Below, piece after piece: positions 1-50,344 of a stretch of 50,344 bases of DNA. Below the pieces are notes generated by a model. It had not been told where the DNA came from. It worked only from the letters and a program-made list of their open reading frames with translations, and made no database searches. The position numbers and the translations under genes are program-made. This DNA comes from Cytophagales bacterium CG12_big_fil_rev_8_21_14_0_65_40_12 (lineage in GTDB: Bacteria; Bacteroidota; Bacteroidia; Cytophagales; Cyclobacteriaceae), in the NCBI GenBank assembly GCA_002786855.1, contig PCUU01000019.1, forward strand, positions 1 through 50,344, written 5' to 3'. Numbering within the stretch: the stretch's first letter is position 1; every line of letters starts with the position of its first letter.

Positions 1-92
1 GTTATACAGTTCATTACAATAGATTTAACGAGAATTTACCAACTATTTTTGGCCATTAAATCATTAACAAATGACCTCCATTTCGTAGCAAA

Positions 93-137
93 GTTGGCTG
101 GAAGCCAACGTCAAATACATCACTCGGCAAAGCCGAG
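93..137. repeat. pair of small perfect hairpins
   Basis: Two perfect inverted repeats lie side by side: a 7-bp stem (GTTGGCT, loop GGA, AGCCAAC) at 93-109 and a 6-bp stem (CTCGGC, loop AAA, GCCGAG) at 123-137. They sit just past the stop of the leftward oxidoreductase gene. There is no long T-run after either stem, so they look more like REP-type intergenic elements than a canonical terminator, although they could still protect the 3' end of the transcript. Confidence 0.45.
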
Positions 138-156
138 CGATTGTAAAATTCATTAT

Positions 157-1485
157 TTAGAACTCTCTATACTCTCCATCTAAAAAGGCATTCGCTGCCT
201 CTTCCTTGAAACGGGCTGTTTGGTTATTCCAGTGCAGCTTTTTATTAGGGAAGCGACCTGCGATAACGCCTAAAAGAATGGTTTCCGTCAGTCTAGCAGC
301 GTATGAAAATGGAGCAGTGGTTTCATCTTTGCCTAAACATGCATCAACAAATTGATGGTAATGCTTGTTGCTCTCAGCTCCATAATCTTCAGTTGGTTGA
401 CCTACATTAGAGAACTTACTCAAATCCAAATTCACGTATTTTCCATCCACAATGTGCTTTGGTAATTGCATAAAGTGAGGTAAAAGAAGCCTACCCTTTT
501 CACCAATAAACATGGCACCTTGGTCAGGTAATTGATCGCCATTTGGCAATTGTAAATCTTTATGCGCTTTTGGAGCACCTGGGCCATCATACCACACCCA
601 TTTAAATTTCTTTGTGGTGTAATCTGTCCCTCCAAATTCGTAAGTCACGATGTTGTTTTCTGGAAAGCCAAAACCCGTAGGCTTTCTACATTGATTTCTG
701 ATGGTTTTAGGAATATCCAAAGCCAAAGCATTATAAGGGGTATCAAAAATATGAACGCCCATATCGCCTAAGGTACCACAACCATAATCCAAGAGTTTTC
801 TCCAATTTCCAGGATGGTAAACATCCTGTTTAAATTCACGTTTGGCTGCTGTTCCTAACCATAAGTTCCAATCCAAAGTATCAGGAATTGGATCGCTACC
901 TGTTGGTGCCGGGCCATCATAACCCCAGTTCTTCGGAGACCATGCCCTTACCGTTCTTACCTTACCAATAATGCCTGATTGAATTAAGGCAGTGCCCAGT
1001 TTATAATCATAAAAAGAGTGTACCTGAATCCCCATTTGAGTCACCAAATTCTTCTCTTCAGCCATTTTACGCATGGCCCTGGCTTCTGTCACATGATGTG
1101 TTAGCGGCTTCTGGCAATAGACAGGCTTATTCATTTCCATGGCCATCATTGAGGCAGGTGCATGCGTATGGTCAGGAGTTGAAACCACCACAGCATCAAT
1201 ATTGCCGCCCATTTCACTCAAGAGCTTTCTGTAATCTGTAAACAACTTGGCCTTAGGATGCAGCTTTTGAGCAGCCGCTAAATTATTCGAATCAACATCA
1301 CACAATGCTACAACTTCTACAGCGGAATGAGAGGATATTGCTGCAAGATCTGCCGCTCCCATTCCTCCCACACCAATATGCGCGGTCCTTAACTTATCAG
1401 CTGAAGAAAATGCCCAAACCGATGATGGCAATATTGAAGCGGAAGTCAAAATCGCAGCGTTTTTTAAAAAATCTCTTTTGTTCAT
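157..1485 (-). CDS. Gfo/Idh/MocA family oxidoreductase with Tat-like leader
   Basis: NAD(P)-dependent sugar oxidoreductase of the Gfo/Idh/MocA superfamily, 442 residues, the usual size for the exported Bacteroidota type. The N-terminus reads NKRDFLKNAAIL and then a hydrophobic stretch, resembling a twin-arginine leader with Lys-Arg in place of Arg-Arg. The Rossmann motif GVGGMG is at residues 38-43 and the conserved QKP of the family is at 125-127. The C-terminal half carries the YGCGTLGDMGVH segment typical of these proteins. Two DUF1080 genes follow upstream on the same strand, which supports a role in oxidising or reducing the 3-position of glycosides in the periplasm. The exact sugar is unknown. 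If exported folded, the protein would carry its nucleotide cofactor with it. Confidence 0.88.
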   Translation of the reverse strand: MNKRDFLKNAAILTSASILPSSVWAFSSADKLRTAHIGVGGMGAADLAAISSHSAVEVVALCDVDSNNLAAAQKLHPKAKLFTDYRKLLSEMGGNIDAVVVSTPDHTHAPASMMAMEMNKPVYCQKPLTHHVTEARAMRKMAEEKNLVTQMGIQVHSFYDYKLGTALIQSGIIGKVRTVRAWSPKNWGYDGPAPTGSDPIPDTLDWNLWLGTAAKREFKQDVYHPGNWRKLLDYGCGTLGDMGVHIFDTPYNALALDIPKTIRNQCRKPTGFGFPENNIVTYEFGGTDYTTKKFKWVWYDGPGAPKAHKDLQLPNGDQLPDQGAMFIGEKGRLLLPHFMQLPKHIVDGKYVNLDLSKFSNVGQPTEDYGAESNKHYHQFVDACLGKDETTAPFSYAARLTETILLGVIAGRFPNKKLHWNNQTARFKEEAANAFLDGEYREF

Positions 1486-1540
1486 AGTAAAGTGTTAATG
1501 ATGGAATGGTACTGTCCGTTTCACCTCCTTTTCATCCTAA

Positions 1541-1556
1541 CTCCGAGGCTTCGGAG
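1541..1556. repeat. palindromic hairpin (CATCCT...GAAGG-like element)
   Basis: CTCCGA-GGCT-TCGGAG forms a 6-bp hairpin between the oxidoreductase and the first DUF1080 gene. Its flanks (TCATCCTAACTCCG and CGGAGGAAGGAAC) resemble the ATCCTGAG...GAAGG elements seen at about 38.7 kb and 50.26 kb. Confidence 0.35.
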
Positions 1557-1597
1557 GAAGGAACTAGTTTTTTACATCTAGGTGGGTGGAAAAGGAA

Positions 1598-2320
1598 TTA
1601 CAATTTTCTAATCTTAATATTCTTAAACCAAAGTGGGCTGTCATGATCTTGTAAACCGATATAGCCAGTTTTGAAAGTGCCATATAAAGGAGAATCTTTC
1701 CACTTTCCAGCCGCCTTTTTCGCATACCAATCGTCCGACCAAGGCACAAAAGACAAAAGAAGTTTTCCATTCAACCAATGCTCCACACGCTCAGGAGTAA
1801 ACACGATTTTTGTGGTATTCCACTCTCCTGCTGGTTTCACGATTTTTTGACTGAGGTCAGGTAAATGCATGGCATAATCAGCACCTGTTTTTTGCCATTC
1901 TTCTAGTTTGGCATTATTGATTTCTTCCCATTTCAAATCATCCAATAGTTGATATTCTGGTGCAATTTCAGGTATCCCACCTTCTACATTTTCCTTCAAA
2001 TGATAGAAAACACCACTGTTTCCGCCTTCGGGAAGTTTCCATTCTAGGTAAAGCTCGAAGTTGTCGAATTCTTCGGCACCATAAATAATGTCCTTACCAC
2101 CTTGCATTTCGGACTCAAGCTTCTTTTCTGTATCGAAGGTCAAAGCACCATCTACAATTACCCATTGAGCTGGTAAAGCATCACCATTATAGGCACGCCA
2201 ACCATCAGTGCTGGTACCATCAAAAAGGATGATCCAGTCATTATCCGCGGTTTCTTTTGATCCAGAACTGCATGCTGAAATACTTGCAGCCAGCAATGTG
2301 AGTAGTAAAAGTTTTTTCAT
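1598..2320 (-). CDS. DUF1080 (3-keto-disaccharide hydrolase fold) lipoprotein
   Basis: 240-residue protein with a lipoprotein signal peptide (lipobox ending SISAC, Cys17) followed by a DUF1080 domain, a concanavalin-like beta sandwich. It starts with the typical IILFDGTSTDGWRAYNG segment and contains the family-like GNSGVFYHL and EWNTTKIVF segments. Members of this family have been linked to cleavage of 3-keto-glycosides. The gene lies between an exported Gfo/Idh/MocA oxidoreductase and a second DUF1080 gene on the same strand, with gaps of 112 and 139 bases. The protein is probably anchored in the envelope. The substrate cannot be read from the sequence. Confidence 0.88.
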   Translation of the reverse strand: MKKLLLLTLLAASISACSSGSKETADNDWIILFDGTSTDGWRAYNGDALPAQWVIVDGALTFDTEKKLESEMQGGKDIIYGAEEFDNFELYLEWKLPEGGNSGVFYHLKENVEGGIPEIAPEYQLLDDLKWEEINNAKLEEWQKTGADYAMHLPDLSQKIVKPAGEWNTTKIVFTPERVEHWLNGKLLLSFVPWSDDWYAKKAAGKWKDSPLYGTFKTGYIGLQDHDSPLWFKNIKIRKL

Positions 2321-2459
2321 ATTTAAAATTATTGATTTTGTTCAGTTCAAATTTTCTCAAGAGAGCTAGAGTAAGTCATTCTAAAGGAATCCTTTCACGT
2401 AATACAAGTCGACTTAACTTTCTGAAAAAGATCCTTACAGTATGACTTCAAAATAAAAA

Positions 2460-3077
2460 TTATTCCCCCAATTTCTTTAGTGTAATATTCCTCCAATGGA
2501 CTTTGATTCCGCCACCATCGTGTATTTGAAGTGCAATAGCTCCTTTGCCTTCTCCAATTTTTTCATCCACTAAATGCACCATTTCAGTGCCGTTGAGCCA
2601 AGACGTAACCGAAGCCCCTTCTACCCTGATTTTCATGGTATTCCACTCTCCCATTTTCAAAGCCTTGTCCTTTTCAGGGTCAGGTTGAATGAGCCATCCT
2701 CGGCCGTAAGATTCATAAATACCTCCAGTATTATTGCCTGGAGGCGCTACTTCTACCTGCCAGCCGCTCACTTTAGTCCCATCTACAGTTGATCTGATGA
2801 ATACACCGCTGTTGCCATTGGCTTCTTGTTTGAAATCCAAGGTCAATTCGAAATCATCGTAGAAATCGACTGTAGAAAGATAGCCATATTGTGCTGCAGG
2901 GCCACTTTCGCAAATAAGTTCTCCATTTTCAACATACCACTTTTCTTCACCATGATTGACCCAGCCGCCAAGGTCTTTGCCATTAAAAAGATGGATTTCG
3001 TCTTTTTTGCCAATGCAACTAGAAATGAAAAAGGCAAATGCAAGAAAGGCAAGGGAATGACTGTGTTTGAATTTCAT
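2460..3077 (-). CDS. DUF1080 lipoprotein, second copy
   Basis: 205-residue DUF1080 protein with a lipobox (FFISSC, Cys21). The mature part opens with IHLFNGKDLGGWVNHG and contains GNSGVFIRS and EWNTMKIRV, the same landmarks as its neighbour. It is shorter and fairly diverged, so the two are probably not a recent duplication and may act on different linkages or steps. It is the first gene of the leftward three-gene group ending in the Gfo/Idh/MocA oxidoreductase. Family placement is firm; catalytic activity is inferred from the family. Confidence 0.88.
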   Translation of the reverse strand: MKFKHSHSLAFLAFAFFISSCIGKKDEIHLFNGKDLGGWVNHGEEKWYVENGELICESGPAAQYGYLSTVDFYDDFELTLDFKQEANGNSGVFIRSTVDGTKVSGWQVEVAPPGNNTGGIYESYGRGWLIQPDPEKDKALKMGEWNTMKIRVEGASVTSWLNGTEMVHLVDEKIGEGKGAIALQIHDGGGIKVHWRNITLKKLGE

Positions 3078-3181
3078 TGGTTAGGTTTGGTTGATTAAAA
3101 AAGTAAAAAAGGCGATGTCATTAGACGTGCTGAATATAAAAATTAGTTGGTGAAAAACGAATGGATATTATTTGAGCATTA

Positions 3182-3216
3182 CATTAACGAGGTTACTTAG
3201 AGTAACCTCACTAATG
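3182..3216. repeat. near-perfect intergenic palindrome
   Basis: GAGGTTACT-TAG-AGTAACCTC is a perfect 9-bp inverted repeat at 3189-3209. The outer flanks CATTA/TAATG extend it to 3182-3216 with a two-base mismatch. A second small hairpin (ACCTC-TTC-GAGGT) follows about 30 bases later. There is no T-run, so a mobile or REP-like intergenic element is more likely than a terminator. It lies between two divergently transcribed genes. Confidence 0.45.
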
Positions 3217-3342
3217 TCATTACTTGCGTTGCTGAAAAAGACCTCTTCGAGGTGACTTGGGGCTAGAAAACTATTAATCGGACGACTTGGAATGGTCTGA
3301 CCAATGCACTTTTTTCAGGATTTTATTTTTAATAGCAATTGC

Positions 3343-3350
3343 TATCTTTA
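3343..3350 (+). promoter_or_regulatory. candidate -7 box for the amidohydrolase gene
   Basis: TATCTTTA matches the Bacteroidota -7 consensus TAnnTTTG except at the last base, 25 bases before the ATG at 3375. No clear -33 TTG was found. The box supports starting translation at 3375 rather than at the in-frame TTG at 3339, which would overlap it. Confidence 0.35.
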
Positions 3351-3374
3351 ACCAACCTTGAATTCAACCACATT

Positions 3375-4826
3375 ATGAAAAACTATTTTTTGGCTGCTGC
3401 CCTACTTTTGAGCAGCTTCACCTTCGCACAGAAAGCCCCAAAACCAGACAAGAGCAAAACTACCATCATCAACCATCTGGATGGGCAATATGCCTATTAT
3501 AAGGACATCGCCCACCAAATTTGGGAATGGTCAGAAGTGGGTTATAAGGAAGTAAAAAGCAGTGCACTCTTGCAGAAAACATTGACTGATGCTGGTTTTA
3601 AAGTAGAAGCTGGCATTGCTGGAATGCCCACCGCTTTTGTAGCTACTTGGGGTGCTGATGGTCCCGTAATCGGTATTTTAGCCGAATTTGATGCCTTGCC
3701 AGGCCTATCGCAAACGGCAAGTGCTACTAAGGAAGTTGATCCAAATCGAGACGCTGGTCACGCTTGCGGCCATCATTTGTTTGGAACAGCATCTGTTGCA
3801 ACCGCTATTGAATTGAAAAATGAGTTAGAAAAGACTGGAAAAAAGGCTGTGCTTAAAGTCTATGGTACACCTGCCGAAGAAGGCGGTTCTGGAAAAGTGT
3901 ACCTCACCAGAGACGGTTTTTTTGAAGGAGTCGATGTGGTGCTCAATTGGCATCCTGGAGATGGCAACAATTCTAATCTGAATACATCACTCGCTAACAT
4001 CACTGCCAAATTTCGATTTAAAGGTATTTCTGCCCATGCCGCTGTTGCGCCTGAGCAAGGTAGATCGGCCCTAGATGGTGTGGAGGCCATGAATTACATG
4101 GTGAATATGATGCGTGAGCACGTGCCATCCGATGCCAGGATTCATTATGTGATTACCCAAGGTGGAAAAGCACCGAATGTTGTTCCCGATTTTGCCGAGG
4201 TTTATTATTACGCCAGACACGTTGACCCAGAAATTGTCAAAGACATTTTTGCCAGGATGGTGAATGCTTCGAAAGGTGCAGCTTTGGGCACTGGAACAGA
4301 GGTAAGTCATGAGATCATTGGAGGGGTTTACAACTTGTTACCTGTTGAGTCGCTCGCGCGAATGATGCAAAAGAACTTGGCTTTGGTGGGTGGTGTCACC
4401 TACACGGCTGAAGATCTGGCCTTCGGAAAAGCCATTCAATCTACTTTGATGGGTACAAAATTACCTGCACTCACAAGCGCAGCTGAAGTTGAACCTTTTA
4501 GTGTCGATAGCCGAAAAGGTGGATCAACTGATGTGGGCGATGTAAGTTGGGCTGTGCCAACTGTTGGTGCCAGAATCGCCACTTGGGTGCCAGGAGTGCC
4601 TGCGCATAGCTGGCAAGCCGTAAGCTGTGGCGATAATGAAGTTGGGTATAAAGGAATGATGGTGGCCGCCAAAACCATGGCGACTACGGGTTGGGAATTG
4701 ATCAATAATCCAGCAGCCATAGTAGCGGCTAGAAAAGAATGGTTGGAATTACGTGGCCCTGATTATGTTTATGTTCCTCTGATCGGAAACAGAAAACCAG
4801 CATTGAACTATAGGGATAATAATTAG
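3375..4826 (+). CDS. exported M20-family amidohydrolase, AbgB-like
   Basis: 483-residue metal-dependent amidohydrolase of peptidase family M20, subgroup resembling AbgB (p-aminobenzoyl-glutamate hydrolase subunit). The metal-binding GHACGHH motif and the GTPAEEGGSGK motif are both present. An in-frame ATG at 3375 gives a clean Sec signal peptide ending SSFTFAQ, so I prefer it over the TTG at 3339, which would add 12 residues in front of the signal. The signal peptide places the enzyme outside the cytoplasm, unlike AbgB of E. coli, so it may act on exogenous amidated amino acids or peptides. It is convergent with the HIT gene, 7 bases apart. The fold is secure; the substrate is not. Confidence 0.87.
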   Translation: MKNYFLAAALLLSSFTFAQKAPKPDKSKTTIINHLDGQYAYYKDIAHQIWEWSEVGYKEVKSSALLQKTLTDAGFKVEAGIAGMPTAFVATWGADGPVIGILAEFDALPGLSQTASATKEVDPNRDAGHACGHHLFGTASVATAIELKNELEKTGKKAVLKVYGTPAEEGGSGKVYLTRDGFFEGVDVVLNWHPGDGNNSNLNTSLANITAKFRFKGISAHAAVAPEQGRSALDGVEAMNYMVNMMREHVPSDARIHYVITQGGKAPNVVPDFAEVYYYARHVDPEIVKDIFARMVNASKGAALGTGTEVSHEIIGGVYNLLPVESLARMMQKNLALVGGVTYTAEDLAFGKAIQSTLMGTKLPALTSAAEVEPFSVDSRKGGSTDVGDVSWAVPTVGARIATWVPGVPAHSWQAVSCGDNEVGYKGMMVAAKTMATTGWELINNPAAIVAARKEWLELRGPDYVYVPLIGNRKPALNYRDNN

Positions 4827-4833
4827 ACAAGAG

Positions 4834-5289
4834 TTACTTCTCTTTATAAGTCTGATCCACTATGGGACCTAGGGGAATTCCTCCCAATAAATGAAGATGC
4901 AGGTGAAACACAGATTGACCTGCGTCTTCATTTGTATTCATCGAGACTCTATAGCCTGTTTGATCAATGCCATTGTCTTTGGCCAATTTCTTGGCCGCTA
5001 ACAAAAGATGCGCTAACATGGCTTCGTCTGAGGGCTGAATTTCATTGAGTGAATAAACCCTTTTCTTAGGCACAATCAATAAATGAACAGGGGCTTGCTT
5101 TCTGATGGGTACAAAGGCAACAACATATTCATCTTGATACACAATTTCATCCATTTTATCGCCTGAAATAATTGCTTCGAAGGGTGAAGGAGCGCTGATT
5201 TTAGCCTTCTTTTTTGCTTCATATTCCTTTGATTGAGAAAATACATTAAAACAGCAAATGGTTAGAAGGAGGATTATGAAGCTTTTCAT
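4834..5289 (-). CDS. HIT family protein with N-terminal signal peptide
   Basis: 151-residue histidine-triad nucleotide hydrolase or transferase. The triad is intact: His129, His131 and His133 in FHLHLHLLGG, close to the HINT/PKCI type. HIT proteins usually act in the cytoplasm on nucleoside phosphoramidates or dinucleotides. Here the first 19 residues (MKSFIILLLTICCFNVFSQ) form a good Sec signal peptide, followed by a short charged linker before the HIT domain starts near residue 37. That suggests a periplasmic enzyme. The only good start is the ATG at 5289, so the signal peptide is not created by choosing too early a start. Confidence 0.88.
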   Translation of the reverse strand: MKSFIILLLTICCFNVFSQSKEYEAKKKAKISAPSPFEAIISGDKMDEIVYQDEYVVAFVPIRKQAPVHLLIVPKKRVYSLNEIQPSDEAMLAHLLLAAKKLAKDNGIDQTGYRVSMNTNEDAGQSVFHLHLHLLGGIPLGPIVDQTYKEK

Positions 5290-5372
5290 AGCTGGACTAT
5301 AGGTTCTGATTACACGATATGCTGCTTCAATACGCAGCCTTTTCCTTTTGGTTTAGGCGATACAAAGCATGC

Positions 5373-5906
5373 TTAATCACTCTCAGTTGCTAAGAATGAC
5401 TTTAAATCATTCAGTCGTTCTTCCACTTCAAGTTTTTGAAGTTCAAAGGCTTCATCATGCTTAACGTTATTGGCGTAATGCGACCAGTGTTTTTGCGCCT
5501 TTTTTATTACTCTGGCAGTGATATTGAATTCTTTATGGTCTAATAAATCTGTTGCGACACGCGACACTTTGAAACTACCGAAGAGATAGTGCTTGAAAAT
5601 TTCAACATAAGAATCGCTGATATCAAAGCCCTCAAGAGCCATTAGTAATTCACCCAGAATACTCGAGTTTTCGGGTTGCTTCAAAGCTTCTAACATCAAA
5701 GGAAGCGCAGCATCATTATTCTTTATCAAACCAAGTGTTCTTGCTGCAATCAAACGAGTTTCAGCATTTTCGTTCTTGAAAAGCTCAATCAATTTCAATA
5801 CTACTTCTTCTGTACCCACGCTAGCGAGGTAATTTGATGCATTGAAGCTCTTATCATTTAGCTCTCCCGCTATGTCTGCAAAGGCATTTTCTATTTCTTT
5901 CGCCAT
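5373..5906 (-). CDS. HEAT-repeat-like alpha-helical protein
   Basis: 177-residue soluble protein predicted to be mostly helical. The segment LIELFKNENAETRLIAARTLGLIKNNDAALPLMLEAL reads as one or two HEAT-type repeats (residues about 36-75), with further helical pairs after it. There is no signal peptide and no catalytic motif. Such proteins serve as protein-binding scaffolds; the partner is unknown. It stands alone, 83 bases upstream of the HIT gene on the same strand. Confidence 0.7.
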   Translation of the reverse strand: MAKEIENAFADIAGELNDKSFNASNYLASVGTEEVVLKLIELFKNENAETRLIAARTLGLIKNNDAALPLMLEALKQPENSSILGELLMALEGFDISDSYVEIFKHYLFGSFKVSRVATDLLDHKEFNITARVIKKAQKHWSHYANNVKHDEAFELQKLEVEERLNDLKSFLATESD

Positions 5907-6037
5907 TTTACTTTCTTTTCATTTTCAAGAATTCTGAGCAAAGCCTTCCGAGTTCTTATAATATTTTCCAAACATAGCACGAACCATGATTTATATGACC
6001 ACCTTGTAGTAATTAGTTAATCAAAAAAGATAAGCTC

Positions 6038-6154
6038 ATGGCCAAGGAAAAAGAAGGTAAAGCTAAGAATGACAAGACGGCTCCATTAAAGAATCTTAAG
6101 GAGAAAAGGGCAGACAAAGCTGCCAAAAAGAAGAATAAAAAGGGATTAGATTGA
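6038..6154 (+). CDS. 38-residue lysine-rich small protein
   Basis: A short open frame starts with ATG at 6038 and ends with TGA at 6152-6154. It encodes 38 residues, of which 15 are lysine, starting MAKEKEGKAKNDKTAPLKNL and ending NKKGLD. The composition (Lys, Ala, Asn, Glu, no hydrophobic core) suggests a disordered, nucleic-acid- or ribosome-binding peptide, but this is inference. The reading frame is continuous, and the bias to AAA/AAG and GCN codons looks protein-coding. A perfect hairpin lies 16 bases after the stop. Confidence 0.6.
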   Translation: MAKEKEGKAKNDKTAPLKNLKEKRADKAAKKKNKKGLD

Positions 6155-6170
6155 TTTAACTCATCCTTCA

Positions 6171-6196
6171 AAGGTTGTGCTTTCAAACACAACCTT
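6171..6196 (+). terminator. hairpin after the lysine-rich gene
   Basis: AAGGTTGTG, an 8-base loop, then CACAACCTT forms a perfect 9-bp stem, followed by ATTTC. The U-tract is short, so it is a weak terminator candidate at best. It lies between the 38-residue gene and the 53-residue gene and could instead be a 5' regulatory hairpin of the latter. Confidence 0.45.
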
Positions 6197-6230
6197 ATTT
6201 CAGACTCACCATTTCTTAAAGATCAACAAC

Positions 6231-6392
6231 ATGGATAACATTTTCAGAGTCGGTCAAATTGTTTACGCTAAAGAAAATCCTGATTTAAAACTCAAGGTAA
6301 GAAGGTACCTCAAAAGGATTTATTATTGCGAAGTACCAAGCGACCCCGCACACAAAGATTTCGCTTATTACGAAAGAGAGCTGAGCGCTTAG
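6231..6392 (+). CDS. small conserved-looking protein, 53 residues
   Basis: An in-frame ATG at 6231 gives a compact 53-residue basic protein (MDNIFRVGQIVYAKENPDLK...). The frame extends upstream to 6177, but the extra 18 residues overlap the 6171-6196 hairpin and look non-coding. The pattern FRVGQIVYAKENPDLKLKVRRY suggests a small beta-barrel (SH3- or KOW-like) fold, without a match I can name. It overlaps the end of the convergent small membrane protein gene by 4 bases. Function unknown. Confidence 0.65.
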   Translation: MDNIFRVGQIVYAKENPDLKLKVRRYLKRIYYCEVPSDPAHKDFAYYERELSA

Positions 6393-6637
6393 TTCTTTTT
6401 ACCACCTAGCATTTTAAAGACTATATAAATCAAATATAGCCATGGTGCTCCATGAAAAAGCAGGTCAAAATAATCCATAGGCTGCATTCCTACTGCCCCA
6501 CCCCAAAGCCATTTTAACTTCCCCCAAATATGAGGTTCAGGAAAGAAAGGAGCTAGCCCCAAACCCAGGGCTAGCAGTAAAGGAAACAAGAGTTTGCTTC
6601 TATTTTCAGTATTCTTATTCGCTTTTGACTTTTCCAT
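6389..6637 (-). CDS. small two-span membrane protein at end of RND operon
   Basis: 82 residues with a charged N-terminus (MEKSKANKNTENRSK), a hydrophobic segment near residues 15-30 and a second near 65-78. The region between is rich in Trp, Gly and Pro. Proteins of this size and pattern occur downstream of RND pumps and are sometimes labelled simply RND transporter. It is the last gene of the leftward efflux operon, 6 bases after the DUF2892-like gene. A role as pump accessory is inferred from position. Confidence 0.65.
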   Translation of the reverse strand: MEKSKANKNTENRSKLLFPLLLALGLGLAPFFPEPHIWGKLKWLWGGAVGMQPMDYFDLLFHGAPWLYLIYIVFKMLGGKKN

Positions 6638-6643
6638 TTTAGA

Positions 6644-6829
6644 TCAATCCTTAACTCCCAATTTACCTAAAATAGTCCCCATAAGGCACCACTTTGTGAA
6701 GGACGATTGTAGCAAATTAGCACCCACAAAAGCGGTAAACCATAACCAGTTTTGGTTTACATAAATGGATAACAATAAGCTGATTAGGATAAAACTACCG
6801 GCTACAGCATGTATGATTCTGTTTTTCAT
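6644..6829 (-). CDS. DUF2892 / YgaP-like small membrane protein
   Basis: 61 residues with two hydrophobic helices. The N-terminal MKNRIIHAVAGSFILISLLL and the C-terminal CLMGTILGKLGV match the DUF2892 (inner membrane YgaP-like) pattern. In YgaP this domain anchors a rhodanese; here it stands alone. It is 19 bases downstream of the PII-like gene and 6 bases upstream of the last small membrane gene, so it is co-transcribed with the efflux pump. Function within the operon is unknown. Confidence 0.78.
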   Translation of the reverse strand: MKNRIIHAVAGSFILISLLLSIYVNQNWLWFTAFVGANLLQSSFTKWCLMGTILGKLGVKD

Positions 6830-6848
6830 TCTTCTCTTCGTTTTGATT

Positions 6849-7154
6849 TTAATTTGATCTCTTGATGTCCATTACAGCGACATGGATTTTGGAAAGACTT
6901 TCCTCTGTTTCATTAAGCAGATTGATTGCCGTGAGCACATCATCAACATTCGTTTTTGGCACGAATGCATAAAAGAGTACTGATTGCTGCTCGCCTGCGC
7001 TTGACGCAAACCAATTGTCAGACATTGACTGACTTTTTGATTCGGTATATCCTACTACATCTGTATAAGAAAAGGACTTTACTCCTGCTTTTTTAAGGGT
7101 GCCTTTGATTTCTTTTTCAAAAGCCCTAGCTGCTGTGATTATTAGTAATTCCAT
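6849..7154 (-). CDS. PII-like protein associated with RND pump
   Basis: 101-residue protein with a ferredoxin-like PII-type pattern: beta strand MELLIITAA, helix FEKEIKGTLKKAGV, a central loop region YTESKSQSMSDNWF, strand SVLFYAFVP, helix VDDVLTAINLLNE and strand IHVAVMDI. It lacks the classical GlnB/GlnK T-loop and ATP-binding signatures. PII-like proteins encoded beside RND efflux genes are a recognised group, thought to sense a ligand and regulate the pump. It starts 18 bases after the pump stop codon, so co-expression is very likely. The ligand is unknown. Confidence 0.72.
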   Translation of the reverse strand: MELLIITAARAFEKEIKGTLKKAGVKSFSYTDVVGYTESKSQSMSDNWFASSAGEQQSVLFYAFVPKTNVDDVLTAINLLNETEESLSKIHVAVMDIKRSN

Positions 7155-7172
7155 TTTAGTGTCCTTTAAGAT

Positions 7173-10100
7173 TTATTTTGTCTCCCATTTTTTGCGCTCG
7201 GTCATGTAGTAGATCAATGGCACAACAATCAGTGTGAGCATTGTAGAAACTATCGCCCCAGCTACTAATGAAATGGCCAATCCTTGAAAAATTGGATCGA
7301 ATAAGATGATTGAAGCACCAATTACTACTGCACCTGTGGTCAATAGAATGGGTTTTGTTCGCACCGCACCAGCATCTATGATGGCTTGCTTAATAGAAGC
7401 CCCTTCATTCAAGCGGATTTCGATAAAGTCGATCAGCAATACCGAGTTACGCACCATGATTCCCGCTAAGGCAATCATTCCTATGAATGAAGTCGCAGTA
7501 AAGAAGGCATCGAGCATCCAGTGGCCTAAAACAATACCAACCAATGATAATGGAATTGCAATCATCATTACAATTGGTGTTTTAAAGTTCTGGAACCAGC
7601 CCACAATCAACATATAGATGATGATGATTACCACCAAGAATGCAGCGCCTAAGTCTTGGAAGACTTCCATTGTGATTTGCCATTCGCCATCCCACTTCAC
7701 AGTGAAATTTGATTCGTCATCGGGTTGACCCATGTACATTTCACCTACTGAATAGCCTTTCGGTACATTCATCTGCTCAATTTTTTCTGTCAGCCCAAGA
7801 ATGGCATAAGCTGGGCTTTCCAAGTCACCCGACATATCGGCCATTACATAAACAACTCTTTTCTGATCCTTATGATAAATAGTCGCATGAAGTGTGTCTT
7901 TATGAATACTTACTAAATCACTCACAGGTACCATATTTCCATTCGCACCTTTGATTTCGAGAGACTGGATTGATTGCAGACTTGATTTGTCTTGATTATC
8001 TAAAGCCAATACAATTCCAATGGGATCACTGGATGTCTCGTCATAGAAATTCGATATCGGATATTCCTGCATTAAATAGCTCAGGTTACCTACAACTTGC
8101 TGAGGAACAACGCCATGCATCATTGCCTTTTCCGCATCAATTTGAAGTGTATATTCAGTTTGTCCATGCTCAACAGTCCAATCCACATCAACCACATCTT
8201 GAGTTTCGGTTAATAGCGTCTTCACTTGATCGGCCAATTTGATTTGTTCCGTATAGTCCGGCCCATAGATTTCTGCAACTAGCGTTGAAAGTACTGGCGG
8301 GCCTGGTGGCACTTCCACAACTTTGACATTCGCACCATGTCTTTGAGCGATCTCTAAAATCCTTGGCCGAATCTTCTTTGTGATATCATGGCTGGCTAAT
8401 TTCCTATCTTCTTTATGAAGCAGATTCACCTGAATATCAGCCATATTGCTACCGCCTCTTAAATCATAATGGCGCACTAGGCCATTGAAAGTGATTGGCG
8501 CAGAAGTACCTATATAGTTTTGGTAACTGACCACTTCGGGCACGGTAGATAAGTACTGGGCAAGCTCTTTGGTCACCGCAGCGGTTCTTTCGAGTGTAGT
8601 GCCTTCAGGCATATCGATCACTATCTGAAATTCATTCTTGTTGTCGAAAGGCAACATTTTTACCACCACTGACTTTGTATAAAACATTGCCATTGAACCC
8701 AGCAAAAGGACTAATGTGATGCCCAGCATTGTCCATCTTTTTCCCTTACTTTCGAGGAACGGCATTTCAATGGCCTTATAGACCTTGTAAATGAATGTTG
8801 TTTCGTGTGATTCTTCCTCCTTATGTTCAGCGCTATCCTTTTCTTTTAGGAAATGGTAGCCTAAATATGGGGTTACTGTAAGCGCAATGAAAAGTGACAA
8901 GATCATTGCAATTGAAGCACCTATCGGCATTGGACTCATATATGGCCCCATCATTCCCGACACAAATGCCATCGGTAAAATGGCAGCTATTACCGTAAAT
9001 GTGGCTAGAATGGTGGGGTTACCTACTTCGTTAATGGCGTAAATTGCCGCTTGCTTAAATGGAAGACGTTTCGATTTGAAATGTCTGTGCATGTTTTCAG
9101 CAATGATGATACTATCATCCACCACGATACCTACCACAAATACCAGCGCAAACAGCGTAATTCTATTTAGCGTATAGCCGAGCATATAATAACTGAAAAG
9201 CGTTAGCGCAAAAGTGAGCGGTACAGATAGAAACACTACCAATCCACCTCTCCAGCCCATGGCCAACATCACTAGCACGGTTACGGCTATAATGGCAACT
9301 CCAAGGTGCATTAACAACTCACCTACTTTGTGTGAAGCCGTTTCTCCATAGTTTCTGGTCACGGCTATATTGACATCACTCGGGATCAAGTTGGCTTTCA
9401 ATCCTTCTACCTGAGCAACAATTTTATCTGCGACTTTCATGGCATCAGCCCCCTTAACTTTAGCCACCGAAATGGTTACAGCTGGGTATTCAGAAGGAAA
9501 ATTCTTGTATTCTTCGTTGGCTTGACCGTATCCAAATGATACATAGTTAATTGCTGTGGAAGCACCGTCTTCAATCCTAGCGACTTGACTTAGGTAAACA
9601 GGAAGACCCTTATTGATCCCAACCACTAGCCTTTCAACATCCTCAACCGAAGAAAGAAACTTACCCGTAGTGAGAAGGTATTCTTGATCATTTTGGATGA
9701 ATTTACCAGACTGACTACTACTATTACTGGCTTGAATGATTTGCATGATGCCCAAAGCATCAATATTATTCTCTGCTAGTTTATCCTTATCTAAAGTGAT
9801 TTTAAGTTGACGAGTTCTACCACCAATTTCTTTGGTAATGGCCACATCATTGACTTTTTCAATTTCCGAAGTAAGTTCTTCAGCTATTTGTCTGAGTTGA
9901 AAATCACTATAGTTTTCGCTCCAAAGGGTAAGCCCAAGCATCGGAACGTCATCGATTGACCTAGTTTTTACAACTGGCGGATAAACACCTTGTGGAAACA
10001 TGCCTTGATGCTTCATTAACTCATCATAAAGCTTTACATAAGAGCGTTCCACATCTTCGCCCACAAAGAATTGAATGATCAAAACAGCTTGTCCGTTCAT

Positions 10101-10367
10101 AGACATACTGTGAATATGCTCAACCCCTTTAATGTTAGAGATGATCTTTTCCAAAGGCTTTACCACTCGGTTTTCAATTTCCTTTGGACTTGCCCCAGGA
10201 TAACCGATCATTATATCGGCCATTGGTACAATGATTTGCGGTTCTTCTTCTCTTGGAATAAGAAAAGAACTGTACACTCCAATGATCATCAGCGCTACCA
10301 TTAGCAGCACTGTGAGTTTAGAGTTGATAAACAGATTGGCAATTTTGCCTGAAATTCCTTCTTGCAT
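7173..10367 (-). CDS. RND family efflux pump, inner-membrane permease
   Basis: 1064-residue resistance-nodulation-division transporter, the normal length. Transmembrane helix 1 follows the short cytoplasmic N-terminus (residues about 16-36). Two large periplasmic domains alternate with the helix bundles near 335-510 and 860-1055. The helix-4 motif FVVGIVVDDSIIIAEN keeps the paired aspartates used for proton relay in AcrB-type pumps. The charged loop KEKDSAEHKEEESHE separates the two halves. The metal-relay methionines of CusA cannot be confirmed by eye, so the substrate (drug, metal or other) is open. It is preceded by an adaptor and TolC-like gene and followed by the PII-like gene, with gaps of 36 and 18 bases. 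Confidence 0.95.
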   Translation of the reverse strand: MQEGISGKIANLFINSKLTVLLMVALMIIGVYSSFLIPREEEPQIIVPMADIMIGYPGASPKEIENRVVKPLEKIISNIKGVEHIHSMSMNGQAVLIIQFFVGEDVERSYVKLYDELMKHQGMFPQGVYPPVVKTRSIDDVPMLGLTLWSENYSDFQLRQIAEELTSEIEKVNDVAITKEIGGRTRQLKITLDKDKLAENNIDALGIMQIIQASNSSSQSGKFIQNDQEYLLTTGKFLSSVEDVERLVVGINKGLPVYLSQVARIEDGASTAINYVSFGYGQANEEYKNFPSEYPAVTISVAKVKGADAMKVADKIVAQVEGLKANLIPSDVNIAVTRNYGETASHKVGELLMHLGVAIIAVTVLVMLAMGWRGGLVVFLSVPLTFALTLFSYYMLGYTLNRITLFALVFVVGIVVDDSIIIAENMHRHFKSKRLPFKQAAIYAINEVGNPTILATFTVIAAILPMAFVSGMMGPYMSPMPIGASIAMILSLFIALTVTPYLGYHFLKEKDSAEHKEEESHETTFIYKVYKAIEMPFLESKGKRWTMLGITLVLLLGSMAMFYTKSVVVKMLPFDNKNEFQIVIDMPEGTTLERTAAVTKELAQYLSTVPEVVSYQNYIGTSAPITFNGLVRHYDLRGGSNMADIQVNLLHKEDRKLASHDITKKIRPRILEIAQRHGANVKVVEVPPGPPVLSTLVAEIYGPDYTEQIKLADQVKTLLTETQDVVDVDWTVEHGQTEYTLQIDAEKAMMHGVVPQQVVGNLSYLMQEYPISNFYDETSSDPIGIVLALDNQDKSSLQSIQSLEIKGANGNMVPVSDLVSIHKDTLHATIYHKDQKRVVYVMADMSGDLESPAYAILGLTEKIEQMNVPKGYSVGEMYMGQPDDESNFTVKWDGEWQITMEVFQDLGAAFLVVIIIIYMLIVGWFQNFKTPIVMMIAIPLSLVGIVLGHWMLDAFFTATSFIGMIALAGIMVRNSVLLIDFIEIRLNEGASIKQAIIDAGAVRTKPILLTTGAVVIGASIILFDPIFQGLAISLVAGAIVSTMLTLIVVPLIYYMTERKKWETK

Positions 10368-10403
10368 GACTATTGATTTATATCGCGTCTAGAGCTTGAG
10401 TGA

Positions 10404-11477
10404 TCAGAATGTGACTTTTGCGCCATTGTATAATTTACCATCGCTGCTGGTGATGTAGCTTTCTTTCGATGTCAAACCAGAAAGCACTTCTACCATTCCG
10501 TCAGTTGATTTACCGAGTCTCAGCCATCTTAAAAGGGCCACCTTGTCTTCATTCACCACATATACACCAGTCAACTGGCCTTTTTTGATCAATGCACTTT
10601 CAGGAAGTGAAATAATACTGCCATTGGCATCGGCACTAGAAGATTGAATCGAAGCATTAATGAACATCCCAGAAAAGACCTCATCGTCAGGATTCTCAAT
10701 ACTCAGTTTCACCATGTATTGACCACCTGTATTCTTGGCTGAAGAACTTATTTCAATCACTTCACCATGGTAGATTTTGCCTGTCGACTTGATTAGAATT
10801 TCAGCTTCAGCTCCCTTTTTCAAATTGATGATTTCACTTTCAGTCACCATCACTTCCGCTTGCTGCTGAGAGATGCCCTCAATAGCTAGCAATGGATGTC
10901 CCGGACTTGCCAAATCACCTACTTTGATGAATGAATTGGTGATCACCCCATCAAAAGGTGCACTGATACTGGTGTAGGCAAACTGTGCTTGAATGGCAGC
11001 TCTCATTTGTTTGGCTGCTTCAAGGTTTGCGTTGGCCATATCGAATCTCGTGGTCATGTCTTCAAGCTCTTTAGCTGAAGCACTTTCCTTAGCATACAGT
11101 GATTTAAATCTCTTAAGGTCGTTTTCTGCATTGGTGTAAGCACTTTGTGCCTGTGCAATGGCAGCTTCAGTTTGCGCTTTTTGAGCGAGCAAGTCCGCAC
11201 TGTTGATATTCAAAAGTACTTGTCCTTTTTTCACTTTATCGCCCACGGCTACATTCAATTGCGTTACAGCGCCCATCATTCGGGTACTAAGGTTGGCGCT
11301 TTCGCGAGAGGTAATTGTGCCGCTTGCCTTTATTAAACTAGTTGATTCCGTGCTGTTTGCCTTTTCTACTTTCACTTTAACTGAAGGCAATTCTGTAACA
11401 ATTTTTTCAGCTTCGCTTCCACAGCTATAAATGGTCAAAGCAATCATTGGTATGAATAGGTATTGTATAGTTTTCAT
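10404..11477 (-). CDS. RND efflux periplasmic adaptor (membrane fusion) lipoprotein
   Basis: 357-residue membrane-fusion protein linking the RND pump to the outer-membrane channel. A lipoprotein signal with lipobox TIYSC (Cys19) anchors it in the membrane. The biotinyl-lipoyl halves are visible as QLNVAVGDKVKKGQVLLNI (residues about 73-91) and SISAPFDGVITNSFIKVGD (about 170-190), separated by an alpha-helical hairpin rich in Ala, Glu and Lys. The C-terminal beta-barrel and membrane-proximal domains follow. It starts 2 bases after the TolC-like gene, so the three structural genes form one transcript. Confidence 0.94.
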   Translation of the reverse strand: MKTIQYLFIPMIALTIYSCGSEAEKIVTELPSVKVKVEKANSTESTSLIKASGTITSRESANLSTRMMGAVTQLNVAVGDKVKKGQVLLNINSADLLAQKAQTEAAIAQAQSAYTNAENDLKRFKSLYAKESASAKELEDMTTRFDMANANLEAAKQMRAAIQAQFAYTSISAPFDGVITNSFIKVGDLASPGHPLLAIEGISQQQAEVMVTESEIINLKKGAEAEILIKSTGKIYHGEVIEISSSAKNTGGQYMVKLSIENPDDEVFSGMFINASIQSSSADANGSIISLPESALIKKGQLTGVYVVNEDKVALLRWLRLGKSTDGMVEVLSGLTSKESYITSSDGKLYNGAKVTF

Positions 11478-11479
11478 TA

Positions 11480-12793
11480 TTATCGAGTTAAAAATCTTAG
11501 ATATTCTTTAGTGTAATTGTGTTCGAAAATGGCTTGTAGATACTCTAGTTCTTTTTGAAACATTTGGGTTTCAGCCATAAGCAGGTCAGCGGTTTTTTCA
11601 AGACCAGTCTCAAAGCGATCTTTTCTGATCCTGTAGGCCTCTTTCTTCTGCTCAAAAGCCTTTTTGGCTAAATCCACTTTGCTTTCGGCATCGAACAATT
11701 GTCGCTTTGCCTTATTCAATTCCATTTGACTTTCTTGCTTGTATTGGTCTCTTTCGATAATGGTCTTCTCTAAAGAAGCCTGAGCCTTTTGCACCTTGCC
11801 CACATTTCTGTTGCCATCAAAAACATTCCATGAAAGCTGTAATCCTACCAAATAGCCGCTTGCGCCAAAACCTAAAGGTTTGTTGTCATAGATTTGATAG
11901 TTACCAAAAGCATTGATTCTTGGAAGTGCGGTCTTCATTTGTGACTTGAGCATATGCTCAGCTCCTTCCACAGACATGTCCATGACCATTAGATCCTTTC
12001 TACCTTCTATCAATTCATTGCCAAAGCTTTCTATGGCTATTTCAGAAGCAATTGATGAAGTGGGCTTTAGAATGCTTCCAGAAAAGTCATTGCCCATTAA
12101 ATTGGTGAGGTAATCTGAGGCATTTCGGAGATTACTTTTAGCATAATTTAAAAGGTTGGCTACTTCGATCTGTCTCACTCCTACGTCCAACACATCAGAC
12201 TTTTTCGCCAGCCCTTCTAATTCATAATTATTAATCAACCTTAAACCTTCATCAGCGGTAATTTTTGCACGTTCCAAAACTTCCACCGCTTCATAAGCTA
12301 ATTGCAATTGCATGTAGGCCTTAGTAGCTTCTAGTGTCAAATACTCAGCAGTTCTGGCTTCGTTCAATTGCATTGCTTCCACTTGGACTTTAGCGGCTTT
12401 CCTTTGTTCGAAGCCATCAAAGTTCAGCAAGGGCTGTATGACTTGAAGCTCCAATGCATAGTTTTGGATGCTTGACGGATCATTCAAACGATTCGGATCA
12501 AAATCCGCAGCAGTGAGCCTTTCTTGATTCAATTTCGAACCAAAGGCCATTAGTGGATTATTGGTGATGATTGCAGTATTGCTGACCTTCACATCGGGCA
12601 TGAACAAAGCCATAGACTGATTATAGTCTCCTTTGGCCATTTCGTTCTGCTGCGCTGCAATCTTGATTTTGGCATTATTTTCCAGCACACGCTGAATAAA
12701 CTCGGTTTTATCGATCAATAGTGTATCCTGACTTTTCAGCTGGAAACTCAATTGAGCTAAACCTATTAGGACTATTAAAAATCGTTTCTTCAT
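11480..12793 (-). CDS. TolC-family outer-membrane efflux channel
   Basis: 437-residue outer-membrane efflux protein with a Sec signal peptide ending near LSFQLKSQ. Two long stretches of heptad-like helix (EQNEMAKGDYNQSMALF and, near the C-terminus, QFDAE/KKAFEQKKEAYRIRKDRF) form the TolC periplasmic tunnel. The GLQLSWNVFDG segment is a typical strand motif of the family. It is the first gene of the leftward efflux operon, with a good -7 box 23 bases ahead of its ATG. Confidence 0.93.
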   Translation of the reverse strand: MKKRFLIVLIGLAQLSFQLKSQDTLLIDKTEFIQRVLENNAKIKIAAQQNEMAKGDYNQSMALFMPDVKVSNTAIITNNPLMAFGSKLNQERLTAADFDPNRLNDPSSIQNYALELQVIQPLLNFDGFEQRKAAKVQVEAMQLNEARTAEYLTLEATKAYMQLQLAYEAVEVLERAKITADEGLRLINNYELEGLAKKSDVLDVGVRQIEVANLLNYAKSNLRNASDYLTNLMGNDFSGSILKPTSSIASEIAIESFGNELIEGRKDLMVMDMSVEGAEHMLKSQMKTALPRINAFGNYQIYDNKPLGFGASGYLVGLQLSWNVFDGNRNVGKVQKAQASLEKTIIERDQYKQESQMELNKAKRQLFDAESKVDLAKKAFEQKKEAYRIRKDRFETGLEKTADLLMAETQMFQKELEYLQAIFEHNYTKEYLRFLTR

Positions 12794-12815
12794 TATTTCT
12801 TCTACTATTTAGGCT

Positions 12816-12823
12816 CAAAAGTA
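12816..12823 (-). promoter_or_regulatory. -7 promoter box of the RND efflux operon
   Basis: On the minus strand TACTTTTG is a perfect match to the Bacteroidota -7 consensus TAnnTTTG. It lies 22 bases before the ATG of the TolC-like gene. A convincing -33 TTG at the expected 19-21 base spacing was not found, so the call rests on the -7 box and its position. Confidence 0.5.
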
Positions 12824-12976
12824 GAGGGTTGAAGAGTGGCACTTAGTAACCAATGTTACATAGCGGAGGAAGTGGAATGAATCAGGTTAAGACTTGATTT
12901 TATAGAAGTGATAATTTTTCACCTACGAGATGTACTTAATTCTTAAATCTAGGCTAACAATAGCTAGGCAAATCCA

Positions 12977-12984
12977 TATCTTTG
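12977..12984 (+). promoter_or_regulatory. -7 promoter box of the ABC-F gene
   Basis: TATCTTTG matches TAnnTTTG exactly, 18 bases before the ATG at 13003. Transcription would start about 10 bases before the ATG, giving a very short leader. It overlaps the alternative TTG start at 12982 and so argues against it. Confidence 0.5.
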
Positions 12985-13002
12985 CGGCCAAATTCAATTT
13001 TT

Positions 13003-14640
13003 ATGATTTCAGTTGATGCAGTTGGTGTAGAATTCAGTGGAACTACCCTATTCAGCAATGTTACCTTCAATATTAATGACAACGACCGCATCGCCCTTAT
13101 GGGGAAAAATGGTGCGGGTAAATCTACATTGCTCAAGATCATTGCAGGAGGAAACAAACCAACGCTCGGTAAAATCTCTGCACCGAAAGATGCCGTTATC
13201 GCTTATTTACCGCAACATCTCTTGACAACTGATAACTGTACTGTTTTTGAAGAAGCATCCAAGGCCTTCTCGAAAATCATGGATATGAAAAAAAGAATGG
13301 ATGCCTTGACGCATGAATTGGAAACCAGAACCGATTATGAGTCAGATGCTTACAGCAAAATCATTGAAGAAGTTTCTGAGCTTAGCGAAAAGTATTATAG
13401 CATTGAAGAAATCAATTTTGATGCTGAAGTTGAAAAGACATTGGCAGGTCTTGGCTTTCTTCGGTCTGATTTGACGCGTTCTACGTCCGAATTTAGTGGT
13501 GGATGGCGAATGCGAATCGAATTGGCTAAAATCCTGTTGCAGAAACCTGACTTGATCCTTCTTGATGAGCCCACTAACCATTTGGACATTGAATCGGTGC
13601 AGTGGCTCGAGGATTTTTTAAAGAACAGCGCTAAAGCTGTGATGGTCATCAGCCACGACAAAACCTTCGTAGATAATTTGACCAATCGTACGATTGAGAT
13701 CACCAGAGGACGTATTTACGATTACAAAACCAATTACTCTCATTATCTGGAGCTTCGAAAAGAAAGAAGAGAGCAGCAACAAAAGCAGTTTGATGATCAG
13801 GCCAAGCAAATCGCTGATATTCAGCAATTCATAGATCGTTTTAAAGGCACATATTCAAAAACCCTTCAGGTACAATCGAGGGTTAAAATGCTCGAAAAGA
13901 TAGAAATCGTTGAGGTGGATGAAGTTGACACGTCCTCGCTTAATCTCAAATTTCCTCCTGCCCCAAGGTCAGGCAATTATCCCGTCATTGTTGACGGAAT
14001 GACAAAAAAATATGGTGATCACACTGTTTTTAAAGATGTCTCTTTAACCATAGCAAGGGGCGAAAAAGTGGCCTTTATTGGTAAAAACGGTGAAGGAAAA
14101 TCTACTTTGGTGAAAGCCATTATGGGCGAAATTGATTTTGATGGCAGCCTTCAAGTCGGGCATAACTCAATGATTGGCTACTTTGCCCAAAACCAAGCAG
14201 CGCTACTGGATGAAAATCTCACCGTTTTTCAGACCATTGATGAAATTGCTCATGGTGATGTAAGAACAAAAATCAAGGACTTACTTGGAGCTTTCATGTT
14301 CTCTGGTGACACTATTGAAAAAAAGGTAAAGGTACTTTCTGGTGGAGAGCGTACACGACTTGCCATGATTAAACTACTGCTTCAGCCTGTTAATCTTTTA
14401 ATTCTGGACGAACCTACTAACCACTTGGATATCAGGACAAAAGATATTCTTAAAGATGCTTTAAAAGCTTTTGAAGGCACCATCATATTGGTGTCTCACG
14501 ATCGTGATTTCTTGGATGGTTTGGCCACTAAAGTATTCGAATTTGGTAACCAACGTATCAAAGAACACTTCGAAGACATCAATGGATTCTTAAGAAATAA
14601 GAAGCTCGATAATTTGAAGGAAGTTGAGCGAAAGGCGTAA
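13003..14640 (+). CDS. ABC-F family ATP-binding cassette protein
   Basis: 545-residue soluble protein with two ABC ATPase domains and no membrane segment, the ABC-F layout of ribosome-associated translation factors (EttA/Uup type). Walker A motifs are GKNGAGKST (residues 34-42) and GKNGEGKST. Signatures are FSGGWRMR and LSGGERTR, and both domains have the LDEPTNHLD Walker B. The charged helical linker between domains (ELRKERREQQQKQFDDQ) corresponds to the P-site tRNA interaction motif. An in-frame TTG at 12982 would add 7 residues, but it overlaps the promoter box, so I use the ATG. Housekeeping role most likely, although some ABC-F members protect ribosomes from antibiotics. Confidence 0.94.
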   Translation: MISVDAVGVEFSGTTLFSNVTFNINDNDRIALMGKNGAGKSTLLKIIAGGNKPTLGKISAPKDAVIAYLPQHLLTTDNCTVFEEASKAFSKIMDMKKRMDALTHELETRTDYESDAYSKIIEEVSELSEKYYSIEEINFDAEVEKTLAGLGFLRSDLTRSTSEFSGGWRMRIELAKILLQKPDLILLDEPTNHLDIESVQWLEDFLKNSAKAVMVISHDKTFVDNLTNRTIEITRGRIYDYKTNYSHYLELRKERREQQQKQFDDQAKQIADIQQFIDRFKGTYSKTLQVQSRVKMLEKIEIVEVDEVDTSSLNLKFPPAPRSGNYPVIVDGMTKKYGDHTVFKDVSLTIARGEKVAFIGKNGEGKSTLVKAIMGEIDFDGSLQVGHNSMIGYFAQNQAALLDENLTVFQTIDEIAHGDVRTKIKDLLGAFMFSGDTIEKKVKVLSGGERTRLAMIKLLLQPVNLLILDEPTNHLDIRTKDILKDALKAFEGTIILVSHDRDFLDGLATKVFEFGNQRIKEHFEDINGFLRNKKLDNLKEVERKA

Positions 14641-14676
14641 ATTGGGGATTTGGGATTTGGGATTTTGAATTTGGGA
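14641..14676. repeat. short GGGATTT tandem repeat
   Basis: About four imperfect copies of a 7-8 base G-rich unit (GGGGATTTGGGATTTGGGAT and following) begin right after the ABC-F stop codon. Low-complexity intergenic repeats of this kind recur in the window. Confidence 0.5.
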
Positions 14677-14742
14677 TCAGTTAAAGCGAACTTTCTTGAT
14701 GAAGATGTGTTCCCTGAATTCAATTTTTTTCTTAACTATTTT

Positions 14743-14868
14743 CCTGATTTACTATTTTAACGATCAACTGATTTCCTCTTAACCATTTTCCTGATTCGCT
14801 AGTCAACCGATTCACAGTTTCCTGATTCACTGATTTACAGGTCAACTGATTAACTGATTAGCCGATAA
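14743..14868. repeat. degenerate CTGATT/ACTGATT repeat tract
   Basis: Some nine copies of a (C/A)(C/T)GATT core spaced mostly 8-20 bases apart (for example CCTGATTCACTGATTTACAG) fill the gap between the ABC-F and helicase genes. The copies are imperfect, with no constant spacer, so this is not a CRISPR array. Looks like slipped-strand expansion of a simple motif. Confidence 0.55.
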
Positions 14869-14883
14869 CTAAATACTAATACC

Positions 14884-14891
14884 TATTTTTG
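14884..14891 (+). promoter_or_regulatory. -7 promoter box of the DEAD-box helicase gene
   Basis: TATTTTTG matches TAnnTTTG exactly and ends 13 bases before the GTG start at 14905. No clear -33 element is visible because the upstream DNA is the CTGATT repeat tract. Confidence 0.45.
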
Positions 14892-14904
14892 TAAAAAATC
14901 CGCT

Positions 14905-16254
14905 GTGCTAAGTTTTGATCAACTCAACCTTTCTACTCCCTTAAGAAACGCCATTGAAGATTTAGGCTTTGAAAAGCCCACTCCTATTCAATCGGAGGCA
15001 TTTCCTGTCATTCTTTCGGGGAGAGATATGGTAGGCATTGCCCAAACGGGTACTGGAAAGACATTTGCATACATGTTGCCCATACTCAGAGACTTGAAGT
15101 TTTCCAAACAGGTCAGCCCAAGGGTGTTGGTGCTTGTACCCACCCGTGAACTGGTAATGCAGGTGGTTGAGCAAACCGAAACTTTGGCAAAATACATGTC
15201 TACCAGAGTTTTGGGAGTTTATGGTGGCCCAAATATCAAGGTGCATATGGCAGAAGTAGCCATGGGATGCGATATCCTTATAGCCACTCCTGGACGCCTT
15301 TACGACCTTGTCCTTAGTCGGTCATTAAGCTTAAAAACGATCAATAAGTTAGTGATTGACGAAGTGGATGTAATGCTTGATCTAGGATTTAGATTTCAGC
15401 TGCAGAATATCTTCGATTTGCTGACCGAAAAACGGCAGAACATCATGTTTTCTGCTACGATGACCGATGAAGTGGATGAATTGATCAATACTCATTTTAT
15501 TACACCTGCCAAGATTTCCATTGCAGTTAGCGGCACTCCTTTAGAAAATATCGAACAAGTCTGTTTTGAAGTACCCAATTTCTACACCAAAGTAAACCTG
15601 TTGGCGAACCTCCTTGACGACAAACATGAGTACAAAAAAGTATTAGTCTTTGTGTCAACCAAAAGAAGAGCTGATTTGCTTTTTGAAGCGATGGAATCCG
15701 TTTTTGGTACTTCTATCGGCATTATTCATTCCGATAAAACCCAGAATTACAGAATTAGATCAATTGAAGATTTTGATTCGGGTAAGAACAGAATTTTGAT
15801 TGCGACAGATGTAATCGCTAGAGGTCTTGATTTAGACCAAATCAGCCATGTTTTCAATTTTGACACCCCGAATTACCCTGAGAACTACATGCACCGCATT
15901 GGTCGCACAGGACGAGCGGAAAAAATGGGTAAATCAATTCTCTTTTATACGCCCACTGAACAAAAAGATAAAGAAGCCATTGAGGAGTTAATGGTGTATG
16001 AAATTCCTACACTGCCTTTTCCAGAAGATGTAGAAGTTTCCCGTCAATTGACCGCTGAAGAGCGACCTAAAGTGGAAGAAGCGCTAAGTCATAAAATCAA
16101 TAAGATTATCCCTCCAGGTGAAGCTTTCCACGAAAAGAAAGAAAAGAACAAAAAGGAGAACTTAGGTGGCTCTTATAAAAGAACGATTGCTGCAAAGTAC
16201 AAGAAACCGCAGCGTAAAGGTGGTAAAAGCCCTGGTGGCACGAAACGTAAGTAA
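14905..16254 (+). CDS. DEAD-box ATP-dependent RNA helicase
   Basis: 449-residue RNA helicase with all core motifs in order: Q motif (FEKPTPIQ), motif I AQTGTGKT (residues 46-53), Ia PTRELVMQV, Ib TPGR, motif II as DEVD rather than DEAD, motif III SAT, IV-V VFVSTKRRAD and ATDVIARGLD, and VI HRIGRTGR. The C-terminus is a basic tail rich in Lys and Gly for RNA binding. Start is GTG. Such helicases act in ribosome assembly, RNA decay or cold adaptation; which role applies is not visible. Its stop is only 7 bases from the stop of the convergent toxin gene. Confidence 0.95.
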   Translation: MLSFDQLNLSTPLRNAIEDLGFEKPTPIQSEAFPVILSGRDMVGIAQTGTGKTFAYMLPILRDLKFSKQVSPRVLVLVPTRELVMQVVEQTETLAKYMSTRVLGVYGGPNIKVHMAEVAMGCDILIATPGRLYDLVLSRSLSLKTINKLVIDEVDVMLDLGFRFQLQNIFDLLTEKRQNIMFSATMTDEVDELINTHFITPAKISIAVSGTPLENIEQVCFEVPNFYTKVNLLANLLDDKHEYKKVLVFVSTKRRADLLFEAMESVFGTSIGIIHSDKTQNYRIRSIEDFDSGKNRILIATDVIARGLDLDQISHVFNFDTPNYPENYMHRIGRTGRAEKMGKSILFYTPTEQKDKEAIEELMVYEIPTLPFPEDVEVSRQLTAEERPKVEEALSHKINKIIPPGEAFHEKKEKNKKENLGGSYKRTIAAKYKKPQRKGGKSPGGTKRK

Positions 16255-16261
16255 TGGTTTA

Positions 16262-16528
16262 CTAAGGAAAGAGCTTATAAATATCTTTTCGGTGAGCAAT
16301 TCTAGCAAACTCGATAGTGTCATCACCTAAGAATACACCTATTCTAAAGTCACCAACTCTTATTCTATAGGCATCCGTGAAACCAGATAGCTTTTTAATG
16401 CTGGGTATTTGCTGAATATTTTCAGCGTTTTCAATAAGCCGAATGAGATCAAGAATAATTTTTAATTGTTTGGGATTAGCTATTTTATCTAAGTCTTTAC
16501 TGAATTTCTTCAAATAGACGATTTTCAT
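16262..16528 (-). CDS. RelE/ParE-family toxin
   Basis: 88-residue type II toxin of the RelE/ParE superfamily. It has the pattern of a short N-terminal strand, two helices (FSKDLDKI and LKIILDLIRLIENAEN), and a C-terminal sheet with YRIRVGDFRIGVFLGDDTIEFARIAHRKDIYKLFP. The R-x-R-x-G-x-x-R core and the terminal His-Arg-x-x-Ile-Tyr are characteristic. It overlaps the upstream antitoxin gene by 4 bases (ATGA), a typical translational coupling. Whether it cleaves mRNA or poisons gyrase cannot be told from the sequence. Confidence 0.88.
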   Translation of the reverse strand: MKIVYLKKFSKDLDKIANPKQLKIILDLIRLIENAENIQQIPSIKKLSGFTDAYRIRVGDFRIGVFLGDDTIEFARIAHRKDIYKLFP

Positions 16529-16725
16529 TTGACTCCTAATTTTGACATGATTTCCTCTTTCGAAACTATGTCATTTTTGTCAGCCTCTTTCATTAAAAAT
16601 GAAAGCCCCAAATCCTCTACCTGTTCATCGGATAACACCTTTGCTTCAATATTTAACTTTTTAAGTAACTCAGTCAAAAACTGAAATTCCTCTATATTTT
16701 TAGGATTGACTACAATTGAACTCAT
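16525..16725 (-). CDS. antitoxin of the RelE/ParE pair
   Basis: 66-residue acidic protein starting MSSIVVNPKNIEEFQFLTEL from the ATG at 16725. The frame stays open to 16800, but those 25 residues are hydrophobic and unlike an antitoxin start, so I trim them. The C-terminal half (EQVEDLGLSFLMKEADKNDIVSKEEIMSKLGVK) is the helix and tail that would wrap the toxin. It is the first gene of a two-gene operon and overlaps the toxin start. An autorepressing role is inferred from family behaviour. Confidence 0.78.
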   Translation of the reverse strand: MSSIVVNPKNIEEFQFLTELLKKLNIEAKVLSDEQVEDLGLSFLMKEADKNDIVSKEEIMSKLGVK

Positions 16726-16841
16726 AGAAGTAAAGATAAAAAATGGATTCTGTTTTATACGCCAATTAATAAAAAAGGTGTATACATGAATATATGACAT
16801 GATTTAGGATGCCTTTAATCAGAAATGGAGAGCATTCACTA

Positions 16842-17504
16842 TTACTTCAAAAGAGATTTCATTGCCTTAACCATCTCTACACTCGTTGTATATTCTCCTT
16901 TTGGAATGGCCGAACTATGATATTCACTTGCTCCAGTTTGCAACAGAGTTTTAAGGTTTTCTGGTCGAATACCACCGCCAGGCATCACAATGATATCGTC
17001 ATCGGCTTCATCCACCAACTCGCCTAAAGTTTCCACACCATCAATCGCTGAAGTTGGACATCCTGAAGTCAAAACCCGCTGAATTCCCATTTCACGCAAT
17101 GTTTCAAGTGCTTCGAAAGGATTCGGACACTGATCAAAAGCACGGTGAAACGTAACATCCATATAGCCTGCCTTCTCAAGTAATTGCTCTGTCTGCTCCC
17201 AACAAATAGTTCTATCTGCGTTCAGGCAACCAATCACTACCCCAGCACAACCCATTTCGGCACAAAACTGAACGTCTTCTTTCATGACTTCCATTTCTAT
17301 TTTGGAATACATAAAGTCCCCTGCTCTTGGTCGGATCAAAACATAAATGGGAATATTGAGTAACTCTTTGGCTACCTTAATCAAGCCATGGCTTGGGGTT
17401 AAACCTCCAACCTCTAAATGTGTACAGAGTTCAATTCTATCTGCCCCACCGTTTTGAGCATTCAAAGCAGATTCGATGGAGTTGGCGCAAATTTCTAATA
17501 GCAT
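16842..17504 (-). CDS. cutC: CutC family protein
   Basis: 220-residue TIM-barrel protein. The N-terminal LEICANSIESALNAQNGGADRIELC and the GGLTPSHGLI segment are diagnostic for CutC, as are VTFHRAFD and VLTSGCPTSA. CutC was named for copper homeostasis, but its biochemical role is unsettled. Length matches the bacterial family. It is a single gene upstream of the toxin-antitoxin pair on the same strand and divergent from the dehydrogenase gene. Confidence 0.93.
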   Translation of the reverse strand: MLLEICANSIESALNAQNGGADRIELCTHLEVGGLTPSHGLIKVAKELLNIPIYVLIRPRAGDFMYSKIEMEVMKEDVQFCAEMGCAGVVIGCLNADRTICWEQTEQLLEKAGYMDVTFHRAFDQCPNPFEALETLREMGIQRVLTSGCPTSAIDGVETLGELVDEADDDIIVMPGGGIRPENLKTLLQTGASEYHSSAIPKGEYTTSVEMVKAMKSLLK

Positions 17505-17571
17505 ATGGCAAATTATGCAATAAGTGAGGTCAATTAACTTGATGTTGAAACAATTTTGTTAATCACCCTTT

Positions 17572-17579
17572 TATATTTG
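17572..17579 (+). promoter_or_regulatory. -7 promoter box of the hydroxyacyl-CoA dehydrogenase gene
   Basis: TATATTTG matches TAnnTTTG exactly, 30 bases ahead of the ATG at 17610. The nearest TTG elements upstream are 13 and 24 bases away, outside the usual 19-21 base spacing. Confidence 0.45.
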
Positions 17580-17609
17580 TGCAAACGTTAGCAATCTCAA
17601 AAATTAACT

Positions 17610-18500
17610 ATGAAAAATATTTCAGTCATTGGTTCAGGTACAATGGGAAACGGCATCGCACATGTTTTTGCGCAAAGCGGATTTAAGGTCAACCTTATTG
17701 ATGTTTCTGCCGAAGCTTTAGACCGGGCCATGAAAACCATCGAGAAAAACTTAGACAGAATGGTGGCTAAGGAAAAGATTGATGAAGCCGCAAAAGCAAA
17801 TACTCTGGCAAATATCAGCACCTTTACCGACATGAAAGCGGGTGTAGCCGATGCTGATTTAGTTGTTGAAGCAGCCACAGAAAATGTTACTATCAAACTA
17901 AAAATATTTACCGACCTAGATCAGTTTACAAAACCAAGCTGTATCCTAGCTTCGAACACCTCTTCTATTCCAATCACCAAGATTGGAGCCGCCACAAAAA
18001 GACCCGATAAAGTGATTGGTATGCACTTTATGAATCCTGTACCCGTAATGCGCTTAGTCGAAGTTATCAGAGGTTATGCCACTTCAAGTGAAGTCACCAG
18101 CCTGATTATGGAGACGTCAAAAAAACTCGGCAAAGTGCCTGTTGAAGTAAATGACTATCCTGGATTTATTGCTAATAGAATATTGATGCCGATGATCAAT
18201 GAAGCCATTATTTCCTTGTTCGAAGGTGTGGCAGGAGTTGAAGAAATCGACACGGTGATGAAATTGGGGATGGCGCATCCTATGGGGCCGTTGCAATTAG
18301 CTGACTTTATCGGTCTTGATGTGTGTCTCTCAATAATGAATGTATTGTATGAGGGCTTCGGCAATCCGAAATACGCCCCTTGCCCTCTTTTAGTGAATAT
18401 GGTAACTGCGGGTTATTTAGGAGTTAAATCAGGCGAAGGTTTCTATAGCTGGAATCATGGCACCAAGGATTTGGTGGTTTCAAAGCAGTTTACGAAATAA
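17610..18500 (+). CDS. 3-hydroxybutyryl-CoA (3-hydroxyacyl-CoA) dehydrogenase
   Basis: 296-residue NAD-dependent dehydrogenase of fatty-acid or butyrate metabolism, oxidising 3-hydroxyacyl-CoA. The Rossmann motif GSGTMG is at residues 8-13. The catalytic-domain segments LASNTSSIPIT and GMHFMNPVPVMRLVEV (catalytic His in MHF) and the C-terminal HPMGPLQLADFIGLD are intact. The size matches the single-function HbdA/PaaH type rather than the fused FadB. An acyl-CoA-binding protein lies about 0.8 kb downstream. A strong terminator follows the stop. Confidence 0.95.
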   Translation: MKNISVIGSGTMGNGIAHVFAQSGFKVNLIDVSAEALDRAMKTIEKNLDRMVAKEKIDEAAKANTLANISTFTDMKAGVADADLVVEAATENVTIKLKIFTDLDQFTKPSCILASNTSSIPITKIGAATKRPDKVIGMHFMNPVPVMRLVEVIRGYATSSEVTSLIMETSKKLGKVPVEVNDYPGFIANRILMPMINEAIISLFEGVAGVEEIDTVMKLGMAHPMGPLQLADFIGLDVCLSIMNVLYEGFGNPKYAPCPLLVNMVTAGYLGVKSGEGFYSWNHGTKDLVVSKQFTK

Positions 18501-18520
18501 GTCTTGATAAATGAGATTTT

Positions 18521-18559
18521 AAGCCTTTTGATTCTGAAAATGAATTGAAAGGCTTTTTT
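18521..18559. terminator. intrinsic terminator between convergent genes
   Basis: AAGCCTTTTGATTC, a 7-base loop and GAATTGAAAGGCTT form a 14-bp stem (two G-U pairs) followed by four more T. It terminates the dehydrogenase gene on the plus strand and, with a weaker U-tract, may also serve the convergent barrel gene ending at 18561. Confidence 0.85.
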
Positions 18560-18560
18560 C

Positions 18561-19226
18561 CTAATCCTTGACCAAAGAATAAGCTACACTAAAAACCAAC
18601 TGGCTTTGCTTCGGCAACATCTCTCTTCCGATAATTCGCTCTAAGCTCTCTGCTGTTTTGCTAAGCCCAAACTCATATTTAAAATCAAGAGAGATTTTAT
18701 GAATATCGATTCCGGCACCCAGGCGCCATAATAGCGACATGTTATTATAGTTTTTTGTCACGTTCCTATCTTCATTCAGAAAAATTTCACTGCCTTTCAG
18801 CAAAATACTTAAACCAGGCCCTCCGTCAAGTCTTAAGCTGCCAATGTTCACCCCTATGGCCATTGGTATTTCCAGGGTAGTGAATTCAAAATCAGCAGTA
18901 GGATCAAATCCTGCCACGCCTTGAAAATTCAGAAAGTCGATTCGGCTTTGAATCGTGGAAAACAACAGTTCTGGCTGAAAATAGACGTTGTTAATACGAA
19001 CTCGCAAAAAACCACCCATCTGATATCCGATCTCATTTCCTTCTTCCGTAATTCTTATATCTTCACTTTCAATATTAGAAGTCGGATTGATCACTTTTAT
19101 TATTGGCCCAGCTTTATAGGTTACTTCGTAAATATCCTGAGCCAAACAATGATGGCAAGCAGCAATCCAAAACAAGGCAATCAAACCCTTCTTAATTACT
19201 GTCCATGCGCGAATTCTCAATTGCAT
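18561..19226 (-). CDS. PorT-like outer-membrane beta-barrel protein
   Basis: 221-residue exported protein. The N-terminal helix (KKGLIALFWIAACHHCLAQ) is a Sec signal preceded by a basic stretch. The mature part alternates hydrophobic and polar residues in strands ending in aromatic residues (YQMGGFLRVRINNVYFQPELLF, WRLGAGIDIHKISLDFKYEFGL) and closes with QLVFSVAYSL, the pattern of small PorT-family or OmpA-like beta-barrels. No enzymatic motif. Probably an outer-membrane protein of unknown role. Confidence 0.78.
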   Translation of the reverse strand: MQLRIRAWTVIKKGLIALFWIAACHHCLAQDIYEVTYKAGPIIKVINPTSNIESEDIRITEEGNEIGYQMGGFLRVRINNVYFQPELLFSTIQSRIDFLNFQGVAGFDPTADFEFTTLEIPMAIGVNIGSLRLDGGPGLSILLKGSEIFLNEDRNVTKNYNNMSLLWRLGAGIDIHKISLDFKYEFGLSKTAESLERIIGREMLPKQSQLVFSVAYSLVKD

Positions 19227-19336
19227 ATTGGCCTAAAATGAATAATTTGAGGCTTCGAATTTATGCAAAATATCAAGAGTATGTTTCTCTGAGAGTTTAG
19301 GCTTTCAATCAATTTTCAACAAACATTAACTTCAAC

Positions 19337-19606
19337 ATGACAATGGAACTCCAACAAGCTTTCGAAAATGCCCTGAAAACCGTGGATTCGCTCACGCAAA
19401 GACCATCCAATGAGCATCTTCTAAAACTTTATGCACTTTACAAACAAAGCACACATGGTGATAATGACACCGAAAGACCAGGTGGTTTTGATTTTAAAGC
19501 AGCCGCCAAATACAATGCTTGGGCAAGTTTAAGCGGAAAACCAAAACAAGAGGCCATGAAAGAGTATATCGACCTTATAGATAGCCTTAAAGCCACTGAG
19601 AACTAA
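19337..19606 (+). CDS. acyl-CoA-binding protein
   Basis: 89-residue four-helix acyl-CoA-binding protein (ACBP). The diagnostic stretch LLKLYALYKQSTHGDND and the following FKAAAKYNAWASLSGKPKQEAM match the family, including the Tyr and Lys residues that hold the CoA adenine and phosphate. ACBP buffers and carries long-chain acyl-CoA in the cytoplasm and is much commoner in eukaryotes, but present in many Bacteroidota. A second ATG two codons in would also work. It lies near the hydroxyacyl-CoA dehydrogenase, which fits lipid metabolism. Confidence 0.92.
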   Translation: MTMELQQAFENALKTVDSLTQRPSNEHLLKLYALYKQSTHGDNDTERPGGFDFKAAAKYNAWASLSGKPKQEAMKEYIDLIDSLKATEN

Positions 19607-19781
19607 TTGACAATTTAAAAGCTGAATGGCCGTTTGAACAATTTGTTGATTGCAATCTTCTGGCTTGCGTTGGTCACCTTCGCCTAAGTTTACAATCAAC
19701 CAATTGGTAAATCCGTTTTACTTCGTAAGTATTTTATTCGCATATTGCGAACGGTTAAATTAAAACTCAAAACAAACAACA

Positions 19782-20246
19782 ATGGGATTATTTTCTTTCG
19801 GGAAGAAAAAAAAGAAACCTGCTAGATCATGTGATTTAGAAGGTTCATTACTAGAATTCGGAGAAGGCTATCTTCTCACCTCTTCACAAATCATTCAATC
19901 GAAGCGTTTTTGGGACAATAAAATGATTGAGCCTGAAACTTTGGCTTATTCCAAAGCTCACTTTCAAAAGAAAGATGATTTGGGGACAAAAATGCGCACC
20001 ATGATTTTTCAAAAATACAGTGCTCAGGATAAACCTTGGTTAGTTGGGGATGGTCAGGTTAGCCAATTCGAGGTAGATAAGGAAAAAGCACGTGAATATG
20101 CCAAGCAGTGGTGGGAATCAGAATACAGCTTTCGTCCACCTGCCGCAGGTCCAGCAGATAAGAATATGGACAACGAAGAATTCGAAAAATGGAGAGATTA
20201 CGCTATCATGAAGGCTGGTGAAGAACAACTCAGCAAAATGAAGTAA
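19782..20246 (+). CDS. hypothetical soluble protein, 154 residues
   Basis: I do not recognise a family. The protein begins MGLFSFGKKKKKPARSC, with a Gly at position 2 and a run of five lysines. It is then mostly mixed helix with many aromatic residues (KQWWESEYSFRPPAAGPADK) and no signal peptide or membrane segment. The lysine cluster could bind membranes or nucleic acid. A clean terminator follows. It stands alone, 175 bases downstream of the acyl-CoA-binding protein. Confidence 0.7.
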   Translation: MGLFSFGKKKKKPARSCDLEGSLLEFGEGYLLTSSQIIQSKRFWDNKMIEPETLAYSKAHFQKKDDLGTKMRTMIFQKYSAQDKPWLVGDGQVSQFEVDKEKAREYAKQWWESEYSFRPPAAGPADKNMDNEEFEKWRDYAIMKAGEEQLSKMK

Positions 20247-20263
20247 CTTTGAAATATTAGATT

Positions 20264-20288
20264 AAAAGCCGCTTTTGCGGCTTTTTTT
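20264..20288. terminator. bidirectional intrinsic terminator
   Basis: AAAAGCCGC-TTTT-GCGGCTTTT is a GC-rich 9-bp stem with a T-run on the plus side and a run of four T on the minus side. It lies between the convergent 154-residue gene and the glycosyltransferase-like gene, overlapping the last bases of the latter. Confidence 0.88.
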
Positions 20289-21756
20289 ATTCGATTCTAT
20301 AGAGCTTCACTCCTTTTTTGTCTTCTAACAATTGGAGTTGCCAGCCTTGCTCTGAAATCCAACTCATCAGTACTCCAAAATTTTGGTCATCATTGTACTC
20401 TTGATTAAAATAAGCCCTGTTTTCCAAAACGAAATCACCTTGACGTACCTCATCAAGGTTCATTTCAGAGAACCATAAATACTTATCACCAACTTCGGTG
20501 AAATCATAAAAATAAGGATAGCCATAACTGGTGAGTCCATCCGTAATTATGGTTTGGCTTATCTTATTGTAGACAAAGTAAGCTTCAGTGATTTCCTCTT
20601 GTTCGCTAAATCTCTTGTTTTTTGATTTCATTATGGTGTATGCCGGAATCGAAAGAAAAGCAAGAAGGACGAGCACAACAGCCCATTTCCTTTCCATCAA
20701 TACAAACCATTTGTGTTTAGGCCAAAACGTTGCAGCCGACATGATGAATACAGGAATGAAGAAAGCAATATGTCGAGTTTCAAGTGGTAATGGACTATAA
20801 TAGCGCCAATTTGTTGAAAAAAACCAATAAGACAGGATCAATATCATGCTCGCTACAGGCCAAAAATGATCTGCTTCTTTCAATCTAAAATCCTTTCTCT
20901 TCAACAATAAAATTGAAGGCAAGGCCAACAAAAGTGGAATGAAGTATCCACCTTTCGTAAAAGTAAGCAAAGGCAAATAGGTAAGCCTTTTCCAAAGTAA
21001 ATTCTCCTTATCAAAAAAAGTCTTGACCGTGGCTACATGATTATCCGCAATATTTTGGAAGCGGTACATAAAACCGCCTTTCAGTTCTAAATACCACAAA
21101 CCGTGCAGCGTAAAGAACAATGTAGAAAGCGTAACAAAAATGAGCCAAAACCCTCTATTCCTTTTTTGTATTCTATCATTGATGAAAAGGAAGGCAATGA
21201 GCGGAATGAGTAGAAATACAGTAGTCTTGATCAGAAAAGCACCGAAAAGCGCCAAAGCGCAGATAAAGGCAGTCAACCGATAATCAGCTTCCTTCTTCAA
21301 AATGAGATAATAGCCCACAAAAAAAATGAAAATGCAGAAGGTCAAGGGCAATTCCGGAAACAGATGAATCGCAAAATTGATCATGTGGTAATCGCAAATG
21401 ATCATTAGGCCACCCATCAACCCAATCCAGTAATTAATTCTTCTACCTAAAAAGAAGAACAAGTTGATCAACCCAAGCCCACAAACCAGCGGAAAGACCA
21501 CCATGCTGTACTCATTAATACCGAGTATATCAATTATCCATGCAGTTGGGTACATCAATCCTACTCTACTAGTGAAATGATTGGTATTGATCTCAAAAGT
21601 GCCTTGATTGATTTCGTTAGCGAAATTGAGATAGGTGTAATCGTCCCAAAACGACAATCCTTCATTGGAGAAAAACCAAATAAGTACGAAAAGTATATTG
21701 GCCAGAAGCTGTAAATAACCGAACTGGTTTGGCGAAATGATTTTCTCTACCTTCAT
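20287..21756 (-). CDS. multi-span membrane glycosyltransferase-like (GT-C/ArnT type) protein
   Basis: 489 residues if started at the ATG at 21756; the frame is open to 21789, but the added residues lie nearer the divergent rsmE start. There are about ten hydrophobic helices. After the first, the motif SFWDDYTYLNFA (Asp-Asp in the first external loop) is typical of GT-C enzymes, which transfer sugars from polyprenyl-phosphate donors. A soluble C-terminal domain of about 110 residues follows the last helix. The acceptor is unknown; O-mannosyl or lipid-A-type transfer would fit. No polysaccharide genes are nearby. Confidence 0.75.
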   Translation of the reverse strand: MKVEKIISPNQFGYLQLLANILFVLIWFFSNEGLSFWDDYTYLNFANEINQGTFEINTNHFTSRVGLMYPTAWIIDILGINEYSMVVFPLVCGLGLINLFFFLGRRINYWIGLMGGLMIICDYHMINFAIHLFPELPLTFCIFIFFVGYYLILKKEADYRLTAFICALALFGAFLIKTTVFLLIPLIAFLFINDRIQKRNRGFWLIFVTLSTLFFTLHGLWYLELKGGFMYRFQNIADNHVATVKTFFDKENLLWKRLTYLPLLTFTKGGYFIPLLLALPSILLLKRKDFRLKEADHFWPVASMILILSYWFFSTNWRYYSPLPLETRHIAFFIPVFIMSAATFWPKHKWFVLMERKWAVVLVLLAFLSIPAYTIMKSKNKRFSEQEEITEAYFVYNKISQTIITDGLTSYGYPYFYDFTEVGDKYLWFSEMNLDEVRQGDFVLENRAYFNQEYNDDQNFGVLMSWISEQGWQLQLLEDKKGVKLYRIE

Positions 21757-21771
21757 TAGCAACGAATATAA

Positions 21772-21801
21772 TTGAATTAAGAGAGTCAATTCCTATTTTC
21801 G
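21772..21801 (+). promoter_or_regulatory. candidate promoter of rsmE
   Basis: TTG at 21772-21774, 19 bases of spacer, then TATTTTCG at 21794-21801, which matches TAnnTTTG in all but one base. The ATG of rsmE is 14 bases downstream. Both elements and the spacing fit the Bacteroidota promoter model. Confidence 0.4.
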
Positions 21802-21815
21802 TATTCAAACCGACT

Positions 21816-22508
21816 ATGCAATTATTTTATCAACCCAATATCCCCGAAAGAATCCATTATTTAGATGATGAAGAATCTCGCCATGCCTTAAAGGTTTTAC
21901 GCTTAACTGAGGATTCAGAAATTCAATTGACCGATGGCAAAGGCTCTTTTTATCAAGCGAAGATTACGAAGGCCAATCCAAAGAAATGTGAATTTGAGAT
22001 CATCAATCAATCAAAGGAGACTCCAAACGCAACTTTTCGGCACTTGGCCATTGCTCCGACCAAGAATTTAGATCGAATTGAATGGTTCTTGGAAAAGGCC
22101 GTTGAGTTGGGAATTGATAGAATCACCTTCTTGAATTGCGATCATTCCGAAAGGAAAATACTCAAACTTGATCGGCTAGAAAAGAAAGCCATCAGTGCCA
22201 TGAAGCAATCTGGACAGGCATTCCTCCCGCAATTGGATGAAATGATAACTTTGAAATCATTTTTGAAAGAGACAAAGGCTAATCATAAGTTTATTGCTTA
22301 TGTAGATTTTGGCAATGAAGCCCATTTAAAGGATTTAGTTCAGTCAGACCAAAGCAATCTAATCTTAATTGGCCCAGAGGGTGATTTTAGCCCTAAAGAA
22401 GTGGAATTGGCCTTAGAAGCAGGTTTTATTAAAGTAAGTTTAGGTTTGAATAGATTGCGTACTGAAACTGCAGGGATTGCTGCCGTGCATTTAATGAACC
22501 TAGTTTAA
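21816..22508 (+). CDS. rsmE: 16S rRNA (uracil-1498-N3)-methyltransferase
   Basis: 230-residue SPOUT-type methyltransferase that methylates U1498 in the decoding region of 16S rRNA using SAM. The N-terminal PUA-like domain (YLDDEESRHALKVLRLTEDSEIQLTDGKG) is followed by the knotted SPOUT domain with LIGPEGDFSPKEVELA and LGLNRLRTETAGIAA, both diagnostic. Length is normal. A nucleoside-recognition membrane protein follows after 21 bases and is probably co-transcribed. Confidence 0.95.
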   Translation: MQLFYQPNIPERIHYLDDEESRHALKVLRLTEDSEIQLTDGKGSFYQAKITKANPKKCEFEIINQSKETPNATFRHLAIAPTKNLDRIEWFLEKAVELGIDRITFLNCDHSERKILKLDRLEKKAISAMKQSGQAFLPQLDEMITLKSFLKETKANHKFIAYVDFGNEAHLKDLVQSDQSNLILIGPEGDFSPKEVELALEAGFIKVSLGLNRLRTETAGIAAVHLMNLV

Positions 22509-22529
22509 CATTAATTCCTAAATTCACAC

Positions 22530-23762
22530 ATGGCCTTAAATTATATCTGGATTGCTTTTTTCATCATTGCCTTTGTGGTCGCCTTGATCAAGCTCATTTT
22601 TTTGGGAGATATGGAAGTATTCCCTGCAATGATTCAAAGTACTTTCGATATGTCAAAAACAGGATTTGAGCTCTCTCTGGCCTTAACTGGTGTATTGACT
22701 TTGTGGATGGGAATTATGCGAATTGGCGAAAAAGGTGGCGTAGTTGCTATCATTGCTAGAGCAGTAAGTCCGCTGTTCACGAAGTTATTCCCGGAAATAC
22801 CCAAAGACCATCCTGTTTTCGGACCTATGGTGATGAATTTCTCAATGAATTTTCTCGGATTAGATAATGCTGCTACTCCTTTAGGATTAAAGGCGATGAC
22901 AGGTTTGCAAGAATTAAATAGCGACAAAGACACGGCTTCAAATGCCCAAATCATGTTCTTGGTGTTAAATACTTCAGGCCTGACCTTAATTCCTGTTTCT
23001 ATCATGGCTTATCGGGCAACGGAAGGCGCTGCGAATCCTTCAGATGTATTTATCCCAATCCTCCTTGCTACTTTCTTCTCTACCATGGCTGGGTTAATTA
23101 CTGTGGCCCTTTATCAAAAAATCAACCTTTTCAATAAAACCATTCTGGCGTATCTCGGATCGCTCACTGCATTTATCACTTTGGTGATTTATTACTTCCA
23201 AACCATCTCTCAGGAGCAAGTTCAAAGCATCTCATCGGTAGCGAGCAGCCTTATACTTTTTGGAGTCATTATTTCTTTCATCACTTTAGCCTTAAAGAAC
23301 AAAGTGAATGTATATGAGGCATTTATAGAAGGTGCTAAAGATGGATTTAGTATCGCCATAAAAATCATCCCCTATCTTGTGGCTATACTCGTTGGAATAG
23401 GTGTATTTCGCCAATCTGGTGCCTTCGATGGTATTGTTGAAGGGCTAAGAATGGTATTTGGTCTTACAGGAATGAATACTGACTTTGTGGATGCATTACC
23501 CACAGCTATTATGAAACCGCTGAGTGGTGGTGGTGCTAGAGGCATGATGGTGGAATCAATGAGGACTTTTGGAGCCGACTCATTTGTGGGCAGATTGGCC
23601 AGTATTTTTCAAGGATCAACAGAAACCACTTTTTATGTGCTAGCAGTATACTTTGGTTCGGTCAATATAAAAAACTCCAGGTATGCCGTTACCGCAGGTC
23701 TTATAGCCGACTTAGTTGGTATTATAGCAGCAATCTTCATTGGCTATTTATTCTTCCATTGA
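22530..23762 (+). CDS. fused SpmA-SpmB-like nucleoside recognition (Gate) membrane protein
   Basis: 410-residue membrane protein with about ten hydrophobic helices and two Gate domains. The first half (GVLTLWMGIMRIGEKGGVVAIIARAVSPLFTKLFPEIP, then NFLGLDNAATPLGLKAM) resembles SpmA. The second half (GAKDGFSIAIKIIPYLVAILVGIGVFRQSG, then PLSGGGARGMM) resembles SpmB. In Bacillus these are two spore-maturation genes; here they are one gene in a lineage not known to sporulate, so a transport function is more likely. The two halves are joined without a break. Confidence 0.86.
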   Translation: MALNYIWIAFFIIAFVVALIKLIFLGDMEVFPAMIQSTFDMSKTGFELSLALTGVLTLWMGIMRIGEKGGVVAIIARAVSPLFTKLFPEIPKDHPVFGPMVMNFSMNFLGLDNAATPLGLKAMTGLQELNSDKDTASNAQIMFLVLNTSGLTLIPVSIMAYRATEGAANPSDVFIPILLATFFSTMAGLITVALYQKINLFNKTILAYLGSLTAFITLVIYYFQTISQEQVQSISSVASSLILFGVIISFITLALKNKVNVYEAFIEGAKDGFSIAIKIIPYLVAILVGIGVFRQSGAFDGIVEGLRMVFGLTGMNTDFVDALPTAIMKPLSGGGARGMMVESMRTFGADSFVGRLASIFQGSTETTFYVLAVYFGSVNIKNSRYAVTAGLIADLVGIIAAIFIGYLFFH

Positions 23763-23790
23763 GAATTAATCAAACCAAATCGTATTTTTA
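23759..23790 (+). promoter_or_regulatory. candidate promoter of the DUF2911 gene
   Basis: TTG at 23759-23761, a 21-base spacer, then TATTTTTA at 23783-23790 (TAnnTTTG with one mismatch), 36 bases before the ATG. The TTG overlaps the stop of the preceding gene. Confidence 0.35.
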
Positions 23791-23826
23791 GAGTTCGTAA
23801 CTTTTAAACCAACCTATATTTCAAAG

Positions 23827-24396
23827 ATGAGAAAATCAATTATTGCACTATTCAGCTTAATCGCTTTGGCCTTTACTGTCGATTTACAAGCACAGAAATT
23901 TCCAGGACCGGATGCTAGTCCGATGGATGCTGCCTTTTTTCCAGCGAATTTACCCCTTTCAGACCTTAGAGGCGGACCACGACCAGACGCTAAAATCAAA
24001 TTATACTATAGCAGACCACAATTGAAAGGAAGAGAAATGTTGGGCAGTAAAGATGTGCCTTATGGCGAAATGTGGAGATTAGGTTCAAATGAAGCCAATG
24101 AGATCACTTTTTATCAAGATGTAACTTTCGGTGATGCCAAAGTAAGCAAAGGAACTTATACACTTTTTGCTATTCCAGAAATGGATAAATGGACATTTGT
24201 TTTACATAGCAAATTGAATACTTGGGGCGGATATGCTTTGAAAGATAGCAAAGAAGTAGCTCGTGCGGTAGGTTCTGTTAGCAAGTCTGATGAATCAATA
24301 GAGTATTTATCGATGATGTTTAAAGAAGTTGAAGGTGGAGCTCATTTAATGATAGGATGGCAAAACACAATTGCTGAGTTACCAATCAAATGGTAA
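23827..24396 (+). CDS. DUF2911 domain exported protein
   Basis: 189 residues with a Sec signal peptide (ALFSLIALAFTVDLQAQ) and one DUF2911 domain. Recognisable family segments are KLYYSRPQLKGREM, VPYGEMWRLGSNEANEITF, KGTYTLFAIPEMDKWTFVLH and the closing LMIGWQNT. The domain is common in Bacteroidota and its function is unknown. Probably periplasmic. A very strong terminator follows 12 bases after the stop. Confidence 0.9.
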   Translation: MRKSIIALFSLIALAFTVDLQAQKFPGPDASPMDAAFFPANLPLSDLRGGPRPDAKIKLYYSRPQLKGREMLGSKDVPYGEMWRLGSNEANEITFYQDVTFGDAKVSKGTYTLFAIPEMDKWTFVLHSKLNTWGGYALKDSKEVARAVGSVSKSDESIEYLSMMFKEVEGGAHLMIGWQNTIAELPIKW

Positions 24397-24408
24397 TCAC
24401 AATAGATT

Positions 24409-24447
24409 GAAACAAAAAAGGTGTCTTGTCGACACCTTTTTTGTTTC
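24409..24447. terminator. strong bidirectional terminator
   Basis: A perfect 17-bp stem (GAAACAAAAAAGGTGTC, 5-base loop, GACACCTTTTTTGTTTC) contains A-runs and T-runs on both flanks of the GC core. It can therefore end both the DUF2911 transcript and the leftward methionine operon, whose last gene metF stops at 24461. Confidence 0.92.
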
Positions 24448-24460
24448 GTTTAGGCCATTT

Positions 24461-25414
24461 CTAAAACAGCTCAGAGGCAATTCTTTTGATAACGCTTGAC
24501 TTACTCATTGTATAATAATGTAAGCAAGGTACCTTAGCAGCCATCAACTCCTTGGATTGCTGAATACACCATTCAACTCCTACTTCTTTAACATCGTTGT
24601 TGTTTTTACACTTGTCCAATGCGTCAACGAGATCATCTGGTAAGTCTACATGGAATATACTCGGCAAAATGGTACTGTGGTTTAAAGTAGTAATTGGCTT
24701 GAGTCCTGGAATAATCGGAACGTTAATGCCCGCTTCTCTGCATTTATCTACAAAATCAAAGTACTTCTTATTATCGAAAAACATCTGGGTAACAACGTAT
24801 TCAGCCCCCAAGTCAATTTTTTGCTTTAGGTACTTCATATCGCTTTTAAGGCTTGGCGCCTCGAAATGCTTTTCGGGATAGCCTGCAACTCCAATAGAAA
24901 AATTAGTTGCTCCACTTTCTATTTCTTCATGTAAATACTTTCCCTTATTCAAGTCAAGCACTTGCTGCATCAATTCAACGGCATAGGCATGTCCGTGAGG
25001 ATCTGGCACAAATTTACCTTCAGACTTGATGGCATCTCCTCTTAAGACGAGAACATTGTCGATTCCCAAGAAATCAAGGTCGATCAATGCATTTTCAGTT
25101 TCTTCTTTACTAAAACCACCACAGATAATATGTGGCACCGCGTCTACACCGTATTTATTCATGATGGCAGAGCAAATACCAACCGTTCCAGGTCGCTTCC
25201 GAGTAGTTACTTTTTCCAGCAATCCATTTTCACGTTGCTTATAGATGTACTCTTCTCGGTGATAAGTGACATCGATAAAAGGTGGATTAAACTCCATCAA
25301 TGGATCTATCGCTTCAAAAATGCCGTTGACATTTTCGCCTTTTCTTGGAGGCAAAATCTCAAAACTGAATAAGGTTTTACCTTTCGCTCTTTTTATATGT
25401 TGGGTTACTTTCAT
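24461..25414 (-). CDS. metF: 5,10-methylenetetrahydrofolate reductase
   Basis: 317-residue flavin enzyme that reduces methylene-THF to methyl-THF, the methyl donor for methionine synthase. The TIM-barrel landmarks FEILPPRKGENV (catalytic Glu), DVTYHREE, VLVLRGD, FSIGVAGYPEKH, VTQMFFDN and PIIPGLKPI are all present. It is the last gene of the leftward run starting with the SAM riboswitch and split methionine synthase, separated from the synthase by an inserted S23-type gene. Confidence 0.96.
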   Translation of the reverse strand: MKVTQHIKRAKGKTLFSFEILPPRKGENVNGIFEAIDPLMEFNPPFIDVTYHREEYIYKQRENGLLEKVTTRKRPGTVGICSAIMNKYGVDAVPHIICGGFSKEETENALIDLDFLGIDNVLVLRGDAIKSEGKFVPDPHGHAYAVELMQQVLDLNKGKYLHEEIESGATNFSIGVAGYPEKHFEAPSLKSDMKYLKQKIDLGAEYVVTQMFFDNKKYFDFVDKCREAGINVPIIPGLKPITTLNHSTILPSIFHVDLPDDLVDALDKCKNNNDVKEVGVEWCIQQSKELMAAKVPCLHYYTMSKSSVIKRIASELF

Positions 25415-25462
25415 GCTCGTGAGTGCTTATGTTTTGATGTATTCAGGTTTTTATGTCCTTAT

Positions 25463-25473
25463 GTGTTGAAGTG
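25463..25473. repeat. left copy of an 11-bp inverted repeat around the S23-type gene
   Basis: GTGTTGAAGTG here is the exact reverse complement of CACTTCAACAC at 25914-25924. The pair brackets the four-helix-bundle gene at 25499-25879. The surrounding DNA is low-complexity (ATGT/TTATG-like). Confidence 0.55.
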
Positions 25474-25498
25474 CCAAGATGTATGAGTGATGATGATT

Positions 25499-25879
25499 TC
25501 ATTCGGATTTATTCTCCTTGCTCCTAAGGTATTTTATGAAAGCTAATATTGATGCTTTAGTCTCCTCAACTTGAAGTTGAAAAGATTTCACCTCTTCCTT
25601 AGAAAAATAATCTAAATCCAGAAAGAGATAACTCATACTTTTGACTTCAATACAAGAACCTACAGAGTAATCTAAAAATCTGATAAAATCTTTATCGGAA
25701 AATCTACCAAAGCCTTCTGCAATATTGTTCATAATGGAAAGTCCAGCTTTTTTGAACTGAGATCTAGTCTCAAAATCTTTAGATAGTGCATTAGTCGTTG
25801 ACATCACATAAACCCTCTTGGTTAATATCCTTGATAATTGCCAGCATCGTAAATCTTCAAATTTTGTTACTTTACTCAT
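25499..25879 (-). CDS. four-helix-bundle protein (S23 / 23S rRNA intervening-sequence family)
   Basis: 126-residue helical protein of the S23/IVP family, related in fold to the Avd protein of diversity-generating retroelements. Landmarks are FEDLRCWQLSRIL, FETRSQFKKAGLSIMNNIAEGFGR, FIRFLDYSVGSCIEVKSM and LQVEETKASILAFIKYLRS. Members were first found inside 23S rRNA intervening sequences, but many are free-standing. This one sits between the methionine synthase and metF genes, bracketed by an 11-bp inverted repeat, so it may be an insertion into the operon. No reverse transcriptase or variable repeat is nearby. The function is unknown. Confidence 0.9.
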   Translation of the reverse strand: MSKVTKFEDLRCWQLSRILTKRVYVMSTTNALSKDFETRSQFKKAGLSIMNNIAEGFGRFSDKDFIRFLDYSVGSCIEVKSMSYLFLDLDYFSKEEVKSFQLQVEETKASILAFIKYLRSKENKSE

Positions 25880-25900
25880 TTCTTATTAGATGTTAAACAC

Positions 25901-25930
25901 CTCAATTCTTCAACACTTCAACACTTCAAT
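25901..25930. repeat. CTTCAACA tandem repeat and right copy of the inverted repeat
   Basis: About three copies of an 8-9 base unit (TTCTTCAACACTTCAACACT and following) lie just downstream of the methionine synthase stop. It includes CACTTCAACAC at 25914-25924, the inverted partner of 25463-25473. Confidence 0.55.
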
Positions 25931-25934
25931 AACT

Positions 25935-28649
25935 CTAAACATCGTACGATAGATTAGGTGAAAGCCACTTTTCGACCAACTCAACAGACATTCCTTTGCG
26001 TTTGGCATAATCTTGTACTTGATCTTTTTCAATCTTGCCTAAACCGAAATATTTGGCTTCTTCATGCATAAAGTAAAAACCACTCACAGATGAAGCTGGA
26101 TACATCGCAAATGACTCTGTTAGGGTAATTCCGGTGTTTCGTTCTACTTCCAATAAATCAAAAAGGATCGCTTTTTCGGTATGGTCTGGACAGGCTGGAT
26201 AGCCTGGAGCGGGTCTAATACCTTGGTAATCTTCTTTAATCAAGGATTCGTTATCGAGGTTTTCATTTTTTGCATAGCCCCATAATTCGCGCCTTACTTT
26301 AGCATGCATCAATTCTGCAAATGCTTCTGCTAAACGGTCAGCCACCGCCTTTACCATAATCGAATTGTAATCGTCATGGTCTTTTTCGTATTTCTCGATC
26401 AAAGGCTCGATACCAACTCCTGCGGTTACGGCAAAGCCTCCAATATAATCTTGTTTGTTGGTGGACTTTGGTGCCACAAAGTCGGCTAAAGACATATTAG
26501 GAATGCCGTCCCCCTTTTTTCCTTGTTGTCTTAATGAATGGAAAACCGTTTTAATCTCTGTCCTTGATTCATCAGTATACACTTCGATGTCATCGCCCAC
26601 GGCATTGGCTGGATAAAAGCCAACTACCGCATTGGCATAAAGCAGATTCTTATCAATGATCTCTGAAAGCACCACCTGGGCATCATCAAATAGTTTCTTG
26701 GCTTCAACTCCAATGACTTCATTTTCAAAAATTTTAGGGTATTTACCTTTGAGCATCCACGTTTGGAAAAATGGAGTCCAGTCGATGTATTCTCTTATTT
26801 CTGAAATATCATATTCATTGAAGGTCTTATTTCCAATGAAAGTTGGGGTAGTATATTCCTTGTTTTCCCAATCTACTTTTAATCGATTCTCTAAGGCTTG
26901 GGAGTAAGGAATGTAGTTTTTGATCTGCTTTCTATTGGCATGTTCCTCTCTTAGTTGAGCATACTCAGATTTAATACTGGCGTAATAAGCCTCTTTCCTT
27001 TCATTACTGATTAAGTCGCCCGCCACCGGAACACTCTTTGATGCATCATGAACATGAACTACAGCGCCAGAAAAAACTGGATCAATTTTAACTGCCGTAT
27101 GGATTCTTGAAGTAGTTGCGCCACCAATCATCAAAGGAATTTTAATTCCTCTTCGCTCCATTTCTTTGGCAACATGCACCATTTCATCCAGCGAAGGAGT
27201 AATTAAACCACTTAGTCCGATGACATCCACATTTTCGGCAATGGCCCTATCGAGAATCTTATCGGCTGGCACCATAACGCCCATATCGATGATCTCGAAG
27301 TTGTTACAGGCCAACACTACACCTACGATATTCTTACCAATGTCATGAACATCACCTTTGACGGTAGCCATTAATATCTTTCGTCCAGAATCTTCAGCCC
27401 CCAAGTTATGGTCGGGATTATTCAGGCGTTCAGCCTTTTCTTCCTCTAAATAAGGCAACAAGTAAGCCACTGCTTTCTTCATTACTCTAGCACTTTTCAC
27501 TACTTGTGGTAAGAACATTTTACCAGAGCCAAATAAGTCTCCAACAATATTCATCCCCTCCATCAATGGCCCTTCAATTACCTTTAATGGTCTTTCATAT
27601 TTTACGCGTGCCTCTTCGGTATCTTCGTCAATGAACTCAACAATACCCTTGACTAAGGCATGGGCCAATCTTTTTTCGACTGATTCTTTACGCCAAGAAT
27701 CATCTCTTACCAATTTTTTACCATCCCCTTTTACCGTTTCAGCAAACTCCAAAAGTCGTTCGGTTGAATCTGGCCTTCTGTTCAAAAGTACATCCTCCAC
27801 CATTTCCAACAAGTCTTTAGGAATATCGTCATAGACTTCGAGCATGGCAGGATTTACAATTCCCATATCCATTCCGTTTTGGATGGCGTGGTATAAAAAA
27901 GCGGAATGCATCGCTTCTCTCACTTTATCATTGCCTCTGAATGAGAAAGAAACATTGCTCACCCCACCGCTGACGTGAGCTCCTGGAAGATTTTCTCTGA
28001 TCCACTTCGTGGCCCTGAAGTAATCCAAGGCATTATTGTTATGCTCTTCAATCCCGGTAGCCACAGGAAAAATATTAGGGTCGAAAATGATATCATTTTT
28101 AGGGAATTTGACGACATCCACTAAAATATCATAAGAGCGCTTACATATCTCTATTCTTCTTTCATAACTGTCTGCCTGACCGTCTTCATCAAAGGCCATC
28201 ACGATTACAGCAGCACCATAGCGCTTTACCTTTTTTGCATGGGCAATAAAAGCTTCTTCGCCCTCCTTTAATGAAATCGAGTTCACCACACATTTGCCTT
28301 GAACGCACTTCAATCCTGCTTCAATGATTTCCCATTTGGAGGAATCAATCATGATCGGAATTCTAGAAATATCGGGTTCAGCTGCAATGAGATTCAGAAA
28401 TTTAACCATGGCCTCTTTGCCATCGAGCATTCCTTCATCCATATTCACATCAAGGATTTGAGCACCTCCTTCTACTTGATCTCGCGCAACGGCCAATGCA
28501 TCATCATATTTATCTTCTAGAATAAGTTTTGCGAAACGTCTAGAACCAGTGACATTCGTTCTTTCACCCACATTCACGAAGTTGGATTCGGGGGTTACTA
28601 TAAGCGGTTCTAGACCTGAAAGTTGAAGTGAAGAGTTGTATTTAGTCAT
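25935..28649 (-). CDS. metH: methionine synthase, folate/cobalamin/activation part
   Basis: 904 residues covering everything except the homocysteine-binding domain of cobalamin-dependent methionine synthase. In order: pterin-binding domain ([14 protein letters not shown], then [13 protein letters not shown]); cap domain and B12-binding domain with the lower-ligand motif [18 protein letters not shown]-binding activation domain with [15 protein letters not shown]. The protein takes methyl from methyl-THF to cobalamin. The homocysteine domain is encoded by the separate upstream gene, 64 bases away, so the enzyme works as two polypeptides. That split is known in other Bacteroidota, so it is not a frameshift. 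Confidence 0.95.
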
Positions 28650-28654
28650 TTTGT

Positions 28655-28690
28655 TTTATAGTCGATAGACCATAGTCTACAGTCGATGGA
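28655..28690. repeat. AGTCGATAG-type low-complexity repeat
   Basis: ATAGTCGATAGACCATAGTC followed by TACAGTCGATGG is a short cluster of related 10-12 base units in the gap between the two methionine synthase genes. Function not apparent. Confidence 0.35.
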
Positions 28691-28713
28691 TATTTCTTTA
28701 TTTCAATGAATTA

Positions 28714-29742
28714 CTAGGACGCTTGTCCATCTGCCTCTAACTCAAGTCTCACGATTGATCTTGGCTTGTGCTTGGCCGCTACATCTGCTATGGCTTTGAT
28801 ATGATCTGGTGTAGTTCCGCAACAACCGCCAACAATATTCAAGAAACCATTGGAAAGGAAGTCTTCTATTTGGCTTGCCATTTCCTCTGCAGTTTGATCG
28901 TATTCTCCAAATTCATTGGGCAGACCTGCATTGGGATGAGCACTTGTATGAAATTCAGCTTTGTCAGACAGCGTTTCTAAATAAGGTCTTAGCTGGGCTG
29001 CACCTAAGGCGCAATTCAACCCAATTGACAATAGCGGCATGTGTGCAACGGAAATCAAAAAGGCTTGTGTGGTTTGTCCTGAAAGGGTTCTTCCGCTGGC
29101 ATCGGTAATGGTTCCCGACACCATAATTGGCCATTCTTTTCCTTTTTCTTCGGAAACTTCTTCAATCGCAAAAAGTGCTGCTTTGGCATTTAAAGTATCA
29201 AATACTGTTTCGACTAAAAGAATATCAACCCCACCATCGGTTAAAGCAATTACTTGTTCTTTGTAAGCTTCTACCAGTTGGTCAAAGGTAACCGCCCTAA
29301 AGCCAGGATCATTTACATCTGGAGATAAGGAGGCCGTTCTATTGGTTGGCCCAATTGAACCCGCAACAAAACGTGGTTTGTGAGGCTCCAAGGCTGTGAT
29401 TTCATCCGCTACTTCTCTGGCGATTTTCGCAGATTCATAATTGATATCATAAACGGCATATTCTAAATGATAATCAGCTTGGGCGATTGTGGTGCCACTG
29501 AAAGTATTGGTTTCAATGATATCTGCTCCAGCCAATAAATACTGGCGGTGGATATCTTTGATAATATCGGGACGGGTGATTGAGAGCAAATCATTATTTC
29601 CCTTCAAGGAATATCCATGATCTTTGAATTTCTCTCCTCTAAAATCTTCTTCTTCTAAAATATGTCTTTGGATCATTGTGCCCATTGCACCGTCCAAAAC
29701 AAGAATTCTTTCTTTCAGAATTTCTTTAATATCAATAGCCAT
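28714..29742 (-). CDS. metH: methionine synthase, homocysteine S-methyltransferase part
   Basis: 342-residue zinc-dependent homocysteine-binding barrel, the N-terminal module of MetH as a separate protein. [13 protein letters not shown] opens the domain; zinc ligands are visible in GLNCALG and [25 protein letters not shown] and [18 protein letters not shown] are typical of the family. The end of the protein coincides with the domain boundary. It is the first gene after a SAM-I riboswitch whose aptamer ends 20 bases before the ATG, so this gene and those behind it should be repressed when SAM is abundant. Confidence 0.94.
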
Positions 29743-29762
29743 AAACGTTTTTTCGTTGTTAG

Positions 29763-29893
29763 CTTATCAAGATTGGTTTGGAGGAGTTTGATCTCATCTT
29801 TTCCTCGAAGTGCTTCGAGGCTAGGAGTTAGCACCAGCTTTTACAGGTTGCTAAGACATCTAAGGGCCTAGTCCCTCCGCCTTTCTTGATAAG
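29763..29893 (-). ncRNA. SAM-I (S-box) riboswitch
   Basis: Reading the minus strand, the P1 helix CTTATCAAGA/TCTTGATAAG closes a 131-base aptamer. Inside it are the conserved core blocks in the right order: GGCGGAGGGACTAGGCCC, TTAGCAACC, GGTGCTAACTCC and GAAAAGATGAGA, with a P4-type hairpin CCTCGAAG/CTTCGAGG. These are the SAM-I signature. The gene behind it encodes methionine synthase, the expected target. There is no terminator stem with a U-run between P1 and the ATG, so control is more likely at translation: the P1 3' strand is 21-30 bases before the start codon. Confidence 0.95.
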
Positions 29894-29941
29894 TTGTGCA
29901 AATAAAAACAATAAAGCCGTAAAGACCGAATTAGGGAAGAA

Positions 29942-30616
29942 TTATTTAATAATGTAGGCCAGCCTAATTGCGAAATCGTAGGTTCCTATCTCTTCGAACA
30001 ACTCGTCACTGTACTCAAAAGAATCTTGTATTCTGATTACATTTTGAGGCTTACCGATAGGTTCAATGATATGCTGGGCATAGCCAATTGCAAAATCCAT
30101 TTCTAAAAACATACGTTCGCTGATTTCACTTTTGAAACCCGCCCTTAGCCTTGCTCCCCTCAATTTTTCTTTCAGGTCATAATTAGCTTCCTGAAAATAG
30201 CTGCAACCGGCCAATCCACAGCTTAATTCAAAAACTCGCGTACGGTTGTATCTGTAATTATTGACAAAAGGTTCAAATCCAATAAAAATATCTTTCGTTT
30301 GAGACGCATTCAAGGAATACAACCTTAGTTGAGTTGAAAGTTTAGTACCTCTTTTATGCTCAAAATAACCATCTTGAACATTTCCCTGGTCGTTATTGAG
30401 TACACCAACCGTGTGCTGTAAACTGATCCAAGGCGATAGTCTATGTTCGAAGGCCAGCATATAACTTGAGTATCGTCCTATAAATTGAGATGCCACCCAT
30501 TTTACTGCATATTTATGAATCTGAACTTGAGCAGTATCAGAGGATGCAACCGTAAATTGTGCTTCAGCTTTCTGGAAACAAAGAAAGAAGAAGAGCAAAC
30601 CAAAGAGTAACTTCAT
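29942..30616 (-). CDS. outer-membrane beta-barrel-like protein (DUF3575-like)
   Basis: 224-residue exported protein with a clear signal peptide (MKLLFGLLFFFLCFQKAEAQ). The mature sequence alternates strand-like segments with aromatic ends (SYMLAFEHRLSPWISLQHTVGV, KDIFIGFEPFVNNYRY, MFLEMDFAIGYAQH) and ends TYDFAIRLAYIIK, as in small outer-membrane barrels. A Cys pair (CGLAGC) could form a disulfide. It starts 1 base after the second LVIVD lipoprotein gene and is the last gene of a three-gene envelope operon. Confidence 0.74.
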   Translation of the reverse strand: MKLLFGLLFFFLCFQKAEAQFTVASSDTAQVQIHKYAVKWVASQFIGRYSSYMLAFEHRLSPWISLQHTVGVLNNDQGNVQDGYFEHKRGTKLSTQLRLYSLNASQTKDIFIGFEPFVNNYRYNRTRVFELSCGLAGCSYFQEANYDLKEKLRGARLRAGFKSEISERMFLEMDFAIGYAQHIIEPIGKPQNVIRIQDSFEYSDELFEEIGTYDFAIRLAYIIK

Positions 30617-30617
30617 A

Positions 30618-31364
30618 TCAAGAGGTTATTTGACCGAGTATCTGCATATTTCCCGCTAGGTCATAAGTAACATTGAAAATACCTTCAGAGGTAACCACAA
30701 TTAAGAAATCATCTTTCAAAATGATATCATAGGCAACCCCATCTCCTATTTTATTATTTGCCACAAACACAGGTTCATTTGTGGAAGAAGTACTGAAAAC
30801 GGAAATTCCTCCATTTTCGCAAACAAATAAGAAATCGTCATTGATAGCAAGTCCATATGGCGCATCAACAAAACGCGAATAAAGCACTCTTGGATTAGAT
30901 ATGTCACTGATATCAATGGCATCCAATAAATCAGGCCCAGAAGTTGCACCCCTGCACCCCGTACTTCTTATGGTTGAATATGCGATAGAACCCTTGGCCA
31001 CCACCGGATCACAAGCTGTAAAATGCTGGTAAGTTGATATCAATTGTGGTTGGTCTGGATTGTCTCTATTTAGAAAATGTACTGCATTCGAGCTTCCTAA
31101 AAATAAATAGTTTTCATATGGCGCAATGGTTTCTAAAAGACTTGGGAGCTTTAATGAAGAAGTATAAAGCAGCCTATTTTCATTTTCCAAATTGTAAGTG
31201 AGCAATTCATCGCCTGCCAAAACATACAAGTTATTGTTAGTGACCAAAAAAGAGGCCAATGACCCACCTGTACCAGTGCCCGATAGTCCACCAATGGGAT
31301 TTGCGCTGTCATCAGCACAAGCGCAAATTGCAATGACCAGACTGAAGTATATTAGCTTTCTCAT
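30618..31364 (-). CDS. LVIVD-repeat lipoprotein
   Basis: 248 residues from the ATG at 31364, which overlaps the upstream TGA by one base (TGATG), a translational-coupling arrangement. The frame is open further upstream, but those residues precede the signal peptide. The lipoprotein signal is MRKLIYFSLVIAICAC followed by ADDSANPIGG. The rest resembles a beta-propeller of LVIVD-type repeats (DLLDAIDISDISNPRVLYS, DDFLFVCENGGISVFS). Surface-exposed binding or scaffold function is inferred; no catalytic site is visible. Confidence 0.78.
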   Translation of the reverse strand: MRKLIYFSLVIAICACADDSANPIGGLSGTGTGGSLASFLVTNNNLYVLAGDELLTYNLENENRLLYTSSLKLPSLLETIAPYENYLFLGSSNAVHFLNRDNPDQPQLISTYQHFTACDPVVAKGSIAYSTIRSTGCRGATSGPDLLDAIDISDISNPRVLYSRFVDAPYGLAINDDFLFVCENGGISVFSTSSTNEPVFVANNKIGDGVAYDIILKDDFLIVVTSEGIFNVTYDLAGNMQILGQITS

Positions 31365-31915
31365 CAATAAAAACATTTTGGATTGTTGATTGTGGCCATT
31401 TCCCAGCCTATTACTGTACCTTTTGAAAGGTCTACGCATTCAAAATAAAAACCTGAAACTGGTGGCACTTGATTACCGCCATCGATGGCCAAAACCTTTT
31501 CCTCACGGGCGATTAAGCGGATATTATTGATGTCTGAAACGTCCACAGCCAGCAAATCCTCATATTGATTTACATAGAGGACTTGATTTCTAACTGCCAT
31601 GTCCGTGGCACCGCTTATTCTTAAAAAACCTAGATTTTGTGGGTTCGAAGGATCTTGATTATCAATCAGGTGCAAACCCTTAAATCTTTCGTTAAGCAAT
31701 ATAAGATCGCCATAGAGATAAATCTTGCCAGCGTTATCAACGGGTCTGGTAGCCTCAAAAACTATACTTAAATCTTCGGAATTAGCGTAAATGGGTTTAT
31801 AACCGTTGGTCTCCCCTTCTGGAAAAGTAACTTCACCGAATGTCTCAAAACACGAAGTAAGTCCAAGTAGGATGGCAAGCAATGAAAATAGTACTAAGGT
31901 TTTATATCCTTTCAT
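31364..31915 (-). CDS. LVIVD-repeat lipoprotein, first of pair
   Basis: 183 residues from the ATG at 31915, which gives a clean lipoprotein signal MKGYKTLVLFSLLAILLGLTSC. The longer frame to 31993 adds a basic, non-signal stretch and is rejected. Repeat-like segments are GLHLIDNQDPSNPQNLGFLRI and LLAVDVSDINNIRLIAREE, the LVIVD pattern (a strand ending in D-x-S followed by N-P). It overlaps the next gene by one base and is probably co-translated with it. Function unknown. Confidence 0.78.
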   Translation of the reverse strand: MKGYKTLVLFSLLAILLGLTSCFETFGEVTFPEGETNGYKPIYANSEDLSIVFEATRPVDNAGKIYLYGDLILLNERFKGLHLIDNQDPSNPQNLGFLRISGATDMAVRNQVLYVNQYEDLLAVDVSDINNIRLIAREEKVLAIDGGNQVPPVSGFYFECVDLSKGTVIGWEMATINNPKCFY

Positions 31916-32100
31916 ATCTGCGAGGTTTCTGTGAGTATGATTATTCAATGTACGACTATATCTTAGTTTTTCGCAACAACGTTGCATTAACATAATGTTA
32001 TCAAAAGCCCTTTACTAAATTCATTCTCAAAAAAACAGTAGAATTAATTTGACTTGAGAAAAGATTTAAAGCCCAATAATCCCTAATTTCAAACCATAGT

Positions 32101-33006
32101 ATGAGTAGTTTAAAATTAGCCGCCATTGATATTGGCTCAAATGCAATTCGATTTCAGGTAACCAATGTTTTGACTTATGAAGGTCAGCATACATTCAAAA
32201 AACTAGAGTATGTCAGGTTTCCATTAAGGTTGGGGCAAGATGTTTTTACTTTGAAGAAAATTGGAGCGGACAAAGAAGATAAATTTTTCCGCTTAATGCA
32301 TGCCTTTAAGCTGCTGTTGGATCTCTATGAAGTGGATGATTATTATGCCTGCGCTACCTCTGCCATGCGAGAAGCTGAGAATGGTTTTAAAATCACCGAA
32401 AAGGTACATCAGCTTCTCGGTCTAAAAATCAAAATCATCAGTGGAGAGACTGAAGCCGAATTAATTAATCGTGTGGTGCTCAATAACCTCGACCCTCAAA
32501 CCTATTTGCACATCGATGTAGGAGGCGGAAGCACAGAGCTTAACCTTATTTCAGAAGGCAAAAAAATAGCGTCAAAATCCTTTCGTATTGGATCTGTAAG
32601 AAGCATAGAGCAGATTGAATCGGCTAGTTTTTTGGGAGAAATCGATGATTGGGTGAAGAAATGGATACTTGGCAAGTACAAGAACGTGACGGCCATTGGA
32701 ACTGGAGGTAATATTAATAAGGTGTATGAGTTGGCTAAAAAGCGAAAGAATAATCGGATTCTTTATGCTCATGACGTTTCTAGAGTTCAGGACTTTGTTG
32801 GGCAATATACCTTGGAACAACGGATTCATGTCTTACAATTGAATCCAGACAGGGCAGATGTAATCTTGCCTGCCAGTCATATCTATTTATATGTAATGAA
32901 GGCTGCAAAATGCCGTAAAATCGCGGTGCCTGATGTGGGCCTCAAAGACGGCATTATGCATATGCTGTACGAGCGAAATCTAGCAAGCACCCAAACTGGT
33001 TTTTAA
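32101..33006 (+). CDS. Ppx/GppA phosphatase-domain protein
   Basis: 301-residue member of the exopolyphosphatase/pppGpp-phosphatase family, actin-like ATPase fold. AAIDIGSNAIRFQVTNV is the first phosphate-binding loop, ACATSAMREAENG and ISGETEAELI follow, and HIDVGGGSTELNLI is the second. The protein ends after the catalytic domain and lacks the C-terminal HD-type region of full-length Ppx (about 500 residues), a common short form in Bacteroidota. It either cleaves polyphosphate or dephosphorylates pppGpp; the sequence does not decide which. Convergent with menC, 5 bases apart. Confidence 0.92.
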   Translation: MSSLKLAAIDIGSNAIRFQVTNVLTYEGQHTFKKLEYVRFPLRLGQDVFTLKKIGADKEDKFFRLMHAFKLLLDLYEVDDYYACATSAMREAENGFKITEKVHQLLGLKIKIISGETEAELINRVVLNNLDPQTYLHIDVGGGSTELNLISEGKKIASKSFRIGSVRSIEQIESASFLGEIDDWVKKWILGKYKNVTAIGTGGNINKVYELAKKRKNNRILYAHDVSRVQDFVGQYTLEQRIHVLQLNPDRADVILPASHIYLYVMKAAKCRKIAVPDVGLKDGIMHMLYERNLASTQTGF

Positions 33007-33011
33007 CCAAT

Positions 33012-34091
33012 TCAACTAATTTCTCCCCAATCCTTGGCGAAATTATAGAGCAACTCCCCTTTTCTAATTTCTAGCGGAGACTCAATATTATTGTGATACA
33101 GCTTTCCAGTACCCAAACCTTGAGGTAAAATGGGTTGATACTGCGAAGTGAATTGCGCAATGGCGTTCAAGCCAATATTCGATTCAAGCATGGAAGTCAT
33201 CCACCAGCCTATATTCATGGATTCTGCCAATGCTATCCACTCTCTACAAGCCAGTATTCCGCCTAATAGTGAAGGTTTTAGAATGATATACTGCGGTTTG
33301 ATTTGCTCAAGCAATGCCTTCTTAGCTTCAAGATCATTCACTCCAATCAGCTCTTCATCTAAAGCAATATCCATCGGACTTTCTTCACAAATAGATTTCA
33401 TAAGTGACTGTTGGCCAGCCATTATTGGTTGTTCAATTGAATGGATTTCTAGTGATGCGAGTTGCTCCAGTTTATCGAAAACATCAGCTTCGGTAAATGC
33501 ACCATTGGCATCCACTCTTAAGGTGATTTCTCGCGATGAATATCTTTTTCTGATTCCTTCGAGCAGGTCGAGTTCTCTTTCGAAATCAATTGCGCCAATC
33601 TTAATTTTTATCGTGCTGAAACCTTCTTTGAGCTTCTCCTCTATTTGCTGCTGCATGAAATCAACATCGCCCATCCAAATGAGGCCATTGATGGGCATGC
33701 GCTGCTTTCCTCTAACAAAGTCTGTGTTGAAAATCATTCTCCTTCCACCATTGATCAGGTCGAGCAAAGCGGTTTCTACTCCGAAGCGGATTGAGGGGAA
33801 ATTAGCAGGAATATGTTCAGCAATGAAAGTCAGAAGTGCTTCTGCTTCTTCGGGGAAATCCAGTTTTGAAAGTCCTACTAACTGAGATTTCAGTTGAACT
33901 TCATAATCAGTTGAATAATCTAAGCTCAGGCCCTTTAATGGGCTTGCCTCTCCCCAACCTATAATCTCTGGTTTAGCTTGGGTATTGGCTTTAATAAACC
34001 AAGTTTCCTTTTCTGTAAACGCGCCTCTTGAAGTTCCTGCTTCGAAGCGAAATTTTAATATATGAGGAATGACTTCGAAGTGTACTTGCAT
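33012..34091 (-). CDS. menC: o-succinylbenzoate synthase (enolase superfamily)
   Basis: 359-residue enolase-superfamily enzyme, best assigned to MenC of menaquinone synthesis, which dehydrates SHCHC to o-succinylbenzoate. The catalytic set is complete: KIK at residues 162-164, metal ligands Asp194 (RVDANG), Glu220 (EQP) and Asp245 (LDEE), and Lys272 (ILKPSLLGG). A dipeptide epimerase is the main alternative; the MTSMLESNIGLNAIAQF stretch and length favour MenC. Other men genes are not in the window. It overlaps ribE by one base and is the last gene of a dense leftward run. Confidence 0.86.
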   Translation of the reverse strand: MQVHFEVIPHILKFRFEAGTSRGAFTEKETWFIKANTQAKPEIIGWGEASPLKGLSLDYSTDYEVQLKSQLVGLSKLDFPEEAEALLTFIAEHIPANFPSIRFGVETALLDLINGGRRMIFNTDFVRGKQRMPINGLIWMGDVDFMQQQIEEKLKEGFSTIKIKIGAIDFERELDLLEGIRKRYSSREITLRVDANGAFTEADVFDKLEQLASLEIHSIEQPIMAGQQSLMKSICEESPMDIALDEELIGVNDLEAKKALLEQIKPQYIILKPSLLGGILACREWIALAESMNIGWWMTSMLESNIGLNAIAQFTSQYQPILPQGLGTGKLYHNNIESPLEIRKGELLYNFAKDWGEIS

Positions 34092-34675
34092 TATTTACCG
34101 AGTAATCGCTTCACGTATTTGCCAATGATATCGAATTCCAAATTCACTTTGTCGCCTTGTTTCAATTGATGAAAACAAGTATGCTCGTAAGTGTATGGAA
34201 TTATGGCCACTCTGAATTTCCCTTCTTCGGAATTGAAGCAAGTTAAACTCGTGCCATTCACGCAGATTGAGCCTTTTTCTACGGTGACGTTACCCAACGT
34301 AGGATCATATTCAAAGTCAAACAACCAGCTTCCACCTTGCTCTTGTATTTGAACAACTGTGCCAATTTGATCCACATGCCCTTGCACCACATGGCCATCA
34401 AAACGTCCATTCGCCACCATGCAACGCTCTAAATTCACTACTGAGCCCGTTTTCCATCCGGCCAAGTCGGTTTTCCTTAGGGTTTCGTCAATGGCAGTCA
34501 CCACATGTTGATCACCTTTTACAGCAACAACCGTGAGGCAAACGCCATTATAGGCAATGCTTTGATCAACTTTTAATTCAGCACTGATTTCGCTTTGCAC
34601 CGTAAAGTGAAGATTGGTGCCTTCGCGATCGATCGCTACGATTGTACCCGTTTTCTCTATTATTCCAGTAAACAT
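34091..34675 (-). CDS. ribE: riboflavin synthase, alpha subunit
   Basis: 194-residue enzyme that disproportionates two lumazine molecules into riboflavin. It shows the internal duplication of the family: MFTGIIEKTGTI opens the first barrel, and VVQGHVDQIGTVVQIQEQGG opens the second. SIAYNGVCLTVV and GSICVNGTSLTCF are the paired substrate-binding segments. Length is normal. It overlaps menC by one base, so the two are translationally linked. No FMN riboswitch is seen in front of it. Confidence 0.95.
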   Translation of the reverse strand: MFTGIIEKTGTIVAIDREGTNLHFTVQSEISAELKVDQSIAYNGVCLTVVAVKGDQHVVTAIDETLRKTDLAGWKTGSVVNLERCMVANGRFDGHVVQGHVDQIGTVVQIQEQGGSWLFDFEYDPTLGNVTVEKGSICVNGTSLTCFNSEEGKFRVAIIPYTYEHTCFHQLKQGDKVNLEFDIIGKYVKRLLGK

Positions 34676-34690
34676 AAAATCGCCTTAAAT

Positions 34691-35251
34691 TTATTTGACA
34701 CCCAATTCTGGGTACTTGCCTGTTTTCGTTCTGTAAAATGCTTTCATCGTTTCAATATCTTTTTCAACATCTCCAGATGGATGTATTGCAGGGCCAATGC
34801 CAGCTACTTTGTTTTTATAATCCAAGAAGCCCAGAAAAATTGGCACACCAGCTTTTAGGGCCACGTAATAAAACCCGGTTTTCCATTCAGGAACATAAGT
34901 TCTCGTTCCCTCGGGTGTAACCATTACGGCAAGGCTTTCGCGTTCATTGAATAAGTCGGCCATAGCGTCCACCATACTTTTACGTGCGTCACCGTCTTTC
35001 TTTGGTGAACGATCAATCGGAATCGCGCCCATGCTCTTGAGCATCCAACCCAAAGGGCCAACCATCATTTCCTTTTTGATGGTATAATTCAAAGGGACTT
35101 CCAGTAAATAAAAAGCGAGCCTGGCATAAAAGAAGTCCCAATTGCTGGTATGTGGCGCAGCGGTAATTACTACCTTCTTCACCCCTTTCGGAAATTCCCC
35201 CTCTAGCTTCCAGCCAGTAATCCAAAACAAAAACCTTGAAATTAATTTCAT
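34691..35251 (-). CDS. PlsC-family 1-acylglycerol-phosphate acyltransferase-like protein
   Basis: 186-residue acyltransferase with the catalytic HxxxxD motif as His34-Asp39 (HTSNWD) and the substrate-binding VTPEGTRT block. Short members of this family act on lysophosphatidic acid or other glycerophospholipids at the inner membrane face. A hydrophobic N-terminal helix (LISRFLFWITGW) could anchor it. It sits between a patatin-like phospholipase and ribE, so lipid remodelling is plausible. Confidence 0.88.
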   Translation of the reverse strand: MKLISRFLFWITGWKLEGEFPKGVKKVVITAAPHTSNWDFFYARLAFYLLEVPLNYTIKKEMMVGPLGWMLKSMGAIPIDRSPKKDGDARKSMVDAMADLFNERESLAVMVTPEGTRTYVPEWKTGFYYVALKAGVPIFLGFLDYKNKVAGIGPAIHPSGDVEKDIETMKAFYRTKTGKYPELGVK

Positions 35252-35260
35252 ATTGAAGAT

Positions 35261-36064
35261 TTAAGAGGATTGCTTTTGGTTTTCGGCCTTTTGGCGCAAT
35301 TGCTTCACAAACGAATTCTTAGCGTTCATGTCGAAATAATGCATCGTAGCATCGTAGCCAATTTGGTAGATTTCTTGTGCCTTTTTCATGTCGAAAGTAC
35401 CGTATTTTCTTAGTTCCTTCGGTTCGATGATGAGATCACAACTTTGCATGCTCTTTTCGACATTGGCGCTAATGCTTACCATAGAAATCCGCTCGATCAT
35501 CTTCTTAGGCCCACCCAAATCATCTTCTTTCACGATTGGCGCAACGTTGACCCCAATTACAATATCACAGCGCTCACGAAGCGCTTCCGAAGGAAGGTTG
35601 TTCACAATGCCCCCGTCTACATAAGAATGATCTCCTATTTTAACAGGATCAAAAATAAATGGAATACAGCTCGAAGCCATCATGGCCTTGACCAATGGGC
35701 CTTCCGAAAACTCCTGTTTTTTACCTTCATTGAGATTCGTGGCAATGATTCGCAAGGGTATCTTCGTTTGGCTGAAAGTGTCATCTGCAAAGAATTTTCG
35801 AAACACTTCTTCGCTCTTACTCATGCTGATCAGGCCAGAAAGGCTGAAAGCTGGCCAGATAATTTTAAACAAATTGGTATTGGCAATGGCGTCTAATGCC
35901 TCTTTGGGCGAATAGCCGCTGGCATAAAAGGCGGCAGCAATTGAACCTGCGCTAGTGCCCGAGATTTCATCAATCTCAATTCCCATTTCATCCATGGCCT
36001 GCAATACGCCCAAATGAGCAAAGCCTCTGGCGCCCCCTCCTGATAATGCTATTCCTGTCTTCAT
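35261..36064 (-). CDS. patatin-like phospholipase
   Basis: 267-residue patatin-domain hydrolase of the RssA type. Oxyanion loop SGGGARG (residues 8-14), nucleophile elbow GTSAGS with Ser38, and catalytic Asp150 in DGG are all present. It should deacylate membrane lipids with a Ser-Asp dyad. There is no signal peptide, so it is probably cytoplasmic. The gap to the acyltransferase is 9 bases and to the MBL gene 1 base, so co-transcription is almost certain. Confidence 0.93.
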   Translation of the reverse strand: MKTGIALSGGGARGFAHLGVLQAMDEMGIEIDEISGTSAGSIAAAFYASGYSPKEALDAIANTNLFKIIWPAFSLSGLISMSKSEEVFRKFFADDTFSQTKIPLRIIATNLNEGKKQEFSEGPLVKAMMASSCIPFIFDPVKIGDHSYVDGGIVNNLPSEALRERCDIVIGVNVAPIVKEDDLGGPKKMIERISMVSISANVEKSMQSCDLIIEPKELRKYGTFDMKKAQEIYQIGYDATMHYFDMNAKNSFVKQLRQKAENQKQSS

Positions 36065-36065
36065 T

Positions 36066-36941
36066 TTATAAAATTTCGCTAAGTGGGAATGTTCTGTCTA
36101 GCCTCACGCCTTTTTCGGTGTGTTTCACTGTGCAACATTGATTTTGCGAATCATGTTCAAGAAAAAGGACGTAATTATGATCCGCAGCTTCATTCAAAAA
36201 TTTCTCTTTTTCGGTCAATGTAAGCAAGGGTCTGGTGTCATAGCCCATCACATAGGGCAATGGAATATGACCAACAGAAGGCAGTAAATCAGCCATAAAA
36301 ACAATGGTTTTGTCTTTATACTTGATTTTAGGAAGCATTTGTTTGTCCGTGTGTCCATCCGCCAAAGCAATATCGAACTGAGCGAATGGACTTTCACCAT
36401 TGAGTGGGACAAAATTGAGATGTCCGCTTTCCTGAATTGGCAGTATATTCTCTTTTAAGAAAGAAGCCTTCTCCCTTGGGTTAGGCTGTGTTGCCCATTT
36501 CCAGTGCGCCTCATTCGACCAATATTTAGCATTCGGAAAATGAAGCACTAACTTTTCATTTTCGTTGCCAACATAATCCACTCCACCGCCACAATGATCG
36601 AAATGCAGATGGGTCAGGAACATATCAGTAATATCTTTGGGTGAAAAACCCGCATTATTTAAAGATTGATCCAGGTTGGTGTCGCCATGTAAATAATAGT
36701 GGCTAAAAAATTTTGCATCCTGCTTATTTCCAATGCCATTGTCGATTAAGATCAATTGATTGCCATCTTCAATCAAAAGGCAGCGCATGGCCCAAGTGCA
36801 GAGATTGTTTTCGTCCGCTGGATTGGTCCTGGCCCAAAGCGACTTTGGCACTACACCAAACATTGCTCCGCCATCGAGTTTAAAAAATCCAGTATCAATT
36901 ACATATAACTTCATTTCTTCGGTTTCAAATTGAGCCTGCAA
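36066..36941 (-). CDS. MBL-fold metallo-hydrolase
   Basis: 291-residue metallo-beta-lactamase-fold hydrolase. The metal-binding motif THLHFDHCGG gives His111, His113, Asp115 and His116; further ligands are likely in GHTDKQM and VFMADLLPS. It resembles the AttM/AhlD-like or quinoprotein-type general group, with the LTHLHFDH context, but the substrate is not readable. No signal peptide. It lies within the leftward run between the alpha/beta hydrolase and the patatin. Confidence 0.9.
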   Translation of the reverse strand: MQAQFETEEMKLYVIDTGFFKLDGGAMFGVVPKSLWARTNPADENNLCTWAMRCLLIEDGNQLILIDNGIGNKQDAKFFSHYYLHGDTNLDQSLNNAGFSPKDITDMFLTHLHFDHCGGGVDYVGNENEKLVLHFPNAKYWSNEAHWKWATQPNPREKASFLKENILPIQESGHLNFVPLNGESPFAQFDIALADGHTDKQMLPKIKYKDKTIVFMADLLPSVGHIPLPYVMGYDTRPLLTLTEKEKFLNEAADHNYVLFLEHDSQNQCCTVKHTEKGVRLDRTFPLSEIL

Positions 36942-36970
36942 TTTATAACCCTTTCGCTTTTAAGCCAGCC

Positions 36971-37768
36971 CTATTCCAAGATACCTTCAATCCCCCTTCT
37001 GAAAGGTTCGAATTCAATGAGATTCTTGTGCTTTCCGCCTTCAATACTGAAAAACTGAGCTTGACTAGAAGGAATAGACTCATATAGCTTTCTGCCCGAT
37101 TTGAACGGCACTACTTCATCTTCCGTTCCGTGAAAAATATATATTGGGCATTTGGCGTCCCTCAAATAAACATGTGATTTAAAATTGAAACGCAAGGCCA
37201 ATCCAACGGGAAAAATGGGATAATAGCGCTGGGCAACCGATTTGAAATCGTAATATGGAGTTTCTAAAATCAGTTGTTTGGGATGGTGTTGAGATGCTAA
37301 GTAAGCCGCTATACCCGTGCCTAACGACCTTCCATAAAGTGTAATCTCGTCTTCTCGATAATAATTGAGCGCATAGTCATAGAACATTGCTGCATCAGTC
37401 ATCAGACGAATTTCAGTTCTTTTTCCCGTGCTCTTTCCATAACCACGGTAATCCATGACAATGACGTCATAGCCAAGTGAAACATAATATTCTGTCACTT
37501 TTGCCCAGCGCCTAAGGTCACCTCCATTGCCATGAAAATAGAGAATTAAGCCTTTATTATTTTCGGACTTAAAGTGTATTCCATTGAGGTTGGCGTCATC
37601 ATCTGCGGTTAAATTAATTTCTTCAAAATTTGATTTAAATTCAAACTTATAATCATCTGGTATTGAACCATCTAAAAAAATAAACCTCTCTTGAAATAGA
37701 TAAACAATCAAGCCCGAAAGTAAATATAGCGCGATAAGTGAAAGCAGTATGATTTTCAATTTTTTCAA
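36971..37768 (-). CDS. alpha/beta hydrolase, BEM46-like, copy 1
   Basis: 265 residues with an N-terminal membrane helix (KIILLSLIALYLLSGLIVYLF) and an alpha/beta hydrolase domain. The triad is Ser148 (GRSLGTG), Asp in HGTEDEVVPF and His in EGGKHKNL. The motif DYRGYGKSTGKRTE is shared almost exactly with the next gene, and the nucleophile is at the same residue number, so the two are tandem duplicates. Likely a membrane-bound esterase or peptidase-like hydrolase of unknown substrate. Confidence 0.9.
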   Translation of the reverse strand: MKKLKIILLSLIALYLLSGLIVYLFQERFIFLDGSIPDDYKFEFKSNFEEINLTADDDANLNGIHFKSENNKGLILYFHGNGGDLRRWAKVTEYYVSLGYDVIVMDYRGYGKSTGKRTEIRLMTDAAMFYDYALNYYREDEITLYGRSLGTGIAAYLASQHHPKQLILETPYYDFKSVAQRYYPIFPVGLALRFNFKSHVYLRDAKCPIYIFHGTEDEVVPFKSGRKLYESIPSSQAQFFSIEGGKHKNLIEFEPFRRGIEGILE

Positions 37769-37769
37769 T

Positions 37770-38639
37770 TTAGACTGGCTTCTTTTTTACTTTCCTAACA
37801 AAGCTCAAACTTGTAGCTTTTGGGTCGATGGCCTTGGGTAGCTTTGCATGAAGAATTTCCTCCATCATACGGTGGTATTCCTCAAAAGTATGCATGTTAT
37901 TGTGGCCAGCACCTATGACAGGATACAGCCGAGTATTTTCGGGAACAATCTTAGACAAGGCCACAGAAGTTTTGAACGGGATAAGTTTGTCATTGGTGCC
38001 ATGAACGATTTTGATTGGGCATTTCACATACTTTAAGTACATGAAAGTGCGGACAGGAAAACGCATGATCAAAGAAACTGGCATAAACGGCAAAAACCGC
38101 TTGGTTACTTTGGTAAGGCTGTAATAGGGTGATTCTAGCACGAGCATTCTTGGGTTATTCGTACTCGCCAATTTAGCCGCAAAGCCTGAACCCAATGAAC
38201 GCCCATACATAATGATGTATTTCTCGTCAATTTGCTTTTTAACTTCATCATACACATATTGCAAATCAGCCTTTATGGTGTCTTCGGTGCGTTTGCCTGT
38301 GCTTTTACCAAAACCCCGATAGTCCACCATCACCACATCAAAACCTTGCCTGGTGAAGTCAATCGCAAACTTTCCCCAACCTTTGATCGACTTTGAATTT
38401 CCCTTTAGGTAGAACACCACCCCTTTTGGTTCGGGAATATGGAAATGAATGCCGTTGATATTGACCCCGGGTGACATTTCGAAGTTATACTCGGTAAATT
38501 TTAAGTTGGGATACTTGAATTCGAAATCCTTAGGTAGTTTTTCTGGTTTGAAAAGGAATTGGTCTTGCCAAAAATAAAGGATCACATTCGCGAGAATGTA
38601 AACACCGACAATGATTAAAATGATCCAGTAAGTTTCCAA
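37770..38639 (-). CDS. alpha/beta hydrolase, BEM46-like, copy 2
   Basis: 289 residues, paralogue of the adjacent hydrolase with one base between them. N-terminal membrane helix (TYWIILIIVGVYILANVILYF), nucleophile Ser148 (GRSLGSG), acid in HGTNDKLIPF and His in GAGHNNM. The oxyanion region differs: YLKGNSKS here against YFHGNGGD in copy 1, so the usual HG dipeptide is replaced by KG and substrate or activity may differ. A 20-residue basic C-terminal extension (SFVRKVKKKPV) is unique to this copy. It is the first gene of the dense leftward run. Confidence 0.9.
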   Translation of the reverse strand: METYWIILIIVGVYILANVILYFWQDQFLFKPEKLPKDFEFKYPNLKFTEYNFEMSPGVNINGIHFHIPEPKGVVFYLKGNSKSIKGWGKFAIDFTRQGFDVVMVDYRGFGKSTGKRTEDTIKADLQYVYDEVKKQIDEKYIIMYGRSLGSGFAAKLASTNNPRMLVLESPYYSLTKVTKRFLPFMPVSLIMRFPVRTFMYLKYVKCPIKIVHGTNDKLIPFKTSVALSKIVPENTRLYPVIGAGHNNMHTFEEYHRMMEEILHAKLPKAIDPKATSLSFVRKVKKKPV

Positions 38640-38962
38640 TTCGTATTCTGGGTTACTTGTTTAATTCTTAATTCACTTTCACTCAACCTGAGTTTTATGC
38701 ACCATGATTTCTATCCTGAGCGCACCGCGTTCGCAGAAGCTTTAGCGGCTGAGAAGCGAAGGAACTGATCAATCATTAGACCCTTCGTACCTCAGGGAAG
38801 GAAAACAGTCATTTTTAGTTAACCTGAGTTCCTGCTAAATTTCTTTCTCCAGTAGAAAAACTCAGAAATAAAATTGACTACACAATTTTGAAAAATTTAG
38901 CTGAAAAATTCCTTGTATAAAAATCTGGGACAATAAATCTGAATCTCAGCGATTTGAGGAGA
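38640..38962. other. 323-base intergenic region without a gene
   Basis: No open frame or promoter box was convincing here. The region holds an ATCCTGAG...GAAGG repeat element at 38712-38803 and several ACCTGAGTT copies. It separates the SufU gene from the start of the hydrolase run, so the promoter of that run (starting at 38639) is presumably here but not identifiable. Confidence 0.6.
38712..38803. repeat. ATCCTGAG...GAAGG inverted repeat element
   Basis: TATCCTGAGCGCACCGCG and AAGCGAAGGAACTGATC form one element, and the mirror-image CCCTTCGTACCTCAGGGAAG lies 20 bases further on. Similar TCATCCTGAG/GAAGGA motifs occur at about 1.53 and 50.26 kb, so this looks like a dispersed REP-type family. 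Confidence 0.5.
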
Positions 38963-39400
38963 TCAGTCTGGAAACAATTCTTTGACAAGCGCAAGCCATG
39001 CTAAATTTGCACAACTGAGTCTTTCTGGAAATTCGCGGGCAGCTGCAAAGGCCATTAGCTCTTCGTCCGATGTGATTTCTTCCAGTGGTTGAGGTCCATT
39101 TGGGTCAAGTAGCTTTAAAAAATCAGCGACAAAGACAGCAATTTCTGCCTTGTTCTTCCCTAGGATGTGCTTGGCCAAAACAGAAGTGGAAGCCTTAGAA
39201 ATAGCGCAACCATAGCCCGTAAAACTGGCTTCAATCACCCGCTGATCAACAATATTTATATAAAGGTCGAACTGATCTCCACAAACTGGATTATAGGCCT
39301 TGATCAAGTGGGTATACGCTTCCAATTTCCCCTCATTGAAAGGATTTTGAGCATGCTTCAAAATCTGAGTTTTATAAAGTTGCTTCAGTTTCTCTGTCAT
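38963..39400 (-). CDS. sufU: SufU-type iron-sulfur scaffold / sulfurtransferase
   Basis: 145-residue IscU-fold protein. The ligands are Cys40 and Asp42 (NPVCGDQ), Cys65 (GYGCAIS) and Cys130 (RLSCANL), the full zinc/cluster set. The insert after the second Cys (residues about 80-110) is the feature that separates SufU from IscU. In Gram-positive systems SufU passes sulfur from SufS to SufBCD. It overlaps the upstream sufS gene by 4 bases. sufBCD is not in the window. Confidence 0.92.
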   Translation of the reverse strand: MTEKLKQLYKTQILKHAQNPFNEGKLEAYTHLIKAYNPVCGDQFDLYINIVDQRVIEASFTGYGCAISKASTSVLAKHILGKNKAEIAVFVADFLKLLDPNGPQPLEEITSDEELMAFAAAREFPERLSCANLAWLALVKELFPD

Positions 39401-40608
39401 CCGAAAAAGCTTTTGATTTCCTCCAAAGCAGTCTTTAATTGTTCAATCTCCCTCTGGTCGTTATAAACACTAAAAGACAAGCGCACCGTTGCCGGCAATC
39501 CCATACTTTTTAACAAAGGCTGCGTGCAATGATGTCCTGCACGTACGGCAATGCCCTTTTCGGCTAAAAAAGTAGCAATATCATGCGGATGAATCCCTTC
39601 CATGGTAAACGATAAAATGGATGCATCCCCTGCGTCTTCTGCTAATAGATTCACTCCTTCAATTTGATTCAGCAGATGCACCGTATAAGTTCGTAAGGCA
39701 GCGTTGTGTTTTGCAATTTGCGCTACTCCAATACTTTCTACAAAATCAATTGCTGCGCCTAAGCCAATGGCCCCAGCAATATTGGGAGTGCCTGCCTCGT
39801 GCTTGGCAGGTAAATCCGCAAATGTGGTTTCGTCTTGGTTGACCAATGCGACCATACCACCGCCATAAGAAAACGGTATTGCCCTTTCCAACAATGCTTG
39901 CTTTCCGTAGAGTATGCCAATTCCTGTTGGTCCAAAAAGCTTATGGGCTGAGAAAGTCAAGAAATCACAATCTAACTTTTGCACATCAATGCGTTCGGAA
40001 AGCGTAAGCTGCGAGGCATCCACCAAAACCAAAGCACCAACGGCATGCGCCAATCGGACGATGATTTTTATGTCGTTTTTTGTACCTAAAGTATTCGAAA
40101 CTGCCGTTATGGCTACGAATTTCACCTTGCTGTTCAAAGTGGCTTTTAGAGCGGCCAAATCGATGGTATGGGCGGTGGTCAATGGAATGACCTTTAAGTC
40201 TGCGCCTTTTTGTATGCATGCCTGCTGCCAAGGCACAAAATTGGAATGGTGTTCCATTTCAGAAACCAAAACTTGATCGTCCGCTTCTAGGGTAGGCAAA
40301 AGCACCGCATTCGCTACCTTATTAATGGCATCGGTAGTGCCTGATGTAAAAATGACTTCTTTAGCGGATTTCGCCCCCACAAAATTCCTGACTTTGTCTC
40401 TGGCTTTGGCGTATTCATTGGACGCCTGAGTCGCGGGCCAATATAAGCCACGTCCCACATTGGCATAATAACCTCCATAGTACTCGGTGATCGCATCAAT
40501 AACCGATTGCGGTTTTTGCGTGGAAGAGGCGCTATCGAAATAAATGAATGTCCGTCCCTCCTTTTCAGCATTGGCAAAAATCGGGAATTCGGACTTCAAA
40601 GATTCCAT
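39397..40608 (-). CDS. sufS: cysteine desulfurase SufS
   Basis: 403-residue PLP-dependent class-V aminotransferase-fold enzyme that takes sulfur from cysteine for Fe-S cluster assembly. The PLP Lys223 is in FSAHKLFGPTG, and the persulfide Cys is in the C-terminal RAGHHCTQPL. Residues FIYFDSASSTQKPQSVIDAI and HHSNFVPWQ are the usual family landmarks. Length matches SufS/CsdA rather than IscS. The sufU stop lies downstream with a 4-base overlap, so they are made together. Confidence 0.95.
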   Translation of the reverse strand: MESLKSEFPIFANAEKEGRTFIYFDSASSTQKPQSVIDAITEYYGGYYANVGRGLYWPATQASNEYAKARDKVRNFVGAKSAKEVIFTSGTTDAINKVANAVLLPTLEADDQVLVSEMEHHSNFVPWQQACIQKGADLKVIPLTTAHTIDLAALKATLNSKVKFVAITAVSNTLGTKNDIKIIVRLAHAVGALVLVDASQLTLSERIDVQKLDCDFLTFSAHKLFGPTGIGILYGKQALLERAIPFSYGGGMVALVNQDETTFADLPAKHEAGTPNIAGAIGLGAAIDFVESIGVAQIAKHNAALRTYTVHLLNQIEGVNLLAEDAGDASILSFTMEGIHPHDIATFLAEKGIAVRAGHHCTQPLLKSMGLPATVRLSFSVYNDQREIEQLKTALEEIKSFFG

Positions 40609-40627
40609 GATTGATTTAAAATTGAAC

Positions 40628-41302
40628 TCAGTGATTGGTAATTGTAGTCACAATCACGGCAGACATTAAAGCGACCATTATAGCCGCTTGAATTTCTCTG
40701 ATGCTCTTGTTGATGGTATGGCTGATCCTGATCTCTTGCGTTACCTCCTTGATTTTTTTCTTCACAATGGCATACTCATCCTTGTTGCGGAAAGCCTCTT
40801 TCGTGAGGTCGGAGACATCAATTAAACTGAGCAGCATGATATCGTGGGCTTCTGATTTGGTACCTCGGAGCATCACATCGCTGAGTCTTTGGCGCACCTT
40901 GTTTTCGGGAGTAATGTCTGAGGTTGGGTATTTATTATTCGGAATCACCCAAAGAATTTTGTGCTCCTCTTTCCTTAAAATTCCTTTATTCTGAAGTCTC
41001 AATAAAGTATCATGTTTAAGCTCATCGGCTTGTTTGGCCAAAATTTCAATCCAATCTTTTACTTTTTTACCCGGTTTGGCCTTGATTTGATCAATCACTT
41101 TATTGATGACCATTTCTACCTCATATTCATCATGGATGAGCTTAAGGTCTTCACCTGTAACATCGACTTTTTCCCTTAACGCCATTTCCAAGAGAATTGC
41201 TCCTGCTAAACCGAAGTGCAGGTGGGTTGAATCGATCACAAATTGTCCCTTCTCGTCATCCAAGGCAATTAATAAGAATTCTTCAATAAGATTAAGTTGC
41301 AT
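40628..41302 (-). CDS. GPP34 (Golgi phosphoprotein 3-like) protein
   Basis: 224-residue helical protein with the family N-terminus LNLIEEFLLIALDDEKGQFV and the LAGAILLEMALREKV segment. The region ILRKEEHKILWVIPNNKYP matches the conserved basic patch that binds phosphoinositide in eukaryotic GOLPH3. A hydrophobic C-terminal segment (AAIMVALMSAVIVTTI) suggests membrane contact. Bacterial functions are unknown. It lies 19 bases upstream of sufS on the same strand, possibly one transcript. Confidence 0.88.
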   Translation of the reverse strand: MQLNLIEEFLLIALDDEKGQFVIDSTHLHFGLAGAILLEMALREKVDVTGEDLKLIHDEYEVEMVINKVIDQIKAKPGKKVKDWIEILAKQADELKHDTLLRLQNKGILRKEEHKILWVIPNNKYPTSDITPENKVRQRLSDVMLRGTKSEAHDIMLLSLIDVSDLTKEAFRNKDEYAIVKKKIKEVTQEIRISHTINKSIREIQAAIMVALMSAVIVTTITNH

Positions 41303-41463
41303 GTTGCAGTTTTGAGTTAAGCTTCGGCCATTCGGCCTCCATCTGACTTTTAAATGTCGTAAATTTTATTTGTAGGTCAAGAGTTCAAGCGAAAAGCGTT
41401 GTTTGATGGCAGTAAATTTTTATCATCCCTACTTTTACCTGAATACACTATAGAAGATCTATC

Positions 41464-41471
41464 TATCTTTA
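41464..41471 (+). promoter_or_regulatory. candidate -7 box of the DUF4421 gene
   Basis: TATCTTTA matches TAnnTTTG except at the last position. It lies 22 bases before the TTG start at 41494. No -33 element found. Confidence 0.3.
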
Positions 41472-41493
41472 GTGCCTAATTGATGCTATTAAA

Positions 41494-42501
41494 TTGAAAA
41501 GGATTTTTACTTTGGGCTTTTTGTCGGTTTGGACGCTTGCACCCTGCTTGGCTCAAACAAATACGAAGGAAGATAGCGTCTACTTTGTCAAAATCAATGA
41601 TTATTTCAATGCCTCAGTGGATATAGAAACGGATTTCGAGACTTTTGAAATTCAGGGAGATAACTTTGACTTTGATATTCGGCCCAACTTCGATTTTGTG
41701 AATAAAATAGGCATCGATTATCGGGCATTATCAGTTTTCTATAGCCGCTCACCGAATTGGGGCATTAACCAAGATAGCGATCTCAAAGGCGACTCTAAAA
41801 GCAGTGGTTTTGGCTTTTCTTGGAATACCAATCGCATGATCAATCATATCAGTAAGAATAAGGTCACTGGCTATTATTTGGCCAATAGTGCAGATTTTAA
41901 CCCCAGTTTTGTTGAAGGCGAAAACCCATACGTTCAATTTGAGCTTTTAGAAACTTCTTCATTCAAAGGATTTCATGCCCTAAAGTTGAATAGAAATTTC
42001 TCTTACAGCGCATTCAGTGCACAAATGGCTTTACAAACAAAAAGCGCAGGTTCCTTTGCCCCTGGGATTTCATACAATTACTACTCAATTGATAATAACA
42101 CACCCACTGGGCAAAAGTCCAAAAACCTTGAGGTACTATTCAATCTGCCTTATTACCACACCTTTGTGGTAGACCATAAATGGTATGTAAATCTTGGGGT
42201 GATTACAGGCGCTGGCATGACGACCACCTGGCTAAAAACCCCTATCAATGGAGAGATCGTTGAAACCACTTCGCATAACTTTATCTCTCGAATAAGTGGC
42301 ATTGCGGGTTTGGGCTATAATTCCAAAGGTTTTTATGGTGGCCTTGAAGGAAAAGTACATAAGCGCTACCAAAACCAAAGCAATAATGCGGTGAAGGAAG
42401 AAATTACTGGTTTGGCTTTTCGAGTGTTCTTAGGCTGGCATATCCTGGCCCCCCACCCTATCAACCGACTTTATGATAAAGTAGAATCAAGGTTGTTTTA
42501 A
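41494..42501 (+). CDS. DUF4421 family exported protein
   Basis: 335 residues, using TTG as start codon at 41494. The only nearby ATG (41483) meets a stop after four codons, so TTG is the sensible choice. A Sec signal peptide (MKRIFTLGFLSVWTLAPCLAQ) is followed by a DUF4421-type beta-barrel: VDIETDFETFEIQG, PNFDFVNKIGIDYRALSVFYS and many aromatic-ending strands up to the C-terminal FRVFLGWHI. Likely an outer-membrane protein, function unknown. Confidence 0.82.
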   Translation: MKRIFTLGFLSVWTLAPCLAQTNTKEDSVYFVKINDYFNASVDIETDFETFEIQGDNFDFDIRPNFDFVNKIGIDYRALSVFYSRSPNWGINQDSDLKGDSKSSGFGFSWNTNRMINHISKNKVTGYYLANSADFNPSFVEGENPYVQFELLETSSFKGFHALKLNRNFSYSAFSAQMALQTKSAGSFAPGISYNYYSIDNNTPTGQKSKNLEVLFNLPYYHTFVVDHKWYVNLGVITGAGMTTTWLKTPINGEIVETTSHNFISRISGIAGLGYNSKGFYGGLEGKVHKRYQNQSNNAVKEEITGLAFRVFLGWHILAPHPINRLYDKVESRLF

Positions 42502-42591
42502 AGCGAGACGTTCTAAGCCTCTTTTTGCTTATTGTTGAAGTGTAAGGAAATCAAAGAGTAAAACAATCTTTTATCCATTAATACACTCACA

Positions 42592-43863
42592 TTAAATCAA
42601 ATGCCCAAATAAATCGGGTTGCTTGTTCAAGTATTCGAACTCGAAATTTTTCGATTTCATTTGGTTGAAAAGCGGCTCTAAATCAGTTTTTTTCTTCAAC
42701 TCGATACCAATTAGGGCGGGTCCTTTTTCTCTGGAAGTCTTTTTGGTGTACTCAAAATGCACAATGTCGTCTTCTGGCCCTAAAACTTCTGTCAAAAACT
42801 CTTTTAAGGCCCCAGCTCTTTGCGGAAAGCGAACAATGAAATAATGTTTAAGACCCTCGTAAAGTAAAGACCGCTCTCGGATTTCTTCAGTTCTCGAAAT
42901 ATCATTGTTCGAACCAGAGATCACACAGACCACATTCTTTCCTTTGATTTCGGCTGCAAATTGTTCCAAGGCAGATAAAGACAATGCTCCTGCAGGCTCG
43001 ACCACAATGGCATCGCGGTTATAGAGTTGCAACATGGTACTGCAAATTAAACCTTCGGGCACAGTTACCACTTCGTCCAATAACTCTTTACAAATGCTGA
43101 AATTGAGATGCCCCACTTGTTTTACGGCAGCACCATCGACAAACTTATCCATTTCTTTAAGTGGCAAATTTTCACCTGCTGCGATTGAGTTTTTCATTGC
43201 AGGGGCGCCTTCAGGCTCCACTCCTATGATTTTGGTATTGGGACTTAAGGTTTTGAATACTGCAGCAACGCCAGAAGCCAATCCACCGCCACCGATAGGC
43301 AGGAATAAGTAGTCTGTCGGAGCTAAAGTAGCTTGAAGGATTTCTAAGCCCACAGTTCCTTGTCCTTCGATTACTTTTTCATCGTCAAAAGGTGGGATGA
43401 AAATCCTGTCAGTTTCGTGGCAATAATGCTTGGCGAAGGCTTGTGCATCATCAAAAGTATCGCCTTTCAATACAATCTCGACAAATTCCTTCCCGAAAAA
43501 CGCGACTTGTTCTACCTTTTGCTTTGGAGTGGGTGCAGGCATAAAAATAGTCGCCTTCACCCCTAACTTCTGACAAGAATAAGCCACGCCTTGGGCATGG
43601 TTACCTGCACTTGCGCAAACAACACCCTGCCTTTTTTGGGCTTCCGATAATCCACTGATCTTGTGATAAGCACCACGAATCTTATAAGAGCGCACGATCT
43701 GTAAATCTTCGCGCTTAAAAACAATATTAGCCTTATACTTTTCTGAGAAAGTGAGGCTTTGCATTAAAGGAGTTCGCAAGACGACAGCTTTGAGCTTCTC
43801 CGCAGCTGCTTCAATGGCGTTTAAACTGGGTCGGTATGTTTGTGCTAACTTTTCGTTTTGCAT
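42592..43863 (-). CDS. ilvA: threonine deaminase (threonine ammonia-lyase)
   Basis: 423-residue PLP enzyme that makes 2-oxobutanoate from threonine, the first committed step to isoleucine. PLP Lys61 lies in SYKIRGA, and GGGGLASGV is the phosphate cradle. The C-terminus has one ACT-like regulatory domain (HYFIVRFPQRAGALKEFLTEVLG), shorter than the two-domain E. coli enzyme (514 residues), so isoleucine feedback could differ. Last gene of the ilv operon, 70 bases after ilvC with a hairpin in the gap. Confidence 0.96.
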   Translation of the reverse strand: MQNEKLAQTYRPSLNAIEAAAEKLKAVVLRTPLMQSLTFSEKYKANIVFKREDLQIVRSYKIRGAYHKISGLSEAQKRQGVVCASAGNHAQGVAYSCQKLGVKATIFMPAPTPKQKVEQVAFFGKEFVEIVLKGDTFDDAQAFAKHYCHETDRIFIPPFDDEKVIEGQGTVGLEILQATLAPTDYLFLPIGGGGLASGVAAVFKTLSPNTKIIGVEPEGAPAMKNSIAAGENLPLKEMDKFVDGAAVKQVGHLNFSICKELLDEVVTVPEGLICSTMLQLYNRDAIVVEPAGALSLSALEQFAAEIKGKNVVCVISGSNNDISRTEEIRERSLLYEGLKHYFIVRFPQRAGALKEFLTEVLGPEDDIVHFEYTKKTSREKGPALIGIELKKKTDLEPLFNQMKSKNFEFEYLNKQPDLFGHLI

Positions 43864-43891
43864 GGTTAAATGCCTTTTTTAGTTATTTGAG

Positions 43892-43918
43892 ATTGCCTGC
43901 CTTGCGCAGACAGGCAAT
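43892..43918 (-). repeat. hairpin in the ilvC-ilvA gap
   Basis: ATTGCCTG, an 11-base loop and CAGGCAAT form an 8-bp stem between ilvC and ilvA. There is no U-run, so it may be an mRNA processing or stability hairpin or a REP element rather than a terminator. Confidence 0.45.
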
Positions 43919-43933
43919 ATCAAACTTGTCCAA

Positions 43934-45010
43934 TTACACCAACTCTTCTTCCTTGACAACGGCAGGCGCATTTTCTGGTCTTAGGCTACGTACCGCTTTG
44001 CCTGCTTGCCACATTTCAGAATTTCTCAACGTATCGAGTTCTACTTCTAGTTTTGCTCGATAATCAGCTTGAGAGTTAGAATCAATAGATTTCTGTGCTT
44101 CAATACCCGCTTTTACTGAGGCATAAAGCTTCTCGAATACTGGTTTAGTGGCTTCGTAGAAAGGATCTTTCCAATCCAATGCACCACGTTGAGCCGTGGT
44201 TGAGCAGTTGGCATACATCCAATCCATTCCATTCTCAGCGATCAGCGGATACAATGATTGTGTTGCTTCTTCAACCGTTTCGTTAAAAGCTTCGGAAGGC
44301 GAATGACCATTGGCCCTTAACACCTCATACTGCGCTTGGAACAATCCTTGAATCGCCCCCATTAAAGTTCCTCTTTCGCCTGTAAGGTCGGAAGTCACTT
44401 CTTTGATGAAGGTGGTTTCGAATAAATAGCCAGAACCTACTGCTATACCTAAGGCAAGAATTCTATCTCTTGCTTTGCCAGTAGCATCTTGATGGATGGC
44501 GAATGAAGAATTCAAGCCTTTGCCAGCTACGAATAGTCTTCTCAAACTTGTGCCAGAACCTTTTGGTGCTACCAAAGCCACATCAATGTCCGCTGGAGGA
44601 ATAATGCCTGTTTTTTCAGCATAGGCCACTCCAAAACCATGAGAGAAATAAAGCATTTTGCCTGGGGTTAAATGTTTTTTCACTGTTGGCCAAAGCTGGA
44701 TTTGAGCGGCATCTGAAAGCAAGTAACAGATGACGGTCGCTTTTTCTAATGCTTCTTCGATTGGAAAAAGTGTTTTACCGGGCTCCCAACCATCTGCAAT
44801 GGCTTTGCCCCATGTTTTTGAATCTTGCCGCTGACCAACGATCACGTTGATGCCATTATCTTTCAAATTCAATGATTGACCTGGGCCTTGTACCCCATAA
44901 CCGATGATTGCGACTGTTTCATTTTTGAGCACTTCTTGTGCTTTTTCTAATGGAAATTCTTCTCGGGTAACTACATTTTCAATTACCCCTCCAAAATTAA
45001 TCTTTGCCAT
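43934..45010 (-). CDS. ilvC: ketol-acid reductoisomerase
   Basis: 358 residues, class I size. It converts acetolactate or acetohydroxybutyrate into the dihydroxy acids of the valine and isoleucine pathways using NADPH and Mg. The nucleotide-binding stretch IIGYGVQGPGQSLNLKDNG is at about 35-53. The C-terminal domain follows, with VTSDLTGERGTLMGAIQG and later metal-ligand-rich segments. It is fifth in the operon, 125 bases after ilvN; that gap holds a REP-like repeat. Confidence 0.96.
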   Translation of the reverse strand: MAKINFGGVIENVVTREEFPLEKAQEVLKNETVAIIGYGVQGPGQSLNLKDNGINVIVGQRQDSKTWGKAIADGWEPGKTLFPIEEALEKATVICYLLSDAAQIQLWPTVKKHLTPGKMLYFSHGFGVAYAEKTGIIPPADIDVALVAPKGSGTSLRRLFVAGKGLNSSFAIHQDATGKARDRILALGIAVGSGYLFETTFIKEVTSDLTGERGTLMGAIQGLFQAQYEVLRANGHSPSEAFNETVEEATQSLYPLIAENGMDWMYANCSTTAQRGALDWKDPFYEATKPVFEKLYASVKAGIEAQKSIDSNSQADYRAKLEVELDTLRNSEMWQAGKAVRSLRPENAPAVVKEEELV

Positions 45011-45060
45011 TATTCTCGTTTTTAGTGATTTGTTTTCTTTAAACTTTTCTCGAAAGCTTC

Positions 45061-45120
45061 TCTGAGATTGCTTCGCCTTCAGTTTTGTTTGTCAACAAAC
45101 TGAATGGCTCGCAATGACGG
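45061..45120. repeat. CGTCATTGCGAG-type interspersed repeat
   Basis: On the minus strand the element starts CCGTCATTGCGAGCCATTC and ends GAAGCAATCTCAGA. It has an internal inverted repeat (TTCAGTTTGTT, 4 bases, AACAAAACTGAA with one bulge). The CGTCATTGCGAG...GAAGCAATCTC framework resembles dispersed repeats reported from many bacterial genomes. It lies in the ilvN-ilvC gap. Confidence 0.55.
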
Positions 45121-45135
45121 TCAGCAGTTATATTT

Positions 45136-45642
45136 CTATTTCAATTCTTCTAATTCATCCATGGGTTTGATTACTGAAACTCTGCCTGAGCGAACAAACT
45201 CCAGCACGCCATAGGGTCTCAGAAATTCCAGTAAATCTTGTGTTTCTTCTTTATGCCCTGTCTTTTCAATGATCATAAAATCTTGCTCCATTGAAAGGAT
45301 TCGGGCATTGTTATCTCGAATCAAGGTTTCAACCAAATTGCCTTCAGCCACAGATTGAGTTGAAATCTTGTACAATGCAATTTCTTGAAACACAGTCTCT
45401 TCATCGATATGATAAACTGCTTTGAGCACCTCAACCTGTTTTTCGATTTGAAGTACCATTTTCTTGATTTGTTCTTCCGTAGTATGCACCACAATGGTAA
45501 ATCTGTAAATGCCCGGATTTTCAGATTCAGAACTATTGATACTGTCGATGTTGACATGTCTCCTTGTAAAAATGGAAGTAATTCGGTTCAGTAACCCAAC
45601 ACTGTTTTCGGAGAATATAGATATGGTATAAGCCCTTTCCAT
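45136..45642 (-). CDS. ilvN: acetolactate synthase small (regulatory) subunit
   Basis: 168-residue regulatory subunit carrying the N-terminal ACT domain (YTISIFSENSVGLLNRITSIFTRRHVNIDSIN), which binds valine for feedback, and a C-terminal half seen in longer IlvN/IlvH proteins. It activates the catalytic subunit encoded just upstream (3-base gap). Confidence 0.94.
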   Translation of the reverse strand: MERAYTISIFSENSVGLLNRITSIFTRRHVNIDSINSSESENPGIYRFTIVVHTTEEQIKKMVLQIEKQVEVLKAVYHIDEETVFQEIALYKISTQSVAEGNLVETLIRDNNARILSMEQDFMIIEKTGHKEETQDLLEFLRPYGVLEFVRSGRVSVIKPMDELEELK

Positions 45643-45645
45643 TGA

Positions 45646-47373
45646 TCAATCAAGTCTAATGTCCGAAACTGACGCCCCTGTCGGGATCATCGGAAATACA
45701 TTGTCTTCTTTTCCTACATGGACTTCAAGCAAATAGCTTCCGTCATGCCTAAGCATCTCTTTTACAGCACTTTCTAGCTCTTCTCTTTCAGTAACTGACT
45801 TAGCTTCAATCCGATAGCCTTTAGCGATTGCCACAAAATCTGGATTCACCATTTCTGTGGACGAATAGCGTTTATCAAAAAATAGCTGTTGCCACTGTCT
45901 GACCATTCCCAAGAATGAATTATTGAGAATGACAATCTTCACAGCCGCTTGTGTTTGAAAAATAGTACCCAATTCTTGGATTGTCATTTGAAAGCCGCCA
46001 TCACCAATTACAGCAATGACTTCTCTTTCTGGCGCACCCAATTTCGCTCCTAAAGCGGCAGGCAAGCAAAAGCCCATGGTGCCTAATCCACCAGAGGTGA
46101 TATTGCTCTTGGACTTGATGAACTTGGTATATCGACATGCAATCATTTGATGCTGCCCCACGTCCGTGACCAAAATCGCATCGCCTTGTGTGGTTTGGTT
46201 GATCTGATTGATGACTTCCGCCATCGAAATTGGACCAGTGGTCGGTTGTAATTCCTTATATATTACCTTTTCAGCTTCTACTTTGTCGTATTCCTTAAAT
46301 TTTGAACGCCAAGCTGAATGTGAGTTAAATTCAACCGCTTCGGTAAGTTCTGTAAGCGTTTCCTTACAATTCCCCAAAACAGGGATATCTATCTTTACAT
46401 TCTTATTGATTTCTGAAGGATCAATATCAAGGTGAATGATTTTAGCCTGTTTGGCATAGGTGGCGAGATTACCCGTTACACGATCGTCAAAGCGCATTCC
46501 GATGGCAATCAGCACATCGCATTCATTTGTCAACACATTGGGACCATAATTGCCGTGCATACCCAACATACCGACATTCAATGGATGATCGGTAGATAAT
46601 GCAGAAAGGCCTAAAAGCGTCCAAGCGGCCGGAATGCCTGTCTTTTCTATAAAGGCTCTAAATTCTTCTTCGGCATTGCCCAAAATCACCCCTTGACCGA
46701 AGAGCACAAATGGCTTTTTAGCTGAATTAATCAGCGCAGCAGCCTTCCTTACTTGATTTAAATCAATCTCAGGAACTGGCTTATAGCTTCTGATTTGTTC
46801 GCATTTACGGTATTCAAAATCCAAACTCGCAAATTGAGCATCTTTGGTAATATCAATCAAAACTGGTCCTGGTCTTCCTGACTTGGCGATGAAAAAAGCC
46901 CTTGCCAAAGCAGCGGGTAAATCTTCCGCCTTGGTCACTTGATAATTCCATTTGGTCGCTGGCATGGAGATGCTGATGATATCCGTTTCCTGAAAAGCAT
47001 CCGAACCCAATAAATGAGAACCAACTTGGCCAGTGATGCACACCAATGGTGTAGAATCTATCATCGCATCGGCAATACCGGTAATAAGGTTAGTTGCTCC
47101 TGGGCCAGAAGTGGCCAAAACCACCCCTACCTTGCCAGTGGCACGTGCATAGCCTTGAGCAGCATGAATAGCGCCTTGCTCATGACGTGTCATGACATGG
47201 CGGACGCGATCTTGGTAATGATAGAGGGCATCATACACAGGCATGATGGCTCCACCCGGATAACCAAAAATCAAATCAACATCTTCTTCCACAAGCGAAC
47301 GCAAAACAGCATCTGCACCAGTGGTTTTCAATTTTGCCTGAATGGGCGGGGTGAGTGTAGCTTCTAAATACAT
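45646..47373 (-). CDS. ilvB: acetolactate synthase large (catalytic) subunit
   Basis: 575-residue ThDP-dependent enzyme that makes acetolactate and acetohydroxybutyrate. The catalytic Glu is in RHEQGAIHAAQGYARATGK; the FAD/middle domain follows; the ThDP-binding GDGGFQMTIQELGTIF and NNSFLGMVRQWQ blocks are near the C-terminus. Length is typical. It begins 1 base after ilvD and is translationally close to both neighbours. Confidence 0.96.
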   Translation of the reverse strand: MYLEATLTPPIQAKLKTTGADAVLRSLVEEDVDLIFGYPGGAIMPVYDALYHYQDRVRHVMTRHEQGAIHAAQGYARATGKVGVVLATSGPGATNLITGIADAMIDSTPLVCITGQVGSHLLGSDAFQETDIISISMPATKWNYQVTKAEDLPAALARAFFIAKSGRPGPVLIDITKDAQFASLDFEYRKCEQIRSYKPVPEIDLNQVRKAAALINSAKKPFVLFGQGVILGNAEEEFRAFIEKTGIPAAWTLLGLSALSTDHPLNVGMLGMHGNYGPNVLTNECDVLIAIGMRFDDRVTGNLATYAKQAKIIHLDIDPSEINKNVKIDIPVLGNCKETLTELTEAVEFNSHSAWRSKFKEYDKVEAEKVIYKELQPTTGPISMAEVINQINQTTQGDAILVTDVGQHQMIACRYTKFIKSKSNITSGGLGTMGFCLPAALGAKLGAPEREVIAVIGDGGFQMTIQELGTIFQTQAAVKIVILNNSFLGMVRQWQQLFFDKRYSSTEMVNPDFVAIAKGYRIEAKSVTEREELESAVKEMLRHDGSYLLEVHVGKEDNVFPMIPTGASVSDIRLD

Positions 47374-47374
47374 A

Positions 47375-49048
47375 TTATAGATCGGTTACACAGCCTTCCG
47401 AAGCTGAAGCCACGGTTTTGGCATATTTATACAATGCACCTCGGGTTACCTTTAATGGTGGTGCTACCCAAGCTGCTTTTCTTTGTGCTAATTCAGCATC
47501 TGGAATATCCAGCGAAATCGTATTGTTGATCGCATCAATGGTAATTGGATCACCATCTTTTACCATGGCAATTGTTCCTCCTTCTTGCGCTTCTGGAGTC
47601 ACGTGTCCTACCACAAAGCCATGGCTTCCACCAGAGAAACGACCATCAGTAATCAAAGCAACTGTTTTCCCTAAACCTGCTCCCATAATGGCCGAAGTAG
47701 GTTTTAACATCTCAGGCATTCCTGGGCCTCCTTTTGGGCCTTCATACCTGATCACCACAACATGCCCCGATTTCACTTTTCCTTCTCTTATGCCTTTTAT
47801 GGCCGAAAACTCATCATCAAAAACAACTGCTGTTCCTTCGAATCTTTCTCCTTCGTGACCTGTGATTTTTGCCACTGCACCCGATTCGGCCAAGTTGCCG
47901 AACAACATTTGCAAATGCCCTTCTGGCTTAATGGGATTATCAAGCGGTCTTAAAACAGATTGACCTTCTTTAAGCGAAGGCACTTGCGCTAAGTTTTCGG
48001 CTATGGTTTTTCCTGTAACAGTCATGCAATCGCCATGAAGCATGCCTTCTTCCAGCATAAACTTCATTACCGCTGGCACTCCTCCTACTTCGAAGAGATC
48101 TTCCATCAGGTATTTACCGCTAGGTTTTAAATCACCAAGAAGTGGCGTACTATCAGAAAGTCTTTGGAAATCCGCTAAAGTCAAATCAATATCAACGCTT
48201 TTGGCAATGGCGATCAAATGCATTACGGCATTGGTAGAACCTCCCAAAACAATGATGACTCGAATGGCATTTTCAAATGACTTTTTAGTGAGGATATCGC
48301 TAGGTTTCAGGTCTATTTCGAGCAAATGCCTGATCGCTTTGCCTATATCTTCACATTCCTGTGCTTTTTCTTTGCTCACTGCTGGGTTTGACGAACCATA
48401 GGGAAGCGCCATGCCTAAAGCCTCAATAGCAGATGACATGGTATTGGCCGTGTACATTCCACCACAAGCGCCCGCACCTGGGCAGGAATTTTTGATGATA
48501 CCTTTATAATCTTCTTCTGAGATATTGCCAGCGAACTTTTCGCCCAATGCTTCAAATGAAGAAACGATATTGAGCTTTTTGTCTTTGTAGCAGCCAGAAG
48601 CAATTGTACCTCCATAGAGCATAATGGAAGGTCTATTCAACCGAGCCATCGCTATGATGGCACCTGGCATATTTTTATCACAACCTACCACAGCGACTAT
48701 GCCATCGTAATAATGCGCACCCGCAACGGCTTCGATGGAATCTGCAATAATCTCGCGTGAGACCAAAGAGTAACGCATACCCTCTGTTCCATTCGCGATG
48801 CCATCACTCACTCCAATGGTATGATAAATCAGGCCAACCAAGTCATTTTTCCATACACTGGCTTTCACTTGAGCTGCTAAATCGTTCAAGTGCATATTGC
48901 AAGTATTACCTTCATAACCCGTGCTGACAACACCTACTTGGGCCTTTTTTAAGTCCTCTTCTGTCAAACCAATGCCATAAAGCATTGCCTGAGAAGCAGG
49001 TTGCGTCTCATCTTGGGTCAGTCGTTTGCTGTACTTATTCAGTTCCAT
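47375..49048 (-). CDS. ilvD: dihydroxy-acid dehydratase
   Basis: 557-residue Fe-S dehydratase producing 2-keto acids for valine and isoleucine. Cluster-binding Cys residues lie in [17 protein letters not shown] and [18 protein letters not shown]. The [15 protein letters not shown] segment near the C-terminus is conserved. It overlaps ilvE by one base (stop/start sharing), so it is translationally coupled. Confidence 0.96.
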
Positions 49049-49938
49049 TAGGCTTTTGCTAATAATTTGCGTGAAGGTTTTCGAATCAATTTTTTGTATT
49101 CCTGAGCGATTTTATAGCCAATGGTTTGTTCCCATGGCTTTTTGAATGGGATGCCATCAAGAGATTGAATGCCTGCTATTTCGACTGCAGTACCAGTAAA
49201 AAATGCACCATCGGCTCCTTTGACTTTCTGCGGTGGAAAATAGGTTTCAATCACTTCATAGCCCAAATCATGTGCTATTTCAATCGTTGTAGCACGTGTG
49301 ATACCAGGAAGAATATTACCCAATGGCGGTGTATAGAGCACATTATCTCTTTCAAAAAAGAAATTCGCTCCACTTCCTTCGGCTACCGAGCCGTTGGCAT
49401 CTAAAAGCAGTGCTTCATCAAAACCTTTGCTCTTTGCTTCTGTAGTTGCGAGGATAGAATTAGTGTAATGCCCTGTTACTTTGGCTTCAACAGGAACCGA
49501 TTTTGGGTTTGGTCTTTCGTAAGAAGAAACCAACACATTCGATAGTTTATCGCCAAGATAATTGGCCCATTTCCATGCACAGAAGAACAAGTGCACTTCA
49601 TTCACCGGACTCAAAGACATATTTGCGCCAAGGAAAATTAGCGGCCTGATGTAGGCACCTTTCAGATTGTTCCTTTCAAGCAGTTCGTAGCTGATTTGAG
49701 TTAATTCTTCAACCGTATAATTGCACTTGATGTGCATTTTCTTGGCAGAATCTAACAGTCGCTCGTAATGGGCTGCTGCTTTAAAAATGGATGCTTCACC
49801 TTCTGCTTCGTAGGAACGAATTCCTTCAAAAACGCCACTTCCATAATGGATGCTTTGGCTATACAAACTGAAGTTGGCATCAGTAGCTTTGAGCCACTTA
49901 CCATCCAAGTATACTATTGTGTCTTCGCTGTAATACAT
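49048..49938 (-). CDS. ilvE: branched-chain amino acid aminotransferase
   Basis: 296-residue class IV PLP aminotransferase catalysing the last step of isoleucine and valine synthesis (and leucine). The PLP Lys153 is in [26 protein letters not shown] and [17 protein letters not shown] are the family blocks, and [16 protein letters not shown] the phosphate-binding region. It is the first structural gene of the operon, about 190 bases after the attenuator terminator, so its expression should be under the control of the leader. Confidence 0.95.
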
Positions 49939-50126
49939 AATACTAGTGTTTAAACTTATTGATTAACTATGTGCCTTTAGGGCTTGATTTTACATGTTCT
50001 ACAATTTTTAATTCGTGTATTCTAAATTTTATCTTCTTATTAATCAGTCACTTAATGCTTTTACGCCTACAGTTTTAAGTTGCTCCGATTCTCATTCTCT
50101 TCCTGCATTCATTTGTTAAATCGACA

Positions 50127-50159
50127 TAAAAAAAGCCTTTCTCTTGGGTGAGAAAGGCT
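50127..50159 (-). terminator. ilv attenuator terminator
   Basis: On the minus strand AGCCTTTCTC, loop ACCCAA, GAGAAAGGCT gives a perfect 10-bp stem followed by an uninterrupted run of U. It is placed between the leader peptide (stop at 50187) and ilvE. This is the classical position of an attenuation terminator. The 5' arm and loop can alternatively pair with the leader mRNA at its stop codon (see the leader entry). Confidence 0.93.
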
Positions 50160-50192
50160 CCTATTTCATGACAATAGCGTTCCATCTCACCC
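50146..50192 (-). promoter_or_regulatory. alternative (antiterminator) pairing of the ilv leader RNA
   Basis: GGGTGAGA at 50185-50192 on the minus strand, overlapping the leader UGA, is the exact complement of UCUCACCC at 50146-50153, which is the top of the terminator's 5' arm plus loop. Forming these 8 pairs breaks the terminator. A ribosome stalled on Thr/Val/Ile codons leaves the segment free (read-through); one reaching the stop covers it (termination). Confidence 0.72.
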
Positions 50193-50240
50193 CGTTTCCG
50201 TGGTAATAATGACTACTGTAATGACTGTGTACTTTTTCAT
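50187..50240 (-). CDS. ilv operon leader peptide (Thr-Val-Ile rich)
   Basis: A 17-codon frame on the minus strand, too short for usual gene calling, reads MKKYTVITVVIITTETG followed by TGA. Residues 5-14 are ten successive Thr, Val or Ile residues; overall there are 5 Thr, 3 Val and 3 Ile, with no Leu. These are the pathway's products (Ile, Val) and its precursor (Thr, the substrate of IlvA). It is followed after 27 bases by a strong terminator and then ilvE. This is the hallmark of ribosome-mediated attenuation, as in the enterobacterial ilv and thr operons; the sequence itself is unrelated to those leaders. Confidence 0.88.
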   Translation of the reverse strand: MKKYTVITVVIITTETG

Positions 50241-50256
50241 TTCTAATCTTTTGTTA

Positions 50257-50307
50257 GTCATCCTGAGACTTAATATTTTGGTTTCAAAACACACAAAACA
50301 GGATGAC
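50257..50307. repeat. GTCATCCTG...CAGGATGAC inverted repeat
   Basis: A perfect 9-bp inverted repeat with a 33-base loop lies just upstream of the leader peptide ATG. The TCATCCTGAG end is like the elements at about 1.53 and 38.7 kb, so it may be a REP-family copy, but in this place it could also shape the 5' end of the ilv leader RNA. Confidence 0.5.
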
Positions 50308-50344
50308 GTTTGTTAGCTTCGATCGATAAGATATGCAAAATGGC

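Follow-up and report, generated by a model that had tools for sequence, protein, structure and literature searches.

What is the role of a very short reading frame, built largely of threonine, valine and isoleucine codons, that lies in front of a branched-chain amino acid operon in a member of the Cytophagales? The window analysed here, a stretch of 50,344 nucleotides from the genome of Cytophagales bacterium CG12_big_fil_rev_8_21_14_0_65_40_12, carries on its minus strand ilvE (49048..49938, with its start at 49938), ilvD (47375..49048), ilvB (45646..47373), ilvN (45136..45642), ilvC (43934..45010) and, as the last gene of the operon, ilvA (42592..43863), which encodes threonine ammonia-lyase. 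The genes were delimited as open reading frames and all six products were named by NCBIfam models above their cut-offs. The ilv genes, leuA-D, thrA and thrB were named in the same way, above cut-offs, on the window and on the loci L116 and L036; the operon labels given to relatives come from reference proteins chosen by eye. Upstream of ilvE, also on the minus strand, the segment 50240..50187 encodes MKKYTVITVVIITTETG, in which ten successive codons specify Thr, Val or Ile (TVITVVIITT, the regulatory codons 5-14). The initial annotation had described exactly this order, a frame of 17 residues with ten such codons, then a terminator, then ilvE-D-B-N-C-A, without naming the strand, and our analysis confirms it. 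When the 406 nt before ilvE were shuffled 5000 times with their dinucleotide composition kept, no run of ten appeared (the maximum was seven), and among the 1420 distinct short frames of the window a Thr/Val/Ile run of at least six is found in three and a run of ten in MKKYTVITVVIITTETG alone. The window leader is, in short, a frame with clustered codons for the end products of its operon.

Between this leader and the first structural gene lies an intrinsic terminator, a hairpin with a T tail at 50162..50131 on the minus strand, delimited by a hairpin scan, by relatives and by alignment, and beginning 24 nt after the leader stop codon. The distance from that stop to ilvE is 248 nt. The segment 50100-50250, which comprises leader and terminator, folds 4.2 standard deviations better than its shuffles; a scan restricted to promoters of the sigma-70 type gave no match in 49900-50344. 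Folding and a 10-genome alignment delimit region 1 (ACAGTAG, 50213..50219, minus strand), which can pair with CTATTGT (50171..50177, minus strand) in a 1:2 hairpin whose cells are 95.7% paired across the 10 genomes, without covariation. Region 2 (GGGTGAGA, 50185..50192, minus strand) is the antiterminator strand and overlaps the leader stop codon; it was placed by swapped arms, a ribosome-footprint model and alignment. Its partner, region 3 (TCTCACCC, 50146..50153, minus strand), takes in the end of the 5' arm of the terminator and its loop, as judged from the footprint model and alignments.

A close IlvE is encoded in 10 of the 19 genomes of the genus, the window's genome and nine others; the remaining nine have no close match, as if their ilv operon had been lost or replaced. 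The initial annotation had let the leader stand or fall with its presence in relatives, and when the nine other operon-bearing genomes of the genus were checked for the frame, every one was found to keep not one but two complete leader-terminator modules upstream of ilvE, each module with its frame, its terminator and a possible antiterminator. The single leader first described before ilvE is the downstream module of such a series, and its upstream partner lies beyond the contig end. In Roseivirga pacifica (L036), MKAIINIQTIITIVVEPQ and a terminator are followed by MKLYNTIITVVIITCPPG and a terminator; genome G150 has the same two leaders, and ThrB is 100% identical between G150 and L036. Positions 22-39 of the window leader (ACAGTAGTCATTATTACC) are identical in all ten module-2 sequences of the genus. 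A strict DNA pattern for module 2 matched 2 of 148 family genomes, both of the same genus, a figure to be read as a floor only, since the pattern misses even the window's own copy, which has one Ile codon fewer.

The device extends well beyond the genus. An IlvE search of 148 genomes of the order gave matches in 136, and 30 matches were turned into loci; in a scan of named genomes the best 80 loci were taken, among which the closest is that of Roseivirga pacifica (70%), and 75 of them could be examined upstream of ilvE. A module was scored where a leader with at least seven I/V/L/T in ten codons (at least eight at a stricter score) preceded a terminator. By this measure 60 of the 75 loci examined among the best 80 carry leader and terminator before ilvE, and 51 still do so when the stricter score is applied. 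On the reverse strand the corresponding numbers are 5 and 4 of 75, and in each of six shuffled sets they are 0 or 1 and 0. Three of the 60 calls, L108, L109 and L113, all from Sphingobacterium or its family, look spurious, being GTG frames far upstream, and 15 of the 75 loci gave no leader module upstream of ilvE. In L106 and in L102 and L112 (Sphingobacterium) an ilvE-led operon was seen with no leader module found upstream, and its control may differ there. The record titles of the module-bearing loci include Chryseolinea, Cyclobacteriaceae, Chitinophaga, Tenacibaculum, Flavobacterium, Chryseobacterium and Pedobacter. Leader and terminator are therefore kept in relatives, a pattern that points to ribosome-mediated attenuation as a common means of controlling ilvE-led operons in much of the Bacteroidota.

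We judge it very probable that the element in the window attenuates transcription through a translating ribosome, in the manner of the trp/his/ilv leaders, and that it comes second in a serial pair. When charged Thr-, Val- and Ile-tRNA are all sufficient, a ribosome would reach the leader stop codon and cover region 2, leaving region 3 free to enter the 3:4 terminator, and transcription would end before ilvE. A shortage of any of the three would stall the ribosome within codons 5-14; region 2 (GGGUGAGA), left free, would then pair with region 3 (UCUCACCC), no terminator would form and ilvEDBNCA would be transcribed. Where the initial annotation spoke of translational attenuation, what we propose is termination of transcription under the control of a translating ribosome. 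The frames, the terminators, the possible antiterminators, their conservation, the covarying positions and the serial order in relatives can all be read from the sequences; stalling, read-through and the multiplication discussed below are the behaviour that we infer for them.

The predicted switch can be examined by computation at several levels. Swapped terminator arms were compared in 73 modules, with four low-scoring loci left out (L108, L109, L113 and L120, of which L120 has an ATG leader that is weak yet plausible). In 71 of the 73, pairing between region 2, at the leader stop, and the terminator arm of the same locus is better than the mean over swapped arms, the misses being L037 and L104. 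The median pairing energy is -15.2 kcal/mol with the own arm and -10.3 kcal/mol with swapped arms; the own-arm value ranks among the best 10% of swaps for 43 of the 73 modules and is better than the reversed control for 61. In the ten module-2 sequences of the genus the antiterminator is 96.3% paired, a value that falls to 24-68% on sliding by 1-3 columns, and the terminator is 99% paired. One antiterminator position changes from GC to AU in three of the ten sequences, probably a single event in one subclade, and the same column gives a U-G wobble in the terminator. For the antiterminator, paired cells and covariation score lie above 499 of 500 shuffles, while two of five measures do not exceed the shuffles in these ten sequences: pairs changed on both sides (reached by 235 of 500) and the number of pair types (reached by 445 of 500).

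In the ribosome-footprint model, the transcript is cut before the 3' arm of the terminator in the 20 genus modules, and the upstream pairing of region 3 is followed as the ribosome moves. Its genus mean is 0.61 with the ribosome on the Thr/Ile/Val codons, 0.24 with the ribosome at the stop and 0.57 with none; for the window module the values are 0.61, 0.12 and 0.66. The direction is the expected one in 19 of 20 modules, so that an exclusive antiterminator whose 5' strand is covered at the stop is found by computation everywhere in this set except in module 1 of G119. Equilibrium folds of whole modules with ribosome masks were also tried and set aside as hardly discriminating: the terminator is favoured without a ribosome in all 20 genus modules and also at most stall positions, the window included, and the fold flips at a few positions only in modules 1 and 2 of G132, module 1 of G150, module 2 of G157 and module 1 of G162. 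The attenuator model therefore needs the order in which the structures arise during transcription. Since the antiterminator forms without a ribosome in the truncated folds, an untranslated transcript may read through, a possible difference from the textbook attenuator, in which a 1:2 hairpin allows termination when translation is absent. Taken with the 60 of 75 named loci and the nine of nine genus relatives, these antiterminator tests give strong support to the idea, already present in the initial annotation, of attenuation by a leader peptide.

The same region could be imagined to act without its peptide. Were the short frame incidental, the RNA might be a riboswitch or a T-box leader, binding a ligand or a tRNA and ending in a terminator, and the structured leader region and the recurrence of terminators in relatives are what such an RNA would also display. 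We regard this as highly improbable: in the window region and seven related stretches no Rfam family reached its gathering score, a tRNA in the related stretches aside, the three weak matches in the window region all falling below that cut-off; the leader peptides of the genus remain rich in Thr, Val and Ile though their flanks vary; and in all 20 genus modules region 2 is located on the leader stop codon or closely behind it. Alternatively the leader could work through translation, by reinitiation or by exposing the ribosome site of ilvE, rather than through termination. Korolev et al. (PMC4833913) propose reinitiation from gene-proximal leader frames, whose distances peak at 11-14 bp in Bacteroidetes; here the leader stop and ilvE are 248 nt apart with a T-run terminator between them, and we accord this mechanism next to no probability.

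In the genus, a transcript would pass an upstream module of like build before reaching the one in front of ilvE, so that read-through would multiply and the response would become steeper. We rather favour the view that this genus, like some Flavobacteriales, gates branched-chain amino-acid synthesis by two complete, serial, ribosome-read attenuators on one transcript, each responding to much the same set of amino acids, and that insertion of an IS110-family element uncoupled the pair in the window's strain. Read-through would then approximate two stalling events multiplied together, giving a starvation switch that is steep and AND-like. It could instead be that only one module matters, the upstream frame with its terminator being either part of some other unit or a duplicate in decay. 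That most module-bearing loci outside the genus have one module before ilvE would suit this simpler view, as would the situation in the window's own genome, where each module sits on a contig of its own and each of these contigs carries an IS end. Against it, both modules are kept in all nine operon-bearing relatives with frame, terminator and possible antiterminator, and serial modules recur outside the genus, in Chryseobacterium lathyri, three Tenacibaculum loci and a Bacteroidia metagenome-assembled genome, and at a looser score in Flavobacterium sp. SUN046 (a Myroides case is doubtful); a single functional module therefore seems to us a rather unlikely explanation. If two serial attenuators are at work, their arrangement offers a clean test of whether attenuators multiply.

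The presumed insertion can be followed on both sides. The window contig (C40) ends 104 bp upstream of the start of the module-2 leader, inside a repeat common to C90, C77 and C82; the segment at about 50262..50344 on the plus strand, recognised by repeat comparison and domains, is one end of an IS110-family element and is identical to the start of C77, where the repeat continues into a reading frame that encodes DEDD_Tnp_IS110 and Transposase_20 domains. If the window copy is built like the C77 copy, its transposase points opposite to the operon. Module 1 of this genome, with the leader MNAITIITTSIITVVGT, is found at the end of contig C19, a contig that stops within the opposite end of this element; the module was located by BLAST with a relative's module, a pattern search of C19 having given nothing. 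The flanks on C19 and C40 resemble halves of a palindrome of the kind found between the two modules of G132. Six flanks of the element (on C19, C40, C57, C90 and at both ends of C82) resemble halves of similar palindromes, as if this element, present in several copies in the genome, targeted them. Because the flanks of the copies on C57, C82 and C90 look alike, the basis for connecting C19 with C40 is synteny with relatives, by which the element seems to lie between the two modules and the window's genome would be the tenth of the genus with the serial order. Module 2 may therefore be fed here by transcription that starts in, or crosses, the element, which would make the insertion a natural separation of two attenuators.

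The initial annotation had read the Thr codons of the leader as a match to ilvA, a view at odds with the many relatives that have ilvA in the stretch and few or no Thr codons in their leader. We compared leader content and gene content in 55 of 63 module-bearing loci, excluding 8 with incomplete stretches after L108, L109, L113 and L120 had already been dropped. Leu makes up 0.34 of the regulatory codons in the 10 loci that have leu genes downstream, against 0.13 in the other 45; for Thr the share is 0.15 in the 8 loci where thr genes follow on the same strand and 0.06 in the other 47. In these comparisons a downstream position does not imply one transcript, and the P values ignore kinship. 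With leu genes upstream there is no rise, the Leu share being 0.09 (16 loci) against 0.20 without (39). Leader content thus follows operon content partly, and in this leader family the amino-acid content can be read from the leader itself. Thr codons as a mark of thr genes in the operon were considered and rejected: ThrB is found in 8 of the 19 genus genomes, five of the ten operon-bearing ones have no ThrB match, and leaders keep their Thr codons either way. The window's genome gave no match to ThrB and no full-length match to the bifunctional ThrA, and threonine auxotrophy of the organism is possible. On its contig C7 a homoserine dehydrogenase gene has as its neighbour a MetX-like gene whose score falls short of the NCBIfam cut-offs. 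As for leucine, leuACDB of this genome lies on C41, apart from the ilv operon and with no credible leader before it, which fits the absence of Leu from the window leader; a few genus leaders have one or two Leu, outside or at the edge of the Thr/Ile/Val run. A leader rich in Leu, defined as 5 Leu in 8 codons, was found before the first leu gene in none of 21 leu-ilv clusters examined; three clusters lie too near a contig end. Eight clusters (L046, L065, L069, L076, L085, L087, L096 and L099) have an attenuator between leuB and ilvE; a Leu-rich leader before leuA was not found in these.

The leader of the enterobacterial ilvGMEDA operon, ilvL, has many Leu codons and stands alone. The window system resembles ilvL and thrL in a leader rich in the amino acids of its operon, an antiterminator over the end of the leader and a terminator before the first gene; it differs from ilvL in having Thr and no Leu and in being the second of two in series. 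The Bacteroidota literature that we found on ribosome-mediated attenuation consists of brief mentions. A comparative study of attenuation by Lopatovskaya et al. (2010) may cover Bacteroidetes. The Bacteroid-trp motif, judging by its name, presumably belongs to trp genes, a different operon. This motif (RF01692), found in Bacteroidetes and scored as cis-regulatory (PMC2864571), is unmatched in the window region and the seven related stretches. Frames rich in branched-chain codons before ilv genes are shared with the Corynebacterium ilvBNC uORF and with the ilvB-OMG and Leptospira ilvB motifs, the latter two with leaders also rich in threonine codons (PMC10272879); these have another first gene and no Rfam match in the window region or the seven related stretches, and the main text of that paper contains no word starting 'Bacteroid'. 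Within the phylum, Bacteroides thetaiotaomicron has long 5' UTRs whose short frames have been called reminiscent of attenuation leader peptides (PMC7366714), the example being a hypothetical gene and 'ilv' being absent from the main text. For Flavobacterium psychrophilum, a published account speaks of 'strong clues' that leader peptides in front of amino-acid operons act by attenuation (PMC9723704), in a main text without 'ilv' and with no serial modules in its section 19. With these clues and a device so widespread in Bacteroidota, the suggestion in the initial annotation of an independent example finds no support.

In the open-access literature we found no serial leader-peptide attenuator of an amino-acid operon. 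The nearest serial case that we found is the pair of tandem attenuators of Salmonella mgtCBR (PMC3641672), which precedes an operon for a Mg2+ transporter and a virulence protein rather than an amino-acid pathway. Leader-peptide attenuation is therefore a known mechanism, in Bacteroidota as elsewhere, and the newer part is its serial build.
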